Shown one piece after another: positions 1 to 64,000 of a DNA stretch of 64,000 nucleotides (position 1 is the first letter of the stretch; every line of letters begins with the position of its first letter). The stretch spans positions 317,109 through 381,108 of the forward strand of contig CCFG01000011.1 in NCBI GenBank assembly GCA_000752215.1, read 5' to 3'. The notes beneath the pieces are model-generated. The model had not been told where the DNA came from. It did no database searches and saw only the letters and a list, made by a program, of their open reading frames with translations. This DNA is from a bacterium MS4 (lineage in GTDB: Bacteria; Bacillota; Clostridia; Oscillospirales; Acutalibacteraceae). A program made the position numbers and the translations under genes.

Positions 1-468
1 TTTGCCATATTCAATACGGGTGTGGAGCGTGATTCCGGCATTGAATGCGAAGGCGCGCAGAAATTCTTCCGTCAGGCAGGTATCGAATTCCCCCACCCGT
101 TCCTGTTCGAACTCCGCCTGAAAAACAAGGTACGGTCTCCCGCTGATGTCCACGGAGGCAAAGGCAAGCGCTTCATCCATTGGCACAAAAAAGGTACCGA
201 AACGGGCGATTCCCGATTTGTCGCCAAGAGCCTCTGCAAAGGCTTTTCCCAAAACAATGCCGACATCCTCAACCGTGTGATGACCGTCGATCTCCAAATC
301 GCCGATCGCCTCTACGGTGAGTCCGAAGCCTCCGTGTACGGCAAAGGCATTGAGCATATGGTCAAAAAAGCCGATTCCGGTTGAAATGCTCACTTCGCCG
401 CCGTCAAGGGAAAGCGAAACAGCAATATCCGTTTCCTTGGTTTTGCGTTTTTGTACCGATGTCCTCAT
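1..468 (-). CDS. hisB: Imidazoleglycerol-phosphate dehydratase, 3' end outside window
   Basis: Catalyses dehydration of imidazole glycerol phosphate to imidazole acetol phosphate, a cytoplasmic step of histidine synthesis. The frame is open from an ATG at 468 to the window edge, about 156 codons. It shows the metal-binding HHTVEDVG motif near residue 58 and the FFDHMLNAF motif near residue 35, both hallmarks of the family. The full family length is about 190-200 residues, so the C-terminus with the second metal motif is missing only because the window ends. It is a monofunctional HisB without the phosphatase domain of enterobacteria. It starts 17 bases after hisC and is the last visible gene of the his operon. 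Confidence 0.95.
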
Positions 469-485
469 TTTTCCGCCTCCCTTTG

Positions 486-1538
486 TCATTGAATCACTGT
501 TTCAAAAACTTTGATAAACTCTTTGTTTTCTTCCATCGTACCTGCCGTCACCCGCAGGAAATCGCCCATAAAGCGGACGGCAATCCCTGATTTTAATAAG
601 GCGAGAAAAATTTCCTCCGCCTGGGCAATCTGAAGGAATACAAAATTTGTTGCGGTGGGGTACACATGCATTTTTTCACTGTTGTCTTTTTCTATGCGCA
701 CCATTTCCGAATAGAGCATATTCCGGGAAGCAACAATGCTGTCTATACCGGAATGGACTAAATCGGGTTCCTTTAAAATAAGGGAACCGATTTTCTGAGT
801 GAGTAAGTTCACATTATAGGGCGATTTGACCGCTTTCAGCGCGTTTGTCAGTGTCGGATTTGCCACGGCAAACCCGAGCCGGATGGCCGCCATACCAAAC
901 GCTTTGGAGCAGGTTCTCAGAATCATGAGATTATCGTATTGCTCCACCTCGCCCAGCAGGGACTGGTCCCAAAAGTCCATATAGGCTTCGTCAAGCACCA
1001 CCAGCGCCTTCACCGATGTAATCAGCCGCCGGACTTCCTCTTTTGACAGTCCAAGCGAAGTGGGATTGCACGGATTGGAAAAAAGAATCAGCTTGACGTC
1101 GTTTGCATTGACCAGTTCAATCACCTTATCCACATCGATGGTCAGATCTGGATTTTTAGCGTAGACAATGCTTTTCGCCTCCACAATGGAGGCATAAAAG
1201 CGATACATGGAAAAATCCGGGGACACCGTCAGCATCGCATCACCCTTCATCAAAAAGGCACCGCAGATAACGGATATCAGTTCGTCGGAACCGTTTCCGG
1301 CCGTAACATGGGCGGGATTGACCTGATAAAATTCCGCAAAGCTTTCGCAAAGCTCCGACGCCATCGGATCCGGGTACCGGTTATAAGCGGTAAACGCCGC
1401 AGATTCCATGATCTTCAACGCAATCCGGTTCGGAATGGGAAGAAAGGACTCGTTGGCGTCCAGACGAATCGGATAGCTGCCGGTAATCGGGTCATACGGG
1501 CGCAGATCCCTGATTTTTTCATTTAACTGGTAAGCCAT
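486..1538 (-). CDS. hisC: Histidinol-phosphate aminotransferase
   Basis: PLP-dependent class I/II aminotransferase (350 residues, normal length) that converts imidazole acetol phosphate plus glutamate to histidinol phosphate. Visible family marks are GNGSDE at 81-86, NPCNPT at 155-160, DEAY at 183-186, and the PLP Schiff-base lysine K212 in TCSKAFG, followed by the phosphate-binding R220. The N-terminal RPYDP and LDANES motifs fit HisC rather than a general aspartate aminotransferase. It follows hisD with one base between ATG and the preceding stop, so translation is probably coupled. The role is firm from both sequence and operon position. Confidence 0.96.
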
Positions 1539-1539
1539 T

Positions 1540-2817
1540 TCAGCGCCTCACTTTAATCGAATTCGCGTGAGCGGTCAGGCCCTCGGCCTCTGCGAGCTGA
1601 ATAATATCCTTCTGCGCCGATTTCAACGCATCTTCCGTATAATAGATAAAGCTGGATTTCTTGATAAAGCTGTCCACCGAAAGCGGGGAGAAAAAGCGCG
1701 CGGTCCCACTGGTGGGCAAAACGTGGTTCGGTCCCGCGAAATAGTCGCCAAGCGGCTCCGGCGAATAGTTGCCGAGAAAAACGGAACCGGCGTTGTCGAT
1801 TTTCCCGATATACTCCATCGGGTTTGCGGCGCAAACCTCAAGGTGCTCCGGCGCCAGCTCGTTGGCAAAGGAAACGGCTTCCTCCATGCTTTCGCATACC
1901 ACCACTGCGCCAAAACGGTCCAGCGATTGGGAAATGATTTCCCTGCGTGACAGCTGGGGAAGCTGCCGGTCAATCTGGGCAACCGTCTGCTCCGCAATTT
2001 TCTCCGAGGTCGTCAGCAGAACGGCGGAGGCAAGCACGTCGTGTTCGGCCTGCGACATCAGGTCCGCCGCCAGAAATTCCGGACGCGCCGTTTCGTCCGC
2101 GATAATCAGGATTTCGCTCGGACCGGCGATCATATCGATATCGACGGTGCCGTAAAGCTGCTTTTTAGCGGTGGCCACATAAATATTTCCCGGGCCGACG
2201 ATTTTATCGACCTTGGGAATCGTTTCGGTACCAAACGCGAGCGCCGCGACCGCCTGTGCCCCGCCGACCAGAAAAACACGGTCGACCCCGGCGGTCAATG
2301 CCGCCGCCAGAATATCCGGATTGGGCTTTCCATCTTTCCCTGGAGGCGTCACCATGATGATTTCTTTTACTCCGGCAATTTTGGCGGGAATCGCATTCAT
2401 CAGGACGGAAGAAGGGTAAGCCGCCGTTCCGCCCGGCACATAGATACCGACTTTTGACAGGCCGCGAATGCGCTGCCCCATCATTACTCCGCTTTCATCG
2501 GTTTGAAACCAGCTCTGCTGCTTCTGCCGGGAGTGAAAATTCCTGATGTTCTCCGCGGCTCTGGCGAGCGCGGACAAAAACTCCGGTTCACACCGGCCGG
2601 TAAGCTCCTTTATCTCCGCGGCGCAAATCTCTGTTCTTTCGGGCAGACTGCCGTCAAATTTCAGGGTGTATTCGCGAACCGCGTCATCGCCGTGACGGCG
2701 TACATTTTCAATGATTTCCGAAACGGCTGATTCCACAGCCCTGTTGGTTTCCTCATTCCTTTGTTTCAGCTGACTGATCAGATCGCGGCTGCCGCCCTTT
2801 TTCACAAGCTGTATCAC
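1540..2817 (-). CDS. hisD: Histidinol dehydrogenase
   Basis: Zinc- and NAD-dependent enzyme (425 residues) that oxidises L-histidinol to L-histidine in two steps, the last of the pathway. Recognisable segments are the VGPGNIYVATAKK loop, IAGPSEILIIAD, the SQAEHDV zinc-ligand motif with Gln and His, and GPNHVLPTSGTAR in the C-terminal half. Length matches the family. The start ATG overlaps the end of hisG by four bases, a typical coupled junction, and the stop lies one base before hisC. Nothing looks degraded. Confidence 0.96.
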   Translation of the reverse strand: MIQLVKKGGSRDLISQLKQRNEETNRAVESAVSEIIENVRRHGDDAVREYTLKFDGSLPERTEICAAEIKELTGRCEPEFLSALARAAENIRNFHSRQKQQSWFQTDESGVMMGQRIRGLSKVGIYVPGGTAAYPSSVLMNAIPAKIAGVKEIIMVTPPGKDGKPNPDILAAALTAGVDRVFLVGGAQAVAALAFGTETIPKVDKIVGPGNIYVATAKKQLYGTVDIDMIAGPSEILIIADETARPEFLAADLMSQAEHDVLASAVLLTTSEKIAEQTVAQIDRQLPQLSRREIISQSLDRFGAVVVCESMEEAVSFANELAPEHLEVCAANPMEYIGKIDNAGSVFLGNYSPEPLGDYFAGPNHVLPTSGTARFFSPLSVDSFIKKSSFIYYTEDALKSAQKDIIQLAEAEGLTAHANSIKVRR

Positions 2818-3452
2818 GCTGTTCCCTCCTTTGCCCGGTCCATCTCTTCCGCAAGGCTTTCTATTTCCGTTTTCCGGATTTTCAGGCTCGCCGCGTTGAC
2901 AATCAGTCTTGCGGAAATATCACAGATGCTTTCAATCACTTCGAGTCCGTTTTCTTTTAGGGTAGAACCCGTTTCAACAATATCTACAATTGCGTCGGAA
3001 AGGCCCAGAAGCGGCGCCAGCTCGACGGAGCCCTCAATTTTTATGATCCTGACGTCCATTCCTTTGCTTTCAAAGTAATTTCGGGCGACATTCGGATATT
3101 TCGTAGCAATGGTTTTAGAGGAATATCCGCTGAAAAAATCCCGGTCCTTCGGACCGGCAAGTGCAAATTTGCATCTGCCGAAACCAAGGTCCAGTACTTC
3201 ATAAAAACCGCTTCCCTGCTCCAGAATCGTATCTTTTCCCACGACTCCCAGGTCACAGACGCCGTGCTCCACATAGGTGATGACATCGGCGGCCTTGGCA
3301 AGGACCACCTCAAACCGGTTCCCGCCGACCGGCAGAATCAGTTTGCGCCCTTTCTTTCTGACGGCGGAACAGTCAAAGCCGATTTTCTCAAATAAGGCAA
3401 CGGTATCATTTTCAAGCCTGCCCTTCGTAAGGGCGATTCTAAGTGGTTTCAT
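2814..3452 (-). CDS. hisG: ATP phosphoribosyltransferase catalytic subunit, short form
   Basis: First, committed enzyme of histidine synthesis, joining ATP and PRPP. At 212 residues it is the short form that lacks the C-terminal regulatory domain and depends on HisZ, encoded just upstream here, for activity and histidine feedback. It begins MKPLRIALTKGRLE, has the CDLGVVGKD segment, and carries the PRPP-binding loop IVDIVETGSTLKENGL near residue 157. The presence of both hisG-short and hisZ in one operon is internally consistent. Confidence 0.95.
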   Translation of the reverse strand: MKPLRIALTKGRLENDTVALFEKIGFDCSAVRKKGRKLILPVGGNRFEVVLAKAADVITYVEHGVCDLGVVGKDTILEQGSGFYEVLDLGFGRCKFALAGPKDRDFFSGYSSKTIATKYPNVARNYFESKGMDVRIIKIEGSVELAPLLGLSDAIVDIVETGSTLKENGLEVIESICDISARLIVNAASLKIRKTEIESLAEEMDRAKEGTA

Positions 3453-3464
3453 CTTTTCCCAACC

Positions 3465-4661
3465 CTATGTCAGATTTATGGTCTCAATACGGTCTCCGAT
3501 ACAGTCCACGCGCCTGATTCCGCGCGTTTTCGCATATTCCAGCGCTTTTTCTTTTGTTTCAAAGATACTGTTTTCGCATTTCAGACCCTTTTCAATCAGT
3601 GTGGAAGCATAGTTCAGGGCTTCCATCTCAAAACCGGTCTCTCCGTGAACCAGAACGTCCGCCGGCATAACGGAATAGAGCGTACCGTGATCCAGCATGA
3701 TTTTGGAAATCGCGTCCACGTTGATTGCGAACCCGATGGCCGGCATCGGAAAGTCAAAGTAACCCAGCAGATTGTCGTATCTTCCGCCCAGAAGGACCGC
3801 GTCGCCGCAGTCTTCCACATAAGCGCTGAAAACAATATTGGTGTAATAATCGTTGCGCTGTACCAGGCCCAAATCGACAATCATCTTATCGCCAAGGCCG
3901 CGGCAGCTCAAAGAACGGTAAAGCTCGTGCAGATATTCCAGCATTCCTCCGGATTTTTCATCGGAGCAAAACGGCTCCGCATGCGCAAACACCTCTTCCC
4001 CGCCGAAAAGGCGCGGAAGCGTGCGCATCGCCGTTACCGGCCCGGATTCCTCCAGACCGTCAAGGATTCTGTTCAGGGACGCATAATTTTTCGATTCGAT
4101 AGCACTGCGGATATCCTCACGCAGGTCGTCGGAAATAGGCGGCTGTTCAGCCAACGCGCGGAAAAGTCCGGCATGACCCAGTTCGAACCGAAAATCAGGG
4201 ACACATTTTCCCAGCGCCTCGATCGCCGTCACGATCACTTCAAGGTCTGCGCGCATTCCGTCCGCGCCGAGAAGCTCAATCCCGGTCTGGACCGTTTCAT
4301 CACTGCGGCCCGTCAGAGCGGGATTGTTGCGGTAGATGGGCTGCGTGTAAAAAAGCCTGATCGGCTTCGGCAGGCCCTGCAGCCTGGTCGCGGCCAGACG
4401 CGCGATCGGCATAGTGGAATCCGGCCGCATAACAGTCAGTCTTCCGCGGCGGTCGGACATTTTATACATGACCTCCTGCCCGATCCCGGAAAAATTCGGG
4501 TCAAAAACATCATAGAACTCCAGACCGGGAGTAACCACTTCATTGAAGCCTCTGGAAAAAAAGACATCCCTCAGGGTTTTCTCCACATACCTGCGCACCA
4601 GGCATTCTTCAAAAAGAAGGTCTTTCGTCCCCTCCGGAGTGACTTTGTTATATTTTTTCAT
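3465..4661 (-). CDS. hisZ: ATP phosphoribosyltransferase regulatory subunit
   Basis: Paralogue of the histidyl-tRNA synthetase catalytic core that lacks the anticodon-binding domain and partners short HisG. The N-terminus PEGTKDLLFEE and the VMRPDSTMPIARL, YTQPIYR and LGGRYDNLLGYF segments are class II synthetase-like. It is 398 residues from the ATG at 4661. A GTG at 4670 is possible, but it lies inside the ribosome binding site AGGTG, which stands 6 bases before the chosen ATG. It is the first gene of the his operon. The short length and operon context favour HisZ over HisS. Confidence 0.93.
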   Translation of the reverse strand: MKKYNKVTPEGTKDLLFEECLVRRYVEKTLRDVFFSRGFNEVVTPGLEFYDVFDPNFSGIGQEVMYKMSDRRGRLTVMRPDSTMPIARLAATRLQGLPKPIRLFYTQPIYRNNPALTGRSDETVQTGIELLGADGMRADLEVIVTAIEALGKCVPDFRFELGHAGLFRALAEQPPISDDLREDIRSAIESKNYASLNRILDGLEESGPVTAMRTLPRLFGGEEVFAHAEPFCSDEKSGGMLEYLHELYRSLSCRGLGDKMIVDLGLVQRNDYYTNIVFSAYVEDCGDAVLLGGRYDNLLGYFDFPMPAIGFAINVDAISKIMLDHGTLYSVMPADVLVHGETGFEMEALNYASTLIEKGLKCENSIFETKEKALEYAKTRGIRRVDCIGDRIETINLT

Positions 4662-4692
4662 CAAATACACCTATCAATTTTCAGTTGAACGC

Positions 4693-4736
4693 TTTAGTAT
4701 GGTAATATAATAGCACACTAAACTATTCTTTGTCAA
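4693..4736 (-). promoter_or_regulatory. his operon promoter with palindromic operator
   Basis: On the minus strand a TTGACA -35 (4731-4736) and TATTAT -10 (4707-4712) are 18 bases apart. The -10 sits inside an inverted repeat at 4693-4722: arms TTTAGTGTGCTA and TACCATACTAAA match at 10 of 12 positions around a 6-base centre. A repressor there would block polymerase. TrpR-family histidine repressors of the YerC/HisR type are inferred candidates. The -35 overlaps the polC stop codon. Confidence 0.75.
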
Positions 4737-7700
4737 CCAAATAATGTCATCTGGCTGCTTTGCGGCAATCCGGCAAGCGCACCGGCTTCCTTGAGCGTTT
4801 CAATCACGGATTTGGAAACCTTGGAGCGGGTCTGAAGATCGTCAACAGAAATATAAGGACCCTTTTCCTTTGCGGCCGCCAGACTGTTTGCCGCGGCTTC
4901 CCCTACACCCGAAAGAGAGGAAAACGGAAGCCTGATTTTTCCATTCTCAACCAGATATTTTCTCGCGTCGGATTCATAAAGATCGACCGGAAGAACCTCG
5001 ATTCCCCGGGCAAGCATTTCGTTGATAATCTGGAAAGTAGCATAGGCGGCTTCTTCCTTCGCACTTGCTTCCTTGCCCTTCATGCTGATTTCATTCATGC
5101 GCCTCCGAACGGCTTCCCTGCCCTTCATAGCAGTGGCGCCGTCAAAGTCCTCTCCGCGCACGGTAAAATAAGCGGCGTAGTACTCGACCGGCCTATGTAC
5201 CTTGTACCACCCGAGACGCAGGGTAGAAATCATGTATGCCGCCGCATGCGCTTTCGGGAACATGTACTTGATCTTCATACAGGAATCAAGATACCACTGC
5301 GGTACATTATGATCCTTCATGGCCTGAATATGTTCTTCGGTCAAAAGCTTAGAGGCCTTGCCCTTACGGGTGATCTCCATGATTTTAAACGCCATTTTCG
5401 GCTCCAGCCCTTTAAGCAGCAGGTAAGTCATAATGCTGTCTCTGGTTCCGATTACCTCCGCGATGGTGCAGGTCTTGTTTTTGATCAGGTCCTGCGCGTT
5501 GCCGAGCCAGACATCCGTACCGTGTGAAAGGCCGGAAACCTGCAAAAGATCGGAAAAGGTTTTGGGCTGGGAATCGATCAGCATTTGCCGTACAAAGCTG
5601 GTGCCGACTTCCGGCAAAGAAAATGTACCGGTCTGGGAATCGATATCCTCCGGCTTGACGTGCAGCGCCTCCGTGGAGGTAAACAGCGACATGACCTCCG
5701 GGTCGCTCATGGAAACCTTCATAACCGGAATGCCGGTGTAATCTTCCAGATACCGGTAAATGGACGGAACATCATGCCCGAGCTCGTCCAGCTTGCAGAT
5801 GGTGTCATGAATAGAATGGAAGTCGAAATGGGTGGTGATATTATCCGATTTCTGATCGTTCGCCGGATGCTGCACCGGGCAGAAATCGTAAATCTCCATG
5901 CCCTTCGGCACGACGACCATACCGCCCGGATGCTGGCCGGTCGTACGCTTAATCCCCGTGCAGCCGAGCGCCAGCCGCTGTTCCTCCGCACGGTGCATCA
6001 CCATCCCCTTTTCCTCCGCGTATTTCTTCACGAAGCCGATTGCGGTTTTATCCGCTACGGTTGCGATGGTTCCGGCCTTAAAGACGTTGTCCTTGCCGAA
6101 CAGCGTTTCTGTATAGCGGTGTGCGCTGGTCTGGTATTCACCGGAAAAGTTCAGGTCGATATCCGGCGTCTTATCGCCGTCGAAGCCCAGGAAGGTCTCA
6201 AACGGAATCGTATGCCCGTCGCGGTTGTACTCCGTGCCGCAGACAGGACAATTTTTCGGCGGCAGGTCGAAGCCGCTGCCATAGCTGCCGTCGGTAATGA
6301 ATTCGCTGTGCTTGCAGTTGGGGCACACATAATGGGGCTCCAGCGGGTTTACCTCGGAAATACCGGACATATTCGCCACAAACGAAGACCCGACGGAACC
6401 ACGGGAGCCGACCAGATAGCCGTGCGCTTCCGAGTCCGCGACCAGCTTCTGCGCGGTCATATAAAGGATGGAGAAGCCGTGCTTCGTAATGGAGCCGAGC
6501 TCACGGTCAAGACGTTTTTTCACGATATCCGGCAGCGGATCGCCGTAAACCTCTTTCGCCCTTGTCCATGTGATACTGGTCAGCTGTTCCTCGGCACCCT
6601 CGATAAAGGGCGGATAGGTTCCCTCGGGAATCGGGCGGATTTCCTCCGTCATCTCTGAAATCAAGTTTGTGTTTTTCACCACGACTTCATACGCTTTTTC
6701 CTTCCCAAGATAGGCGAATTCCGCCAGCATTTCCGCGGTGGTGCGCATGTAGAGCGGAGCCTGGTCGTCGGTGTCCTTGTATCCCTGCCCGGCCATCAGG
6801 ATCCTGCGGTAATCTCCGTCCTTCGGGTCCATAAAGTGAACGTCGCACGTTGCGACCACCGGCTTATGAAGATACTCTCCGAGCTTCACGATCGTACGGT
6901 TAAATTCACGCAGCTTCTCCTCATCGGGGACAAGGCCCTCGCGAACCATAAAAAGATTGTTCCCCATCGGCTGAATTTCAAGATAATCGTAGAAACTCGC
7001 GATTTCACACAGAGTTTCCCACGGCTGCGCGTTAAAAACCGCTCTGTAAAGTTCACCAGCTTCACATGCGCTGCCGATGATCAGGCCCTCTCTGTGCTTA
7101 ATCAGCTCGCTTTTTGGGATACGCGGATTTCTGTAAAAGTAGTCCAGGTGGGACTTGGAAATCAGCTTATACAGGTTTTTCAACCCTGCTTTATTTTTGA
7201 CCAGAATGATCTGATGGTAGGATTTCATTTTTTTAGGGTCTCCGCCGGCCAGAGAGGAATTGATATCCATCACCGATTGCGCGCCGGTGTCTTCCTTCAG
7301 ACGCGTTAACAGCGCCATAAAAATCTTGCCGAGCACCGTTGCGTCGTCGCTCGCGCGGTGATGATTGAACGGGTCGAGCTTCAAGTATTTGGCGACTGTG
7401 TCCAGCTTGCAGTTTTTGATATCTTTCAGCATGGAACGGCACATGGGAACGGTATCGATGTACGGGTAGGAGAAATCCATTCCGCTGCGCTGCGCCGCTA
7501 CCCGGATAAACGAGGTATCGAACTCGGCGTTGTGGGCAATCAGAACGGCGTCTTTTCCGCAGAAATCATAAAAAGCCTGAATGGCTTCCTTTTCCAGCGG
7601 CGCGTTTTTTACCATACCGTCCGTAATCCCCGTCAGTTCCGTTATTTTTGCCGGAATCGGGATCTGCGGATTGACAAAGGTGTCGAAGCTTTCCGTAATC

Positions 7701-9076
7701 TCGCCGTTTTTGATCCTGACCGCGCCGATTTCGGTAATTTTGTCCTTGTTCGGGCTCAGGCCCGTGGTTTCGATATCGAATGAGATAAATTCGTCATCCA
7801 GCGTTTTAGAGGATTCTCCTCTGACAGCCTGTACAAGATCATTGACGAAATAGGCTTCCACCCCATAAATGACCTTGATATTGATATCTTTCTTTTTCAG
7901 GTCGTTCACGGCGTTCATGGCGTCCGGAAAAGCCTGAGCCACACCGTGGTCGGTAATGGCAATGGCGCTCTGCCCCCACTGAGCCGCGCGCTTGATCAGG
8001 TCCCCGGCGGAATTCACGCCGTCCATGCTGGACATGTTGGTATGTAAATGCAGTTCCACCCGCTTCACGTCGGCTTTATCCGTTACTTTCAGCTGCTGGA
8101 CCGTGCTGATGCTTTTAGCTCGCAGGACGATTTCATGGTCGTATTTGTCGTATTCCACATCGCCGCGGGCGATGACCGACATACCCTTCGCCAGCGTGTC
8201 CAATGCCTTGCACTGGGAAACCATCTCAATGATTTTCAGCGTCATGGAGCTGGTATAGTCCGTTATATTGATCGTAATGATTTTTCTTTGCTTATCCCTT
8301 GTGATCTTTTCTTCAATCTGAAAAATTTCGCCCCAGATCGTTACGCTCCCGATATCCGGAGTTACCTTATTGATCGGAACCGGCTTTGCTTTCGGCGCGT
8401 GCCCGTACAGTTCGCGGGCAGTTTCCGGTATCATGCAGGGGAGCAGTGTCTCGCCCGAGCGCACCTGAATCGTCCTGGGCGCTTTTACATGGTTGAGATT
8501 TGTTTCGTAGGCTTCCACCTGGTCCACAATCGCTTCGCGCTTCAGCGTTTCCTGCTGCTTCTTTTTCTTTTCTATATAGGCCGGATTCTCGCTGTCTACC
8601 GTCAGCAGTCCGTCGAATTCCACCGTCAGGCTGATTCCGAATTCCTCGTGAATCAGCTTGGAAATCAGGCGGTCAATATGACGCGAAATCAGCAAATCCC
8701 GTCCGCCGTGCGTCAGAGAGATAATCAGCTTTCCGTTCTCGACCCTTGCGGAGGAATCCGTCAGGGTCCCGTTGATGCTGGCTTCCCGGCGCTTCAGCTC
8801 CATTACCAGACTGGGGTAATAGTCAACGCTGAAGGTCTCAGACGGGAAGGATGGAAAGATACAGGCTTTGGCAAGGTTCAGCTCTTTACAGGCAACCATG
8901 CACTTTTCCACATCATAAAGCACGCGGCGCTCCACCAAAGATGGAAACGCCACGTCAGCAGTAATAATTCTGTTATTTGTATCGATTTGTAACGAAGAAA
9001 TGCTTCCGTTGCAGACGGGAGACGGTAGTCGTGAAGCTTCTATGTATGCACCAAAAAATTCACCAAAAGTTTTCAA
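4733..9076 (-). CDS. polC: DNA polymerase III alpha subunit, Gram-positive PolC type
   Basis: Replicative polymerase with built-in proofreading, about 1447 residues. In order: N-terminal and OB regions, a PHP domain beginning ELHLHTNMSSMDG near residue 340, a 3'-5' exonuclease with FDIETTGL near 430, a zinc-finger-like CPNCK...CPVCG around 915-945, then palm and fingers with PDIDLNFSGEY near 970. The C-terminal end SQMTLFG contains a QxxLF sliding-clamp motif. The open frame extends into ispG, but those residues look non-native. I chose TTG at 9076, which follows GGAAGG by 7 bases and gives MKTFGEFFGAYI and the usual family length. It lies 14 bases after ispG. Confidence 0.96.
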   Translation of the reverse strand: MKTFGEFFGAYIEASRLPSPVCNGSISSLQIDTNNRIITADVAFPSLVERRVLYDVEKCMVACKELNLAKACIFPSFPSETFSVDYYPSLVMELKRREASINGTLTDSSARVENGKLIISLTHGGRDLLISRHIDRLISKLIHEEFGISLTVEFDGLLTVDSENPAYIEKKKKQQETLKREAIVDQVEAYETNLNHVKAPRTIQVRSGETLLPCMIPETARELYGHAPKAKPVPINKVTPDIGSVTIWGEIFQIEEKITRDKQRKIITINITDYTSSMTLKIIEMVSQCKALDTLAKGMSVIARGDVEYDKYDHEIVLRAKSISTVQQLKVTDKADVKRVELHLHTNMSSMDGVNSAGDLIKRAAQWGQSAIAITDHGVAQAFPDAMNAVNDLKKKDINIKVIYGVEAYFVNDLVQAVRGESSKTLDDEFISFDIETTGLSPNKDKITEIGAVRIKNGEITESFDTFVNPQIPIPAKITELTGITDGMVKNAPLEKEAIQAFYDFCGKDAVLIAHNAEFDTSFIRVAAQRSGMDFSYPYIDTVPMCRSMLKDIKNCKLDTVAKYLKLDPFNHHRASDDATVLGKIFMALLTRLKEDTGAQSVMDINSSLAGGDPKKMKSYHQIILVKNKAGLKNLYKLISKSHLDYFYRNPRIPKSELIKHREGLIIGSACEAGELYRAVFNAQPWETLCEIASFYDYLEIQPMGNNLFMVREGLVPDEEKLREFNRTIVKLGEYLHKPVVATCDVHFMDPKDGDYRRILMAGQGYKDTDDQAPLYMRTTAEMLAEFAYLGKEKAYEVVVKNTNLISEMTEEIRPIPEGTYPPFIEGAEEQLTSITWTRAKEVYGDPLPDIVKKRLDRELGSITKHGFSILYMTAQKLVADSEAHGYLVGSRGSVGSSFVANMSGISEVNPLEPHYVCPNCKHSEFITDGSYGSGFDLPPKNCPVCGTEYNRDGHTIPFETFLGFDGDKTPDIDLNFSGEYQTSAHRYTETLFGKDNVFKAGTIATVADKTAIGFVKKYAEEKGMVMHRAEEQRLALGCTGIKRTTGQHPGGMVVVPKGMEIYDFCPVQHPANDQKSDNITTHFDFHSIHDTICKLDELGHDVPSIYRYLEDYTGIPVMKVSMSDPEVMSLFTSTEALHVKPEDIDSQTGTFSLPEVGTSFVRQMLIDSQPKTFSDLLQVSGLSHGTDVWLGNAQDLIKNKTCTIAEVIGTRDSIMTYLLLKGLEPKMAFKIMEITRKGKASKLLTEEHIQAMKDHNVPQWYLDSCMKIKYMFPKAHAAAYMISTLRLGWYKVHRPVEYYAAYFTVRGEDFDGATAMKGREAVRRRMNEISMKGKEASAKEEAAYATFQIINEMLARGIEVLPVDLYESDARKYLVENGKIRLPFSSLSGVGEAAANSLAAAKEKGPYISVDDLQTRSKVSKSVIETLKEAGALAGLPQSSQMTLFG

Positions 9077-9090
9077 TGGAATTCCTTCCT

Positions 9091-10134
9091 TTACATCTGA
9101 TCTATCTCCTGCATTAAGCAGTCCAAAAGCTGATCCTCCGGAACCTTGCGGATAATCTTGCCTTTCTTGAACAGAAGGCCCACCCCGTCTCCTCCGGCGA
9201 TGCCGATATCGGCCTCTCTGGCTTCTCCGGGGCCGTTCACCGCACAGCCCATAACGGCGACCTTCAGACTCTTTTTGCATCCCGCAAGGCGCTGCTCGGC
9301 TTCGTTCGCAAGGCGGATCAGGTCGATCCGCGTTCTGCCGCAGGTCGGGCAGGAAACGAATTGAATTCCTTCCGTGTTCAGATCAAGCGCCCGCAAAATA
9401 TCAAAACCGGCGGCGACCTCCTTTACCGGGTCGGCCGTCAGGGAAACACGGATGGTATCCCCTATCCCGCGCTGCAGAAGAGAACCGATTCCGATCGAGG
9501 ATTTTATCAGTCCCATCCGCTCGGTTCCAGCCTCCGTTACGCCCAGATGCAACGGGTAGTCGCAGCTTTGCGCGGCCAGCTCATAGGCCTGAATCATTTT
9601 GTTCACATTGGAGGATTTAATCGATAGAACAATATCATGAAAATCATATTTTTCCAGCAGCGAAGCGTGGTACAGTGCGCTTTCCACAAGCGCCTGCGGT
9701 GTTGGGCTGCCGTATTTTTCCAGAATTTCTTTTTCCAGCGAACCGGAATTCACTCCGATCCGGATAGGGATATTCTTCCGGCGGCAGGCGTCCGCCACCG
9801 CCTTTACATGGTCGTCGGAACCGATATTTCCGGGATTGATTCTGATTTTGTCAATTCCCGCCTCCACTGCTTCCAGCGCCAGGTGATAGTCAAAATGAAT
9901 ATCCGCGACAAGCGGAACCTGTACGGCGTTTTTGATCGCCGGAATCAGCCGGATCGCGTCCCTGTTCGGAATCGCGGCACGGATGATATCGCACCCTACC
10001 TGTTCCAGCTCCACCGCCTGACGGACACTTCCGTCGATATCCGTGGAAGGAATATTGAGCATGGATTGCACGGATATCTTGGAACCACCGCCAATTGTCA
10101 CCTTCCCGGCATGAACCGTCCTTGATTTTCGCAT
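9091..10134 (-). CDS. ispG: 4-hydroxy-3-methylbut-2-en-1-yl diphosphate synthase
   Basis: Iron-sulfur enzyme (347 residues) of the non-mevalonate isoprenoid pathway that makes HMBDP from MEcPP. The TIM-barrel part starts with GGGSKISVQSMLN. The C-terminal part carries the [4Fe-4S] ligands in SCPTCGRTR and MGCAVNGPGEAREADIG. It is the short bacterial form without the extra middle domain of plant and chlamydial enzymes. Its ATG overlaps the rseP stop by one base (TAATG), so it is translationally coupled. Together with dxr and uppS in the same operon it ties isoprenoid supply to cell-wall carrier lipid. Confidence 0.96.
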   Translation of the reverse strand: MRKSRTVHAGKVTIGGGSKISVQSMLNIPSTDIDGSVRQAVELEQVGCDIIRAAIPNRDAIRLIPAIKNAVQVPLVADIHFDYHLALEAVEAGIDKIRINPGNIGSDDHVKAVADACRRKNIPIRIGVNSGSLEKEILEKYGSPTPQALVESALYHASLLEKYDFHDIVLSIKSSNVNKMIQAYELAAQSCDYPLHLGVTEAGTERMGLIKSSIGIGSLLQRGIGDTIRVSLTADPVKEVAAGFDILRALDLNTEGIQFVSCPTCGRTRIDLIRLANEAEQRLAGCKKSLKVAVMGCAVNGPGEAREADIGIAGGDGVGLLFKKGKIIRKVPEDQLLDCLMQEIDQM

Positions 10135-11207
10135 TATGAACCCAACCCCTTGCCGGTAATCAGCCTGATAATATCGTTGAAAGTAATAATCACCATCAAC
10201 CCCATCAACAGGCAGAATCCAGCCGTGTTTACCCAGCCCTCGTATTTCGGGTTGATCGGCTTGCGGAAAATCGCTTCCACGATCAGGAACAGCAGCCTGC
10301 CCCCGTCCAGCGCCGGCAGCGGAAGCAGATTCACGACGCCAAGGTTGACGGTAATGACCATCATCATCATCAAAATATTGTTCAGGGCGGCGATAAAATT
10401 CTGCTGCAGGCCGATCGAAGCCGCCTGCCCTATGGCATTTGCCGCGCCGACGGGACCCGCGACATCATTGAACCCGAATTTACCCGTGACAAGTCCGACC
10501 AGACTGTACCAGACCATTCGCACAGTGGAAACCGTGTCCTGCGCGGATTTAGCAATCAGGGTGCCGGGATTTTTTTCAATCGGCTGCACATAAAAGTCAA
10601 GAGTGAGGATTTGCTTCCCGTCCGACTCCTTCGTGTTAAACCGTATATCATCAAAGTTCAGCAGCTTGCCGCCACGGGAAACCTGAATATCCGTCTTCAT
10701 CGGGTCCGCCATTGCGAGAGCAAAGCTCAAATCGCGGTCCCCGTTTATTTTGTAGCCATTGATGCTTTTAAAAACATCGCCAACCTGCAGCCCGGCTGCC
10801 TGCAGAGCCGACTGATCGGTAAATTTCGAGATGGTCGTGGATGAAAACGCGGGCTGCTGGCCTAAAAGAATCATCATAATGACAAGGCCCAGGATGATAT
10901 TCATCACGGCGCCCATCACAACCACCAGCATCCGTTTCCAAACCGGCCTGTTGTTAAAGGCACGGTCGTCCGGGCTGTCCTCATCTTCGCCTTCCATCGC
11001 GCAGAAGCCGCCGATCGGAAATGCGCGCAGGGAATATTCCGTTTCCCCTCTTGTGAAATGAAACAGCTTCGGCCCCATGCCGATCGCAAATTCATTGACA
11101 CGAACGCCGGAAAGCTTCGCTGTGAAAAAATGCCCGAATTCGTGGATAAAAATAATAAAGCTAAAAAGAAGAATCGCTATAATCACCAATATTGCTTTTG
11201 TAATCAT
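10134..11207 (-). CDS. rseP: RIP metalloprotease, site-2 protease family
   Basis: Intramembrane zinc metalloprotease (357 residues) of the RseP/RasP type, which cleaves anti-sigma factors or leftover signal peptides within the membrane. The first membrane segment contains HEFGH at residues 22-26. A PDZ domain with LQVGDVFKSINGYKI lies in the middle. The second active-site motif is NLLPLPALDGG near the C-terminus. The frame extends further upstream, but ATG at 11207 (MITKAILVI) directly opens the first transmembrane helix, so I prefer it. It lies between dxr and ispG as in many Firmicutes. Confidence 0.94.
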   Translation of the reverse strand: MITKAILVIIAILLFSFIIFIHEFGHFFTAKLSGVRVNEFAIGMGPKLFHFTRGETEYSLRAFPIGGFCAMEGEDEDSPDDRAFNNRPVWKRMLVVVMGAVMNIILGLVIMMILLGQQPAFSSTTISKFTDQSALQAAGLQVGDVFKSINGYKINGDRDLSFALAMADPMKTDIQVSRGGKLLNFDDIRFNTKESDGKQILTLDFYVQPIEKNPGTLIAKSAQDTVSTVRMVWYSLVGLVTGKFGFNDVAGPVGAANAIGQAASIGLQQNFIAALNNILMMMMVITVNLGVVNLLPLPALDGGRLLFLIVEAIFRKPINPKYEGWVNTAGFCLLMGLMVIITFNDIIRLITGKGLGS

Positions 11208-11220
11208 GATCACCTCATCA

Positions 11221-12372
11221 TCAGCCGACCGCGCCGAAAACATAATCCCGCGCATTGCGGTCGGCATTCAAAATATCTTCAACAGACGAAACTGTTTGAA
11301 CATCCGGCTGATTTTCCATTGCACGGCGGACCAGTTCCCCAATCCTGAGAAAAGAAATCCGGCCGTCCAGAAACAGCTTTACCGCGACCTCATTTGCCCC
11401 GTTTGCCGCCGCGGGGGCAAGCCCGCCGCGCTCATTTGCTTTTTTGCATGCCTCAAGGCAGGAGAAAGTCTGTAAATCGGGCTCAAAAAAGGTCAGTTTA
11501 CCGTAATCCGTCAAGCTCAGCTGCCCAACCGGCGAAGGAAACCTCTGCGGCCAGGTAATTGCATACTGAATGGGAATTCTCATATCCGGCAGTCCCAGCT
11601 GCGCAATGACGGAATTATCTTCATATTCAATCATGGAATGAACGACGCTTTCCCGATGGACGACCACGGAAATTTTGGAGGCCGGCATATTAAACAGCCA
11701 GGACGCTTCTATAATTTCCAATCCTTTATTCATCATGGTAGCGGAGTCGATCGTAACCTTGGTACCCATATTCCAGTTCGGATGCCTGAGTGCCTGCTGC
11801 GGCGTTACATGAATCAGCTGATCCCTGTTTTTCCCGAAAAACGGCCCGCCGGAAGCCGTAAGGATGATGCGCTTCAGTGCTTTTTTCTCCGCGCAGCCCT
11901 GCAAACATTGAAATACAGCCGAATGCTCGCTGTCAACCGGAAGGATTTTTACCGAATTCTTTTTGGCCGCCTCCATCACAAGGGAGCCCCCGGCGACCAG
12001 TGTTTCCTTATTGGCGAGCGCCACGTCCTTTCCCGCTCCGATCGCGGTCAGGGTGGGTACCAGCCCAACCATGCCGACGACGGAATTCAGGATCAAATCG
12101 GCGCTTTCCATCGCCGCGGCCTCGCACAGGCCGTCCATACCGGCCACAACCCGGACGGGAGTGTCCGCTACGGCAATTTTCAGTTTTTTCGCCGCGGACT
12201 CATCAAACATCACAGCCAGTTCGGGTTTAAATTCTCTGATCTGCTGCTCTAAAAGCGCCGTATTGGCATTGGCTGCCAAAGCGCATACCTTCAAATCTAA
12301 ACCGCGTACAACGTCAAGCGCCTGCGTGCCGATGGAACCGGTCGAACCAAGAATCGAAAGACATCTTTTCAT
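11221..12372 (-). CDS. dxr: 1-deoxy-D-xylulose 5-phosphate reductoisomerase
   Basis: NADPH-dependent enzyme (383 residues) that converts DXP to MEP, the first dedicated step of the non-mevalonate isoprenoid pathway. The N-terminus has the Rossmann motif GSTGSIGTQALDVV. The central LPVDSEHSA and ASGGPFFGK segments and the metal- and substrate-binding TIDSATMMNKGLE are diagnostic. The C-terminal helical domain ends normally. It is 13 bases upstream of rseP and 43 bases downstream of cdsA. Confidence 0.96.
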   Translation of the reverse strand: MKRCLSILGSTGSIGTQALDVVRGLDLKVCALAANANTALLEQQIREFKPELAVMFDESAAKKLKIAVADTPVRVVAGMDGLCEAAAMESADLILNSVVGMVGLVPTLTAIGAGKDVALANKETLVAGGSLVMEAAKKNSVKILPVDSEHSAVFQCLQGCAEKKALKRIILTASGGPFFGKNRDQLIHVTPQQALRHPNWNMGTKVTIDSATMMNKGLEIIEASWLFNMPASKISVVVHRESVVHSMIEYEDNSVIAQLGLPDMRIPIQYAITWPQRFPSPVGQLSLTDYGKLTFFEPDLQTFSCLEACKKANERGGLAPAAANGANEVAVKLFLDGRISFLRIGELVRRAMENQPDVQTVSSVEDILNADRNARDYVFGAVG

Positions 12373-12415
12373 TATTATTCACCATTTTGCTGTTTTATTG
12401 CATCTGGGCCGACAT

Positions 12416-13261
12416 TTATTGAAAGACAAGCGGCATAAACTGGACAAGCAAATACACAAACGGCGCTTCAAAAATCACGCTGTCAAAGCGGTCCAGAATC
12501 CCGCCGTGCCCCGGAATGATTTCCCCAAAGTCCTTGATATGGCAGCTGCGCTTGATGAGCGAAAAGCTGAGGTCGCCTAGAATAGACATAATCGTTCCGA
12601 AAAATCCGATGACAACCAGCGTCAGGTAGGATATTTCGACGCTGTAAGCGTAGTAAACCGCGTGGAAGATATATCCGAAAACGATCATGGCGATAATGTT
12701 CAGAGCAAAACCACCGATAACGCCCTCCACCGTCTTTTTCGGGCTGATATCCGGACACAATTTATGTTTTCCCCAAAGGCTGCCGGCAAAAAACGCTCCG
12801 GTATCCGCTATCCAAGCGGAAAAAATCGCAATAATCACATAAAACATGCCGTGCTTCCCGCCAAGGTTCCGTAAACTGATCAGCGTTTCAAGGGCCGTCG
12901 GAATCATCAGCGACATACTGTAGATAACGCCCACCTCACGGAAGGTAAGCGCCTTATGATAAAGGATCAGCGCCCCGAATATGACGACCGTGTATAGAAA
13001 ATAGGCGGCCTGCTGCAGTATATCCACCTGCGGCAGCGGAGCGATCGCCTGAATCATCGGGATTACCGCGGAAAAAACCAGACTTGGAATCAGCAGGACA
13101 AAATTTTTGGACAATCCCAAAGCGGAAATAATTTCGAAAACAGCCAAACCCGAAATCAACGCAATCGCAATGTTCAAAGCTGCCGGAATGGTGCTGTTAA
13201 ATACTACAATCGCGGCCAAAAAAAGAACAAGAGATACTCCTGAAGCAACCCTTTCTTTCAA
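12416..13261 (-). CDS. cdsA: Phosphatidate cytidylyltransferase
   Basis: Integral membrane enzyme (281 residues) that makes CDP-diacylglycerol from phosphatidic acid and CTP for phospholipid synthesis. The sequence is largely hydrophobic, with about eight predicted membrane spans. It has the family motifs ISPKKTVEGVIGG, GDLSFSLIKR and KDFGEIIPGHGGILDRFDS near the C-terminus. It abuts uppS with no gap between the uppS stop and its ATG. Length and gene order (uppS-cdsA-dxr-rseP) are conventional. Confidence 0.95.
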   Translation of the reverse strand: MKERVASGVSLVLFLAAIVVFNSTIPAALNIAIALISGLAVFEIISALGLSKNFVLLIPSLVFSAVIPMIQAIAPLPQVDILQQAAYFLYTVVIFGALILYHKALTFREVGVIYSMSLMIPTALETLISLRNLGGKHGMFYVIIAIFSAWIADTGAFFAGSLWGKHKLCPDISPKKTVEGVIGGFALNIIAMIVFGYIFHAVYYAYSVEISYLTLVVIGFFGTIMSILGDLSFSLIKRSCHIKDFGEIIPGHGGILDRFDSVIFEAPFVYLLVQFMPLVFQ

Positions 13262-13969
13262 TTAAACCCCTCCAAAGCGCCTGTTACGGCTCGCGTATTC
13301 GTTTAATGCGCGATCTAAATCCCTTGGCTTAAAGTCAGGCCACAAAATATCCATGACAACGTATTCGGCGTAAGCCGACTGCCACAGTAAAAAATTCGAG
13401 ATACGGCTTTCCCCGCTCGGCCGGATGATCAGGTCCGGGTCGGGTTGTCCGCCGGTGTAAAGCCGTTCCGAGATGGAAGTTTCACTGATCTGTTCGGGGG
13501 ACAGCTTTCCTTTTTGTACATCCTCGGCAAGCGTTCTGGCCGCGTGCACGATTTCCGCGCGGCCGCCGTAATTCATGGCAATGTTCAGAACCATGCCGGT
13601 GCGCTTCTCCGAAACCTTCTCCGTTTCCTGAATCAGTTTCTGCAGCTCCGGCGGAAAAACCGACACATCCCCGATAAAACGTACTTTGATGTTCTCATTT
13701 AAAAAATCACGCAGAGCATCTTCAAGATACTGCTTGAACAGCTTCATTAAAGCCCCGATTTCCTCTTTTGGACGCCGCCAATTCTCCGTTGAAAAAGCAT
13801 ATACTGTAAGATACTCAATTCCAATCGAACTGCAGTAGCGCGTGATTGTCTTGAAGACAGCCGCTCCTACGGTATGGCCGGCGGAACGCGGGAGCCCGCG
13901 CTTTTTAGCCCACCGGCCATTTCCGTCCATAATGATCCCCAGATGCTTTGGAAGATACTGTTGTTCCAT
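13262..13969 (-). CDS. uppS: Isoprenyl transferase (undecaprenyl diphosphate synthase)
   Basis: cis-Prenyltransferase (235 residues) that extends farnesyl diphosphate to the C55 lipid carrier for peptidoglycan and other wall polymers. It shows the catalytic HLGIIMDGNGRWAKKRG with Asp16, the YLTVYAFSTENWRRP segment, and the C-terminal DLIIRPSGESRISNFLLWQ motif. It lies 8 bases after frr and directly before cdsA, so the wall carrier and phospholipid precursor genes are coexpressed. Confidence 0.96.
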   Translation of the reverse strand: MEQQYLPKHLGIIMDGNGRWAKKRGLPRSAGHTVGAAVFKTITRYCSSIGIEYLTVYAFSTENWRRPKEEIGALMKLFKQYLEDALRDFLNENIKVRFIGDVSVFPPELQKLIQETEKVSEKRTGMVLNIAMNYGGRAEIVHAARTLAEDVQKGKLSPEQISETSISERLYTGGQPDPDLIIRPSGESRISNFLLWQSAYAEYVVMDILWPDFKPRDLDRALNEYASRNRRFGGV

Positions 13970-13977
13970 TTTCTTAC

Positions 13978-14532
13978 CTATATTTCCATAATTTCCTTTT
14001 GCTTTTTTTCAAATACGCCGTCTACCTGTTTGCAATATTTATCGGTTAAATCCTGCGTTTTCTTTTCCGCCTGTTTCAGCTCGTCTTCCGTGAGCTCCGA
14101 ATTTTTCTTCATGCCTTTGAGCTTTTCCATCGCGTCGCGGCGCATATTGCGGATCGCGATTTTGCGCTCCTCGGCCATTTTGCTGATTTCCTTCACCAGG
14201 TCGCGGCGCCTTTCCTCCGTAAGCGGAGGGAATGTGATCCGGATGATCTTTCCGTCGCTTTGGGGATTGATGCCGATGTCCGAGGTCTGAATGGCCTTTT
14301 CGATGGCACGGCATACGGAAATATCCCAGGGCTGAATGGTCAGAATCCGCGCTTCGCTTACCGCCACCGCCGCAAGCTGGTTAATGGCAGTCGGCGTGCC
14401 GTAATAATCGACTTTCACTTTATCCAGCACCGCCGGGTTTGCCCTGCCCGCCCTGATGGACGCAAAATCATCCGAAAGAGCGCTGACACATTTCTTCATT
14501 TGGTCCTCTGCGTGTTCCAATACTTCTTTCAT
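13978..14532 (-). CDS. frr: Ribosome recycling factor
   Basis: Releases ribosomes from mRNA after termination together with EF-G. The protein is 184 residues and all-helical plus beta, with the family segments DFASIRAGRANPAVLDKV and EERRRDLVKEISKMAEE. Two ATGs in tandem overlap the pyrH stop (TAATGATG). I chose the second at 14532, 7 bases after GGAGG. The first, at 14535, gives one extra Met and cannot be excluded. pyrH-frr order is nearly universal. Confidence 0.96.
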   Translation of the reverse strand: MKEVLEHAEDQMKKCVSALSDDFASIRAGRANPAVLDKVKVDYYGTPTAINQLAAVAVSEARILTIQPWDISVCRAIEKAIQTSDIGINPQSDGKIIRITFPPLTEERRRDLVKEISKMAEERKIAIRNMRRDAMEKLKGMKKNSELTEDELKQAEKKTQDLTDKYCKQVDGVFEKKQKEIMEI

Positions 14533-14534
14533 CA

Positions 14535-15245
14535 TTAGTCCTCCTTCACAAGTGTTCCGATCGATTCCCCGCAAACGGCTTTGATAATATTATCCGGCTC
14601 GCCGATGCTGAAAACAAGAATCGGAATTTTATTATCTTTGCATAGTGAAGCAGCCGTGCTGTCCATCACCTGCAGGTTTCGGTTGAGTACTTCCATAAAG
14701 GACAGGGTGTCAAATTTTACGGCGTCCGGATTCTTTTTGGGATCGCTGTCATAAACGCCGTCAACCATGGTGGCCTTTAAAATAATATCTGCGTCAATTT
14801 CGGCTGCCCGCAGCGCTGCCGCCGTGTCGGTTGAGAAAAACGGGTTTCCGGTACCGCAGCCAAATACAACGACTCTTCCCTTTTCCAGATGCCGTACGGC
14901 GCGGTTGCGGATGTACGGTTCGGCAATTTGCTGCATCGCAATCGCGGTCTGCACACGGACCTGAACACCGAGCTGTTCCAACGCGTCGGCAACGCCCAGC
15001 GCGTTGATAGTGGTGGCGAGCATCCCCATATGATCCGCGCGGGTTCTGTCCATTTTTCCGCTACTGCGGCCGCGCCAGAAATTGCCGCCGCCAACAACGA
15101 TCCCGATCTGAACCCCCATATCCGCACATTTTTTGATCGGTCCGCAGATTTTCAGCACCGTATCAAAATCAATTCCGTGGGTCTCGCTGCCCGCGAGAGA
15201 TTCGCCGCTCAGCTTGAGAAGAATTCTGTTATATTTAGGTTGCAA
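14535..15245 (-). CDS. pyrH: UMP kinase
   Basis: Bacterial UMP kinase of the amino acid kinase fold that phosphorylates UMP to UDP. It shows [19 protein letters not shown], the [10 protein letters not shown] segment and the [17 protein letters not shown] substrate loop. An ATG at 15266 is in frame, but the predicted transcription start lies at about 15263. A TTG at 15245 stands 6 bases after GGGGTG and gives [15 protein letters not shown] (236 residues), matching homologues. I therefore place the start at TTG. It is the first gene of the pyrH-to-polC operon. Confidence 0.94.
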
Positions 15246-15269
15246 ATAAAACACCCCTGTTTTCATTTT

Positions 15270-15298
15270 ATATTATTCTACAATAAGCATTGTGTAAA
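15270..15298 (-). promoter_or_regulatory. Sigma-A-type promoter for pyrH operon
   Basis: On the minus strand TTTACA (15293-15298) and TAATAT (15270-15275) are separated by 17 bases. The predicted start of transcription near 15263 lies at or after the in-frame ATG at 15264-15266, which argues for the downstream TTG start of pyrH. A further TTGACA-like -35 lies upstream near 15330, but its -10 is weaker. Confidence 0.65.
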
Positions 15299-15383
15299 GT
15301 AAAGGCTTTCATAACTAAATATAGTTATTATTGTCAAGTTTTATAATTTAGAAACATTTCTCCGAAAGCGGTAACAGCAGGAA

Positions 15384-15422
15384 GGCATAAAAATAGCGCA
15401 GGATTGTTTTCCTGCGCTATTC
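15384..15422 (-). terminator. Intrinsic terminator after tsf
   Basis: Perfect 12-bp stem (15392-15403 with 15410-15421, arms AATAGCGCAGGA / TCCTGCGCTATT) and a 6-base loop, followed on the minus strand by a T-rich tail. It ends the rpsB-tsf unit before the pyrH promoter. Confidence 0.85.
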
Positions 15423-15434
15423 CTCAGTGAATTC

Positions 15435-16349
15435 TTACTTAACCATGCTGGCGATTTCTTCTGCAAAATTATCTTCGCGCTTTTCAATGCCTTCGCCCTT
15501 TTCAAAACGGACATAATCTACAATCGAAATGGAGGCGCCAAGCTCTTTTGCGGTAGCCTCCGTGTACTGCTGCACGGAAAGATCGCCGTCTTTGACATAG
15601 GCCTGATCCAAAAGGCAGATTTCCTTAAAGAACTTCCCAAGTCTGCCGGTAACAATCTTATCAGCAATTGCAGCAGGTTTGCCATCGTTGATAATCTGCT
15701 CTTTCAGAATGGTCTTCTCGTGTTCAACAACATCGGCGGGAACCGATTTCTGGTCGAGGTACTGCGGGCTGATGGCCGCAATCTGCATGGCGATATTCTT
15801 TGCGTAGTCCTTAAACTCTTCCTTGGCCGCAATTTCTGCGGAAGTATCGAATTTAACGAGAACGCCGATTTTTCCGGCTGCATGAATATAGGCTGCAACC
15901 ACGCCTTCAAAACGCTTGAAACGACGAATCTTAATGTTCTCGCCGATGGTCAGGATCTTATCCTTGAGCAGCGCGTCGACAGTCTGATCCGAACCGCTTG
16001 CCTTGCACTGAAGCAAAGCCTCCACATCGGCAGGATTGGACTCGATAACCGTATCCGCACAGACCTTCACGAAGTGCTGGAAATCCGCATTCTTCGCAAC
16101 AAAGTCGGTCTCGGCGTTGACCTCGATGTCCACACCGACGGTTTCTTCCTCATTCAGGCACGCAAAAGCAACGCCCTCGGCTGCAATACGGCCCGCCTTC
16201 TTCGTAGCGGCCGCAAGGCCTTTCTCTCTTAAAAAGTCGATCGCGGCATCCATATCTCCGTTGGATGCTTCCAGTGCTTTTTTGCAGTCCATCATCCCGC
16301 AGCCGGTCTTCTCACGAAGCGCTGCAACATCTTTAGCTGTAAAAGCCAT
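15435..16349 (-). CDS. tsf: Translation elongation factor Ts
   Basis: Guanine-nucleotide exchange factor for EF-Tu, 304 residues. The N-terminal UBA-like domain has KDVAALREKTGCGMMDCKKAL. The core carries the TDFVAKN motif near residue 81, which contacts EF-Tu. It follows rpsB by 55 bases, the usual pairing, and is closed by a strong terminator. The start ATG is preceded by a GGAGG-type site. Confidence 0.97.
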   Translation of the reverse strand: MAFTAKDVAALREKTGCGMMDCKKALEASNGDMDAAIDFLREKGLAAATKKAGRIAAEGVAFACLNEEETVGVDIEVNAETDFVAKNADFQHFVKVCADTVIESNPADVEALLQCKASGSDQTVDALLKDKILTIGENIKIRRFKRFEGVVAAYIHAAGKIGVLVKFDTSAEIAAKEEFKDYAKNIAMQIAAISPQYLDQKSVPADVVEHEKTILKEQIINDGKPAAIADKIVTGRLGKFFKEICLLDQAYVKDGDLSVQQYTEATAKELGASISIVDYVRFEKGEGIEKREDNFAEEIASMVK

Positions 16350-16404
16350 TCTATTTCCTCCGCTCTTAATATTCGTTTTATTTAGTATTTGCGCATATCA
16401 CCGA

Positions 16405-17151
16405 TTATTCCGCGGCTTCTGCTTCATTCACTTTTGCTTCTTCCGCTTCGGCGGCAACGGCGCCCATCTGGCCTTCCTTGCCTTCGACGATCGCGTTTGC
16501 AACGGTTGCGGAAATCAGCTTGACGGCACGAATCGCGTCGTCGTTGCCGGGAATAACATAATCGATTTCATCCGGGTCACAGTTGGTGTCGACAATCGCG
16601 ACAATCGGGATGCCGAGCTTTTTGGCTTCCGCTACGGCGATTCTCTCTTTGCGCGGGTCAACAATAAACAGTGCGCCGGGAATTTGTTTCATATCCTTGA
16701 TGCCGCCCAGGAATTTCTCGAGCTTTTCAATCTCAAGGCGAAGCTTAATGACTTCTTTTTTCGGCAGAAGATCAAAGGTACCGTCTTCTTCCATGGCCTT
16801 GAGCTGGTTCAAACGGTCGATTCTGCGGCGGATCGTACGGAAGTTGGTCAGCATGCCGCCCAACCAGCGCGCGTTGACAAAATAAGCGCCTGCGCGTTCC
16901 GCTTCGTCCTTCACGGAATCCTGAGCCTGCTTTTTGGTGCCGACAAACAGTACGGATTTGCCTTCAGCGGAAAGGCTGCGGACAAAGCTGTAAGCGTCTT
17001 CCAGCTTCTTGACGGTTTTCTGCAGGTCGATGATGTAGATGCCGTTGCGTTCCGTAAAGATATACGGAGCCATCTTCGGGTTCCATCTTCTGGTCTGGTG
17101 ACCGAAGTGAACGCCGGCCTCCAAAAGTTGTTTCATTGATACTACTGACAT
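16405..17151 (-). CDS. rpsB: 30S ribosomal protein S2
   Basis: Small-subunit ribosomal protein (248 residues) with the signatures [22 protein letters not shown] near the N-terminus and [19 protein letters not shown] in the middle. The C-terminus ends in an Ala/Glu-rich tail, as in many Clostridia. The frame is open further upstream, but ATG at 17151 has AGGAGG 6 bases before it, so the longer start is rejected. It is cotranscribed with tsf. Confidence 0.97.
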
Positions 17152-17253
17152 AATAATCCTCCTTGGTTTTTCCTCCGTCCCGCTTAAACAGACGCAACAC
17201 CCGAAAGCCGGGCACCAAATCGTCATAGCAGAGACGTGTGTTTTTTTATTGCG
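17152..17253 (-). promoter_or_regulatory. Possible structured rpsB leader
   Basis: About 100 bases of untranslated leader precede rpsB. It contains a CCCG/CGGG hairpin with an AAAG-type loop on the plus strand (17200-17212) flanked by further complementary bases. S2 mRNA leaders are autoregulated in several bacteria, but I cannot assign this one to a family. Confidence 0.3.
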
Positions 17254-17259
17254 TCGATA

Positions 17260-17288
17260 ATTATAGCATATAAAAGAATAAAATTCAA
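17260..17288 (-). promoter_or_regulatory. Sigma-A promoter for rpsB-tsf
   Basis: Minus-strand TTGAAT (17283-17288) and a perfect TATAAT (17260-17265) with a 17-base spacer. Confidence 0.8.
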
Positions 17289-17295
17289 GACTCTT

Positions 17296-17586
17296 TCAGT
17301 TGCCAAAGAATCCTCCAAACCCGCGCCCTCTTTTTTTCGTTCGGCAATAGTTATTATACGTTACTAAAATAGTATCGTCCCCTATTACTTGAATATCCTG
17401 CCATTTAATAATAATATCGTCCTCCCTGCCCAGCAGTCCGAAGCAGCGCAGGCGGCCGTAAATTACAATGGCAATCACTCTGGCGTCCGCGGTGTCTATT
17501 TCCACATCACAGACACATCCTATCCGGGTCCCGTCCTTTACATTAATGACTTCTTTATGGCGCATATCAATGATCCGGCAATTCAC
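17296..17586 (-). CDS. YlmC/YmxH-family sporulation protein
   Basis: Small 96-residue protein with a PRC-barrel-like fold. The segment MRHKEVINVKDGTRIGCVCDVEID and the IKWQDIQVIGDDTILV ending match the YlmC/YmxH family. The family is common in endospore formers and linked to sporulation, but its biochemical role is not established. The last 15 residues (KKRGRGFGGFFGN) are basic and Gly/Phe-rich. It has its own sigma-A-like promoter that diverges from ppa. Confidence 0.8.
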   Translation of the reverse strand: MNCRIIDMRHKEVINVKDGTRIGCVCDVEIDTADARVIAIVIYGRLRCFGLLGREDDIIIKWQDIQVIGDDTILVTYNNYCRTKKRGRGFGGFFGN

Positions 17587-17621
17587 GCTCCCACCTCCCC
17601 TACAGATATATGCCGAACTTT

Positions 17622-17667
17622 GTTATATAATTAATTAATTGATTAATCAAAAAGAAAATGGTATAAT
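17622..17667. promoter_or_regulatory. Divergent promoters sharing a palindromic -35
   Basis: The palindrome TTGATTAATCAA at 17639-17650 supplies a TTGATT -35 to each strand. Plus strand: TATAAT at 17662-17667, 17-base spacer, for ppa. Minus strand: TATAAC at 17622-17627, also a 17-base spacer, for the YlmC-like gene. The two promoters should compete for polymerase. Confidence 0.65.
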
Positions 17668-17694
17668 TATCCGAGAAAAAATCAGGAGGCTATT

Positions 17695-18225
17695 ATGAAT
17701 ATTTGGCATGATATCTCACCAAAAAGAATTAAGACAGAAGACTTTTGTGCCGTTATAGAAATTCCAAAGGGCTGTAAAATCAAATATGAGCTCGACAAGG
17801 AAACCGGTTTGCTGCTGATGGACCGTATTCTTTACACTTCCACTCATTATCCCGCGAACTACGGCTTTATTCCCCGCACTTACGCCAGCGATAATGACCC
17901 TCTTGACGTACTTGTCCTCTGTTCCGAGGATATCCGTCCGCTTTCCCTGGTACGTTGTTATGCCATCGGCGTGATTATTATGGTGGACAACGGGATGAAA
18001 GACGAAAAAATCATCGCGATTCCGTTTAACGACCCCACCTATAACGGCTACCGTGACATTAAAGAGCTGCCGAAACATATTTTTGACGAAATGTCCCATT
18101 TCTTTTCCGTTTATAAGCAGCTGGAAGGAAAAGTGACGGCGATCGACGAAGTCAAAGGACCCGAAGATGCCAAGGAAATCATTCAGAGCTCTATTGACAG
18201 CTACATCGAAAAATTCTGCAAATAA
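17695..18225 (+). CDS. ppa: Inorganic pyrophosphatase, family I
   Basis: Soluble Mg-dependent enzyme (176 residues) that hydrolyses pyrophosphate from biosynthetic reactions. It has EIPKGCKIKYELDKETG, HYPANYGFIPRTY and the metal-binding DNDPLDVL with Asp66, Asp68 and Asp71. Family I is less usual in Firmicutes than the manganese family II enzyme, but it is common in Clostridia. The start has AGGAGG 5 bases upstream. It stands alone between its own promoter and terminator. Confidence 0.96.
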   Translation: MNIWHDISPKRIKTEDFCAVIEIPKGCKIKYELDKETGLLLMDRILYTSTHYPANYGFIPRTYASDNDPLDVLVLCSEDIRPLSLVRCYAIGVIIMVDNGMKDEKIIAIPFNDPTYNGYRDIKELPKHIFDEMSHFFSVYKQLEGKVTAIDEVKGPEDAKEIIQSSIDSYIEKFCK

Positions 18226-18239
18226 TTCCCACCGATTCA

Positions 18240-18272
18240 AAATCCCCTGTGAAATTCACAGGGGATTTTTTG
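18240..18272 (+). terminator. Intrinsic terminator after ppa
   Basis: Stem AATCCCCTGTGAA / TTCACAGGGGATT followed by TTTTT on the plus strand. On the minus strand it is followed by a short T tract, so it may also stop the converging glycosyltransferase transcript. Confidence 0.85.
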
Positions 18273-18295
18273 TGCCGCAATCTATCAAATAAACG

Positions 18296-20434
18296 TTATG
18301 ACTGGAACAGATATAAAGTGCCGCCCTGACCGCCCATTTGACCGACATTGCTTGTATTGGAGCTATATTCGTTGGAATCCACCAACACCGCGTTTTCTTT
18401 TACATAAGATTCAATATCGGAACCGGAACTGCCGGAACTGCCGAAGCTTCCGCTCAGCAGGAAATAAGTGATTTTGCCTTCAGCGACAAGCGTTTTCAGC
18501 TTATCGACCGTAAGGGAATTGTCCGAACCCAGGAACCCTCCGTAAGCATAGCAGGGCAGCCCGGTATCAATGATGAACTGCGCTACGCTGCTGGAGCGCT
18601 GTGCGGTAACAAGGAAGCTGCCTTCTTTATAATTTTTCACCAGATAAGCTTCCAAAGAGGAGCTCTGCGAGCTGCCGTTGTCCGACGGCATACCGGTTCC
18701 GTTCCCCTGTCCGCTTTGCAGCAGCTCCGGACCGGCGTACGGCATTGTGGAATTCGTTACGCCCATGACCGGCGTAAGCGCCCAGTAAAAAGGAGCCGCC
18801 AGTGAGGACAGGACAAGCACCGCGAGGGAAACCGCGAGAACGCCGCGCTTATGTCTGACACAATAAACGGCGAACAGGAGGATTCCAACGCCCGCCGCGG
18901 CAAGCATAACGGGAAGCAGCCATGTCTTCAGTTCGGAATACCGCAAAACACAGACGATCTGCAGGGCAAGATTGAGAAGGAACGCAGCCAGCAGGAGCAC
19001 GGGACGGAGATACTCCGTTTTTTTCTCCCGTCTGTGCTTCAGCCCGTTGTAGATGGTAACAATTCCGACGCCGCTCAGGACGGCAATGGCGGGCGCCATC
19101 ATGCAGAGATAATACCGGTGATAGAATCCGGCAAAGCTGAAGAAAACCGCCATGGTAATCAGCCACAAAGACCAGAATACAAAAGCACCCTGACGCTCAT
19201 TTTTTCTTCTGAAGTTCCATTTATTCACGCAGAGCAGCATGCTGCAAAGGGCGAACAGCAGGAACCAGGAACCTTGCCCGTATAAATTTGACGTCCACAG
19301 CCGCAGAGGGGACGCATTCCCGATTTCAGAGCCGCCCATCCCATTGGTACCCATATTGCGGCCGCCGTCCTGGCGGTCTCCGCGGCCGTCCGCACCGCCG
19401 TCAGGCATGTTCTGCCCGTTTTCGTAGGTACCATCGGACGTGCCCTGCCCATTCCCGTCTGCATTGCCACCTGGCATTCCCTGTCCGCTTCCATTCGTGT
19501 TACTGTCCGGCGCGCCCTGCCCGTAACCGTCGGGAGGCGTCCCGTTTCCGTCGTCATTCATCTGTGGTGCCGAACCGGAAGCATCCCTGTCGGATGAGCG
19601 GCTAAAGCCGCCTCCCGTTCCGCCGCCCATGCTTTGTCCGAACAGCCTTTCCGTGCCGTTATGGCCAAAAATCAGTTCGATCATGGAATTGCTGCTGGTG
19701 CTGTCCACGTAAGGCCGGTCTTCCGAGGGGTAAAATTCCACGGCAAGCACCCACGCGAAAGAGACTGCCAGAACAATGACCATGCTCAAAATCCCGGCAA
19801 GAATCCGTTTTCCAATTTTTTCTTTTGCAAAAAACAGATAAGTCAGGGCAACGGCGGGCAAAATCATGTATGCCTGCAGCATTTTAATATTAAAGCCCAA
19901 GCCGACAAACAGTGCCGCGAGAAACAGATATTTCCATCTTCCGCTGTCGATCGAGCGAAAGAGAAACCACGCCGCTGCCAGCAATACAAAAATCAGCTGC
20001 ATATCCATCGTGTTGTTGCGCGATGCGACAACGACGACCGGGGTTATGGCAAAAATCAGGGCCGAAACAAGCCCGGCGGGCCGCCCGAAATACCGAGCGG
20101 TTAAAATGTAAATCATCACGGTGGAGGCCGCACCCGCCAAAGCCTGCGGGAGCAGCATGGCCCAGCCGTGATAGCCGAAAATAAGTACGGAAATCGCCTG
20201 CGTCCACAAGCCGAGCGGGGGCTTATCCACAGAAACCATTCCGGCGGGATCAAATGAAACAAAGAAGAAATTTTTAAAGCTCAGCGTCATGCTTTTTACA
20301 CACGCCGCGTAATATTCGTTTCCGGTTCCGTAGTTGGAAATTGCGTAGAAGTTTAAGGTAAACGACAGCGCCGCAATCAAGATCAGCGCGGGGATATAAG
20401 GCTTTTTTCTGAACTTCACAATGATGTGCTGCAT
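18296..20434 (-). CDS. GT39/ArnT-like membrane glycosyltransferase
   Basis: Large polytopic membrane protein (712 residues) of the PMT/ArnT superfamily, which moves sugars from polyprenyl-phosphate donors to envelope acceptors. After one N-terminal span, the first external loop has the DKPPLGLW motif, with the catalytic-type Asp of this superfamily near residue 80. Many hydrophobic spans follow. A striking insert of about 100 residues rich in Gly, Asn, Asp and Met (19340-19640) interrupts the middle. The C-terminal extracytoplasmic domain, ending in LYLFQS, resembles that of YkcB-type proteins. ATG at 20434 follows GGAGG by 7 bases. The acceptor is unknown. It lies downstream of sigG. Confidence 0.85.
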   Translation of the reverse strand: MQHIIVKFRKKPYIPALILIAALSFTLNFYAISNYGTGNEYYAACVKSMTLSFKNFFFVSFDPAGMVSVDKPPLGLWTQAISVLIFGYHGWAMLLPQALAGAASTVMIYILTARYFGRPAGLVSALIFAITPVVVVASRNNTMDMQLIFVLLAAAWFLFRSIDSGRWKYLFLAALFVGLGFNIKMLQAYMILPAVALTYLFFAKEKIGKRILAGILSMVIVLAVSFAWVLAVEFYPSEDRPYVDSTSSNSMIELIFGHNGTERLFGQSMGGGTGGGFSRSSDRDASGSAPQMNDDGNGTPPDGYGQGAPDSNTNGSGQGMPGGNADGNGQGTSDGTYENGQNMPDGGADGRGDRQDGGRNMGTNGMGGSEIGNASPLRLWTSNLYGQGSWFLLFALCSMLLCVNKWNFRRKNERQGAFVFWSLWLITMAVFFSFAGFYHRYYLCMMAPAIAVLSGVGIVTIYNGLKHRREKKTEYLRPVLLLAAFLLNLALQIVCVLRYSELKTWLLPVMLAAAGVGILLFAVYCVRHKRGVLAVSLAVLVLSSLAAPFYWALTPVMGVTNSTMPYAGPELLQSGQGNGTGMPSDNGSSQSSSLEAYLVKNYKEGSFLVTAQRSSSVAQFIIDTGLPCYAYGGFLGSDNSLTVDKLKTLVAEGKITYFLLSGSFGSSGSSGSDIESYVKENAVLVDSNEYSSNTSNVGQMGGQGGTLYLFQS
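19340..19620 (-). repeat. Low-complexity Gly/Asn/Asp-rich coding repeat
   Basis: Within the glycosyltransferase, imperfect repeats of units such as NGQGMPGG, NGQGTSDG and NGQNMPDGG are encoded by related DNA segments. Such tracts are prone to slippage and length change. The region lies in a predicted extracytoplasmic loop. Confidence 0.7.
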
Positions 20435-20522
20435 AGAAGGTCCTCCGATTCCTTGCAATCTATTACAGCGCCCAGTATAATTGCTGATTGTGAAGTTGAC
20501 GTGACGGGAAAGAAAACAACAG

Positions 20523-21293
20523 CTAAATGTCTTTCTTGATCTTATCCAGCGCGGCCTTTTCCAGCCTGGAAACCTGCGCCTGACTGATTCCGATCTCCGA
20601 AGCAACCTCCATCTGTGTTTTTCCCTGGAAAAAGCGCATGGAAAGAATCCGCTTTTCTCTGCTGTTCAAATCGCGGATCGCTTCCTTCAGCGCGATTTCG
20701 TCCAGCCAGTTGGAATCGTCGTTGTTGTCGCCTACCTGATCCATCACATAAATGGTGTCGCCGCCGTCTGAAAAAACCGGCTCAAAAAGCGAAACCGGTT
20801 CTACAATGGATTCGAGCGCAAGTACCACATCCTCCCGCGGCAGGTTTAATTCTTTTGCTATTTCATCGATGCTCGGCTCGCGGTTGTTTTCCGCCGTCAT
20901 TCTTTCTTTCGCCTGCATGGCCTTATACGCGGTGTCACGCAGCGACCGGCTGACGCGTATGGAATTGTTATCCCTCAGATAGCGCCGGATCTCCCCAATA
21001 ATCATAGGCACCCCATAGGTGCTGAAACGGACTCCCTGATTGATGTCAAAGTGGTCGATCGCCTTGATCAGGCCGATGCAGCCCACCTGAAAAAGATCGT
21101 CAAGATTTTCCCCGCGGTTTGTAAAGCGCTGAATGACGCTTAAAACAAGACGCAGGTTTCCGTTAATGAGTTCGTCGCGGGCTTTCATATCCCCTTCTTT
21201 TACCCGACGCAACAGCTGCATTTTTTCTTTTTCGGTAAGTACTTTTAATTTCGAAGTATTGACTCCGCAGATTTCGACTTTATTGTACTGCAT
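20523..21293 (-). CDS. sigG: Sporulation sigma factor G
   Basis: Late forespore-specific sigma factor (256 residues). The N-terminus NKVEICGVNTSKLKVLTE is characteristic of SigG and binds the anti-sigma factors. Region 2 has GNLRLVLSVIQRFTNRGENLDDLFQ, split here into two recognisable halves around residue 50. Region 4 ends with the helix-turn-helix TQMEVASEIGISQAQVSRLE. The ATG at 21293 follows GAGGGA. A SigF-like promoter lies upstream, matching the known SigF-to-SigG cascade. Separation from the sigE-spoIIGA pair by two unrelated plus-strand genes differs from the Bacillus order. Confidence 0.95.
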   Translation of the reverse strand: MQYNKVEICGVNTSKLKVLTEKEKMQLLRRVKEGDMKARDELINGNLRLVLSVIQRFTNRGENLDDLFQVGCIGLIKAIDHFDINQGVRFSTYGVPMIIGEIRRYLRDNNSIRVSRSLRDTAYKAMQAKERMTAENNREPSIDEIAKELNLPREDVVLALESIVEPVSLFEPVFSDGGDTIYVMDQVGDNNDDSNWLDEIALKEAIRDLNSREKRILSMRFFQGKTQMEVASEIGISQAQVSRLEKAALDKIKKDI

Positions 21294-21328
21294 GCCGTTC
21301 CCTCATTTCCATGGAATAACTTACTACC

Positions 21329-21357
21329 ATTATTACCATGGGCGGGGTGATTCATGC
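21329..21357 (-). promoter_or_regulatory. SigF-like promoter for sigG
   Basis: Minus-strand GCATG (21353-21357) and GGTAATAAT (21329-21337) are 15 bases apart. The latter fits the SigF -10 consensus GGNNANANT, and the former fits the GHATR-type -35 shared by forespore sigma factors. Position and known biology of sigG expression support it. Confidence 0.55.
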
Positions 21358-21392
21358 GGAGCCGGCAGTAAAAATATTATGGGGAAAGGGAA

Positions 21393-21427
21393 TTGCTTTT
21401 CCGTTATAAAGTCGTATATACTATAAT
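21393..21427 (+). promoter_or_regulatory. Probable promoter for CCA-adding enzyme
   Basis: TTGCTT (21393-21398) and TATACT (21417-21422) are spaced 18 bases, with an overlapping TATAAT at 21422-21427. The -35 is weak, so this is tentative. Confidence 0.4.
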
Positions 21428-21476
21428 CAATCAGTATCCTGTAAAAACAGGAAATAAGAGCAAGCGAGGCGGAGCC

Positions 21477-22799
21477 ATGCAAATTCAGATACCGCCGCAG
21501 GTTGAAACGGTTCTTCAAAAACTGACGGCTTCCGGCTTTGAGGCCTATGTTGTCGGCGGCTGTGTGCGGGATTCCATCCTCGGGCTGGAGCCGAACGACT
21601 GGGATGTGACCACCTCCGCCCCGCCAGAGGAAACGGAACGCATTTTCAGCAGCTATCCGTGCGTAAAAACCGGAATTCAGCACGGAACCCTTACAGTGCT
21701 GATCGATCATCGGCCCGTGGAAGTGACCACCTTCCGGGTGGACGGACAATATTCCGACAACCGGCATCCGGACAGCGTCCGCTTTACCCGCAGCTTAAAG
21801 GACGATTTATCGCGCAGGGATTTTACCGTCAACGCTCTGGCCTATTCCCACGCCGACGGCGTAATCGACGGCTTTGGCGGGAGGGATGACCTGAAAAACC
21901 GAATCATCCGGTGCGTCGGAACCCCCGGCCTGCGTTTTCAGGAGGACGGGCTTAGAATTTTGCGGGCGCTTCGCTTTTCCTCCGTACTTGGATTTTCCCC
22001 GGAGCCAAACACCTCGGCCGCCATCCTGTCCAATTGCGGGCTGCTCAAACAAATCGCCCGGGAGCGCGTTCAGTCGGAGCTGACCAGGCTCCTTTGCGGA
22101 AATCCGTCTGAGGTGCTTCGAAAATACCGCGCCGTGCTGGAGCAGATCATCCCGGAATTTTGCTTCATGACCGAATTGGACGAATGGGAACATACGCTGA
22201 AAGCTGTTTCAACGGTGGAAGCAACGCCCGTTTTACGGCTGGCTATGCTTTTATATCATATCCGACAATCTGCCCCGTCTGAACAAAACCGAAGTGAAAA
22301 AGAATCCTTTGACGGTTCCTGCAGCCAAAACGCCGAAGCTGTCAAGGCAATTCTTTTACGGCTCCGGTATGACAGCGATACGGTGAAAACTGTTTCCGAA
22401 CTTACGGCGCTTCAACGGCTTCCTCTTCCCGCAGATGAAAGAAGCCTGCTGAAGCTTCTCCATCAGCACGGCAAAAAAACGCTAAGTTTGCTTTTCAAAG
22501 TGCGGGACGCGGATTTACGGGCGCAAAACCCGCCCGATACCCATGGACTGGAAGAACTGAAAAAAGCGGAAGCGATATTCCAAAGCATTTTCACACGGAA
22601 ATTATGCTACTCTCTGAAGGATCTACAGATCAAAGGCTCGGATTTATTATCGATCGGCATTCCTGAAGGGAGCGAAATCGGCAGGATGCTTTCCCTGCTC
22701 TTAAGCGCGGTGATGGACGGCAAATGTTTAAACCGGCGGGAAACACTTCTGAAATACGCATTACAGTTAAAGGAAGAATATCATGACGGAAACAGTTGA
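21477..22799 (+). CDS. cca: CCA tRNA nucleotidyltransferase
   Basis: Adds or repairs the 3' CCA of tRNAs. The 440-residue protein has the polymerase-beta-type head with VVGGCVRDSILGLEPNDWDV (GG and DxD metal motif near residues 24-41), the LSRRDFTVNALAY motif, and the RILRALRFSSVLGF helix of the neck domain. The tail is helical without a recognisable HD phosphohydrolase, as in Gram-positive enzymes. The ATG at 21477 gives the normal N-terminus. An upstream in-frame start at 21393 lies inside the promoter and is rejected. It overlaps the next gene by 17 bases. Confidence 0.93.
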   Translation: MQIQIPPQVETVLQKLTASGFEAYVVGGCVRDSILGLEPNDWDVTTSAPPEETERIFSSYPCVKTGIQHGTLTVLIDHRPVEVTTFRVDGQYSDNRHPDSVRFTRSLKDDLSRRDFTVNALAYSHADGVIDGFGGRDDLKNRIIRCVGTPGLRFQEDGLRILRALRFSSVLGFSPEPNTSAAILSNCGLLKQIARERVQSELTRLLCGNPSEVLRKYRAVLEQIIPEFCFMTELDEWEHTLKAVSTVEATPVLRLAMLLYHIRQSAPSEQNRSEKESFDGSCSQNAEAVKAILLRLRYDSDTVKTVSELTALQRLPLPADERSLLKLLHQHGKKTLSLLFKVRDADLRAQNPPDTHGLEELKKAEAIFQSIFTRKLCYSLKDLQIKGSDLLSIGIPEGSEIGRMLSLLLSAVMDGKCLNRRETLLKYALQLKEEYHDGNS

Positions 22800-23283
22800 G
22801 CATACCTTTGGACCTGTTTATGATGAAAACTCAAGAATATTGATTTTAGGAACGATCCCTTCGCCGAAATCCCGCGAATACGGGTTTTACTACTCCCACC
22901 CGCAGAACCGGTTCTGGCGAATCGTATCGGATTTATACGGCCAGAAGCTTCCGGAAGGAAACGCGGAAAAAACGGAATTTCTGCTGAGAAACCGCATTGC
23001 GCTTTGGGATGTCCTCAAAAGCTGCAAAATCTCCGGGGCGGACGACGGCAGTATCCGGGACCCGGTCGCAAACGACATCGGGGCCTTATTAAAAGAAACC
23101 GATATCCGCGCAGTATTTACCACGGGAACAAAGGCCGCCGCTCTCTACCACAGGTTTTGTGAAAAAAGCACGGGGTGTCCGGCTTTTGCGCTGCCTTCGA
23201 CAAGCCCGGCCAACTGCCGTCACTACAATTATGAAAGCCTGAGAGAAGCCTACCGGGTGATTTTGAAATACACAATGGAATAA
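22783..23283 (+). CDS. Uracil-DNA glycosylase superfamily family 6 (hypoxanthine-DNA glycosylase)
   Basis: DNA repair glycosylase of 166 residues. The segment LGTIPSPKSREYGFYYSHPQNRFWRIV, of which the first part is the active-site loop, and LPSTSPANCRH, with the conserved SPAN block, are typical of UDG family 6, known to remove hypoxanthine from deaminated adenine. It overlaps cca by 17 bases, so the two are probably translated from one mRNA. It ends 16 bases before a strong bidirectional terminator. Confidence 0.85.
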   Translation: MTETVEHTFGPVYDENSRILILGTIPSPKSREYGFYYSHPQNRFWRIVSDLYGQKLPEGNAEKTEFLLRNRIALWDVLKSCKISGADDGSIRDPVANDIGALLKETDIRAVFTTGTKAAALYHRFCEKSTGCPAFALPSTSPANCRHYNYESLREAYRVILKYTME

Positions 23284-23298
23284 AGAAGCGTCGAAAAA

Positions 23299-23325
23299 GA
23301 CGGGCATCACGATGCCCGCCTTTTT
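23299..23325. terminator. Bidirectional intrinsic terminator
   Basis: Stem CGGGCAT / ATGCCCG (23301-23307 with 23312-23318) with five T residues on both strands after the stem. It serves the glycosylase gene on the plus strand and sigE on the minus strand. Confidence 0.85.
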
Positions 23326-24053
23326 CAGCTTACGCGCTCCAGGTCCTTTTTCAGCCTTTCAATAATGCGTTTTTCCAGGCGCGATATGTATGACTGTGAA
23401 ATGCCAAGGGTGTCGGCTACTTCCTTCTGCGTATGCTCTTTCGTGTTGTTCAGGCCAAAACGGAGCTGCATGATTTCCCGCTCCCGCGGAGCGAGATGCG
23501 ATACGGCGGTCAGCAAAAGATTCCGCTCTACCTCCTGTTCAATGTTGCGGTTGACGGTATCCTGGTCGCTGCCCAGAATATCGGAAAGCAAAAGCTCGTT
23601 TCCGTCCCAGTCCACATTTAACGGATCGTCGATAGAGACTTCATTTTTTAACTGGGAGCTTTTGCGGAGGTACATCAGAATTTCGTTTTCAATACAGCGG
23701 GACGCATAGGTTGCCAGTTTAATGTTGCGCTCGGGGCAAAAAGTGTTGACTGCTTTAATCAGCCCAATCGTTCCGATCGAGATCAAATCCTCCACCCCGG
23801 CGCTGCTCGATTCAAACTTTTTTGCGATGTACACAACAAGCCTGAGGTTGTGGGTAATCAGCGGTTCCCTCGCGTTCGGAACATTGTTCAGAATGTTCGT
23901 CATCACCTTTTCCTCTTCCTTCTTCGTCAGCGGCGGAGGAAGAGTCTCGGGCCCGTTAATATAGTGTACATGCCCGTTTAGACCTAATCGCAGCCATAAT
24001 AATGACAGCTTATTTCCCATTTCCCTTATCAGCTTATTCATTCCCATTTTCAC
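23325..24053 (-). CDS. sigE: Sporulation sigma factor E (pro-form)
   Basis: Early mother-cell sigma factor (242 residues). The N-terminal pro-sequence is hydrophobic and basic ([20 protein letters not shown], about residues 14-33), and the processing region before [14 protein letters not shown] resembles that cleaved by SpoIIGA. Region 2 has [17 protein letters not shown]. Region 4 has [23 protein letters not shown]. It follows spoIIGA by 57 bases, the standard spoIIG arrangement, so factor and protease are made together. Confidence 0.96.
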
Positions 24054-24110
24054 TCTTTCCCTTTTGCCGCTGCCGCCGCGGCTGAGAAACGCGCCTGCCT
24101 ACGGCCAAAT

Positions 24111-24935
24111 TTAGGCTGACGTTTTTTGCAGTAAATCCGGATTTAAGAGCGCGCTGAACGCTCCAAGCTTCGATTTGGTTACCGCTATGTATACCTCGTG
24201 TACTTCAATCTTCTCTCTTCCTGTCATGACTGTCAGTTTATCCGGTTTAAACGCCGGAAGAAGCCCTTCTCCGGAAACCGCCTGAAACGGCACCAGCCGG
24301 ATTTTCCCGCTTTCGTGCTGCGGGGCGATTCCGTCGAGACAATCTTCACAGACAACGGCGACCGGCGCGTTTGAAAACGGCTCGGTCAGCGTGTTTCCGG
24401 TATCCACCTTTGCGGCACAGGAAACCGACTTTCCGTTAAAATCGATCTGAATCCGGCAGAAAAGGTCTTCCGGAGCCTGACGGCCCGTAATACGGTGGAT
24501 CAGACGTATGATAAAATAGCACACGATTGTCAGAATAATCAGAAGAAGCGGTGAAACATTGAAATAAACCACCGAATTTTTGATGATGAGCCCCTGCGGA
24601 GCGATAAAATACCACAGCGCCAGCATGAATCCTGCAAAGGCAAAGCTCATGATATAAAAGGCGGCCAGTTCTCTCAGAAACTGCTTGATTCCGTAATAGG
24701 GATACGCAAATAAAACAATCACTCCTGACACGGCCAGCTTAAAAGCCAAGGATAAAAAAAGATTGGTTTCGGGCAGCAGAATAGAAAGAGAAGCGGCCGC
24801 ACCCAGGGCCGCAGCTGCAACCATTCTGAAACGTTTCACCGGCAGCGAAAGAAATTTTGAAACGGCAAGCAGCAAAAAATAATTGATAAATAAGTTGATA
24901 CCGACCAGTACGTCTATGTAAATCGTCTGCTTCAA
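24111..24935 (-). CDS. spoIIGA: Sigma-E processing peptidase SpoIIGA
   Basis: Membrane-bound aspartic protease (274 residues) that activates pro-SigE at the septum. The N-terminal half has about five membrane spans. The soluble C-terminal half contains the catalytic-type motif VDTGNTLTEPF near residue 176, which resembles a retropepsin DTG. The start is TTG at 24935, placed 7 bases after GGGAGGG-type sequence. No closer ATG fits. It is the first gene of the spoIIGA-sigE operon. Confidence 0.92.
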   Translation of the reverse strand: MKQTIYIDVLVGINLFINYFLLLAVSKFLSLPVKRFRMVAAAALGAAASLSILLPETNLFLSLAFKLAVSGVIVLFAYPYYGIKQFLRELAAFYIMSFAFAGFMLALWYFIAPQGLIIKNSVVYFNVSPLLLIILTIVCYFIIRLIHRITGRQAPEDLFCRIQIDFNGKSVSCAAKVDTGNTLTEPFSNAPVAVVCEDCLDGIAPQHESGKIRLVPFQAVSGEGLLPAFKPDKLTVMTGREKIEVHEVYIAVTKSKLGAFSALLNPDLLQKTSA

Positions 24936-24961
24936 AGAGATCCCTCCCTGCGCTAAAAATA

Positions 24962-24994
24962 ATTATACCGGTGCAGGGTCAAACATTGTGTCAG
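24962..24994 (-). promoter_or_regulatory. Long-spacer promoter before spoIIGA
   Basis: Minus-strand CTGACA (24989-24994) and TATAAT (24962-24967) are 21 bases apart, an unusual distance for sigma-A. The Bacillus subtilis spoIIG promoter also has an overlong spacer (22 bases) and needs Spo0A. A Spo0A box is not clear here. Confidence 0.45.
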
Positions 24995-25033
24995 AAATTG
25001 TATCCGATTCAGAATTAAAATTGTATGTTTACA

Positions 25034-25070
25034 ATAAAAAAACGCCGGTCCTCACAAGAACCGGCGTTGC
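25034..25070 (-). terminator. Intrinsic terminator after mazF
   Basis: Stem AACGCCGGT / ACCGGCGTT (25041-25049 with 25060-25068) followed on the minus strand by seven T residues. The 24936-25220 stretch holds this and the spoIIGA promoter, and otherwise AT-rich DNA without a credible gene. Confidence 0.85.
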
Positions 25071-25220
25071 GTTTTATTTGATTCACATTTTCGTACTTCT
25101 GTTTTTCTTGCTGGGTTTTCTGCTATTCCTTTGCGAGAAAACCATTTCTCTTTTTTATTTTATTTTTATGGTTTTTACGGCCAATAGAAATGTACATATT
25201 TTTATTGATTTCAGGCAACT

Positions 25221-25592
25221 CTATGTAGCCTCGCGTTCCTCTTCGTCAAGATCAAGGCCAAAGCTGATAGATAGAGCCTGATTGACCTGTGTCATTGCCG
25301 TATTATCAAGGCGCCCCATGCGCTCTTTCAATCTGTGTTTGTCGATTGTACGAACCTGTTCAAGCAGGACAACGGAATCCTTTGCGAGTCCGGTGGTCTG
25401 GGCATTAAGCATAATATGCGTTGGAAGGTTTGCTTTTGCTCGCTGGCTGGTTATTGCCGCGGCAATCACGGTCGGACTGAACCGGTTTCCAACATCATTC
25501 TGAACAATCAGCACAGGTCGGACGCCGCCCTGCTCAGAACCAACAACCGGGCTTAGGTCGGCATAATAAATATCGCCTCTTCTAATGTTCAC
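25221..25592 (-). CDS. mazF: MazF/EndoA-type mRNA interferase
   Basis: Sequence-specific endoribonuclease of the MazF/PemK family (123 residues). It starts [23 protein letters not shown] and continues [10 protein letters not shown], the near-invariant catalytic N-terminus of Gram-positive EndoA. The [13 protein letters not shown] segment is also conserved. I chose GTG at 25592, 10 bases after GGAG. The GTG at 25601 touches the ribosome site. No antitoxin gene precedes it: the upstream gap is about 160 bases and contains a terminator. It therefore appears orphaned or regulated from elsewhere. Confidence 0.9.
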
Positions 25593-25724
25593 ATTTTTCA
25601 CGCTCCGAATAATTTATGATATAGGGTCTGCGATTATTGTTGACATTCTCCAGACGATTTATTCGCATGCAGTCCCTAACACATAATATTATTTAGACGC
25701 GGGGGTTGACATAAAATTAAATAG

Positions 25725-25754
25725 AAAAAAGGGTGCAACCGCTGTCACACCCTT
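25725..25754 (-). terminator. Intrinsic terminator after lipoprotein gene
   Basis: Stem AAGGGTG / CACCCTT (25729-25735 with 25748-25754) followed on the minus strand by six T residues. It separates the lipoprotein transcript from mazF. Confidence 0.75.
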
Positions 25755-25755
25755 A

Positions 25756-26250
25756 TTATGTATCGTCGCGCATCTGCGCTTTCAGTTTTTTTTGAGGAAT
25801 GGAAATGGTTTGAATCTGCCCTGTACTTCTGTCGGCGGTCATTGTGAAATCAATGCCCTCCACAGTGCCGGAAAATTCATCCCCATGCGTTCTGGTAAGC
25901 GAACCGTCTTTCTCTGCATAGTCCAGAACCTGCAGTAAAACGACCGCAAAAGAGGTGTCCGGCAAAACGCACTCATCGCTTTTGGCGGAAAGTCCGCTGT
26001 AGGAAACAGAAAATCCTTCGCCGCTCCAATCGTAGGTCAGGCCGTTCATGTCCCCGGAAAGGAACTGCACGTTCGCCCTTCCGGGCGCGTCGCGGCTCAA
26101 TGCGCATTGTATTTTTTCGCCGTTGTAATCAATATCGGCCGTGCAGTGAAAACAGAAAACGATATCCTCTGCTTTTATTTCCTGCGCCGCACAGGCAGAA
26201 AAAGAGAAAACCAGAAAAAAAGAAAACAGGCATATCGCTGTCCGGCGCAT
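25756..26250 (-). CDS. Hypothetical lipoprotein
   Basis: Secreted lipoprotein of 164 residues that I do not recognise. It has a signal peptide MRRTAICLFSFFLVFSFSAC with the lipobox FSAC, so Cys20 should be lipidated. The rest is a soluble domain of beta-rich character, with paired segments DIDYNGEKIQCALSRDAPG and EFSGTVEGIDFTMTADRSTG that resemble LolA-type or YdcC-like lipoproteins. YdcC lies near acpS and ndoA in Bacillus, so a distant relation is plausible but unproven. The ATG at 26250 has GGAAAG upstream. It ends at its own terminator. Confidence 0.75.
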   Translation of the reverse strand: MRRTAICLFSFFLVFSFSACAAQEIKAEDIVFCFHCTADIDYNGEKIQCALSRDAPGRANVQFLSGDMNGLTYDWSGEGFSVSYSGLSAKSDECVLPDTSFAVVLLQVLDYAEKDGSLTRTHGDEFSGTVEGIDFTMTADRSTGQIQTISIPQKKLKAQMRDDT

Positions 26251-26282
26251 AGCTTTCCACTCTCCGCACAAAAAATACGGTT

Positions 26283-27815
26283 TTACCGCTCAAGCTCCAG
26301 AAACAGCCCCGGAAGCATACCGATCATGTCCGTCGGCAGCATGGCGCACTGGGAAAACGCTTTCGCACAGCGATCCCCCGCCTCACCGTGAAGATACACC
26401 GCGCCGGCCGCCGCCGCCGCAGGGTCAATCCCCTGTGCAATAAAGGAAGCCGCCATTCCCGCCAGAACATCCCCGCTGCCTCCCTTTGCCATTCCGGGAT
26501 TTCCCGTTGGATTAAGATGTACCGTTCCGTTCGGCTCCGCAATCAATGTTCCGGCGCCCTTGAGCACGAGGATGACATGGTACTTTTCCGCAAAGCTCCG
26601 GGCATATTCAAACCGGTGGGCCTGCACATCCTTTACGGTGGTCTTCATCAGACGGGCCATCTCCCCGGGATGGGGAGTCAGCACAACAGGAACGCGGGCT
26701 GTTTCTAATACATTTATATTCTCCGCAAGGATGTTTATGCCATCTGCGTCAATAATGAGGGGAACCTGAGAATTGGAAACGAGACCGCATACGATCCGCG
26801 TCATCTCTTCCCCGCGCCCCAGCCCGCAGCCGATCAGGCACGCGCTTGCTTTGGACAGGGCATCCTCCAGCGCCTTATGTCCGGAGGGAAGCATCGTTCC
26901 GTCCGGCGCATAGTCAAGCAGGGTGAAAACCGGCTCCACAATCTGGGAAGCGACGATCGGGTAAATCGTACGGGGAAGCGCCGCATCCACAATACCGGCC
27001 CCGCAGCGAACAGCCGCCTTTGCGCTCATTACCGCCGCTCCTGCCATTCCGTCGCTGCCGCAGAGACACAGCAGCCTGCCGTAATTCCCTTTATTGCTGA
27101 GCGGGTCCCGCGGCCCCAGCAGAGATTGTGCCGCCGAAAGCTCCGTCACCTCAAACGTCGACTTCTGGCTTCCGATGAGATCCGCGCCGATACCGATCGG
27201 CGCCACGGTCACCTGTCCGCAGTAATCCTGCGCGGGCTGAATCAGATGTCCGTTTTTCAGGGTGGAAAAGGAAACCGTATAGTCCGCCCGGATGCATTCC
27301 CCGTCCACCGCCCCGGAATCGCAGCCGGCCCCGCTGGGGATATCCAGGGAAACCACCACCGCGGCGGAATTTTGCACCGCGTGAAAAACCGGAAGGATTT
27401 CTTCCGGAACACGGCCGTGAAATCCGGTCCCGTAAATGGCGTCGATGATGAAGTCGGCAGAGGCAATGACGGTTTCCGCCCTTCCGTTTTCCTCACCGTC
27501 CAGAATTTTTACCGTTGTATCCTTCAGACGCAAAAATAAGGTCTTTGCAAGGTCTGTGCGTGGAAGGCCGTCGGTCATCACCACGGTAACCGGCACGCCG
27601 AGCTCAAACAGCTTACGCGCCATCACATAGCCGTCCCCACCGTTATTCCCTTTCCCGCAGAGAATCACGACTTTCCGTCCGGACAGGCTGAATTTTTTCC
27701 GCAGAAAGCGGACGGCCGCGGCACCGGCGTTTTCCATCAGCTCCAAGTAGCTGATCCCGGAGTCGACGGCTTTTTTTTCAAGCTCTTTGCTCTGCTCACA
27801 ATTTAATACCTTCAT
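26283..27815 (-). CDS. nnr: Bifunctional NAD(P)HX epimerase / ADP-dependent dehydratase
   Basis: Repairs hydrated, damaged NADH and NADPH. The N-terminal YjeF_N-type epimerase domain (about residues 1-215) has LCGKGNNGGDGYVMARKL near residue 51. The C-terminal ribokinase-like dehydratase domain (about 225-505) has LTPHPGEMARLMK and the NPGMAKGGSGDVLAGM motif. At 510 residues it is the normal fused form. The start overlaps acpS by 20 bases, an arrangement common in Firmicutes. Confidence 0.94.
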   Translation of the reverse strand: MKVLNCEQSKELEKKAVDSGISYLELMENAGAAAVRFLRKKFSLSGRKVVILCGKGNNGGDGYVMARKLFELGVPVTVVMTDGLPRTDLAKTLFLRLKDTTVKILDGEENGRAETVIASADFIIDAIYGTGFHGRVPEEILPVFHAVQNSAAVVVSLDIPSGAGCDSGAVDGECIRADYTVSFSTLKNGHLIQPAQDYCGQVTVAPIGIGADLIGSQKSTFEVTELSAAQSLLGPRDPLSNKGNYGRLLCLCGSDGMAGAAVMSAKAAVRCGAGIVDAALPRTIYPIVASQIVEPVFTLLDYAPDGTMLPSGHKALEDALSKASACLIGCGLGRGEEMTRIVCGLVSNSQVPLIIDADGINILAENINVLETARVPVVLTPHPGEMARLMKTTVKDVQAHRFEYARSFAEKYHVILVLKGAGTLIAEPNGTVHLNPTGNPGMAKGGSGDVLAGMAASFIAQGIDPAAAAAGAVYLHGEAGDRCAKAFSQCAMLPTDMIGMLPGLFLELER

Positions 27816-28182
27816 TTTCAGGCTCCTCCCCGATCACAACCGCCGAAGCGTATTCTTTTGTATGGGTCACACTGACCTGGAGAACAATTTTTCTTTTCTG
27901 CACGATTTTCAGCGCGCTGCCGCGCAATTGAAAATACGGCCTGCCATTTTCCTCTCTTAACAGCTCCACCTCGCCGAGCGAAAATCCGCGCATCCCCGTG
28001 CCCAGCGCTTTGGAAAAGGCTTCTTTTGCGCTGAAGCTGGCGGCGACGCTCTGAACGGGAAATCCGCGCAATTCAAGCTGAGCGTACTCGGCGGGGCCAA
28101 GTATCCTCAGTAAAAAGCGCGGATTCTCCATGGATTTTTTAATTCTTTTTATTTCAACTAAATCAATTCCTGCCAAAAGCAT
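27796..28182 (-). CDS. acpS: Holo-[acyl-carrier-protein] synthase
   Basis: Transfers phosphopantetheine from CoA to apo-ACP for fatty acid synthesis. The 128-residue protein has the metal-binding AGIDLVEIKRI with Asp7 and the SFSAKEAFSKALGTGM motif. Its 3' end overlaps nnr and its 5' end overlaps the membrane protein gene by 20 bases, so the three are tightly coupled. It is slightly longer at the C-terminus (GEEPENEGIKL) than typical AcpS. Confidence 0.94.
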   Translation of the reverse strand: MLLAGIDLVEIKRIKKSMENPRFLLRILGPAEYAQLELRGFPVQSVAASFSAKEAFSKALGTGMRGFSLGEVELLREENGRPYFQLRGSALKIVQKRKIVLQVSVTHTKEYASAVVIGEEPENEGIKL

Positions 28183-28675
28183 TGACTGCTACCTGCCTTG
28201 AAAGAAATGGTTTGATCGCAGCCAGGACTTTTTCGCTCGGGCTGAACAGCACCAGGATCCTCCCCTTTTGGGGATGGCGCGCCGCAAGGTACCAGGCGTC
28301 CCTGCCGTTTTCATATTCCGAAGCGTTGAACCTGGCCGAATAGGACTGCTTTTGATGATCTTCCTTCTGGTACCTGCCCAGAGCTTCAATGTCGTGCGCA
28401 TCAACGGAAATCACTTTTTTTCTGCTCCGGCGGCTGATGATTTTATCGATCGTAATATCACTGTTGGTCACGCTGTATTCGTATTCCAGGCTGCGCGAAG
28501 AAATCAGATAGTAATCCAGAGCAAAAACACCAACCATAGCCGGCAATAAAAGCATGGGTATGTACACCGCCAAAAGCGCAAGAATCAGGCAGCTTGCCGC
28601 GAGGACCCCGGCAAATACGAACCAATCGCTTTTCCCCATTCTTTTTCTGATCATTTGTTCAACAAAAATATCCAT
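28163..28675 (-). CDS. Uncharacterised two-span membrane protein
   Basis: 170-residue protein that I cannot name with confidence. It resembles small clostridial DUF-type membrane proteins. Two adjacent hydrophobic spans (about residues 18-55) follow a short basic N-terminus. The cytoplasmic-looking C-terminal domain has EYEYSVTNSDITIDKI, then a basic stretch SRRSRKKVISVD. It resembles the PH-like domains found after two spans in bacterial membrane proteins. ATG at 28675 has GGAGAG 7 bases upstream. It overlaps acpS by 20 bases and leads the acpS-nnr operon. Confidence 0.7.
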   Translation of the reverse strand: MDIFVEQMIRKRMGKSDWFVFAGVLAASCLILALLAVYIPMLLLPAMVGVFALDYYLISSRSLEYEYSVTNSDITIDKIISRRSRKKVISVDAHDIEALGRYQKEDHQKQSYSARFNASEYENGRDAWYLAARHPQKGRILVLFSPSEKVLAAIKPFLSRQVAVNAFGRN

Positions 28676-28711
28676 TTTCAATCTCTCCAACCGAATGCTG
28701 ATTTATGGGAT

Positions 28712-28740
28712 ATTGTAACATATCGGTTTGTGCATTACAA
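28712..28740 (-). promoter_or_regulatory. Sigma-A promoter for membrane protein-acpS-nnr operon
   Basis: Minus-strand TTGTAA (28735-28740) and TACAAT (28712-28717), 17-base spacer. Confidence 0.65.
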
Positions 28741-28782
28741 GGGATTGCGCCCCCCGCATCGGAATTGTTGACGGATTCCTTA

Positions 28783-31122
28783 TCACATTCCCCAGATTTG
28801 TATGGCATATTCCCTGACCGCCCTGTCGCTCGAAAATTTTCCGGCGCCGGCTGTGTTCAAAAAGCCTTTGCGGGAAAATGCCAGCCGGTCGCTGTAATCG
28901 GAAATTGCCCGCAGCCTTGTTTCACTGTATGAGAGCAAATCATACAGGACAAAGTAATGGTCCGGCTTATGCCAGCTGGCTCCGTCAAGCAGGGAATGGT
29001 ACAGCTCCCGGAACATTCCGGTACCTCCGTCGTCAAACATGCCGTTGACAAGAGTATCCACCGCCGCCCGTACCCTTTCGTTCTGCTCATAAATCGTTCT
29101 CGGGTTGTAGGAGTCCGCAATTTTTTCAAGCTCCTCCACACGCGCTCCGAAAATATAATTGTTTTCTTCCCCCGCCTGCCGGATGATCTCCACGTTCGCT
29201 CCGTCCAGCGTTCCAAGCGTTACCGCTCCGTTGAGCATCAGCTTCATGTTGCTCGTACCGGAGGCCTCCGTCCCCGCTGTCGAGATCTGTTCGGAAATAT
29301 CGGCGGCAGGCATGATTTTTTCCGCATAGGACACATTGTAATTGGAAACAAAAACGACTTTCATCAAACGGTTGACGTCCGGGTCATTATTGATTTTATT
29401 GGCAATTTCATTGATGAATTTAATAATTCCCTTTGCTCTGAGATACCCGGGGGCCGCTTTGCCGCCGAACAGAAAAGCTGTTGGGTTAAAATTCTTAATT
29501 CTTCCGTCCTTTATGCCGAAATATAAATCAAGAATGGAAAAAGCGTTTAAGAGCTGACGTTTATATTCGTGCAGCCGTTTCACCTGAACGTCAAAAATAA
29601 ATTCGGGATTCAGTCTGATTCCGTCGTGCTTTTCAATATAGTCGGAAAGCTGCTGCTTTTTTATCTGTTTGATTTGCGCAAACTGGCGGATAACGTTATC
29701 GTCGTCCTTATATCGTTCCAGATTTCTGAGCTTTTCCAAATCCGTAACCCAGCCGCTGCCGATCTTGTCGGTGAGAAACCCGGAAAGCTCCATGTTTGAA
29801 AGCGCCATCCAGCGCCGCTGTGTGACTCCGTTGGTTTTACTGTTAAATCGCTTGGGGTAAATCTGATACCATTCTTTCAATACGGAGTTTTTCAGTATTT
29901 CCGTATGGATTTCCGCCACACCGTTCACGGAATGGGTAGCGAAAACGGCGAGCCGCGCCATATGAATCACCGAGTTTTCGTCAATAATCAGATACGGCTT
30001 CTGCGATTCCTCTGTCGTAATCCCCATACCGGACAGCTCTTTGAGCAGAGCTTTATTGATCATGACCACATACCGGTAGACGTTGGGGAGCACACTCTTG
30101 AACAGCTTTGCGTCCCATTTTTCCAGCGCTTCCGCCATAATGGTATGGTTGGTATAGGCAAACGTCTGTCTTGCGATTTTCAGCGCCTTGCCGAAGGACA
30201 TCCCCTCCCTGGAGACCAGAAGCCGAATAAATTCGGGGATGGACACCACGGGATGCGTATCGTTCAGCTGGATCGCGTACTCCGCTGAAAAATGCGTGAA
30301 ATCATTTCCGTATCTTTTTTTATAAGTTCTGATCAGGTCCTGCAGAGACGCGCTTGTGAAAAAATACTGCTGCTTCAGCCTGAGCTTTTTCCCTTTGTCC
30401 GTCGTGTCATTCGGGTACAGTACGCTGGAAATGGCTTCCGCGTCGTCCCTCTCCCGGACGGCAAGATCAAATTTCTGGTCGTTAAACAGCTGGAAATCAA
30501 ACGGGACCACCGGCTCCGCCTGCCAAAGACACAGGGTGTTCACTGTGTTCGCTCCGTACCCGATGACGGGCGTGTCGTAGGGAACCGCATAGACCGTCTG
30601 GTTTTTGAACCTGACCTCCACTTTGTCCTCTTCTCTGCGCTGAGACCACGGGTCGCCGAACTGCTGCCAGGTGTCCACGGTCTCTTTCTGGAATCCGTTT
30701 TCAAAATACTGCCTGAAAAGGCCGTACCTGTACCGGATTCCGTAACCGTTCAGGGCGATCCCTTGTGTGGCGGCCGAATCCAGAAAGCAGGCGGCGAGCC
30801 TGCCAAGCCCTCCGTTTCCGAGCGCCGCGTCTTCGATCTCTTCAAAAACAGCTACGTCTATATTATTTTCATGAAACAGCTCAGAGAGCTGGTTCAGAAG
30901 TCCTAAATTTTGTAAATTGCTGTAAATGAGCCGTCCGGTTAAAAATTCGGCGGAAAAATAGCAGGCCTTTTTACCGGCGTCCGGCGCTTCCCATTTGGAC
31001 TTCACCTGCTTCATTGCCGCTGTCGAAACCGCGTGATACAGTTCCAGAACATCCGCCTGATGGATCGTTTTACCGTTTTCCAATTCCAAAAGGGTTATCA
31101 CATCGTTCTTAAATGTGTTCAT
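28783..31122 (-). CDS. glgP: Glycogen/starch/maltodextrin phosphorylase
   Basis: GT35 enzyme (779 residues) that releases glucose-1-phosphate from alpha-1,4-glucans. It shows LGNGGLGRLAACFLDS near residue 105, the HLYEYKRQ-type KRLHEYKRQLLNA segment, and the PLP-binding EASGTSNMKLMLNG with Lys627. ATG at 31122 is placed 8 bases after AAGGAG. The in-frame GTG at 31131 lies in the ribosome site. It follows malQ by 27 bases, so debranching transfer and phosphorolysis act on the same glucans. Confidence 0.96.
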   Translation of the reverse strand: MNTFKNDVITLLELENGKTIHQADVLELYHAVSTAAMKQVKSKWEAPDAGKKACYFSAEFLTGRLIYSNLQNLGLLNQLSELFHENNIDVAVFEEIEDAALGNGGLGRLAACFLDSAATQGIALNGYGIRYRYGLFRQYFENGFQKETVDTWQQFGDPWSQRREEDKVEVRFKNQTVYAVPYDTPVIGYGANTVNTLCLWQAEPVVPFDFQLFNDQKFDLAVRERDDAEAISSVLYPNDTTDKGKKLRLKQQYFFTSASLQDLIRTYKKRYGNDFTHFSAEYAIQLNDTHPVVSIPEFIRLLVSREGMSFGKALKIARQTFAYTNHTIMAEALEKWDAKLFKSVLPNVYRYVVMINKALLKELSGMGITTEESQKPYLIIDENSVIHMARLAVFATHSVNGVAEIHTEILKNSVLKEWYQIYPKRFNSKTNGVTQRRWMALSNMELSGFLTDKIGSGWVTDLEKLRNLERYKDDDNVIRQFAQIKQIKKQQLSDYIEKHDGIRLNPEFIFDVQVKRLHEYKRQLLNAFSILDLYFGIKDGRIKNFNPTAFLFGGKAAPGYLRAKGIIKFINEIANKINNDPDVNRLMKVVFVSNYNVSYAEKIMPAADISEQISTAGTEASGTSNMKLMLNGAVTLGTLDGANVEIIRQAGEENNYIFGARVEELEKIADSYNPRTIYEQNERVRAAVDTLVNGMFDDGGTGMFRELYHSLLDGASWHKPDHYFVLYDLLSYSETRLRAISDYSDRLAFSRKGFLNTAGAGKFSSDRAVREYAIQIWGM

Positions 31123-31149
31123 AAAATCCACTCCTTAAAGTACAGAGAC

Positions 31150-32643
31150 CTATCTGCCGTAAATCCTCGCCAAGCTGCAGAGTCCTTTTGAAATTTCGTC
31201 GGTAAGCTGACCCTTTTTCAGCCTCCACCGCCAGTTGGAACCCACCGTGGAGGGATAATTCATCCTGGCCCAGCCAGGCAGAAACAGGATATCCTGCGCC
31301 TGAAAAATCACCGTATCGGCCACGCTGGCATAGGCGGCGCGAAGGACCGCCCCCGGCAGGTCTTTTTTCCTTTTGACATTGAGGTATTCTTTTGCGTACT
31401 TTACATTTTTTGCCGGCATCCTGCTGAAAAATTCAACCAGCGTGTCATTATCGTGCGTCCCCCCGTAAACCACTGTATTGCTTGTATAGTACATTGGGAG
31501 ATGCTGATTGCCCGGATCGCCGTCAAACGCGAACTGCAGGACTTTCATTCCGGGATATCCGTTGATTTTCAGGAGCTTTTTCACCTGGGGAACAACAACG
31601 CCCAGATCCTCCGCAATCACCTGCGCTTTTCCAATGGAGTCGTTTATCGCATCCGTCAGTTTACGCCCCGGACCGGGCTGCCAGCTGCCACCGACCGCCG
31701 TTGTTTCTCCCGCGGGAATGGCATAGTACCGGACAATGCCAATAAAATGGTCAATTCTGATAACGTCATATCTCTTTGCGGAAAATTCCATCCGTTTTTT
31801 CCACCAGTCAAAATGACCGCGTTCCATGGCCTCCCAGTCATACAAGGGATTCCCCCAGAGCTGCCCTTCCTTTGAAAAAAGATCGGGCGGGACCCCGGCT
31901 ACCTTTGTCGGCCTGCGGCGGGAATCCAGCTGAAAAAGCTCGCTGTTTGCCCAGACATCCGCGCTGTCAAGGGCGGCATAAATCGGAATGTCCCCGATCA
32001 CCCGGATTCCGCGCTGATTTGCATAGGCTTTTACCCGATTCCACTGCCTGTAAAATTCAAACTGGCAGAACTTCCAGAAATTCATTTCCGCTCTCAGCTT
32101 TTCCGAATACTGCCGTACAGCCGCCGGACGGCGGAATCGGATATCCTCTGGCCAGAGCAGCCACTCTTTATTTTCAAATTCAAACTTCAAAGCCATATAC
32201 AGGCAATAATCTTCCAGCCAGTATGCATTTTCTTCACAGAACTGCCCATACTCCGCAGTGTCTGCGTGTCTGCTTCTGGAGAAGGCCGTGCGAAGCACCG
32301 CAAACCTGGACTGAAAAAGCGCGGCATAATCCACACTGTCCTCATTGTCTCCCCAGAAAAAAGAACCCGCTTCACCGGGCTTCAAAAGCCCTTCCTCCGT
32401 CAGGATGTCCAGATCGATAAAATACGGGTTCCCCGCAAAAGCGGAAAAGGACTGATAAGGGCTGTCTCCATAGCTGGTAGGACCAATAGGAAGCACCTGC
32501 CAGTATTTTTGTCCGGCATCCTTCAGAAAGTCGATAAACCGAAATGCCTGACCGCCAAACGTTCCGATCCCGTAGTCGGAAGGCAGGCTGCTGATTGGGA
32601 GCAAAATACCCGAACCGCGAACAAACTTATTTTTAACTGGCAA
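31150..32643 (-). CDS. malQ: 4-alpha-glucanotransferase (amylomaltase)
   Basis: GH77 enzyme (497 residues) that disproportionates maltodextrins to longer chains and glucose, feeding GlgP. It shows RGSGILLPISSLPSDYGIG at the N-terminus, IGDIPIYAALDSADVW, the nucleophile region VIRIDHFIG, the acid/base IAEDLGVV and GGTHDNDTL. The start is uncertain. TTG at 32643 stands 6 bases after GGGGTGG and gives MPVKNKFVRGSG. A GTG at 32658 would lie within that site. It heads the malQ-glgP operon. Confidence 0.94.
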   Translation of the reverse strand: MPVKNKFVRGSGILLPISSLPSDYGIGTFGGQAFRFIDFLKDAGQKYWQVLPIGPTSYGDSPYQSFSAFAGNPYFIDLDILTEEGLLKPGEAGSFFWGDNEDSVDYAALFQSRFAVLRTAFSRSRHADTAEYGQFCEENAYWLEDYCLYMALKFEFENKEWLLWPEDIRFRRPAAVRQYSEKLRAEMNFWKFCQFEFYRQWNRVKAYANQRGIRVIGDIPIYAALDSADVWANSELFQLDSRRRPTKVAGVPPDLFSKEGQLWGNPLYDWEAMERGHFDWWKKRMEFSAKRYDVIRIDHFIGIVRYYAIPAGETTAVGGSWQPGPGRKLTDAINDSIGKAQVIAEDLGVVVPQVKKLLKINGYPGMKVLQFAFDGDPGNQHLPMYYTSNTVVYGGTHDNDTLVEFFSRMPAKNVKYAKEYLNVKRKKDLPGAVLRAAYASVADTVIFQAQDILFLPGWARMNYPSTVGSNWRWRLKKGQLTDEISKGLCSLARIYGR

Positions 32644-32658
32644 TATTTTCCACCCCAC

Positions 32659-32676
32659 TACGAAAAAACACGAAAA
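32659..32676 (-). repeat. Phased TTTTCGT motif pair, malQ side
   Basis: On the minus strand TTTTCGTG and TTTTCGTA recur exactly 10 bases apart (CGAAAA at 32661 and 32671 on the plus strand), between the malQ -10 and start codon. A position downstream of the -10 suits a repressor site. Confidence 0.5.
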
Positions 32677-32685
32677 TATGACAAT

Positions 32686-32714
32686 ATAATATCAAAGGAT
32701 TTTCTGAATGTCAA
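32686..32714 (-). promoter_or_regulatory. Sigma-A promoter for malQ-glgP
   Basis: Minus-strand perfect TTGACA (32709-32714) and TATTAT (32686-32691) with a 17-base spacer. The 334-base malQ/lacI gap holds this promoter, the opposite promoter and two repeat pairs. Confidence 0.8.
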
Positions 32715-32820
32715 TATGAAAAAAGGAACTATTCTGTAAGTATTTTATATTTTTAAGCATAATATTTCGGGACATTTGTTCAATCAAGAATGATAAAAGA
32801 AACCGATACGTAAAGATATA

Positions 32821-32838
32821 TTTCGTAATTTTTCGTAA
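32821..32838 (+). repeat. Phased TTTCGTAA motif pair, centre of intergenic region
   Basis: TTTCGTAA occurs at 32821-32828 and again at 32831-32838, a 10-base period. It is the same core as the pair near malQ, in the opposite orientation. Candidate regulator binding site. Confidence 0.5.
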
Positions 32839-32919
32839 AATTATCTTAAAGTCTCAAATCTTTAATATTATTTTATAAAAAATTTGTTTCATATATTTTC
32901 CAATTTGAAAATATAACTC

Positions 32920-32949
32920 TTGAAATGATGTGCGGCCAAAGTATATACT
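32920..32949 (+). promoter_or_regulatory. Promoter for LacI-family gene
   Basis: TTGAAA (32920-32925) and TATACT (32944-32949) with an 18-base spacer, ending 28 bases before the start codon. Confidence 0.6.
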
Positions 32950-32977
32950 GTGGTTGAACAGGAAAAGAGGGATTTCT

Positions 32978-33967
32978 ATGGCTACGATTAAAGACATTGC
33001 AGAAAAACTTGGAATTGCTGTCAGCACCGTATCAAAGGGCTTAAACGGGGCCAACGATATCAGCGAGGAAATGCGCCAGCTGGTGCTGGACACCGCTGTA
33101 GAAATGGGATACGCTTCCAAAAAAGTGCAAAAGCTCGGCAAACGCAAGGTCTGCATCCTGGTCGAAAACATGGAATATGAAAACATTGACCAGTTTGGCT
33201 ATGAAATTGTTGTAGGGTTTAAACTAAGCGCTGCCAGACATCATTGCGACGTAACGGTCATTCCCACAAACCTGAACATGCAGACTCAGGAAAAGTATGA
33301 TTCCTATATGCTGAAACACGGATACAGCGGCTCGTTTTTGCTGGGATTCGCGCTGCATGACGACTACATCAACCAACTGTACAAAACGTCGGTTCCAACG
33401 GTTTTACTGGACAATTGCATCCCCAATAAGCACGTGGGTTACGTCGGCACCGACGGGTATAACGGCATTGACCTTGCGGTCAGGCATCTTTACGAATACG
33501 GTCATAAAAACATTGCCCTGCTGAACGGCTCCAAGAACAGTCTGGTGACCAATGAACGCCATCAGGCCTTTCTTCAAAGCATGGAACATTATTCACTGAA
33601 AGTCAATCCTAATTTAATTGCCAACGGCTACTATGTTCCGGAATGCGCCAAAGACTATGTCGGTTCCTTTATGAAAAACGGAGCGACCGCCATTGTCTGC
33701 GCGAGCGACGTGATCGCGGCGGGCGTGATTGCCGAACTGAACCGTCTTGGAAAATGCGTGCCCCTGGATATGAGCGTGGTCGGCTTCGACGATCTGCCGA
33801 TCGCACAGCACCTGACCCCCACCCTGACGACTATCCGTCAGGACAGGGTGGCGATCGGCAAAAGCGCTTTCATGATGCTGGATGAACTGATCGGCGGCGT
33901 AAGCATCAGCAAGGTTCTGCTGAAGCCGGAGCTGATTATACGGAATTCCACAGGAACCTGCCCGTAA
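32978..33967 (+). CDS. LacI-family transcriptional regulator
   Basis: DNA-binding regulator of 329 residues. The N-terminal LacI helix-turn-helix is TIKDIAEKLGIAVSTVSKGL, followed by the hinge-helix region. The rest is a periplasmic-binding-protein-like sensor domain with FLLGFALHDDYIN and VGFDDLPIAQHLTPTLTTIRQ. ATG at 32978 has AGAGGG upstream. It is divergent from malQ-glgP, so control of maltodextrin or glycogen use is the natural inference. The effector is unknown. Confidence 0.9.
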   Translation: MATIKDIAEKLGIAVSTVSKGLNGANDISEEMRQLVLDTAVEMGYASKKVQKLGKRKVCILVENMEYENIDQFGYEIVVGFKLSAARHHCDVTVIPTNLNMQTQEKYDSYMLKHGYSGSFLLGFALHDDYINQLYKTSVPTVLLDNCIPNKHVGYVGTDGYNGIDLAVRHLYEYGHKNIALLNGSKNSLVTNERHQAFLQSMEHYSLKVNPNLIANGYYVPECAKDYVGSFMKNGATAIVCASDVIAAGVIAELNRLGKCVPLDMSVVGFDDLPIAQHLTPTLTTIRQDRVAIGKSAFMMLDELIGGVSISKVLLKPELIIRNSTGTCP

Positions 33968-33983
33968 AAAATCCCGCTTGCAA

Positions 33984-34011
33984 TTGACGTGTTAAGGTGT
34001 TATATTATGTA
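33984..34011 (+). promoter_or_regulatory. Probable promoter for T-box pheST transcript
   Basis: TTGACG (33984-33989) and TATGTA (34006-34011), 16-base spacer. The -10 is non-ideal, with alternative AT-rich hexamers nearby. Confidence 0.5.
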
Positions 34012-34017
34012 GTATTA

Positions 34018-34249
34018 ACACAATGATAAAGGAAGTAACCTTTTTCCCCGCTTATTTCAGAGAGGGCATGTCAGCGGCTGAAAGCATGCCTGTAAGTCAT
34101 AAAAGGCGAAGTTCCCTTTGGAGTGGCGCGGCTGAACCTTTTCAGTAGGCTGCGACGGCAGGCACCGTTAAAGGCTGACGAGTAATTAATTAGGGTGGTA
34201 CCACGGAGCTTTCGTCTTCGTCCCTTGCCGGGGCGGAGGCGTTTTTTAT
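34018..34249 (+). promoter_or_regulatory. T-box riboswitch leader, phenylalanine-specific
   Basis: Classic T-box leader. It has an AGAGAG element early in stem I, the conserved T-box AGGGTGGTACCACGG at 34192-34206, and a terminator at 34213-34247 (stem CGTCTTCGTCCC with GGGGCGGAGGCG, then T6). A TTC at 34112-34114 in the expected specifier region fits tRNA-Phe, as does the downstream pheS-pheT. Uncharged tRNA should pair with the leader and favour the antiterminator. Confidence 0.92.
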
Positions 34250-34290
34250 TGCTGATTCATGTCTGAAAGAACGGAAAGGATGATAACGCT

Positions 34291-35310
34291 ATGAAGCAGG
34301 AGCTGGAAGCAATCCGCGAAAAAGCGATGCGCGAATTGGATGAGGCGAAAGGACAGCAGATACTCGAAAATCTGCGTATTAAATATTTGGGGAAAAAGGG
34401 AGAACTGACCTCCATTTTAAAACAGATGGGCGGTCTCTCCGCGGAAGAGCGCCCCAAAATCGGCCAGCTGGCCAACGAGGTCCGCACTTTTATTGAAGCC
34501 GATCTGGTCAGGCGCGCCGCGGAACTGAAAGAAGAAGAAACCCGGAAAAGACTTGAAAAAGAGAAGATCGACGTTACACTGCCGGGCGTCCGCCGGGAGC
34601 TTGGCGCGAAGCATCCCCTGAGCATTGAGCTGGACGCGATCAAGGAAATCTTTGTCGGTATGGGCTTTGAGATTGTTGAGGGCCCGGAGGTCGAATACGA
34701 CTATTATAACTTCGAGGCGCTGAACATTCCGAAGGATCACCCCGCAAGAGACACACAGGACACTTTCTATATCAACGACAACATTCTGCTGCGTACACAA
34801 ACCTCGCCGGTGCAGGTAAGGGTCATGGAAAAGCAGAAGCCGCCGATTCGCATTATTTCCCCCGGCAGGGTTTACCGTTCGGACGCGGTTGACGCCACAC
34901 ACTCCCCGCTGTTCCATCAGATTGAAGGTCTGGTGGTTGACAAGGGAATTACCTTTGCAGATTTGAAGGGAACCTTGGAAACCTTTGTAAAGCGTATGTA
35001 CGGCGAGGATTCCGTAGTACGGTTCCGTCCGCACCACTTCCCCTTTACCGAACCTTCCGCGGAAGTGGATGTACAGTGCTTCAACTGTCACGGCGAAGGC
35101 TGCCGCCTCTGCAAGGGCGAGGGCTGGATTGAAATCCTCGGCTGCGGCATGGTACACCCGAAGGTACTTTCCAACTGCGGGATCGACCCGGAAATCTACA
35201 GCGGCTTTGCGCTGGGCATGGGGCTGGAACGCGTAGTCATGAGAAAATACAGCATTAATGATTTACGCCTGTTTTATGAAAACGACGTTAGATTCCTGAA
35301 GCAATTTTAA
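34291..35310 (+). CDS. pheS: Phenylalanyl-tRNA synthetase alpha subunit
   Basis: Catalytic subunit (339 residues) of the class II heterotetrameric enzyme that charges tRNA-Phe. The N-terminal coiled coil runs to about residue 85. The catalytic core has [28 protein letters not shown] and [12 protein letters not shown], the class II motif 3. [18 protein letters not shown] segment is present, as in many bacterial PheS. It lies 15 bases before pheT. Confidence 0.97.
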
Positions 35311-35325
35311 GGGGGATGCAGAACA

Positions 35326-37704
35326 ATGAATCTTTCAATGAGATGGTTAAAAGAATTCGTAACGCTTGACGATATGCCGATCCGCGATTTTACAGAAGCG
35401 ATGACCATGAGCGGCTCCAAGGTCGAGGGCTGGGAGACCGAAGGCAGCGAAATTGAAAATGTGATCATGGGAAAGGTGCTTTCTCTGGACAAGCATCCGG
35501 ACTCCGACCATTTATGGATTACGAAGATCGACACCGGTTCCGGGGAACCGATTCAAATCGTTACCGGTGCGCAGAATTTAAAGGTGGGCGACCTGGTGCC
35601 GGTCGCAATGGACAATTCCCTTCTGCCCGGCGGCAAAAAAATCAAAAAGGGCAAGCTTCGCGGCGTGGAAAGCAACGGAATGCTCTGTTCCCTCAGCGAG
35701 CTGGGGCTGACAAAGCACGACTTTCCCTATGCGATTGAAGACGGTATTTTCGTGATACAGGAGGACTGCGCGCTTGGCGAGCCCGTGTGCAAGGCAATTG
35801 GGTTCGACGACACAAAAGTCGAATTTGAAATTACGTCCAACAGACCGGACTGCTTTTCCGTGATCGGCCTTGCCCGGGAAACGGCGGCGACCTTCCATAA
35901 GTCCTTCAGCGTACACACGCCGGCTGTAAAGGCGGGAAACGGCTCCTGTAAGGGAATGCTCGACGTAAAGGTGGAAGCTCCGGACCTGTGCTCCATTTAT
36001 TCTGCCCGTGTGGTCAAGAATGTCCGCGTGAAGCCCTCCCCGCGCTGGATGCGTGAAAGGCTGCGCGCCATGGGTGTGCGCCCGATCAACAATATCGTCG
36101 ATATCACAAACTACGTCATGCTCGAATACGGCCAGCCGATGCACTCCTTTGATCTGCGTTTTATTGACGAGGGTAAAATTCGTGTGCGCCGTGCGCAGAA
36201 CGGGGAAACCATCACTACGCTGGACGGCGTCGACCATAAGCTGACCGCGAAGAATCTGGTGATCGCGGACGCCCGCAAGCCGATTGCCATTGCAGGAGTG
36301 ATGGGCGGCGAATACAGCGGAATTGTCGACGACACCACCACGATCGTGTTTGAGTCGGCATGCTTCAACGGCGCTTCCGTTCGCACGACCGCCAGAGATC
36401 AGGGAATGAGAACCGACGCGTCCTCCCGCTATGAAAAGGGGCTGGACCCCAACAACTGCCTTCCCGCGCTGGAACGCGCCTGTGAACTGGTGGAGCTGCT
36501 GGACGCCGGAGACGTGCTTGACGACAGGATTGTTGACGACCATTCCTCCGGCGAACGTACCAGAACCCATCTGGACGCGGACTGGATCAACCGCTTCCTG
36601 GATATTCAGCTGACCGCGGACGAGATGAAAGCGATCTTAAGCAAGCTGGAATGCGAATTCGACGGCGACGATATTCTGGTACCGACCTTCCGCCCCGATC
36701 TGCAGCATAAAGCCGACATTGCCGAAGAAATCGCAAGATTTTACGGTTACAATAAGATTCCGGGCACCGCGCTGGGCGGCGGCGCGCAGGGGAAATATTC
36801 CGCAAGACAAAAATTCGAGCGCACCATCAACGACACCATGCTCGCGCTGGGTGCCAGTGAGATCATGACGTATTCGTTCATCAGCCCGAAATACTACGAT
36901 AAGATCTTAATGCCGGCCGACTCGCCGCTGCGCAAGTCGATTACGATTTCCAATCCGCTCGGCGAGGATACCAGCATTATGCGTACCACGGCCCTCCCCT
37001 CCATGCTGGAGGTCCTTTCACGCAACTACAACAACAGAAATGCGGACGCGTGCCTGTTTGAGCTTGCCAGCGAGTATATCCCGACTTCGGAGGACAAACT
37101 GCCGATTGAAAAAACCAATCTGATCGTTGGAATGTACGGCAATCACGCCGATTACTTTACGGCAAAAGGAATGGCAGAGCAGATTTTGGAAAAACTTTGC
37201 GTATACGGCTGGGAAATCGAGGCTTCTTCCGAAGAGCCCAGTTATCACCCGGGGCGCTGCGCCGTGCTGAGCATTGACGGAGAACGTCTGGGCATGATCG
37301 GGGAAATTCATCCGAAGGTCGCCGAAAATTACGGCATCGGCGACAGAGTCTACTGCTTTTCGCTGGATGTAGATAAAATGTATGAATACGCGAAGTCTGA
37401 AAAGACGTATACTCCCCTTCCGAAATTCCCCGCGGTGACCCGCGACCTTGCTCTTCTCTGCGACGACAGCACTCCCGTGCTGACGCTTGAGAAAGCCATT
37501 ATCCGCGGCGCCGGAAACCTGCTGGAAAAAATCAAGCTCTTTGACGTTTATAAGGGTGAGCAAATCGATTCCAGCAAGAAGAGCGTCGCGTTCAGCGTTA
37601 CCCTGCGCTCTGCAGACAGCACACTGACGGATGAGCGCATTGCCGGAACGATGAAAAAAATCATGAAGGAGCTTGAAAAGGCCGGCGCTATTTTACGTTC
37701 ATAA
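35326..37704 (+). CDS. pheT: Phenylalanyl-tRNA synthetase beta subunit
   Basis: Structural and editing subunit (792 residues). In order: an N-terminal tRNA-binding OB domain (about residues 40-150, with HPDSDHLWI), the B3/B4 editing domain in the middle (IAGVMGG near 325), the B5 domain and catalytic-like core, and a C-terminal ferredoxin-like anticodon-binding domain (PKFPAVTRDLALLCD to DERIAGTMKK). Normal length, good AGGGGG-type site, coupled to pheS. Confidence 0.97.
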   Translation: MNLSMRWLKEFVTLDDMPIRDFTEAMTMSGSKVEGWETEGSEIENVIMGKVLSLDKHPDSDHLWITKIDTGSGEPIQIVTGAQNLKVGDLVPVAMDNSLLPGGKKIKKGKLRGVESNGMLCSLSELGLTKHDFPYAIEDGIFVIQEDCALGEPVCKAIGFDDTKVEFEITSNRPDCFSVIGLARETAATFHKSFSVHTPAVKAGNGSCKGMLDVKVEAPDLCSIYSARVVKNVRVKPSPRWMRERLRAMGVRPINNIVDITNYVMLEYGQPMHSFDLRFIDEGKIRVRRAQNGETITTLDGVDHKLTAKNLVIADARKPIAIAGVMGGEYSGIVDDTTTIVFESACFNGASVRTTARDQGMRTDASSRYEKGLDPNNCLPALERACELVELLDAGDVLDDRIVDDHSSGERTRTHLDADWINRFLDIQLTADEMKAILSKLECEFDGDDILVPTFRPDLQHKADIAEEIARFYGYNKIPGTALGGGAQGKYSARQKFERTINDTMLALGASEIMTYSFISPKYYDKILMPADSPLRKSITISNPLGEDTSIMRTTALPSMLEVLSRNYNNRNADACLFELASEYIPTSEDKLPIEKTNLIVGMYGNHADYFTAKGMAEQILEKLCVYGWEIEASSEEPSYHPGRCAVLSIDGERLGMIGEIHPKVAENYGIGDRVYCFSLDVDKMYEYAKSEKTYTPLPKFPAVTRDLALLCDDSTPVLTLEKAIIRGAGNLLEKIKLFDVYKGEQIDSSKKSVAFSVTLRSADSTLTDERIAGTMKKIMKELEKAGAILRS

Positions 37705-37726
37705 GCTTCTGTTCACAAATTAGTTC

Positions 37727-37755
37727 TTGAAATTATTGTATGTATGTTGTATGAT
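37727..37755 (+). promoter_or_regulatory. Sigma-A promoter for ireB
   Basis: TTGAAA (37727-37732) and TATGAT (37750-37755), 17-base spacer, 21 bases before the ireB ATG. Confidence 0.65.
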
Positions 37756-37776
37756 GTCAGTATCGGAGGTGTTTCC

Positions 37777-38022
37777 ATGCTTGATAAAACGATGACCTTT
37801 TCGCTCGGCACCGACCGTGAAGAGGATATTAAAAAAACACTCACCTTGGTGTATGATGCTTTGAAGGAAAAGGGATACAATCCCATCAGCCAGATTGTCG
37901 GCTACATTCTTTCCGAGGATCCGACTTATATCACTACACACAATAATGCCCGCAGCCTGATTCGCAGAATCGACCGCGACGAGTTGCTGCAGGTATTGTT
38001 GAAATCCTATTTGGGTGAGTAA
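37777..38022 (+). CDS. ireB: IreB-family regulatory phosphoprotein
   Basis: 81-residue protein of the IreB / YrzL (UPF0297) family, in which N-terminal threonines are targets of the PASTA kinase in enterococci. Typical segments are [20 protein letters not shown] and [14 protein letters not shown]. Thr5 and Thr7 in MLDKTMTF are candidate phosphorylation sites by analogy. ATG at 37777 follows CGGAGG. The usual downstream partner ruvX (yrrK) is not next to it here. Confidence 0.9.
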
Positions 38023-38078
38023 ATCACGCACTGTTACAGAAGCACTTATGAATTGAACAGAAGGAGGACGACACACGA

Positions 38079-38378
38079 ATGAATGATGTAGAAGAAAGCA
38101 AACCTCAGTTCCCTACCTACAAGGGCAAGCCGTTGGTGCGTAGCGGTGATGTGATTTATTACGGAAGCATGCAGGATAAATATGTTGTAAAGCTTGAGAT
38201 AAAGAGCAAAAAAAAGGTTCAGGACCTTGACGTTGCGGACCGGGTCACCATACAGCTGATGTATACGGATCAGAACATCCGTTCACGCAAACAGATTGTA
38301 AAATCCAGTGAAAAAACCGGGCTTTACCTTGCAATGGATATTGCGGACGCCTGGCTGACCAGGGCGCTTGCAGAATAG
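38079..38378 (+). CDS. Unrecognised small conserved-looking protein
   Basis: 99 residues, with no family I can name. The protein is soluble and charged, with short beta-like segments: GDVIYYGSMQDKYVVKLEI, then KKVQDLDVADRVTIQL and a final helix MDIADAWLTRAL. The pattern suggests a small beta-barrel or antiparallel sheet followed by a helix. A strong AAGGAGG lies 11 bases before ATG. It follows ireB by 56 bases and ends just before a terminator, so it is probably expressed with ireB. Confidence 0.7.
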   Translation: MNDVEESKPQFPTYKGKPLVRSGDVIYYGSMQDKYVVKLEIKSKKKVQDLDVADRVTIQLMYTDQNIRSRKQIVKSSEKTGLYLAMDIADAWLTRALAE

Positions 38379-38390
38379 ATCATATAATGA

Positions 38391-38424
38391 AGGGCGATAC
38401 GGAAAATTCCGTATCGCCCTTTTT
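38391..38424 (+). terminator. Intrinsic terminator after ireB unit
   Basis: Stem GGGCGATACGGAA / TTCCGTATCGCCC with a 2-base loop, followed by T5 on the plus strand. The minus strand has only a weak T tract for the converging purine operon. Confidence 0.88.
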
Positions 38425-38428
38425 GTAT

Positions 38429-39688
38429 CTATTTCCCGATATCCCGCCGGTAATGAGCACCCTCAAACCGGATTTTGCCAGCGCAGGCATAAGCCTTTTC
38501 AAGCGCCTCGTCCAAAGTGCCGCCCAGCGCGGTGACCCCCAAAACACGGCCGCCGTTGGTGTAGAACCGACGGTCCCGATACAGCGTTCCCGCGTGGTAG
38601 ACGGTGGCGCCCTCCACCTGTCCGTAATCGTCAAGGCCGGAAATTTCGATTCCTTTGGCATAGCTTCCGGGATATCCGCCGGAAGCCATCACGACACAGG
38701 CACAGGCTTCCCGACTCCATTCGATCGGCTGGGAGTCCAGCCGTTCGTCGACGACCGCCTCCAGAATCTCTACGAAATCGGTCTTCAGCCGGGGCAGGAC
38801 CACCTGTGTTTCCGGATCGCCGAAACGGCAATTGTATTCGATCACCTTCGGCCCGTCCTTCGTCAGCATCAGACCGAAATACAGGCATCCCTTGAACGTT
38901 CTGCCTTCCCGGTTCATCGCCTCTACGGTCGGCAGGAAGATGGTCTTCATGCACAGCTCCGCCATTTCTTCGGAGTAATACGGGTTCGGGCTGATTGTGC
39001 CCATTCCGCCGGTATTCAGGCCCTTGTCCCCGTCCAGCGCTCGCTTGTGGTCTTTGGATGAAACCATCGGTTTCAGGCATTTTCCGTCCGTGAACGCCAG
39101 CACCGAAACTTCCGGCCCGGTAATAAATTCTTCCACCACCACTCGGTTGCCGGAGGCTCCGAACACCTTATCCTCCATGATCGTTTTTACCGCGTCGTGC
39201 GCCTCGTCGTCATCGGCGGCTATAATCACGCCCTTTCCCAGCGCAAGACCGTCCGCCTTGACGACGATGGGATATTGGTTATTTGCCCGGATATATTCCA
39301 TCGCGGCACGCGGGTCGTCAAAGACCTCATATCCCGCGGTGGGAATATGATATTTTTTCATTAGATCCTTGGAGAATACCTTGCTGCTTTCAATCACAGC
39401 CGCGTTGGCGCGAGGGCCAAACGCACGGATTCCAGCCGATTCCAGCGCGTCCACCATCCCGGCGGCAAGCGGGTCGTCGGGAGCGACAAAAACCAGGTCG
39501 ATCCGGTTCTCTTTTGCAAACCGGACCACGCCGTCGATATCCGTTACCGGGATATCCACACACTCGGCGTCCCGTGAAATTCCGCCGTTTCCGGGAGCGC
39601 AATAGACCTTTTCCACCTTTGGGCTTTCCTTGATTTTGCGCACAATGGTATGCTCGCGGCCTCCCCCGCCGATGACCAGTATCTTCAT
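38429..39688 (-). CDS. purD: Phosphoribosylamine-glycine ligase (GARS)
   Basis: ATP-grasp enzyme (419 residues) of purine synthesis step 2. The N-terminus is MKILVIGGGGREHTIVRK. ADGLALGKGVIIA forms the ATP-grasp region, and SPNPYYSEEM and EYNCRFGDPETQVVL carry substrate and metal contacts. It is monofunctional. It is the last gene of the purine operon, 23 bases after purH. Confidence 0.96.
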   Translation of the reverse strand: MKILVIGGGGREHTIVRKIKESPKVEKVYCAPGNGGISRDAECVDIPVTDIDGVVRFAKENRIDLVFVAPDDPLAAGMVDALESAGIRAFGPRANAAVIESSKVFSKDLMKKYHIPTAGYEVFDDPRAAMEYIRANNQYPIVVKADGLALGKGVIIAADDDEAHDAVKTIMEDKVFGASGNRVVVEEFITGPEVSVLAFTDGKCLKPMVSSKDHKRALDGDKGLNTGGMGTISPNPYYSEEMAELCMKTIFLPTVEAMNREGRTFKGCLYFGLMLTKDGPKVIEYNCRFGDPETQVVLPRLKTDFVEILEAVVDERLDSQPIEWSREACACVVMASGGYPGSYAKGIEISGLDDYGQVEGATVYHAGTLYRDRRFYTNGGRVLGVTALGGTLDEALEKAYACAGKIRFEGAHYRRDIGK

Positions 39689-39711
39689 ATTATCCGCTCC
39701 TATATGTCTTA

Positions 39712-40890
39712 TTAATGGTGGAACAGCCTCATGCCGGTAAAGGCCATGGCGATTCCGTATTTGTTGCAGGTATCAATGACATTGTCGTCACGGATGGAAC
39801 CGCCCGGCTGCGCGATATATTTCACGCCGCTTTTGTGGGCGCGCTCAATATTGTCCCCGAACGGGAAAAAGGCGTCCGAACCCAGCGCGACATCCGTTAA
39901 CGTATCCAGCCAGGCGCGTTTTTCCTCACGGGTAAGCGGTTCCGGCTTCTGCGCAAAGAAATTCTCCCAGATTCCGTCCGCCAGAACGTCCATGTAATCG
40001 TCGGATATATATACGTCAATAGTGTTGTCGCGGTGGGGGCGGCGGATTCCTTCCTTAAATTTCAGCCCGAGCACCTTCGGGTGCTGGCGCAAATACCAGA
40101 TGTCCGCTTTATTTCCCGCCAGACGGGTACAGTGGATGCGGGACTGCTGCCCCGCGCCGACACCGATCACCTGCCCGCCTTTCACGTAGCAAACGGAGTT
40201 GGACTGCGTGTATTTCAGGGTGATCAGGGAAATCAGCAGATCGCGCTCAGCGCTTTCGGGAATTTCCCGATTCTCCGTTATGACATTGGAAAGCATGTTG
40301 TTGTCGATCAGGATCTCATTTCTGCCCTGCTCAAACGTAATGCCGAAAACGTCCTTATGCTCGACAGGAGCGGGCCTGTAGTCCGGCTGAATCGAGACAA
40401 TGTTGTAGCCGCCCTTGCGCTTGGATTTCAAGATGGCAAGCGCTTCCTCCGTATAGCCCGGAGCAATGATCCCGTCCGAAACCTCGCGTGCGATCAAGGT
40501 CGCCGTTTCCCTGTCGCAGATATCGGACAGGGCGATCCAGTCGCCGTAGGAAGACATTCTGTCCGCTCCCCTGGCCATAGCGTACGCGCTGGCAAGCGGG
40601 GAAAGCACGAGGTCGTCAACAAAATAAATCTTTTTCAGCGTGTCGGACAGCTCGCACGCAACCGCGGCGCCCGCGGGGCTGACATGCTTAAAAGAGGCGG
40701 CGGCGGGAAGCCCCACGGCTGCTTTCAGCTCTTTGACCAGCTGCCAGCTGTTGAAGGCGTCCAGAAAATTGATGTAGCCCGGTTTTCCGTTCAGCACCTC
40801 GATCGGAAGCTCGCTTCCATCCTGCATGAAAATGCGCGACGGCTTCTGGTTCGGATTGCAGCCGTATTTTAAAGTAAGCTCATTTGACAT
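39712..40890 (-). CDS. purH: AICAR formyltransferase (PurH without cyclohydrolase domain)
   Basis: 392-residue protein that corresponds only to the transformylase part of PurH, which makes FAICAR from AICAR and 10-formyl-THF. It has the segments AASFKHVSPAGAAVA, KYTQSNSVCYVKGGQ (conserved Lys and Ser), GAGQQSRIHCTRLAG and SDAFFPFGDNIERA. The N-terminal MGS-like IMP cyclohydrolase domain of normal 510-residue PurH is absent. The adjacent upstream gene supplies a different cyclohydrolase. Confidence 0.92.
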   Translation of the reverse strand: MSNELTLKYGCNPNQKPSRIFMQDGSELPIEVLNGKPGYINFLDAFNSWQLVKELKAAVGLPAAASFKHVSPAGAAVACELSDTLKKIYFVDDLVLSPLASAYAMARGADRMSSYGDWIALSDICDRETATLIAREVSDGIIAPGYTEEALAILKSKRKGGYNIVSIQPDYRPAPVEHKDVFGITFEQGRNEILIDNNMLSNVITENREIPESAERDLLISLITLKYTQSNSVCYVKGGQVIGVGAGQQSRIHCTRLAGNKADIWYLRQHPKVLGLKFKEGIRRPHRDNTIDVYISDDYMDVLADGIWENFFAQKPEPLTREEKRAWLDTLTDVALGSDAFFPFGDNIERAHKSGVKYIAQPGGSIRDDNVIDTCNKYGIAMAFTGMRLFHH

Positions 40891-40905
40891 TTCAGCGCCC
40901 TCCTG

Positions 40906-41613
40906 TTAATCGTGGTTTTTGTTGATGATTCTGGTTTCCGTCAGCCCGGTTTTCAGGTTGATGAAACGGGTAAACAGAGAAACCTTATTTTCTTCAGACA
41001 GGTTTTCCCAGAGCTTCTGCGTAAAATGGTCAATCTGGCCGGAAATACCGACCAGCGTCGGCTCGCCCTCAAAGGAAGGAAGGGGATTGCCGTCTCCCTG
41101 ATAAGTATGGATAAAATGCCCTTCTCCGCTGACCGGCGAGGAATATTCATAGAAAAAACGCTGCGCGGAGGCCGGATTTCCGTTTGCGCTTTTCAGAATG
41201 GACAGCCGATAGCTTCCGTCCGCTTCCACAATACCGGAAACACGGGGCGTAAAATTCGGCCCGTCCGGTTCAAAGGTACGCGTGCGCAGAGCGGACTCAA
41301 AAGTCTTTCCCGCCTCTAAAAATTCATAGACCGTGTCGGTCTGGTCGCCGTTTGTCACAATGGTGGTCCCGCCGAAAACCCTGACCGGCGAATAGATAAT
41401 CAGGGAAGGATCGCTCAGCTTGTCCGGGTCGAACGCCTGTGTGCGAATTCCTTCGCCGTCCTCCATAAAGACTCGGTTGCGGCTGTTCTCACTGCGCCCC
41501 ATGATAAAATAGGCAATCACGGCGTTTTTTCCGTCCTCGCTCCTGCCGAGAATGATCCCGCGCCCCGGATACGCATTGGACGACAGATTGCTTTCAATAT
41601 TCTGTATTTCCAT
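40906..41613 (-). CDS. purO: IMP cyclohydrolase, PurO-like
   Basis: 235-residue protein matching the archaeal-type IMP cyclohydrolase family (Ntn-hydrolase fold), which closes FAICAR to IMP. Features are SSNAYPGRGIILGRSEDGK at the N-terminus, VIAYFIMGRSENSRNRVF and the HTYQGDGNPLPSFEGEP segment. It sits 15 bases upstream of the truncated-form purH, so the two-gene pair replaces bifunctional PurH. The symbol is by family, not by experiment. Confidence 0.88.
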   Translation of the reverse strand: MEIQNIESNLSSNAYPGRGIILGRSEDGKNAVIAYFIMGRSENSRNRVFMEDGEGIRTQAFDPDKLSDPSLIIYSPVRVFGGTTIVTNGDQTDTVYEFLEAGKTFESALRTRTFEPDGPNFTPRVSGIVEADGSYRLSILKSANGNPASAQRFFYEYSSPVSGEGHFIHTYQGDGNPLPSFEGEPTLVGISGQIDHFTQKLWENLSEENKVSLFTRFINLKTGLTETRIINKNHD

Positions 41614-41615
41614 GC

Positions 41616-42245
41616 TCAGTCCTCCTTAATGACGGTTCTTCCGTCAGCCACTTCAACTCTGCCTTCGCAGAACAGCGAAACCGCTTTGGGCAGCAGCTTC
41701 CATTCCGCCTGCTCCATCACCCTGCGCTGAAGGGTTTCCGGCGTATCGCCCGGCAGAACCTCCACCGCCTTTTGCAGAATAATCGGCCCTCCGTCGCAGA
41801 CCTCGTTGACAAAATGCACGGTCGCCCCCGTTACCCTGACTCCCTTCGTAAGCGCGGCCTCATGGACCTTCAGCCCATAGAAGCCTTCTCCGCAGAAGGA
41901 AGGAATCAAAGCCGGATGGACATTGATAATTCTGTTTTCATAGTGCCGGACAACCTTTTCGCTGATAATGGTCATAAAGCCAGCAAGGACGACGAGATCG
42001 ATTTCATACCGGCTCAGAATTTCCAGAAGGGAACGGTCGTAGTCCTCCTGCGCCGTAAAACTCTTTCGGAGCAGGATTTCCGTAGGAATACCCGCTTTTT
42101 CTGCGCGCTGCAGGGCAAAAGCATCTGCCCTGCCGGATACGACAAGCGCCAGCTTTCCGCCGCTGATCTCGGACCGATTCCGGGCATCAATCAGCGCCTG
42201 CAGATTTGTTCCGCCGCCGGAAACCAGAACAGCGATGTTCAGCAT
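41616..42245 (-). CDS. purN: Phosphoribosylglycinamide formyltransferase
   Basis: 10-formyl-THF-dependent GAR transformylase (209 residues), step 3 of purine synthesis. It shows [16 protein letters not shown], the [11 protein letters not shown] segment, the catalytic [11 protein letters not shown], and [19 protein letters not shown] with the conserved catalytic His and Asp. It overlaps purM by 7 bases. Confidence 0.96.
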
Positions 42246-43273
42246 AGGATGACACCTTCCCCGCCGGAAACCACGTTTCCGATCACATAGGCATACTCAC
42301 CCATGGAATTCAGTTCGACGACCGCGGTATTGGCCTGCTCTTTGGAGACGACCATGCACATGCCGATCCCCATGTTGAAGGTGTTGTACATTTCGCGCTC
42401 AGGGATATTCCCCTGCCTCTGCATCATGGAAAAAACCGGCAGCTTCGGCAGGGAGGCCAGCTCGATCTTGGCCGTCGTATCGGGCTTGAGCATACGCGGA
42501 ATATTTTCAAAGAATCCGCCGCCCGTGATGTGGGAGACCGCTTTGATGCCGACCTTTTCCATCAGCGCCAGCACCGGCTTTACATAAATTTTAGTCGGAG
42601 TCAGAAGCTCTTCCCCAAGGGTATGGCCAAATTCATTGATCTGCATATTGATATTTTTCTCGCTGATATTGAAAATTTTACGGACCAGCGAAAAGCCGTT
42701 GGAGTGAACGCCGGAGGACTGCAGCCCGATGATCGCGTCTCCGACCTCAATTTCAGACCCGTCAATGATACGGTCCCTGTCGACCATTCCGACGGAGAAA
42801 CCCGCCAGGTCGTATTCGTCAACGGGATAAAAGCCGGGCATTTCCGCCGTTTCCCCGCCAACCAGCGCGCAGCCGGACTGCACACAGCCGTCCGCGACAC
42901 CGGACACGATCTGCGCAATCCTTTCCGGATAGTTTTTCCCTACAGCGAGATAATCCAGGAAAAAGAGCGGCGTTGCCCCGCAGCAAACGACATCGTTGAC
43001 GCACATTGCCACACAGTCGATCCCAATCGTGTCATGCTTGTCCATTAAAAAAGCGATTTTCAGCTTTGTGCCGACGCCGTCCGTGCCGCTGACAAAAATC
43101 GGCGTTTTCATCCCGGAAAGATCCGGCTGGAACAGCCCGCCAAACCCGCCAATTCCCGAAACCACGCCCGGTATTTTGGTGCGGGCCACATGGTTTTTCA
43201 TCAATTCGACCGCTTTATATCCGGCGGTAACGTCGGCTCCGGCCGCTTTATAACTATCACTGAAACTTTTCAT
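42239..43273 (-). CDS. purM: Phosphoribosylformylglycinamidine cyclo-ligase
   Basis: ATP-dependent AIR synthetase (344 residues), step 5. It shows [34 protein letters not shown] and [14 protein letters not shown], then [15 protein letters not shown] at 43273 follows GGGAGG by 7 bases. The frame is open to 43330, but that longer start reads through the upstream gap. It lies 22 bases after purE. Confidence 0.95.
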
Positions 43274-43295
43274 GTCCGATCCTCCCAATATTTTC

Positions 43296-43802
43296 TCACA
43301 GTTTCTGAACCTTCGCCTGCAGCGCCTCATCCTTCTTTGCGACGCCCTCCGCCATTGACTGTTTCATTTCCCGCAGCTTTGCGGCCAGCGTTTCGTCCGA
43401 AAGGGCCAGCATCTGCGCCGCAAGAATCGCGGCGTTATCCGCTCCGTCAATCGCCACGGTGGCAACCGGAATCCCGCTCGGCATCTGCACCGTCGCCAGC
43501 AGGGCGTCAAGCCCGTCGAGGGTGGAGGACTTGACCGGAATGCCGATGACCGGCAGGGTGGTGTGCGCGGCAAGCACGCCAGCCAGATGTGCCGCCTTCC
43601 CTGCCGCCGCAATGATTACTCCAAATCCGTTCTCAGCGGCGGAACGGGAAAATTCCGCGGCCGCCTGCGGCGTTCTGTGCGCGGACATCACATGCACTTC
43701 CATCGGGATTCCAAACGCTTTCATCCGCTTCACCGCAGCCGAAACGACCGGGAAGTCACTGTCGCTTCCCATGATGATCGCTACTTTTTTATCTGCCATC
43801 AT
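43296..43802 (-). CDS. purE: N5-carboxyaminoimidazole ribonucleotide mutase
   Basis: Class I PurE (168 residues) that isomerises N5-CAIR to CAIR. It shows [22 protein letters not shown] and GAAHLAG-type [22 protein letters not shown]. Two tandem ATGs follow GGAG. I chose the first at 43802. The same frame is open upstream to an ATG at 43877 that overlaps the stop of a leader ORF, which would add 25 residues encoded by the attenuator. First gene of the purine operon. Confidence 0.94.
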
Positions 43803-43834
43803 TACACTCTCCTGTTTCCGTCGGTCCGGAGCAA

Positions 43835-43870
43835 TAAAAAACAGGCTGCACCATGAGATGGCACAGCCTG
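43835..43870 (-). terminator. Terminator within the purE leader (attenuator)
   Basis: Minus-strand hairpin with outer arms CAGGCTG / CAGCCTG, an internal 2-base mismatch and inner CCAT/ATGG pairs, followed by T6. It lies between the promoter and purE, so transcription of the operon must read through it or be relieved. Confidence 0.85.
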
Positions 43871-43876
43871 AAGCCA

Positions 43877-43957
43877 TTATAACATCCGGAATATTGGCGC
43901 AGCTTGACAGTAAACAATTCCAGTTCCCTTTAACCTACGAACGGAAGATACTGTCAT
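43877..43957 (-). CDS. Possible 26-residue leader peptide of purine operon
   Basis: ATG at 43957 is 6 bases after GGAGGGG, a strong ribosome site. It encodes MTVSSVRRLKG and 15 more residues, ending MLTAA-like at a TAA that overlaps an ATG in the purE frame (TAATG). The stem arm TGACAGTA includes the start codon, so structure and translation would compete. No run of one amino acid is evident. It could be chance. Confidence 0.35.
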   Translation of the reverse strand: MTVSSVRRLKGTGIVYCQAAPIFRML

Positions 43958-43989
43958 TGCATTCCCCTCCGACAACACATAATGTATTT

Positions 43990-44018
43990 ATTGTAGGTGA
44001 TTCCGACGATAAATTCAA
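43990..44018 (-). promoter_or_regulatory. Sigma-A promoter of purine operon
   Basis: Minus-strand TTGAAT (44013-44018) and TACAAT (43990-43995), 17-base spacer. Transcription should start near 43983, at the base of the leader rod. Confidence 0.7.
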
Positions 44019-44022
44019 TAGT

Positions 44023-44092
44023 TGTACATGCGAAAAAATTTTTTTGTACAGTTATCATGCGCAGAGCAGCTTGTCTTGTCATAATTTGTACA
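44023..44092. repeat. Three TGTACA palindromes upstream of purine promoter
   Basis: TGTACA at 44023-44028, 44045-44050 and 44087-44092, spaced 22 and 42 bases, close to whole helical turns. The first two flank an A-tract/T-tract. They lie directly upstream of the -35 and may bind a regulator. Confidence 0.35.
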
Positions 44093-44104
44093 GTATGACC
44101 CGGC

Positions 44105-45022
44105 TTATTCTGCAGCGCCGGCATCATTCGCCACCAGTTCCTTCAGGGATGTGGCAAGACCCGCAAAAGACTGGATGTTGGACGGAATTATAATCTTCGT
44201 GGCTTTTCCGTCTGCAGCCTTTTCAAACGCTTCCAGACTCTTGAGCGCAAGGACGCTGTCGCCCGGGTTAGACTCGTTCAAAAGCTTGATACTGTCCGCA
44301 TAGGCCTGCTGCACCAGCATGATCGCCTGCGCCTCGCCCTGTGCTTCACGGATTTTTGTTTCCTTTTCCGCATCCGCGCGCAGAATCGCGGATTCCTTCT
44401 CGCCTTCCGCGATCAGGATAGCGCTGCGCTTTTCGCCTTCCGCGGTGAGAATCTGGGCACGGCGCTCACGCTCGGCCTTCATCTGTTTCTCCATGGATTC
44501 CTGAATCTCCCTCGGCGGGATGATGTTTTTCAGCTCCACACGGTTGACTTTGATGCCCCACGCGTCGGTGGCTTCGTCAAGGATGGTGCGGATTTTCGTA
44601 TTGATGACGTCGCGGGAGGTCAGCGTATGATCCAGCTCCAGATCGCCGATGATGTTTCTCAGCGTGGTGGCGGACAAGTTTTCAATTGCGGAAATCGGCC
44701 GCTCTACGCCGTAGGCATAGAGCTTCGCGTCGGAAACCTGAAAATACACGACGGTGTCGATCTGCATGGTGACGTTATCCTTTGTGATAACGGGCTGCGG
44801 CGGGAAATCGATGACCTGCTCCTTTAAAGAAACCCTTTTTGAAATTTTGTCGATAAACGGGATTTTAAAGTGAAGGCCGGTCGTCCAAGTGCTGTTGTAA
44901 GCGCCGAGACGTTCCACCACATACACGTGCGCCTGAGGCACGACCTTGATATTGCTGATTAAGATGATAAGAACAATAATTGCAAGCGCGACCAGAAAAA
45001 TCGCCGCCAGATTGATTTCCAT
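44105..45022 (-). CDS. SPFH/band-7 membrane protein (QmcA/stomatin-like)
   Basis: 305-residue protein with one N-terminal membrane span (about residues 5-24) and an SPFH domain from VVPQAHVYVVERLGAY to about residue 190. A long coiled coil follows with repeated AEGEK/AEKE units (ILTAEGEKRSAILIAEGEKE, about 194-215), then a C-terminal tail. Family members form ring-like assemblies in membrane microdomains. It lies 1 base after an NfeD-family gene, a widespread pair, which supports a stomatin operon partner rather than HflK/C. Confidence 0.9.
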   Translation of the reverse strand: MEINLAAIFLVALAIIVLIILISNIKVVPQAHVYVVERLGAYNSTWTTGLHFKIPFIDKISKRVSLKEQVIDFPPQPVITKDNVTMQIDTVVYFQVSDAKLYAYGVERPISAIENLSATTLRNIIGDLELDHTLTSRDVINTKIRTILDEATDAWGIKVNRVELKNIIPPREIQESMEKQMKAERERRAQILTAEGEKRSAILIAEGEKESAILRADAEKETKIREAQGEAQAIMLVQQAYADSIKLLNESNPGDSVLALKSLEAFEKAADGKATKIIIPSNIQSFAGLATSLKELVANDAGAAE

Positions 45023-45023
45023 T

Positions 45024-45479
45024 CTATTCTTCCTCCTTCATTCCATTATGTACCGTTACAATCAGTTTAACCCCTTCGATTGCTTTGATCAGTACATGTT
45101 CTCCGATTTTTATGACCGAACCGTCTTCGCTCCGCGCCGTCCAGACGCTGCCCAGAACATTCACCTGTCCTACGCCCAGGGTATTGTTAATTTCGGCTAT
45201 CACAATGCCGTCCTTTCCAATATAGCGATCCGCATTGGTCTCTTCTTTCTTGAAATTCATCAGCTTTTTCACCAACGGCCTGGTGCTCACCAGCGTAATG
45301 GCGGTTACCACCACAAACACCACCGTTTGGGTCCAAAGCTCGGCTCCGCAGAGGTTTGCAATCAGCGCGCCGACCCCGCCTGCAACAAACCAGATGGAAA
45401 CCAGCTGAGCGGTAGAGCCTTCGACGACTGCCGCGACAATAATCACCGCGAGCCAAAAGTAAGGCAAATATGTCTCCAT
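45024..45479 (-). CDS. NfeD-family membrane protein
   Basis: 151 residues: about three membrane spans in the first 75 residues (YFWLAVIIVAAVVEGSTAQL and following), then a C-terminal OB-fold NfeD domain with GKDGIVIAEINNTLGVGQVN and GSVWTARSEDGSVIKIGEHV. This is the short NfeD form without the ClpP-like protease domain. It is paired with the SPFH gene just downstream. GGAAGGAG precedes ATG. Confidence 0.9.
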   Translation of the reverse strand: METYLPYFWLAVIIVAAVVEGSTAQLVSIWFVAGGVGALIANLCGAELWTQTVVFVVVTAITLVSTRPLVKKLMNFKKEETNADRYIGKDGIVIAEINNTLGVGQVNVLGSVWTARSEDGSVIKIGEHVLIKAIEGVKLIVTVHNGMKEEE

Positions 45480-45506
45480 GTTTTCACTCCTTCCGGTGTT
45501 GCATTT

Positions 45507-45535
45507 ATCTTACCACAATTCCAATATGAAAACAA
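45507..45535 (-). promoter_or_regulatory. Promoter for nfeD-SPFH unit
   Basis: Minus-strand TTGTTT (45530-45535) and TAAGAT (45507-45512), 17-base spacer. Confidence 0.5.
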
Positions 45536-45601
45536 CAACGCCAAATCGTCAAAAAAGACGGTTTTGGCCCGTTTTTTACCGGGCAGATAAGTCCATCCCC
45601 T

Positions 45602-45653
45602 CGGCCCGGATTGGGGCTGAGTAAGCCGGGACGGCTCGCGCTTGGCCGGGCCG
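45602..45653. repeat. GC-rich nested inverted repeat
   Basis: Perfect arms CGGCCCGG / CCGGGCCG (45602-45609 with 45646-45653) enclose a second AGCCG / CGGCT stem (45624-45628 with 45632-45636). No T tract follows on either strand, so it is not a normal terminator. Function unknown. Confidence 0.6.
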
Positions 45654-45669
45654 TGGAGGAACAAACAAG

Positions 45670-45703
45670 AAAAGGACGGGCGCCAAAAAGCGTCCGTCCT
45701 TTT
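45670..45703 (-). terminator. Intrinsic terminator after groEL
   Basis: Stem AAAAGGACGG / CCGTCCTTTT followed by a T-rich tail on the minus strand, 20 bases past the groEL stop. Confidence 0.8.
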
Positions 45704-45722
45704 GAAATACTGTTATTTACGA

Positions 45723-47360
<1,638 letters not shown>

Positions 47361-47396
47361 TTATTTCCTCCAATATCAATTTATGATCTCTATCAA

Positions 47397-47739
<343 letters not shown>

Positions 47740-47744
47740 GATAT

Positions 47745-47773
47745 ATTCTATATACTTATGTCCGGAAAATCAA
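47745..47773 (-). promoter_or_regulatory. Sigma-A promoter for groES-groEL
   Basis: Minus-strand TTGATT (47768-47773) and TAGAAT (47745-47750), 17-base spacer, placing the start of transcription at the CIRCE edge. Confidence 0.7.
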
Positions 47774-47838
47774 GTGCTTTTTTCTAAAAATCTTCAATTT
47801 CATAAATTATTTACAATTATTGTGAATTTTTTAGATTT

Positions 47839-48741
47839 CTAAACCGGGACAATAAAATTAACCGCGTTAGGAACCACCTCAAAACGGAGGCTTCTGATTA
47901 CGGCGCACTCGCCGTCAAAATTGGCGATGGCCAGGTTCGGCGCTGTGATTTCCATTTTCTTTCCCCGGCAAAACGTCAGAAGGCTTCTGAATTTTTCGGA
48001 TTCCAGATGTCCGCCGTTTTTGTAGATCCTAATCAGGGGCGGAATTTTATACAGGGGCGGCTTTTTGATCAGCACAAAATCCAGCAGCCCGTCGTCCGGA
48101 ACGGCCTGCGGCGCGCCGCAAAAGCCCCCGCCGTAATACTTTCCGCTGCCGGCCAGAGCGAACAGATAAGTGCCGTTAAACCTTTTGCCGCCGTCGATCA
48201 GAATCTCCAGCTGTTCGCCCAGTTTTCCGGCAAGCACTTTTGCAACCGCCAGATTATAGGCCATAGGCCCGCTGATAAAGGGAATGTCCTTGAATTTCAC
48301 CATTTCAAAAGCGACCCTGGCGTCCAGCCCCACGGAACAAAGGTTAATGGAATACTGCCCGTTGGAATGAATCATATCCACGGAGCGGGAGTGTGCTTTC
48401 AACTGCTTTTTCAAAGATAAAAAGTTCGCGGATTCCCCAAAAGTTTTGATATAGTCATTGCCGGAACCGCAGGGAAAAATTCCTACCTCGGCATTTTTTC
48501 TCCCGATCGCGCCGGCCGCCGTCTCGCTCAGCGTCCCGTCTCCTCCGACAGCGTAAATCCGGACCGCATCCCCTTTTCCGCTCTCTGTTTCCGCAAGCTC
48601 GGTGGCATGCTTCGGCCTTTCAGTGACATAACACGAAAATTCGATTCCGTTCGCGTCCAGATATTTGCGGATAGCAGGAAACACAGTATCATAAGCATTC
48701 TTTTTACCGGCGACGGGATTTACAATAAATACATACCGCAT
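47839..48741 (-). CDS. Diacylglycerol/lipid kinase family protein
   Basis: 300-residue protein of the DAGK_cat (YegS/DgkB) family, phosphorylating a lipid such as diacylglycerol. It has VNPVAGKKNAYD at the N-terminus, the nucleotide loop VGGDGTLSETAAG, and FPCGSGNDYIKTFG. The C-terminal beta sandwich has DFVLIKKPPLYKIPPLIRIY. ATG at 48741 follows GGAGG by 6 bases. Substrate is inferred from family only. Confidence 0.9.
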   Translation of the reverse strand: MRYVFIVNPVAGKKNAYDTVFPAIRKYLDANGIEFSCYVTERPKHATELAETESGKGDAVRIYAVGGDGTLSETAAGAIGRKNAEVGIFPCGSGNDYIKTFGESANFLSLKKQLKAHSRSVDMIHSNGQYSINLCSVGLDARVAFEMVKFKDIPFISGPMAYNLAVAKVLAGKLGEQLEILIDGGKRFNGTYLFALAGSGKYYGGGFCGAPQAVPDDGLLDFVLIKKPPLYKIPPLIRIYKNGGHLESEKFRSLLTFCRGKKMEITAPNLAIANFDGECAVIRSLRFEVVPNAVNFIVPV

Positions 48742-48773
48742 GATAGCCTCCAGCTGAAATGATTTGAGGAATA

Positions 48774-49892
48774 TTATTTGAAATACATGTAGTATTGGCA
48801 TTTAATCATGCCGTTGTAAAGCTTTCTGCGCCGGTCGGCCTTGCGGCCGTAACAATCTTCAAAGGTCTCGTCCGGGCTGATAATGGAGTAGCTCCATCCA
48901 TGCCTTTGTTCAAAAACGCTGCCCATGGTCCTGTAAAGCTCTTCCGCCTGACGCATGTCCAAAAGGCGCTCCCCATAGGGCGGGTTACAGATCACGCAGC
49001 CGTATTCGCCCACCGGCGTGAAATCCTCTATCCCCCGTTTTTCCGCGTGAATCTGGGAAATAACTCCGGCCTTTTTCGCATTTTCCAGCGTGAGCGTGAC
49101 CGCCGCGCCGTCAATGTCGTAGCCGTGAGCGGTAAACGGAGCGTCGCGCAGGACCATACTCTGCGCGCGTACCTTTTCCTTTTGCCAAAGGGTCTTATCG
49201 ATACAGTCCCAGCGTTCGGCGGAAAAATGACGCTGCAGGCCCGGGGCGATATTCAGCGCGTACATGGCGGCCTCGATCAGAAGCGTACCGGAACCGCAGA
49301 ACGGGTCGATAAAATTCGCGTCGTGCCGTACGCGGGAAAGATGCACCATGCAGGCGGCAAGCGTCTCCTTAATCGGCGCCTCCGTGGAGCTTGCGCGGTA
49401 TCCCCGCTTGTGAAGCCCCTCTCCGGAGGTATCGATCATGATGCTGACCTGGTCTTTCATGATCAGGAACTGAACCTGATAAAGCGTTCCCGTCTCCTCG
49501 AACCAGCCGACATGGTACTTTTGCTTCAAACGCTCCACAATCGCTTTTTTGATGATGGACTGGCAGTCGGGAACGCTGGACAGCTTGGAACTCAGGCTGC
49601 GTCCCTTGACCGGGAAACGGTCGTCTTTCCCGATCCACCGCTCCCACGGCAGGGCCTTTACCCCCTGAAAGAGCTCCTCAAAGCTGAGCGCCCGGAAATT
49701 TCCCATCTGCACCAGCACGCGTTCCCCGTAACGCGACCAGAGATTTGCCCGGACAAGCATTTCGTCGGAGCCGTCAAAAACGACCCGTCCGTTCTGGGGC
49801 TCCACATTTTTCGCGTCCATTGCACGCAGTTCTTCCGCCACAAGGCCTTCCACCCCGAGAAGGCAGGGGCATACCAATTTAAAATGATCCAT
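48774..49892 (-). CDS. THUMP-domain rRNA adenine/guanine N-methyltransferase (YpsC/RlmL-like)
   Basis: 372-residue SAM-dependent methyltransferase. The N-terminal THUMP-like RNA-binding region runs to about residue 160. The catalytic domain has DPFCGSGTLLIEAAMY (SAM loop) and VICNPPYGERLLD, the NPPY motif of N-methylating enzymes. It is the half-length YpsC form rather than the fused RlmKL. Target is likely 23S rRNA by homology. ATG at 49892 has GGAG 6 bases upstream. It is preceded by the hpf terminator. Confidence 0.88.
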   Translation of the reverse strand: MDHFKLVCPCLLGVEGLVAEELRAMDAKNVEPQNGRVVFDGSDEMLVRANLWSRYGERVLVQMGNFRALSFEELFQGVKALPWERWIGKDDRFPVKGRSLSSKLSSVPDCQSIIKKAIVERLKQKYHVGWFEETGTLYQVQFLIMKDQVSIMIDTSGEGLHKRGYRASSTEAPIKETLAACMVHLSRVRHDANFIDPFCGSGTLLIEAAMYALNIAPGLQRHFSAERWDCIDKTLWQKEKVRAQSMVLRDAPFTAHGYDIDGAAVTLTLENAKKAGVISQIHAEKRGIEDFTPVGEYGCVICNPPYGERLLDMRQAEELYRTMGSVFEQRHGWSYSIISPDETFEDCYGRKADRRRKLYNGMIKCQYYMYFK

Positions 49893-49909
49893 ATTCCACT
49901 CCAAAATTA

Positions 49910-49942
49910 AAATATGGGGCTGCGACAGTACGCAGCCCCAAT
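49910..49942 (-). terminator. Intrinsic terminator after hpf
   Basis: Perfect 9-bp stem GGGGCTGCG / CGCAGCCCC (49916-49924 with 49931-49939), with a T-rich minus-strand tail. Confidence 0.8.
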
Positions 49943-50012
49943 CGTTATAGAAAACTATTCTCTATCAGGCACCGTGCTTTATCACCAAAACAGTGCGGGT
50001 GCGAATATTCTA

Positions 50013-50549
50013 TTATTCCGTATCCGGCTCCAATAATCCGTAATTCCCGTCCTTGCGCTTATAAACCACATTGATTTCTCCGCTTTGCTCGTCACGGAAC
50101 ATAAAGAACTGGTGACCGAGCAGATTCATTTGAAGAATCGCTTCCTCCGTGCTGAGAGGCTTTACAAAAAAGTGCTTGGTACGAACGATCTTATATTCGC
50201 TGTCGTCCTCTTCGGCAGTATGCAGATAATCCTGTACATACTGGTCAAGTGCGGCAGAATGGATTTCTTTCTCAAGCCTTGTCTTATTTTTACGGATTTG
50301 TCTGCCCAGCGCGCTGACAACCTGATCCAACGCATCGTTCATCTCAAAGTCCGTTGCTTCCGCACGATAAATCATTCCCCGCGATTTAATCGTAATTTCG
50401 ACCGTCTGGCGGTTCCTTTCCAGCGTTACCACCACATTGGCCTGCGCGTCATCATCGAAAACCCTGTCAAAGCGCGACAGCTTCTTTGCAGCCAACTCCT
50501 TAAAATTATCCCTTAGATTGACCTTCCTGCCAGTAACAGTAATCTTCAT
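50013..50549 (-). CDS. hpf: Ribosome hibernation promoting factor, long form
   Basis: 178-residue long HPF that dimerises 70S ribosomes to 100S in starvation. The N-terminal S30AE domain (about 1-110) starts MKITVTGRKVNLRDNFKELA. The C-terminal dimerisation domain (about 120-175) has KHFFVKPLSTEEAILQMNLL and GHQFFMFRDEQSGEINVVYK. A -35/-10 pair TTGCCG (50615-50620) and TATAAG (50593-50598), spaced 16, lies upstream on the minus strand. Confidence 0.95.
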   Translation of the reverse strand: MKITVTGRKVNLRDNFKELAAKKLSRFDRVFDDDAQANVVVTLERNRQTVEITIKSRGMIYRAEATDFEMNDALDQVVSALGRQIRKNKTRLEKEIHSAALDQYVQDYLHTAEEDDSEYKIVRTKHFFVKPLSTEEAILQMNLLGHQFFMFRDEQSGEINVVYKRKDGNYGLLEPDTE

Positions 50550-50592
50550 ATGAACATCTCCTTTTTCTATTCTTAAAAAAGAATATCGACTA

Positions 50593-50620
50593 CTTATAAT
50601 ATACCATAATCATACGGCAA
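50593..50620 (-). promoter_or_regulatory. Tentative promoter for hpf
   Basis: Minus-strand TTGCCG and TATAAG with a 16-base spacer. Overlapping AT-rich hexamers make the exact -10 uncertain. Confidence 0.4.
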
Positions 50621-50638
50621 ATAAAAGCGTCATGAAAT

Positions 50639-51481
50639 TTAAATGGTAATTTTCTTGTGACGGGTCACGTGACAGCCTACGTTGACCGCTACCGGCAGCC
50701 CGGCAATGTGAGTGGGAAACTGCTCGATGTTCACCGCAAGAGCCGTTGTAAGCCCGCCAAAGCCCTGAGGGCCTACGTTCAGCTCATTGACCCTTTCGAG
50801 CATCCGCTTCTCCAGATCGGCATAAAACGGGTCGGAATTCCGCTGTGAAACCGGGCGGCAGAGCGCCTGTTTTGCCAACAGCGCACATTTTTCAAAATCG
50901 CCGCCGATGCCCACTCCCAAAACAACCGGCGGGCACGGGTTTCCGCCCGCGGCCCGAACCGTTTCCGCGACAAAATCGATGATTTCATCCACGCCCGCGG
51001 ACGGGGTAAACATTTTGATCCGGCTCATATTTTCGCTGCCGAAGCCTTTCGGAGCCGCGGTAATCGTAAGCTTGTCCCCGGGAACCAGGCGCAGATGGAT
51101 GACGGCTGGCGTGTTGTCCCCCGTATTCCCCCTGCGGATAGGATCCGCGGCCACCGAACAGCGCAGCCTGCCTTCGAGATACCCCTGACGCACCCCTTCG
51201 TTGACGGCGTCCTCAAACGAGCCGCCTGTTAAGTGAACCTCCTGCCCGATTTCGGCAAAAACCACAGCCATGCCCGTGTCCTGACAGATGGGGATTTCGA
51301 GCTCCCGCGCGGCATTCATATTTTCGCACAGATCGCACAGAACGGCCTTACCGATCGGGGACGTTTCCTTCTGCGAGGCGGCGGCGATACAGCTTTCAAG
51401 GTCCTCCGGCAGAACGCGGTTCGCGTCAATAAAAAGCTGTTTAAGCGCTTCGGTAATCTGTGAAACATCAATCTCTCTCAT
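50639..51481 (-). CDS. fumA: Fumarate hydratase class I, alpha subunit
   Basis: 280-residue catalytic subunit of the two-subunit [4Fe-4S] fumarase, which interconverts fumarate and malate. It has IPICQDTGMAVVF, GNTGDNTPAVIHL and GVGIGGDFEKCALLAK, with Cys residues positioned for cluster binding. ATG at 51481 follows GAGGGA by 6 bases. The beta subunit that normally follows is absent: hpf comes next. It ends at 50639 after the amidohydrolase gene, 10 bases downstream of it. Related L-tartrate dehydratase alpha subunits are an alternative. Confidence 0.87.
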   Translation of the reverse strand: MREIDVSQITEALKQLFIDANRVLPEDLESCIAAASQKETSPIGKAVLCDLCENMNAARELEIPICQDTGMAVVFAEIGQEVHLTGGSFEDAVNEGVRQGYLEGRLRCSVAADPIRRGNTGDNTPAVIHLRLVPGDKLTITAAPKGFGSENMSRIKMFTPSAGVDEIIDFVAETVRAAGGNPCPPVVLGVGIGGDFEKCALLAKQALCRPVSQRNSDPFYADLEKRMLERVNELNVGPQGFGGLTTALAVNIEQFPTHIAGLPVAVNVGCHVTRHKKITI

Positions 51482-51491
51482 ATGCATTCCC

Positions 51492-52646
51492 TCATTGAAT
51501 GATTTTTCCGTTGGCGATCACATAGTTCGGTTTGGAAGTCATTTCGAGCGGATTGCCGTCAAAGACGACCATATCCGCGTCTTTTCCGGGTTCAATCGAA
51601 CCCACCCTGCCGTCAATTCCGCAGATTTTCGCCGGGTTGATGGTAATCGCCTTTAAAGCGTCCTCATAGCGCATTCCCTCGCGCACAGCAAGCGCCGCAC
51701 AGGTCGGAAGATACTGCAGCGGAACGACGGGATGATCGGTGATAATCGCTATAAGGATTCCCGCATTTGCGAGAATTCCCGGATTTTGCGGCGTTAAATT
51801 TTTCAGCTCCGGTTTGGAGCGGTCGCAAAGGAAGGGACCGGCCAGTACCCGTACACCGTCCTTTGCCAGCGAATCCGCAATCAGGTGCCCCTCCGTACCG
51901 TGGACAATCACGTAATTCAGGTGAAATTCTTTGGCAATGCGGATGGCGGTAAAAATATCGTCGGCGCGGTGCGCGTGGAAATGCACCTCTATTTCGCCCC
52001 TGAGAGCGGGAAGCAGTGCTTCGGACTTCATATCGAATTCGGGCGCGTCAAAATCCTCGTCTGTCTCCGAGCGCTCCAGATCCTTCTGATACCGCTGCGC
52101 CTTGAAAAGCTCCTCGCGAATCAGGGCGGCTGTCGCCATCCTTGTGGAGGGGGCAAGATTTTTACCGTGATATACGGATTTTGGATTCTCCCCCAGCGCC
52201 ATTTTAATGGCAACAGGAGCTTTTACAAGCATGTCGTCGATCCGGCCCCCGCAGGTTTTGATCGCGGCGAGCTGGCCGCCGACCGGGTTGGCGCTGCCGG
52301 GACCGGTCACAACCGTCGTAACACCGGCGGCAAGGCCTTCGCTGAAGCAGCGGTCGATGGGATTGATTGCGTCAATGGCGCGCAGCTGCGGCGTAACGGG
52401 ATCTGTTTCCTCGTTTCCGTCGTCCCCCTCAAAAGTAAGGCCGTCCTCCCACATGCCGAGATGCGTGTGCGCGTCCACAAAGCCCGGATAAACCCCCGCT
52501 CCCTGAACGTCGAGGACCTCCTCATCCTGTCCGGGCCGTACGGAGCCGGAGCCCAAAGAATCGATTTTATCGCCTTTTGTGCGAACCCAGCCGTCTTCTA
52601 TGACTTTGCCCGCCATCGTATAGATTTTCGCATGAATGATCAGCAT
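51492..52646 (-). CDS. Metal-dependent amidohydrolase
   Basis: 384-residue cytosolic enzyme of the imidazolonepropionase-like amidohydrolase group. Metal ligands are visible in VDAHTHLGMW (HxH), EVHFHAHRADD, VHGTEGH and ITDHPVVPL. The C-terminus returns to the small beta domain with PGKDADMVVFDGNPLE. The substrate is unknown. ATG at 52646 follows GGAGG. The longer frame upstream covers a terminator. It is 10 bases upstream of the fumarase alpha gene. Confidence 0.85.
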   Translation of the reverse strand: MLIIHAKIYTMAGKVIEDGWVRTKGDKIDSLGSGSVRPGQDEEVLDVQGAGVYPGFVDAHTHLGMWEDGLTFEGDDGNEETDPVTPQLRAIDAINPIDRCFSEGLAAGVTTVVTGPGSANPVGGQLAAIKTCGGRIDDMLVKAPVAIKMALGENPKSVYHGKNLAPSTRMATAALIREELFKAQRYQKDLERSETDEDFDAPEFDMKSEALLPALRGEIEVHFHAHRADDIFTAIRIAKEFHLNYVIVHGTEGHLIADSLAKDGVRVLAGPFLCDRSKPELKNLTPQNPGILANAGILIAIITDHPVVPLQYLPTCAALAVREGMRYEDALKAITINPAKICGIDGRVGSIEPGKDADMVVFDGNPLEMTSKPNYVIANGKIIQ

Positions 52647-52660
52647 TGTTTTTCCTCCAA

Positions 52661-52688
52661 CAAAAAAGCGGAGTGCGTGCACTCCGCT
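52661..52688 (-). terminator. Intrinsic terminator after S1-domain gene
   Basis: Perfect 10-bp stem AGCGGAGTGC / GCACTCCGCT with a 2-base loop and T6 on the minus strand. Confidence 0.85.
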
Positions 52689-52692
52689 CAAA

Positions 52693-53136
52693 TTATTTCG
52701 ACTGGCCGGAACCGCCGTGCTTGGAAAAGCCACCGCGCTTTGACTCCACACACCTTTTCAGATCCGACATCTTTTCATCACTTGTCTGCTTGAACTTGGA
52801 CATCATATCCTCAAAGCTTGTCGCTTCGCTTCTCCTGCCCTGCCACTCATAGCTTCCCGGTCTGGATACGCGTGGAGCGGGAGCATTGCTTCGCGGTGCG
52901 GGTGGAATGGCCTTTTTCATGGAAAGGCTGACTTTCCCGTCTTCGCTGATGCTCATTACCTTGACTTTCACCATTTGGTTTTCAGTCACGAAGTCGCGTA
53001 TTTCCTTAACAAAGGTGGGTGCGACTTCCGAAATGTGCACCATACCGGTTTTGCCGCCCGGCAGCTCTACAAAAGCGCCGAATTTTGTAATGCCCGTAAC
53101 TTTTCCTTCCAGGATCGTTCCTACCTCAAGCTGCAT
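52693..53136 (-). CDS. S1-domain RNA-binding protein (YabR/CvfD-like)
   Basis: 147-residue protein with one S1 domain (residues 1-75: VGTILEGKVTGITKFGAFVE and GKVSLSMKKA), then a basic, Pro/Ser/Arg-rich tail that ends KRGGFSKHGGSGQSK. Proteins of this type bind RNA or ribosomes and lie after divIC in many Firmicutes (yabR). Ends at its terminator. Confidence 0.9.
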   Translation of the reverse strand: MQLEVGTILEGKVTGITKFGAFVELPGGKTGMVHISEVAPTFVKEIRDFVTENQMVKVKVMSISEDGKVSLSMKKAIPPAPRSNAPAPRVSRPGSYEWQGRRSEATSFEDMMSKFKQTSDEKMSDLKRCVESKRGGFSKHGGSGQSK

Positions 53137-53169
53137 ATGTAAGTGATTTCCTCCTTAATAATAGAGCGA

Positions 53170-53472
53170 TTAATTCCCTGCAATATTAACAAAAACACGT
53201 TCTCCCGGCTTGGCAAAATTCAGGCTTTCGCGCGCAACACGTTCAATATAATCGCTGTTACCATTTGCGCCTGTGCTCAGAGCATGTTTTATGTCCTCGT
53301 TTTTTACCTGCTGAATGACGATCTTCTGCTTAACGGCCGCAAGTTCCTGGCGTTTCTGACTGATCTGAACCTGTTGATTAACAAGCGCAACAATCGTATA
53401 GATTGCAAAAGCAAAGATAGCCGTACGCAGCAAAAAACTGCCCTTTTGCTTTTTTTTCTTGATAACCTTCAT
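53170..53472 (-). CDS. divIC: Septum formation initiator FtsB/DivIC
   Basis: 100-residue bitopic membrane protein of the divisome. A basic N-terminus KVIKKKKQKGSF is followed by one span (about 14-31), then a coiled coil QISQKRQELAAVKQKIVIQQ and the conserved YIERVARESLNFAKPGE end. It lies between yabQ and the S1 gene as in Bacillus. GGAGG upstream. Confidence 0.9.
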   Translation of the reverse strand: MKVIKKKKQKGSFLLRTAIFAFAIYTIVALVNQQVQISQKRQELAAVKQKIVIQQVKNEDIKHALSTGANGNSDYIERVARESLNFAKPGERVFVNIAGN

Positions 53473-53475
53473 AAC

Positions 53476-54012
53476 TCAGCGGCGCCTCCTAAGCTTTGCT
53501 GTCTTTTTCCGCTTCTTTTTCTTTTTCCGTTCAGGCTTTGCTTTGAAATGATTATACACTATTTCGCGGTGATGTTTCAAGCGTTTTTTCAGATTTGACG
53601 CGACTATTTTTGTATTCTTACCAATTTTCTTCAGAACAGAGAGAAGCAAATGAGATATTTTAGCAATTAATTTCTTAATAGGAACAATAATGAACTTTCG
53701 GACGATTCTCGCTATCAAACGGAACACACGGTAGGTTACCGTGCCTACCGTCAAATAATACAGGCACCAGCCGATTCCTTCCCCCGCCAGAATATAAAAC
53801 CTTACTTCTCCGTAATTGACGCCCAGGGCAAGCAGGAAGGTAACAAACGCCGCCGTGACCATATAGAACAGGTCCTGAAAAAACACGGCGCGGCGCTCCG
53901 ACTGAAATACGGTGCGAAAGATGCGAAAAATATCATAATACGCGCCCAGGAATACACCGGCAACAATGGCAATGACAAACCCCTGTAACTGGGCAGTGAG
54001 AGATAAATTCAA
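53476..54012 (-). CDS. yabQ: Spore cortex biosynthesis protein YabQ
   Basis: 178-residue membrane protein with about four spans (from LQGFVIAIVAGVFLGAYYDI). It ends in a very basic Lys/Arg-rich tail of about 30 residues (EKKKKKRKKTAKLRRRR). YabQ is needed for cortex assembly in Bacillus. It is 3 bases before divIC and 14 bases after yabP. Confidence 0.88.
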   Translation of the reverse strand: MNLSLTAQLQGFVIAIVAGVFLGAYYDIFRIFRTVFQSERRAVFFQDLFYMVTAAFVTFLLALGVNYGEVRFYILAGEGIGWCLYYLTVGTVTYRVFRLIARIVRKFIIVPIKKLIAKISHLLLSVLKKIGKNTKIVASNLKKRLKHHREIVYNHFKAKPERKKKKKRKKTAKLRRRR

Positions 54013-54026
54013 ATAACCTCACTCCC

Positions 54027-54305
54027 CTATTTAAACAGCCTCGAGAAAAAGCCGCCTGAAAGCTGATTTTCAACATAGGACATCGCGCTGATATCGCCGG
54101 TCAAGGTCAGTTCGCCGGTTTCAATATTCAATTTATTGATCTGCAGTTTTGTCCCCTTAATAATCAGCTGGCCAAGGTCGGTGTAAGCGACAATGGTCTG
54201 TTCGTCAAAGCTGTCAACATTGGAAACGCCGGTGGCAGTCAGCGCGCGACGGTTTTCAAGGATCAGGCTGTGCGGTACTTTTACAGACTTTTTTTCTTCA
54301 GCCAT
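54027..54305 (-). CDS. yabP: Sporulation protein YabP
   Basis: 92-residue mother-cell sporulation protein of the YabP/YqfC family: PHSLILENRRALTATGVSNV, then DEQTIVAYTDLGQLIIKG and LNIETGELTLTGDISAMSY. It is transcribed with yabQ. A SigE-like promoter sits in the gap before it. GGAGGG upstream of ATG. Confidence 0.92.
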   Translation of the reverse strand: MAEEKKSVKVPHSLILENRRALTATGVSNVDSFDEQTIVAYTDLGQLIIKGTKLQINKLNIETGELTLTGDISAMSYVENQLSGGFFSRLFK

Positions 54306-54334
54306 TTCAAGACCCTCCTATTCATTCATACCAA

Positions 54335-54363
54335 TTTGTATGCATAAATGGAAGGACATATAC
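54335..54363 (-). promoter_or_regulatory. SigE-like promoter for yabP-yabQ
   Basis: Minus-strand GTATATG (54357-54363) and CATACAAA (54335-54342), spaced 14 bases, close to the SigE consensus of KMATATT and CATACAMT. It fills the rqcP-yabP gap. Confidence 0.6.
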
Positions 54364-54624
54364 TTAAAGGTTCGCGGGTCCGTCCGACAGAACGCGGTAC
54401 ATTTCCGCGGCCTCTTCCTTTTTCGCGTATTCGTTTACGCTGAGTACCTGCGCCTTTACGCTGCGCGAACCGAGCTGCAGCTCCAGAATATCGTCCACCT
54501 TTACGTCGTAGGAGGCTCTGGCCGGTTTTCCGTTCACAAGCACCCGGCCAGCGTCGCAGGCTTCGTTCGCGATCGTGCGGCGTTTAATGATACGGGATAT
54601 TTTCAGATATTTGTCCAATCGCAT
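54364..54624 (-). CDS. rqcP: S4-domain RNA-binding protein RqcP
   Basis: 86-residue protein with one S4 domain (MRLDKYLKISRIIKRRTIAN and NGKPARASYDVKVDDILEL). RqcP (YabO, Hsp15-like) helps RqcH add alanine tails on stalled 50S subunits. ATG at 54624 follows AAAGGG by 7 bases. Confidence 0.9.
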   Translation of the reverse strand: MRLDKYLKISRIIKRRTIANEACDAGRVLVNGKPARASYDVKVDDILELQLGSRSVKAQVLSVNEYAKKEEAAEMYRVLSDGPANL

Positions 54625-54650
54625 AGTACAACCCTTTCTGAACATAAATA

Positions 54651-54684
54651 AAAGGCTGTAACGTCATAGTCTGTTACAGCCTTT
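54651..54684 (-). terminator. Intrinsic terminator after hup
   Basis: Perfect 12-bp stem AAAGGCTGTAAC / GTTACAGCCTTT (54651-54662 with 54673-54684) and a T-rich tail. Confidence 0.85.
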
Positions 54685-54702
54685 TATGAGAACCGTTTTA
54701 TT

Positions 54703-54978
54703 TTATTTAGCTGTAGCGTCCTTAAATGCTTTGCCCGCCTTAAAAGCAGGGACTTTGGAAGCGGGAATAGTAATGGGAGAATTTGTTCTCGGGTCGCGGC
54801 CCTGTCTCTCACTGCGGCTACGTACTTCAAACGTACCAAAACCAACAATCTGGACTTTTTCATCTTCGGAAACAGCTTTAACGATTGTGTCAATCATTGC
54901 ATTGACAGCATTATCGGCATCTTTTTTGGACATACCTGCCTTTTCAGCAACAGCAGCAATTAATTCTGTTTTGTTCAT
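54703..54978 (-). CDS. hup: HU-family DNA-binding protein
   Basis: 91-residue nucleoid protein that bends DNA. It starts MNKTELIAAVAEKAGMSKKD, has the beta arm ERQGRDPRTNSPITIPA, and ends GKAFKDATAK. It lies between mazG and rqcP and has its own terminator. GGAGG precedes ATG. Confidence 0.96.
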   Translation of the reverse strand: MNKTELIAAVAEKAGMSKKDADNAVNAMIDTIVKAVSEDEKVQIVGFGTFEVRSRSERQGRDPRTNSPITIPASKVPAFKAGKAFKDATAK

Positions 54979-55029
54979 AATATTTGACCTCCGTTTTTTT
55001 ATTATTCAACAGCAGAAAGCTGAGAATGA

Positions 55030-55821
55030 TTAATTTGTCTTAGCTTCATTCCAAAGAGAATCAAGCTGTTCCAGCGACAAAGAAGACATATCGGCCCCGC
55101 GTTCATTTGCAAGCTGTTCCATTTTCTGAAAGCGCGAGATAAATTTATCACAGGAAAAGCTTAAGGCCTGCTCAGGCTCCACTTTTAAAAACCGCGAAAC
55201 ATTCACGACAGAGAATAAAAGGTCGCCCAATTCTTCCACGCGGTCTTCCCAGCTTCCATAGTCTATCGCTTCCCTTAATTCACAGGTTTCTTCCGCAACC
55301 TTATCAAGCGCGCCGGAAATATCGGGCCAGTCAAACCCGACCTTTGCGGCCTTATGCTGCACCTTGGCGCTTCGCATCAAAGCGGGCAAGGCTTTCGAGA
55401 CGCTTTGCAGAACTTCCGTCTGGGTTGCCTGATTTTTGGTTTCCTTTTTGATCGCGTCCCAGTTGACAAGAACCTCGTCGGAACTGTTGACGACCGTGCT
55501 GCCAAAAACATGGGGATGACGGATAATCATCTTCTGGGCAATCCCGTCCACCACATCTGAAAAATCAAAACGGCCGGTTTCCTTTTCAAGCTGAGAATGA
55601 AACAAAACCTGAAGAAGGACGTCGCCCAACTCTTCCTTTAGAAGTTCCGTATCCTCATTGTCAATTGCCTCGACAACCTCATAAGTCTCTTCAATAAAAC
55701 AATTCCGAATACTTTGATGTGTCTGTTCTTTGTCCCACGGACAGCCCCCCGGAGAACGGAGAATTGCCATAATATCCAGCAAATCCTGCATGCTGTATTT
55801 TTCCTTGAACTGAAAATCCAA
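55030..55821 (-). CDS. mazG: Nucleoside triphosphate pyrophosphohydrolase MazG
   Basis: 263-residue all-alpha NTP pyrophosphatase that hydrolyses (d)NTPs and limits faulty nucleotides. Two MazG domains are present: MAILRSPGGCPWDKEQTHQS with EETYEVVEAID (catalytic EExxE, residues ~38-42), and the C-terminal EETCELREAIDYGSWEDRVEELGD. Family length is normal (no YabN methylase fusion). Located between yabM and hup. Confidence 0.95.
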   Translation of the reverse strand: MDFQFKEKYSMQDLLDIMAILRSPGGCPWDKEQTHQSIRNCFIEETYEVVEAIDNEDTELLKEELGDVLLQVLFHSQLEKETGRFDFSDVVDGIAQKMIIRHPHVFGSTVVNSSDEVLVNWDAIKKETKNQATQTEVLQSVSKALPALMRSAKVQHKAAKVGFDWPDISGALDKVAEETCELREAIDYGSWEDRVEELGDLLFSVVNVSRFLKVEPEQALSFSCDKFISRFQKMEQLANERGADMSSLSLEQLDSLWNEAKTN

Positions 55822-55868
55822 AACAAATATCTCCTGTGAAAGAAAGTATCGGATAAACTGCTATCATT

Positions 55869-57632
55869 TTACCTTATCCAATTATGTTTTTCAAGTATTT
55901 TCACAATTTTTTGTCCTTTTGGAAGCATAAGCATATCGTTCGCATTCAGAGCCTTAAACCACAGCATGCAGATCACGTAAATTACTCCCGCAGCGGCGAT
56001 GGCCAGCACGGTCGCGATCTTTCCCAGTCCGAGCATCGCACCCGCCTTCTGAATAAAAAACGCGGCCGATACGCAGACGATGGAGGCAAGCAGAGGCTTC
56101 AGGAATATGCTCACGAAATTGATTGTGATCTTTGCTTCCCGGCAAAGGAAGAACAGGGCGAAAATCATAATAAAAATATAGCACACCAGAGTTCCGGTCC
56201 CCGCGCCCATCACGTTGATTTCGGGAATCCCGACCAGCGTGTAGTTTAAAACAAGCTTAATTGCCAGACCGACGGCCAGCAGCTTTACAGGCAGATCCAC
56301 CCGGCCCACCGCCTGAAGCATGCTGTTGATCGGCGTGCTCATCGCAGCGAAGATCGCGCCAAGCCCCAGCAGGACCAGAATTCTGCCGATAACCGTGGGC
56401 GCGTTCTGAGAACCGTACAGCAAAGTCGCGATCGGCGTGGAAAGTACGGAGAGCCCCAATCCTGCCGGTATGGTTAGCATTGCCACAATTCGAAGAACCG
56501 ATTCAATGCTTCGCTTAATTTTTTTCGGATTTCCGCCCGTCCAGGCTTCCGTGACGTTCGGAAGAGCGCTGACGCCGAACGCCTGCGTAATGGCGGGCAC
56601 CAGCATAAACAGGGTCGAGGCGTTGGAGAAGCAGCCAAACAGAAAAGTAGGTACATTGTTGAGCTTGACGACGGAGTCCGGCATCACGTTCGCGTACATG
56701 CCGATCAACACCTGGGAATGCTCGGACATGATATCATTGATGCGCTTCTGCAAGAACGTACTGTCGATAAAGGTGGAAAGATTGACCGCAAGCGAACCCA
56801 GCGCAATCGGGATGGCCGTTTTAATCAGGCGTACGGTCGTATATTTCATGGGCAGCGGGCGGGGGGACGCGCGAAGCATCTCTTTCGTGATTCCGTCGCT
56901 GTGCCTTTTGTGGTAAATAAAAAGATAGAGGAAACCAAAAACGGAGCCGATGGTAACGCCGAAAATCGCCCCCGCGGCCGCGTAAGGGAGCGTGGCGATC
57001 TTCGCATATTCCGCCGAAGCCATTTTCACGCCGTAAACCGTACCGCTCGCCGCGAATTCCTTCAACCCGGACTGAATAATCATCGACGCAATGGCAAGGC
57101 CGAAAATCAGCTTGCACAGCGCTTCCACGATTTCTGAGATCGCGGTGGGATACATGTTGCGAAGGCCCTCATAGTATCCCCGGTAGATCGCCATCAGGCT
57201 GTTGAAGAGGATCGCCGGAGCAAGGGCGTAAATCGCGGGAAGCGCGTTTTGCGGGTTGTTTCCGACCGCGTAGGAAACATAGGGCTTCGCCCCGAAAAAC
57301 ATAATGGAAAAAGCGACAATGCCGAGAAACAGGAATATCTTTATGGAAACCGTATGGATCTGTCGGATGTCGCGGTACCGGCCTCGGGCAGAGTTTTCCG
57401 ACACAAGGCGGGAAATAGCGATCGGGAAACCCGCCGTGGCAAGGCTGAAAATCGGAAAATACAGAGAATACGCATTTCCAAAATAGCCGTTACCAACGGG
57501 TGTCAGTATCCAGGCGAGCGGAATTTTAAACAGCGCTCCGATAATCTTCACCAGAGCAATCGCTACCATCAGGATTAAAGCGCCGTGTAAAAAGCTCTGC
57601 TTGCCAACGGCCGCGGTCCTTTTGTTTTCCAT
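55869..57632 (-). CDS. MOP-superfamily polysaccharide/lipid exporter (YabM/SpoVB-like)
   Basis: 587-residue integral membrane protein with about 14 spans, of the MurJ/SpoVB/Wzx flippase superfamily, which flips lipid-linked precursors. It starts FLHGALILMVAIALVKIIGA and carries NAYSLYFPIFSLATAGFPIA, the SpoVB-type first membrane block. Order before mazG-rqcP-yabP-yabQ-divIC matches Bacillus yabM. A SpoVB role is an alternative. The ribosome site (GGAATGGATGTGTCGCA) is weak. Confidence 0.88.
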   Translation of the reverse strand: MENKRTAAVGKQSFLHGALILMVAIALVKIIGALFKIPLAWILTPVGNGYFGNAYSLYFPIFSLATAGFPIAISRLVSENSARGRYRDIRQIHTVSIKIFLFLGIVAFSIMFFGAKPYVSYAVGNNPQNALPAIYALAPAILFNSLMAIYRGYYEGLRNMYPTAISEIVEALCKLIFGLAIASMIIQSGLKEFAASGTVYGVKMASAEYAKIATLPYAAAGAIFGVTIGSVFGFLYLFIYHKRHSDGITKEMLRASPRPLPMKYTTVRLIKTAIPIALGSLAVNLSTFIDSTFLQKRINDIMSEHSQVLIGMYANVMPDSVVKLNNVPTFLFGCFSNASTLFMLVPAITQAFGVSALPNVTEAWTGGNPKKIKRSIESVLRIVAMLTIPAGLGLSVLSTPIATLLYGSQNAPTVIGRILVLLGLGAIFAAMSTPINSMLQAVGRVDLPVKLLAVGLAIKLVLNYTLVGIPEINVMGAGTGTLVCYIFIMIFALFFLCREAKITINFVSIFLKPLLASIVCVSAAFFIQKAGAMLGLGKIATVLAIAAAGVIYVICMLWFKALNANDMLMLPKGQKIVKILEKHNWIR

Positions 57633-57787
57633 TGCGACACATCCATTCCAAAGTAATCACATGATTTTCTATCCGTAAACAACAAACGCCCCTTTCCCGC
57701 GGAAAGAGGAACTTCTGTTGCACACATCATCTCATGGTAAATAGTATACTAAATAAGTTAAAATATTATGAACATTATTCCAGACAT

Positions 57788-57816
57788 TGAAAAAGAGGGG
57801 TGCTACGCCCCTCTCT
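57788..57816 (-). terminator. Intrinsic terminator after zinc-ribbon gene
   Basis: Stem AGAGGGG / CCCCTCT (57794-57800 with 57808-57814) and a T5 tail on the minus strand. Confidence 0.8.
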
Positions 57817-57836
57817 TTAATAAATGCCGAACGATC

Positions 57837-58202
57837 TCAGTCATCAGAAAGCTTATGGCCGCATTTACTGCAGTAATCCGCGTTCTGCGGATTTTCCTCA
57901 CCGCAGTTCTTGCAAACCATTCTGGCGCGCATGGCGACCAGCTGCTCATTGACAGCGTCAAGCTGCTCATATAAATCATCTATTGCGGTAATGCATTCAC
58001 TGACAAGGTCAGACGAGTCGTTATCGGTCTTTTTGGCTTCATAAACCGTCCTGCCAAGCGATTCAAAGCGCTTTGAAATTTCATTGTTCAGATCGGCAGC
58101 GTTTATTCTAAGCTTAGAGACATCAACAAACTGACCTGCTTTTTTGCCGACAACATTCACCGCGGACTTCGCGTTGACAACGACATCTTCAAACAGTCCC
58201 AT
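57837..58202 (-). CDS. Zinc-ribbon domain protein
   Basis: 121-residue protein with a helical, likely coiled-coil body (residues 1-85, DLNNEISKRFESLGRTVYEA and later LYEQLDAVNEQLVAMRARM). A C-terminal zinc ribbon CKNCGEENPQNADYCSKCGH supplies four Cys. Similar small proteins are common in Clostridia without known function. AAAGGAG upstream of ATG; own promoter and terminator, so monocistronic. Confidence 0.85.
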   Translation of the reverse strand: MGLFEDVVVNAKSAVNVVGKKAGQFVDVSKLRINAADLNNEISKRFESLGRTVYEAKKTDNDSSDLVSECITAIDDLYEQLDAVNEQLVAMRARMVCKNCGEENPQNADYCSKCGHKLSDD

Positions 58203-58238
58203 AATAGCACACTCCTTTTATTAGGTTTTCTTACTGAA

Positions 58239-58267
58239 ATTATATTCCAACGGCAGAGGAATTGCAA
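58239..58267 (-). promoter_or_regulatory. Sigma-A promoter for zinc-ribbon gene
   Basis: Minus-strand TTGCAA (58262-58267) and perfect TATAAT (58239-58244), 17-base spacer. Confidence 0.7.
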
Positions 58268-58276
58268 TAAAATTCA

Positions 58277-59221
58277 TCAATATATCCCACCGCCGATGAA
58301 CTCGCGGATAATGGAATCCCGGGGAACAAATTCACTGTTGATCGGAGTAAACTTCTCAAGGCTTTCAACGAGTTTCTCCGTCAAAGGGTACTGCCCGCAA
58401 TCGGGTGAAACGGTTTTCAGAAGAGGGATGGCCTGATTTGCCAGCACACAGGTTTCATAGGTATGCAGCGAATTGATGGTATAATCGGCGCCGCTGCGGT
58501 AGGGTTTAATGTATTTCCTCTCCCCATCCATCACCGTCGGCCACATTTCCAGCGTCCGCACCGGCTTAGCACCCCGGAAATTGTAATCCCTTACAATCCT
58601 TCGCACCAGCCTCATTTCATTCGCGTCAAACAGCTGTCTGTTCCCTTCGTGAATCCCCTGCTTCACACTGATATAGATTTTACATACGTCCTCCTGGGGC
58701 AGCTTGTCGATAAAAACCGGATTCAACGCGTGGATTCCTTCCACTATGGCGATGTCGTGCTCCCGCAAAGACACATGACGCCTGTGCGGATACGGCATGT
58801 GGATTTCAAAATTGAAAACCGGCATCGTGCAGTGACGGTTCTCGATCAGGGAAAGAAGGCATCTTTCAATATCGGGAACATCCAGCGCGTCCACAGACTC
58901 ATAATCGTGCTGCCCGTTGGCAAGCACCGGAGCCTGCCTCTCCCCGCGGTAAAAATCATCCAGAGAGATGATGGTGGAGCCGATTCCGATCGACTGAAAT
59001 GCGTTTTTCAAAAGATTCGAGGTGGTTGTTTTTCCGCTGCTGGACGGGCCGGAAAGCATAATCAGCCTGCAGTTTCGCTTTTGTCCGGCAATGGTTCTGG
59101 CTATCTTTCGGATGCTCTGGTGATAGGCCTCTTCAGTCCGCATAACAAAAGCTTCCGGCTGCGCGGATGCCACGGCATTGATCTTACTGAGCTCGTTCTG
59201 ATACTCTACAAAATTGCTCAT
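58277..59221 (-). CDS. Uridine kinase-like nucleoside kinase
   Basis: 314-residue P-loop kinase of the uridine kinase/phosphoribulokinase family. The Walker A motif is LSGPSSSGKTTTS near residue 56, with DDFYRGER near 88 and the EGIHALNPVF segment. The C-terminal third has DYTINSLHTYETCVL. Longer clostridial relatives carry an N-terminal TGS domain, which is absent here. It overlaps hemZ by 38 bases. Uridine or another phosphate acceptor is not settled. Confidence 0.8.
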   Translation of the reverse strand: MSNFVEYQNELSKINAVASAQPEAFVMRTEEAYHQSIRKIARTIAGQKRNCRLIMLSGPSSSGKTTTSNLLKNAFQSIGIGSTIISLDDFYRGERQAPVLANGQHDYESVDALDVPDIERCLLSLIENRHCTMPVFNFEIHMPYPHRRHVSLREHDIAIVEGIHALNPVFIDKLPQEDVCKIYISVKQGIHEGNRQLFDANEMRLVRRIVRDYNFRGAKPVRTLEMWPTVMDGERKYIKPYRSGADYTINSLHTYETCVLANQAIPLLKTVSPDCGQYPLTEKLVESLEKFTPINSEFVPRDSIIREFIGGGIY

Positions 59222-60680
59222 AAACAGTTTTCACCTGATCTTTTCTAATAATCATTTCCTCAAAGCGATTGATATATTCATAGGGATATTTAAAGTTAAA
59301 AATGCGCGTAAGTCCGTCCGAGTACGGGTCCTTGATTTTGCTGGCGGCACCCGCGCCGCAGGCGAGGATCGTCTGGGATTCATCCATAATCACAACATTG
59401 TACGGACTTTCAAAACCGGGCTTCGCCCATCCGGTATTTTCCAGATTGCCCACCATCCGGCTCTGCCGGTAAAGATAATACGGCAGATACCCGTGCAAAA
59501 GCAGCCGGCTGTCGGCGTAATCCAGCATTTCCGACGCCTGTGCGCCGCTTACAAAGGGCTCGCTTCCCTCCTGAAAAATCCTGGCCGAACGCTTCAGGGC
59601 AAGCGTGTGGACCGTAACGCTTTCCGGGGCGAGGCGGATCACTTCATCCAAAGTGGACATAAAGCTCTCCACCGTGTCCTGCGGCAGTCCCGCAATCAGA
59701 TCCATATTGATATTGCCGAAGCCGTGTTCGCGCGCCAGCGCGAAAGCCGAAAGGGTCTGCGCGGTCGTATGGCGGCGGCCGATCGCTTTGAGCACTTCGT
59801 CGTTCAGCGTCTGCGGATTGATGCTGATGCGCGTAACCCCGCGCCTCTTCATTGCGTCCAGCTTATCGCCGTCTATGGTGTCCGGCCTGCCCGCTTCCAC
59901 GGTGAACTCACGACAGGCCGACAGGTCAAAGCTGTCGCGGATGGCGGTCAGAAGGACCTCCATCTGCTGCGAGGACAGGGTCGTGGGCGTTCCCCCGCCG
60001 ATGTAAACGGACTCCAGCCGCAGCTTCAGGCCGTCGGCTACTTTCGCGGTATGTCGGATTTCTTCGCAAAGAAGGGTCAGATACTGCGGAATCAGCTTTG
60101 CCGTTTTTTCCACCGACGACGAAACAAAGGAACAGTAAGAACAGCGTGTCGGGCAGAAGGGGATGGAAACATACAGGCTGAAGGATTCCGGCCCGGACTG
60201 TGCCAGAATCTTTTCTTCACCGCGCATGGTCAGAAGGCTTAATTCCGTTTTGGCGCCGGACACAAGAAGCTCGTTCCGAAAATAATCCAGCCCTTCCTGC
60301 TCCCCTTTTTCGGCAATCAGGCGGCGCAGCAGCTTTACCGGCCTGACTCCCGTCAGGATGCCCCACTTCGGGGTAAAGCCGCAGTACCGTGTCAGAAGGC
60401 GGAACAGCATAACCGCCATACGGCGCTCGCTGTCCTTCTGCTGAACGCTTTCCGATAAAGCAAGCATATCCGAGTCTTCTCCCTCGTAGGAGCCGAGCTT
60501 CACGCGCACGGAAATCCTCAACGCTTCCGGAAATGCTTTCAGCCCGGTGTAAACAAGGCAGTCGTCCTGCTCGTCAGCGGGCAATTCGGAAACCACTTTA
60601 ATTTTTTGATGAGGAAAAAAGACGCGGCAGAGATTTTCCATTTCGTAATGGAACGAGTGTCCGTCGATCATCAGGATCAT
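59184..60680 (-). CDS. hemZ: Radical-SAM coproporphyrinogen dehydrogenase, HemZ type
   Basis: 498-residue radical SAM protein. The cluster motif is IPFCPTRCSYCSF (CxxxCxxC) near residue 176. YIGGGTPTTLS and GRPDTI follow, then SINPQTLNDEVLKAIGR. The long N-terminal 160 residues are characteristic of HemZ rather than HemN or HemW. Proposed to act on coproporphyrinogen III in heme synthesis. ATG at 60680 overlaps the MBL gene stop (ATGA). A second Met lies at 60671. Confidence 0.88.
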   Translation of the reverse strand: MILMIDGHSFHYEMENLCRVFFPHQKIKVVSELPADEQDDCLVYTGLKAFPEALRISVRVKLGSYEGEDSDMLALSESVQQKDSERRMAVMLFRLLTRYCGFTPKWGILTGVRPVKLLRRLIAEKGEQEGLDYFRNELLVSGAKTELSLLTMRGEEKILAQSGPESFSLYVSIPFCPTRCSYCSFVSSSVEKTAKLIPQYLTLLCEEIRHTAKVADGLKLRLESVYIGGGTPTTLSSQQMEVLLTAIRDSFDLSACREFTVEAGRPDTIDGDKLDAMKRRGVTRISINPQTLNDEVLKAIGRRHTTAQTLSAFALAREHGFGNINMDLIAGLPQDTVESFMSTLDEVIRLAPESVTVHTLALKRSARIFQEGSEPFVSGAQASEMLDYADSRLLLHGYLPYYLYRQSRMVGNLENTGWAKPGFESPYNVVIMDESQTILACGAGAASKIKDPYSDGLTRIFNFKYPYEYINRFEEMIIRKDQVKTVYEQFCRVSERAQ

Positions 60681-61312
60681 AAGACGCCGTTCCCCATATA
60701 CGGATTGTTTTTTCTTTCGTATTCCAGCGTCGTTTCCCATTCGTGCCCCGGGTAAACATGATAGTCCCCCTCAAGATTCTCGAGCTTTTTCAGGGAATCC
60801 ATCATCTGCGGGTAGCTCCCGGTCGGGAAATCCGTTCTGCCGCAGCTGCATTTCATCAGCGTATCGCCTGTAAAAATGGCGTCTCCTACAAGATAGCAGC
60901 AGCTGCCGATCGTATGTCCGGGCGTATGCATCACACGGATTTTCAGGCTGCCAAGCTCTATCCTATCGCCGTCGTTCAGCGAGACGTCCGCCGTAAAGGG
61001 CTCCGCCCCCAGCGGAGCGACCATGGTGGACAAGTTCAGGGAATTGTCTGAAGTAAACAGCATATCGTCGGAATAGATATAGATTTTAGCATCCGTCAGC
61101 CGTTTTAAAGAACTTACCCCCATAATATGATCAAAATGCCCGTGAGTTAACAAAATGGCTTTGACATTCTCCTTGCCCGCGGCCAGAACCGCCTCCGTCA
61201 GTCTCGGGTCCTCAAAACCCGGATCGATTACCGCCGACAGACCGGTTTCGTCATCTGTCAGAATATAGCAGTTGGTGGGCAGCGGCCCGCCGGTGATTCT
61301 AGTTACTTTCAT
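60677..61312 (-). CDS. MBL-fold hydrolase (GloB-like)
   Basis: 211-residue metallo-beta-lactamase-fold protein. The metal motif is LLTHGHFDHIMG near residue 55, then MHTPGHTIGS and FTGDTL. The fold and size fit glyoxalase II-like hydrolases of small thioesters. The exact substrate is unknown. It lies 61 bases after relA and overlaps hemZ by four bases. Confidence 0.87.
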   Translation of the reverse strand: MKVTRITGGPLPTNCYILTDDETGLSAVIDPGFEDPRLTEAVLAAGKENVKAILLTHGHFDHIMGVSSLKRLTDAKIYIYSDDMLFTSDNSLNLSTMVAPLGAEPFTADVSLNDGDRIELGSLKIRVMHTPGHTIGSCCYLVGDAIFTGDTLMKCSCGRTDFPTGSYPQMMDSLKKLENLEGDYHVYPGHEWETTLEYERKNNPYMGNGVL

Positions 61313-61373
61313 ATCTGGTCCAAGTCCTCCTGTATCTTCATAATTGCCGACAGTTCGGCCATCCGGTCAGCTC

Positions 61374-63551
61374 TCAGGAACGCTTGATGGAAATAATCCC
61401 CTCAATATTATTGAGGCGGTTAATGATGCTGTTCAGGTGCTCGAGGCCGTTGATGGTGATGGTAGCGGAGATCACGGCGCTGCCGTCCTTTGTTTCTCTG
61501 GAATTGAGCGAATGGATAAAGATGTGCATATTGAAAAGCTGCTGGGTCACGTCGGCAAGCAGGCCGGAGCGGTCGTTCGCCACAATTTCCAGCGTGGATT
61601 TAAATTCTTCCTTGACTTCGCCCGTCCAGTGCGCCTTGATCCATCTTTCCGGTTCGGGCGCGTCCTGCAGATTCTGCGGAACGTTGGAACAGGTGCGCTT
61701 ATGGATGGAAACGCCGAAGCCGCGGGTAATAAAACCGATGATGTCGTCCCCGGGCAGGGGGTTGCAGCAGCGCGAAAACTTAATCAGGCAGTTGTCCATC
61801 CCGTCGACCGTAACGCCGCCCACGGGCTTCTTCGGCGTCTGCTTGGCAAGCGGCTGTGCCGGCACAGCCACAGGCGGACGCTTGTCCTTCATATAGTCTT
61901 CTTTGATTTTGGGCATGATTTTCCAAAGCTGGATTCCACCGTAGCCGATGGCGGAGTATACGTCGTCCGCCGTGACGCAGTTCTGCTTTGCGCCGATTTT
62001 TTCCAGCAGGGCCGCAAGCTCGGAGTCGCTCATTTCAATGCCGTTCCTTCTGAACTCGCGTTCCAGCTCCGCTTTTCCCTCAACGATATTCTCATCGCGC
62101 TTCTCACGTTTAAACCATGCGCGTATTTTATTGCGGGCCTCGCTTGTTTTGACGATTTTCAGCCAGTCACGGCTGGGCCCGCGGGTTTCTTTGGAGGTAA
62201 GGACTTCAATGATCTGACCGGTTTTTACTTTGTAATCAATCGGTACAATCCGCTTGTCCACCTTGGCGCCGATCATCCGGTTGCCGACGGCGCTGTGGAT
62301 GGCATAGGCAAAGTCGATCACAGTGGAGCCGGACGGCAGGTTAATGACATCGCCTCGCGGCGTAAAGACAAAAACTTCTTCCGGGGCCAGGTCCGATTTG
62401 ATGGTGCGCACCAGATCGGTCGCGTCCCCGCTGTCCTTCTGGCTGTCCAGCATCTGGCGGATCCAGGCAAGACGCTGTTCCAGCGAATCGCCGCTCTTCC
62501 CGCCAAGGCCGAGCTTATATTTCCAGTGAGCCGCGATTCCGTATTCCGCGGTATGGTGCATTTCCCACGTTCTGATCTGCACCTCGAACGGGATTCCGTC
62601 CTTCCCGATCACCGTTGTATGCAGGGATTGGTATAAATTCGGCTTCGGGGTAGAGATATAATCCTTGAACCGGTTCGGAATCGGGCGGTACATGTCGTGA
62701 ATAACGCCCAAAACGTTATAACAGTCGTTTACCGTATCAACGATGACGCGTACGGCGTAGATATCGTATATTTCATCCATGGAGCGTCCCTGAATAAACG
62801 TCTTTCGGAAAATCCCGTTGATGCTCTTGACTCTTCCTTCCAGATAAACGTTGGGAATCAGCGGCGACACGCGTTCAAAAATACACTTTTTTGTCCGTTC
62901 AATAAAGGCTTTCCGCTCATTGCTCCGCAGCTCAAGACTGCTTTCAATCTCCTCATAGGCCACGGGGTCCAGACATCGGAGGGAAAGGTCTTCCAGTTCC
63001 TCTTTCACGGCCCGGATGCCTAGACGGTGCGCAATCGGGGCGTAAACCTCCATGTTTTCCAGCGCCTTGTCGCGCTGCTTCTGCGGCGGCATGAATTCAA
63101 TCGTGCGCATATTGTGCAGGCGGTCGGCCAGCTTAATAATGATGACCCGGATATCCTCCGCCATGGCGATCAGCATTTTGCGCAGGTTCTCCGCCTGCTG
63201 TTCCTCCCGGGAAGAGTACGGAATACGGCCGAGTTTTGTTACGCCGTCCGTCAGGTTGGCAATTTCCGCCCCAAAGCTCTTTTTCAGCTGTTCCAGATTG
63301 ACCGGCGTATCCTCCACGACATCGTGCAGAAGGCCGGCGGCAACGGATTCAGTGTCCATACCCAGTTCCACCAGGATGCACGCAACCGCGACAGGATGGG
63401 AAATATAGGGCGCGCCGGAAAGGCGCTTCTGTTCCTCATGGGATTTTACCGCGAGCTGATAGGCGCGGTCTATCACATCCATGTCATATTCATGTTCACT
63501 TTCCTTGATTAAAGCGACCAAACGGTCATACGTCATTAGCGGCCACGCCAT
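61374..63551 (-). CDS. relA: Bifunctional (p)ppGpp synthetase/hydrolase
   Basis: 725-residue Rel enzyme that makes and degrades the stringent alarmone. In order: HD hydrolase domain with LLHDVVEDT near residue 76, synthetase with PNRFKDYISTPKPNLYQSLH (RxKD, which fits a bifunctional enzyme) near 285, TGS with VFVFTPRGDVINLPSGST near 395, then the zinc/helical part (CCNPLPGDDIIG) and ACT at the end. ATG at 63551 follows AGGAGG by 9 bases. It overlaps recJ by 26 bases. Confidence 0.96.
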   Translation of the reverse strand: MAWPLMTYDRLVALIKESEHEYDMDVIDRAYQLAVKSHEEQKRLSGAPYISHPVAVACILVELGMDTESVAAGLLHDVVEDTPVNLEQLKKSFGAEIANLTDGVTKLGRIPYSSREEQQAENLRKMLIAMAEDIRVIIIKLADRLHNMRTIEFMPPQKQRDKALENMEVYAPIAHRLGIRAVKEELEDLSLRCLDPVAYEEIESSLELRSNERKAFIERTKKCIFERVSPLIPNVYLEGRVKSINGIFRKTFIQGRSMDEIYDIYAVRVIVDTVNDCYNVLGVIHDMYRPIPNRFKDYISTPKPNLYQSLHTTVIGKDGIPFEVQIRTWEMHHTAEYGIAAHWKYKLGLGGKSGDSLEQRLAWIRQMLDSQKDSGDATDLVRTIKSDLAPEEVFVFTPRGDVINLPSGSTVIDFAYAIHSAVGNRMIGAKVDKRIVPIDYKVKTGQIIEVLTSKETRGPSRDWLKIVKTSEARNKIRAWFKREKRDENIVEGKAELEREFRRNGIEMSDSELAALLEKIGAKQNCVTADDVYSAIGYGGIQLWKIMPKIKEDYMKDKRPPVAVPAQPLAKQTPKKPVGGVTVDGMDNCLIKFSRCCNPLPGDDIIGFITRGFGVSIHKRTCSNVPQNLQDAPEPERWIKAHWTGEVKEEFKSTLEIVANDRSGLLADVTQQLFNMHIFIHSLNSRETKDGSAVISATITINGLEHLNSIINRLNNIEGIISIKRS

Positions 63552-64000
63552 AGGATTCACCCTCCTTTCCCAGAGAATATAAATGATTGAGTATGTTGGA
63601 GCGGAACAAGTCCACTTTCTTTTCCGTATGTACTATTTCTACCGTGCAGATATTGCCGGATTTCTCCAGCGTAATCAGATGATGCTCGGCAAGGACGTCC
63701 AGTGCCGTCAGAAGCTTTGCAAAACCGATCTGCGCAGAGCCGGTTTTCGCCAAAAGGCTTTCCGCTTCCCCGCGAAAGCCGTTCCCCGCACGCACCGCGC
63801 GGTAAACGGCGGCAAATTCGTTCCGGTCCGGTATCAGACCGGAAAGCTCTTCCTGAGACAACGGCTCTTCTCTTTTGGATTTCTCATAAAGCGCAAGCCC
63901 GGCAATGACTTCGTCCAAATCCACATCGGAGCGTTTCAGGTCTTTGATATAGATGGAAAGCGTATTTTTTCCGTTGTACTCCCGCGCTTCCAGCGTGACC
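63526..64000 (-). CDS. recJ: Single-stranded-DNA exonuclease RecJ, 5' part outside window
   Basis: The frame is open from the right window edge and gives the last 157 residues. The visible part starts VTLEAREYNGKNTLSIYIKDL, the end of the OB domain of RecJ. It continues with SGLIPDRNEFAAVYRAVRA and a helical, winged-helix-like tail as in clostridial RecJ. The catalytic DHH domain lies outside. Neighbouring relA supports the call. Identity is probable, not certain, because only the C-terminus is seen. Confidence 0.78.
   Translation of the reverse strand, partial: VTLEAREYNGKNTLSIYIKDLKRSDVDLDEVIAGLALYEKSKREEPLSQEELSGLIPDRNEFAAVYRAVRAGNGFRGEAESLLAKTGSAQIGFAKLLTALDVLAEHHLITLEKSGNICTVEIVHTEKKVDLFRSNILNHLYSLGKEGESYGVAANDV

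Follow-up and report, generated by a model that had tools for sequence, protein, structure and literature searches.

The closest described system to the leader considered here is that of the E. coli pyrBI operon, in which attenuation works by tight coupling (PMC5021804) together with pausing of the polymerase (PMC4824070, PMC5021804). A terminator is reported to lose almost all of its function if placed several bases behind a translated gene (PMC4824070). For elemental pauses, a consensus of G-10, Y-1 and G+1 has been described (PMC12288461, PMC10268239), with -10G and -9G both named in PMC10268239, and most of these pauses are considered short-lived (PMC12288461). In B. subtilis, terminators are reported to be generally close to stop codons and transcription to run away from translation (PMC7858274). 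By inference, clostridia might also show runaway transcription with terminators near the stops.

We analysed a stretch of 64,000 nucleotides from a clostridial genome (in the following the window) and consider it fairly probable that the leader in front of its purE gene is a ribosome-coupled transcription attenuator that works like the pyrBI leader, with a purine signal as the likeliest input. Coupled attenuation as such is a known kind of regulation, and what would be new concerns the gene, the lineage, the conserved elemental pause and the rod.

The gene purE (43296..43802, minus strand; Pfam AIRC, 6e-62; start codon picked by eye) encodes the AIR carboxylase and is the first gene 3' of the attenuator. 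According to Pfam and the list of open reading frames, it is followed downstream on the same strand by purM (42239-43330), purN (41616-42245), an IMP cyclohydrolase-like gene (40906-41613), an AICAR transformylase gene (39712-40890) and purD (38429-39688), the genes after purE spanning 38429..43330. The operon possesses separate IMP cyclohydrolase-like and AICAR transformylase genes (39712-41613, minus strand) and no single fused PurH. The upstream neighbour of the leader is a gene for an SPFH/Band 7 protein (Pfam).

Promoter-like sites are located at 43990..44018 on the minus strand, namely a -35 element TTGAAT (44018-44013), a 17-nt spacer and a -10 element TACAAT (43995-43990). The consensus scan found two such pairs in 501 bases, with 0.8 expected, and TACAAT is common to the nine related loci displayed, two of which repeat the leader of another. 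From the -10 element, a transcription start at about 43984/43983 is predicted, in agreement with the start near 43983 that an earlier note on this DNA had proposed. The strong terminator before purE, also proposed there, was recovered by folding and by the scan as an intrinsic terminator hairpin of 13 bp (43842..43870, minus strand), which is followed by T6 (43841-43836) and represents the attenuator.

Between promoter and terminator, there is an element that the earlier note had overlooked: a Shine-Dalgarno (SD) sequence GGAGGGG (43964..43970, minus strand), whose GGAGG is invariant in eight aligned sequences of the genus, followed by a leader ORF (uORF) of 26 codons plus TAA with its ATG at 43957 (43877..43957, minus strand; MTVSSVRRLKGTGIVYCQAAPIFRML). 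The stop of this uORF ends 6 nt before the terminator stem. We scanned both strands of the window for an SD match of at least 5, an ORF and a stop at -12 to +22 nt of the stem of one of 311 terminator-like hairpins (-9 kcal/mol or better), and this leader was the sole combination returned. The uORF stop overlaps an ATG (TAATG, 43877-43875, minus strand) that begins a frame without stops across the terminator, in phase with purE. This overlapping start has no visible SD sequence and is absent in the relative L003; the overlap is probably due to chance.

By DNA similarity, the leader was found in nine of the 11 genomes of the genus and in four of 200 genomes of the family, with the own genome counted in both. 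One of the four family matches (L005; blastn, 39 nt, E = 0.004) was taken as chance. The leader of L019 equals that of the genus member G470, and named loci of this kind suggest that the genus is close to Caproiciproducens and the order Oscillospirales. The first set for comparison comprised 170 leaders, namely those of 77 of 80 loci (the three others are short upstream), 90 from a second purE search (with a purE match in 272 of 297 genomes), the window and two relatives; L086 repeats the window. Loose rules classified 104 of these leaders as uORF-like. Thirty were removed by hand, seven as duplicates and 23 as judged spurious, for instance ZTP leaders or frames within coding genes (two of these 23, L020 and L103, may be real), which left 74 leaders or 68 nonredundant ones. 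An automatic selection for the frame test took 62 of 154 nonredundant leaders. A second set of 59 leaders was fetched after the predictions had been written; five were redundant, and of the remaining 54, 21 were testable, since ten had no terminator and 23 no start with a strong SD sequence. In a rough tally of 149 leaders, 56 contained a uORF, 16 were ZTP-like by sequence pattern and 77 had neither detected, with uORF leaders occurring in nine families. The design of uORF, terminator and pause-like motif recurs before purE in related genomes.

In the frame test, starts were picked blind to the stops, according to the strength of the SD sequence and with ATG slightly favoured, and a stop was counted if it fell within -25 to +22 nt of the 5' arm of the terminator. 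Of the 62 leaders, 54 had their first in-frame stop at the terminator, compared to 11 and 12 for the two other frames. The second set, for which the predictions preceded the fetching, gave 19 of 21 versus 2 and 4. These counts support the view that the uORF is maintained and that its stop is placed at the terminator. An exception is the genus member L181 (1395-1518, minus strand), whose leader ORF continues through the terminator, with no stop before it.

As terminators generally lie near stop codons in B. subtilis (PMC7858274), a short distance between stop and terminator is just partly special, and the internal control with ordinary ORFs matters. Of 61 uORFs (distances taken over by hand from the frame test), 52 had their stop end inside the stem or no more than 6 nt before it, compared to 35 of 96 ordinary ORFs from these loci. 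With the limit set to 2 nt, which excludes the leader of the window with its 6 nt, the counts were 41 of 59 and 29 of 96. In this comparison, the control consists of long ORFs chosen from the stop side and the uORFs were chosen from the start side, and some of the control hairpins may be no real terminators. An ORF with an SD sequence and a terminator could also be an ordinary small-protein gene that lies before purE by chance, and the 35 of 96 ordinary genes that end this close to a terminator or overlap it would be in line with that. Yet the peptide is hardly shared among the leaders, whereas the position before purE, the stop placement and the pause motif are. There is also little room for a promoter of purE behind such a gene: the gap from terminator to purE has a median of 38.5 nt in the 68 leaders and holds a promoter-like pair in nine of them, compared to 61 of 68 with such a pair upstream of the uORF. 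We regard the small-protein gene as very improbable.

The leader peptides have 18-49 residues, only 46 of 2278 pairs share a 4-mer, and no runs of a single codon were seen by eye in either leader set. Therefore, what matters seems to be the act of translation and not the peptide. A classical attenuator of the trp type, in which the ribosome stalls at codons for amino acids that are purine precursors and thereby switches alternative hairpins, would equally combine a leader ORF with a terminator. The peptides are modestly enriched in glycine (180 versus 120 expected) and likewise in Phe, Lys, Ala and Cys. This type of attenuator is nevertheless highly unlikely, because in addition to the lack of codon runs and of shared peptides, neither terminator arm showed complementarity clearly above that of shuffles in 74 leaders (median p 0.46 and 0.34; p ≤ 0.1 in 12% and 15% of the leaders; transcription starts of L003 and L011 set by hand), which is as expected for steric blocking of the terminator. 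The leader of the window itself shows complementarity to the 3' arm at p = 0.04, and this is weaker in the relatives L003 (0.14), L004 (0.32), L019 (0.37) and L011 (0.86). Inspection by eye suggested another local hairpin in the window (CTGGAATTG/CAATATTCCGG) as an alternative, which was dropped since, again by eye, it is mostly lost in L004 and L178. The region before the terminator appears A-rich, with an A fraction of 0.31-0.35 from -15 to -1.

Apart from its terminator, the leader is predicted to fold into a long rod (43875..43984, minus strand; single-sequence fold). The first bases had been described as complementary to a segment about 100 bases later, and indeed CATTATG (43984-43978) pairs with TATAATG (43881-43875) as stem P1. 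It is followed by P2 (43972-43967/43891-43886), P3 (43961-43958/43901-43898) and P4, the perfect 8-bp stem of the earlier note, formed by TGACAGTA (43956-43949) and TACTGTCA (43912-43905). The large central bubble likewise appears in the predicted fold as a big internal loop. The fold of 151 nt including the terminator has a z-score of -4.2. As the rod without the terminator reaches just z = -1.2 for the window sequence alone (mean -1.05 over 74 leaders), its support comes from the comparison of leaders: the predicted pairing of the 5' end with the last 40 nt before the terminator is 14.0 versus 7.5 in shuffles in the 68 leaders (Wilcoxon p = 1e-10) and 12.7 versus 7.0 in the further 21 leaders (p = 0.002), p-values that are optimistic because the leaders are mutually related. 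Individually, 30 of 68 leaders show this closure at p ≤ 0.1. These data support a conserved closure of the predicted rod across leaders. Covariation is barely visible within the genus, where the stems, including that of the terminator, are mostly invariant; one of 30 predicted pairs has changed on both sides, and this pair lies within the terminator.

RNAalifold on the genus alignment paired the bases around the SD sequence differently from the single-sequence fold, and pairing of the SD sequence is barely above that of shuffles (0.73 versus 0.68, p = 0.011). Sequestration of the SD sequence was rejected as the main role of the rod in view of this slight excess.

A rod with an internal bubble resembles 6S RNA, and a second 6S RNA processed upstream of purE had been named as a real alternative. 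This proposal was not supported: the leader gave no match to RF00013 at E ≤ 10, another 6S gene is present in the same genome (C17:732779, 47.2 bits, just above the cut-off of 46.4), and the rod appears to enclose an SD sequence and a maintained ORF, whereas a 6S RNA is noncoding. We consider a second 6S RNA extremely improbable.

By eye, the leader had matched none of the purine, ZTP and PRPP riboswitches, and in the covariance-model search no Rfam 15 family matched it at cut-off; at E ≤ 10 there were chance-level matches only, for example an overlap with the ToxT thermometer (E = 3.6). Across the window, the only Rfam match at cut-off is a T-box leader (RF00230, 109.7 bits) at 34014-34228 on the plus strand, and the gene for the phenylalanyl-tRNA synthetase beta chain starts at 35326 on the same strand. 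Nineteen other loci had no Rfam family at cut-off; the remaining one of the 20, L001, corresponds to the 6S gene. A purine riboswitch was not detected in the own genome at E ≤ 0.001. A ZTP riboswitch precedes purE in eight of 20 related loci scanned, several of which had been chosen for their ZTP look. The own genome contains a ZTP riboswitch as well (L182; C17:62124-62208), located upstream of a pyruvate-formate-lyase-like gene, so that this genome combines ZTP sensing with the purE leader. Four loci from Herbinix and a soil relative (L036, L068, L072, L075) have a sequence of approximately GCCGATATCTTGGGAG...TATCGGC in common, roughly 50-120 nt before purE. By eye this tail resembles a ZTP aptamer, and no Rfam family matches there at cut-off. 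The occurrence of ZTP riboswitches at this position and the conserved closure of 5' and 3' ends would suit a metabolite-binding riboswitch with the rod or the common motif as aptamer. Against it stand the lack of an Rfam family at cut-off, a motif around which no local hairpin was found and an ORF that seems to be maintained through the rod, and we judge such a riboswitch quite improbable. Thus, from the undescribed riboregulator proposed earlier, there remains an attenuator leader before a purine operon which matches no Rfam family at cut-off and of which we found no description; the riboswitch part was not supported, as the motif search returned just a linear pause-like sequence.

This motif emerged from a search of the region from start codon to terminator in 81 leaders, seven of which were added by hand. 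Expectation-maximisation returned t.TGCGcacA (width 10) and gGG.cTTttTGCa (width 13), with the best sites in all three frames. An elemental pause has the form GGnnnnnntgYG, with T-3 and G-2. The likeness was recognised after the motif search and then tested as a fixed pattern. In the window, the putative pause element (43898..43908, minus strand; motif statistics) has G-10 at 43908, T-3, G-2 and C-1 at 43901-43899 and G+1 at 43898, and it lies 28 nt before the stem, compared to a median of 21 nt in 51 motif leaders.

Within the 62 nt that precede the terminator, 51 of 68 leaders contain the pattern G-10 N6 T G Y R, versus 16.5 ± 3.4 in shuffles (maximum 30 in 100), but further upstream in these leaders it is about as frequent as expected (17 versus 15.3). 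It was found in 12 of 97 ordinary terminators and in 22 of 94 purE leaders that have a terminator but do not belong to the uORF set, a group that may include some overlooked uORF leaders. In the second set, the pattern is present in 14 of 21 leaders (5.2 ± 1.8 in shuffles, maximum 11 in 200) and its GG form in 13 of 21 (versus 1.6). The strict motif is absent from 17 of 68 and 7 of 21 leaders. The spacing of the G is sharpest at -10 (z = 10.3), with z = 5.9 at -11 and values of 2-4 at several other positions. Since the motif is spread over all three uORF frames (24/14/13), it should act at the level of the nucleic acid. Taken together, the counts support a pause-like motif that is conserved and position-specific. 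Tandem pause-like motifs (such as CGGGCATTCGTGCA and CGGGCATCGGTGCA) were seen before the purE terminator in L190, L204, L217, L223, L225 and L237 (family f11) and in L206 (f12).

Two other readings of the motif were rejected, namely a local hairpin that presents it, as there is no excess of pairing around it (3.31 versus 3.52 pairs, p = 0.82, n = 59), and a dyad or operator, as positions in the palindrome register do not covary (z = -0.55; z = 2.7 and 2.3 in two shifted registers). The folding of RNA 5' of the pause slightly exceeds that of shuffles, and the effect is largest for RNA cut at -12 (difference -1.2 kcal/mol, t = -3.4). In the tests for a pause hairpin ending at -11, the constraint was not imposed on the folds (in one of them, on 858 of 1020). 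These tests measure only the folding of RNA that ends there, so that the better folding near -12 is a weak hint at a pause hairpin.

At +1, the 68-leader set has A 32 and G 23, versus 8.6 and 8.9 in shuffles (C 6 versus 7.3, T 7 versus 9.5). The second set has A 12, G 4, C 2 and T 0, and here the enrichment concerns A only, with G+1 at 4 versus 2.8; the window has G+1. A purine at +1 is already part of earlier reported pause logos (PMC10268239) and is alone no proof of purine sensing, so that a purine effector is a proposal.

We infer from these elements that translation of the uORF, pausing, blocking of the terminator by the ribosome and a purine nucleotide signal act together. Transcription would start near 43984, and the polymerase would copy a strong ribosome-binding site and the 26-codon ORF before it meets the elemental pause site at C-1/G+1 (43899/43898), 28 nt before the terminator stem. 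While the polymerase dwells there, a ribosome on the uORF could catch up and follow it to the stop 6 nt before the stem, where it would keep the hairpin unfolded and allow readthrough into purE. If the polymerase is fast or the uORF is not translated, the ends of the leader would zip into the rod, the terminator would fold and transcription would stop; the rod might also limit late ribosome entry. Ribosomes proceed at about 15 codons/s and the polymerase at about 45 nt/s. At such rates, a ribosome and a polymerase that leave the pause together should reach the stop and the terminator at about the same time. Since a purine is added next at the pause and purines are the product of the operon, the likeliest signal is low ATP or GTP, which would prolong the pause and increase readthrough into purE. 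The leader thus probably responds to how much of the purine triphosphate required at +1 is available. As in a pyrBI-type system, there is a leader ORF with a ribosome-binding site, its end is close enough to the terminator for blocking by a ribosome, and no antiterminator hairpin is needed.

The main rival is a uORF attenuator that senses translation instead of the speed of the polymerase, either through initiation, for instance via formyl-Met-tRNA and hence 10-formyl-THF, or through the supply of ribosomes. PurN and PurH also use 10-formyl-THF. A uORF with a strong SD sequence, a stop at the terminator and no regulatory codon run would fit this equally, and a leader ORF of the folate gene fthC has been proposed to act via the initiator tRNA (PMC11109978). 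However, sensing of translation leaves the conserved and frame-independent pause-like motif unexplained, and we hold it to be unlikely.

In its full form, the attenuator would be a purine counterpart of pyrBI that is present in several families of one order, with a conserved elemental pause, ATP or GTP as the next nucleotide and a catch-up of the ribosome that converts purine supply into purE readthrough; we put this forward tentatively, as a possibility that falls somewhat short of even odds. If true, the leader occupies the place where related genomes put a ZTP riboswitch before purE, and it requires coupling of transcription and translation in organisms in which runaway transcription may be common. 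Purine synthesis would then be under the control of a widespread attenuator without regulator protein or aptamer, which would also offer a natural test of ribosome control over RNA polymerase in Gram-positive bacteria thought to be uncoupled. A clear regulatory role for a conserved elemental pause would be remarkable as well, as most are considered too short-lived for regulation (PMC12288461). In the literature on purine leaders, we found no description of a uORF attenuator before purE among open-licence papers, a weak negative since the search term purE also matches 'pure'; none was seen in passages of PMC6429828, PMC8632094, PMC11109978 and PMC2965389 either.

Several described systems share part of this design. 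The ZMP/ZTP riboswitch (RF01750) precedes the same gene in related genomes, as seen in the partly preselected loci above, but it is based on an aptamer and was not found in the purE leader of the window by the Rfam search. The fthC candidate of Streptococcus combines a uORF and a terminator before a gene of one-carbon/folate metabolism, but gene and genus are different and the relevant section of the source mentions no pause motif (PMC11109978). The tlrB and vmlR leaders of B. subtilis are examples of polymerase pausing in Firmicute leaders, which in tlrB gives time for translation of the leader peptide; they differ in being antibiotic-dependent, in their NusG-dependent TTNTTT pauses and in controlling resistance genes (PMC12288461). 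Salmonella mgtM is a short ORF with an unconserved peptide, in which conserved nucleotides affect transcription-translation coupling and ATP is the signal (PMC3641672), as ATP might be here. In mgtM, it is high ATP that favours readthrough, and the mechanism includes alternative stem-loops (PMC3641672), whereas in the purE leader low purine would be expected to promote readthrough and no alternative hairpin was found. The pyrL leader of E. coli pyrBI is the most similar, as a leader ORF that reaches the terminator, with upstream pausing of the polymerase, before a nucleotide-synthesis operon and with a ribosome that blocks the terminator (PMC5021804, PMC4824070), although for purE the pausing and the blocking are deduced from sequence. 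The terminator of pyrBI is located inside the leader ORF (PMC4824070), as in L181, while the ORF of the purE leaders usually ends near the 5' arm. The purE leader further differs from pyrBI in that it belongs to a purine operon, occurs in clostridia, appears to form a long 5'-3' rod and carries a putative consensus elemental pause in place of a U-rich tract.
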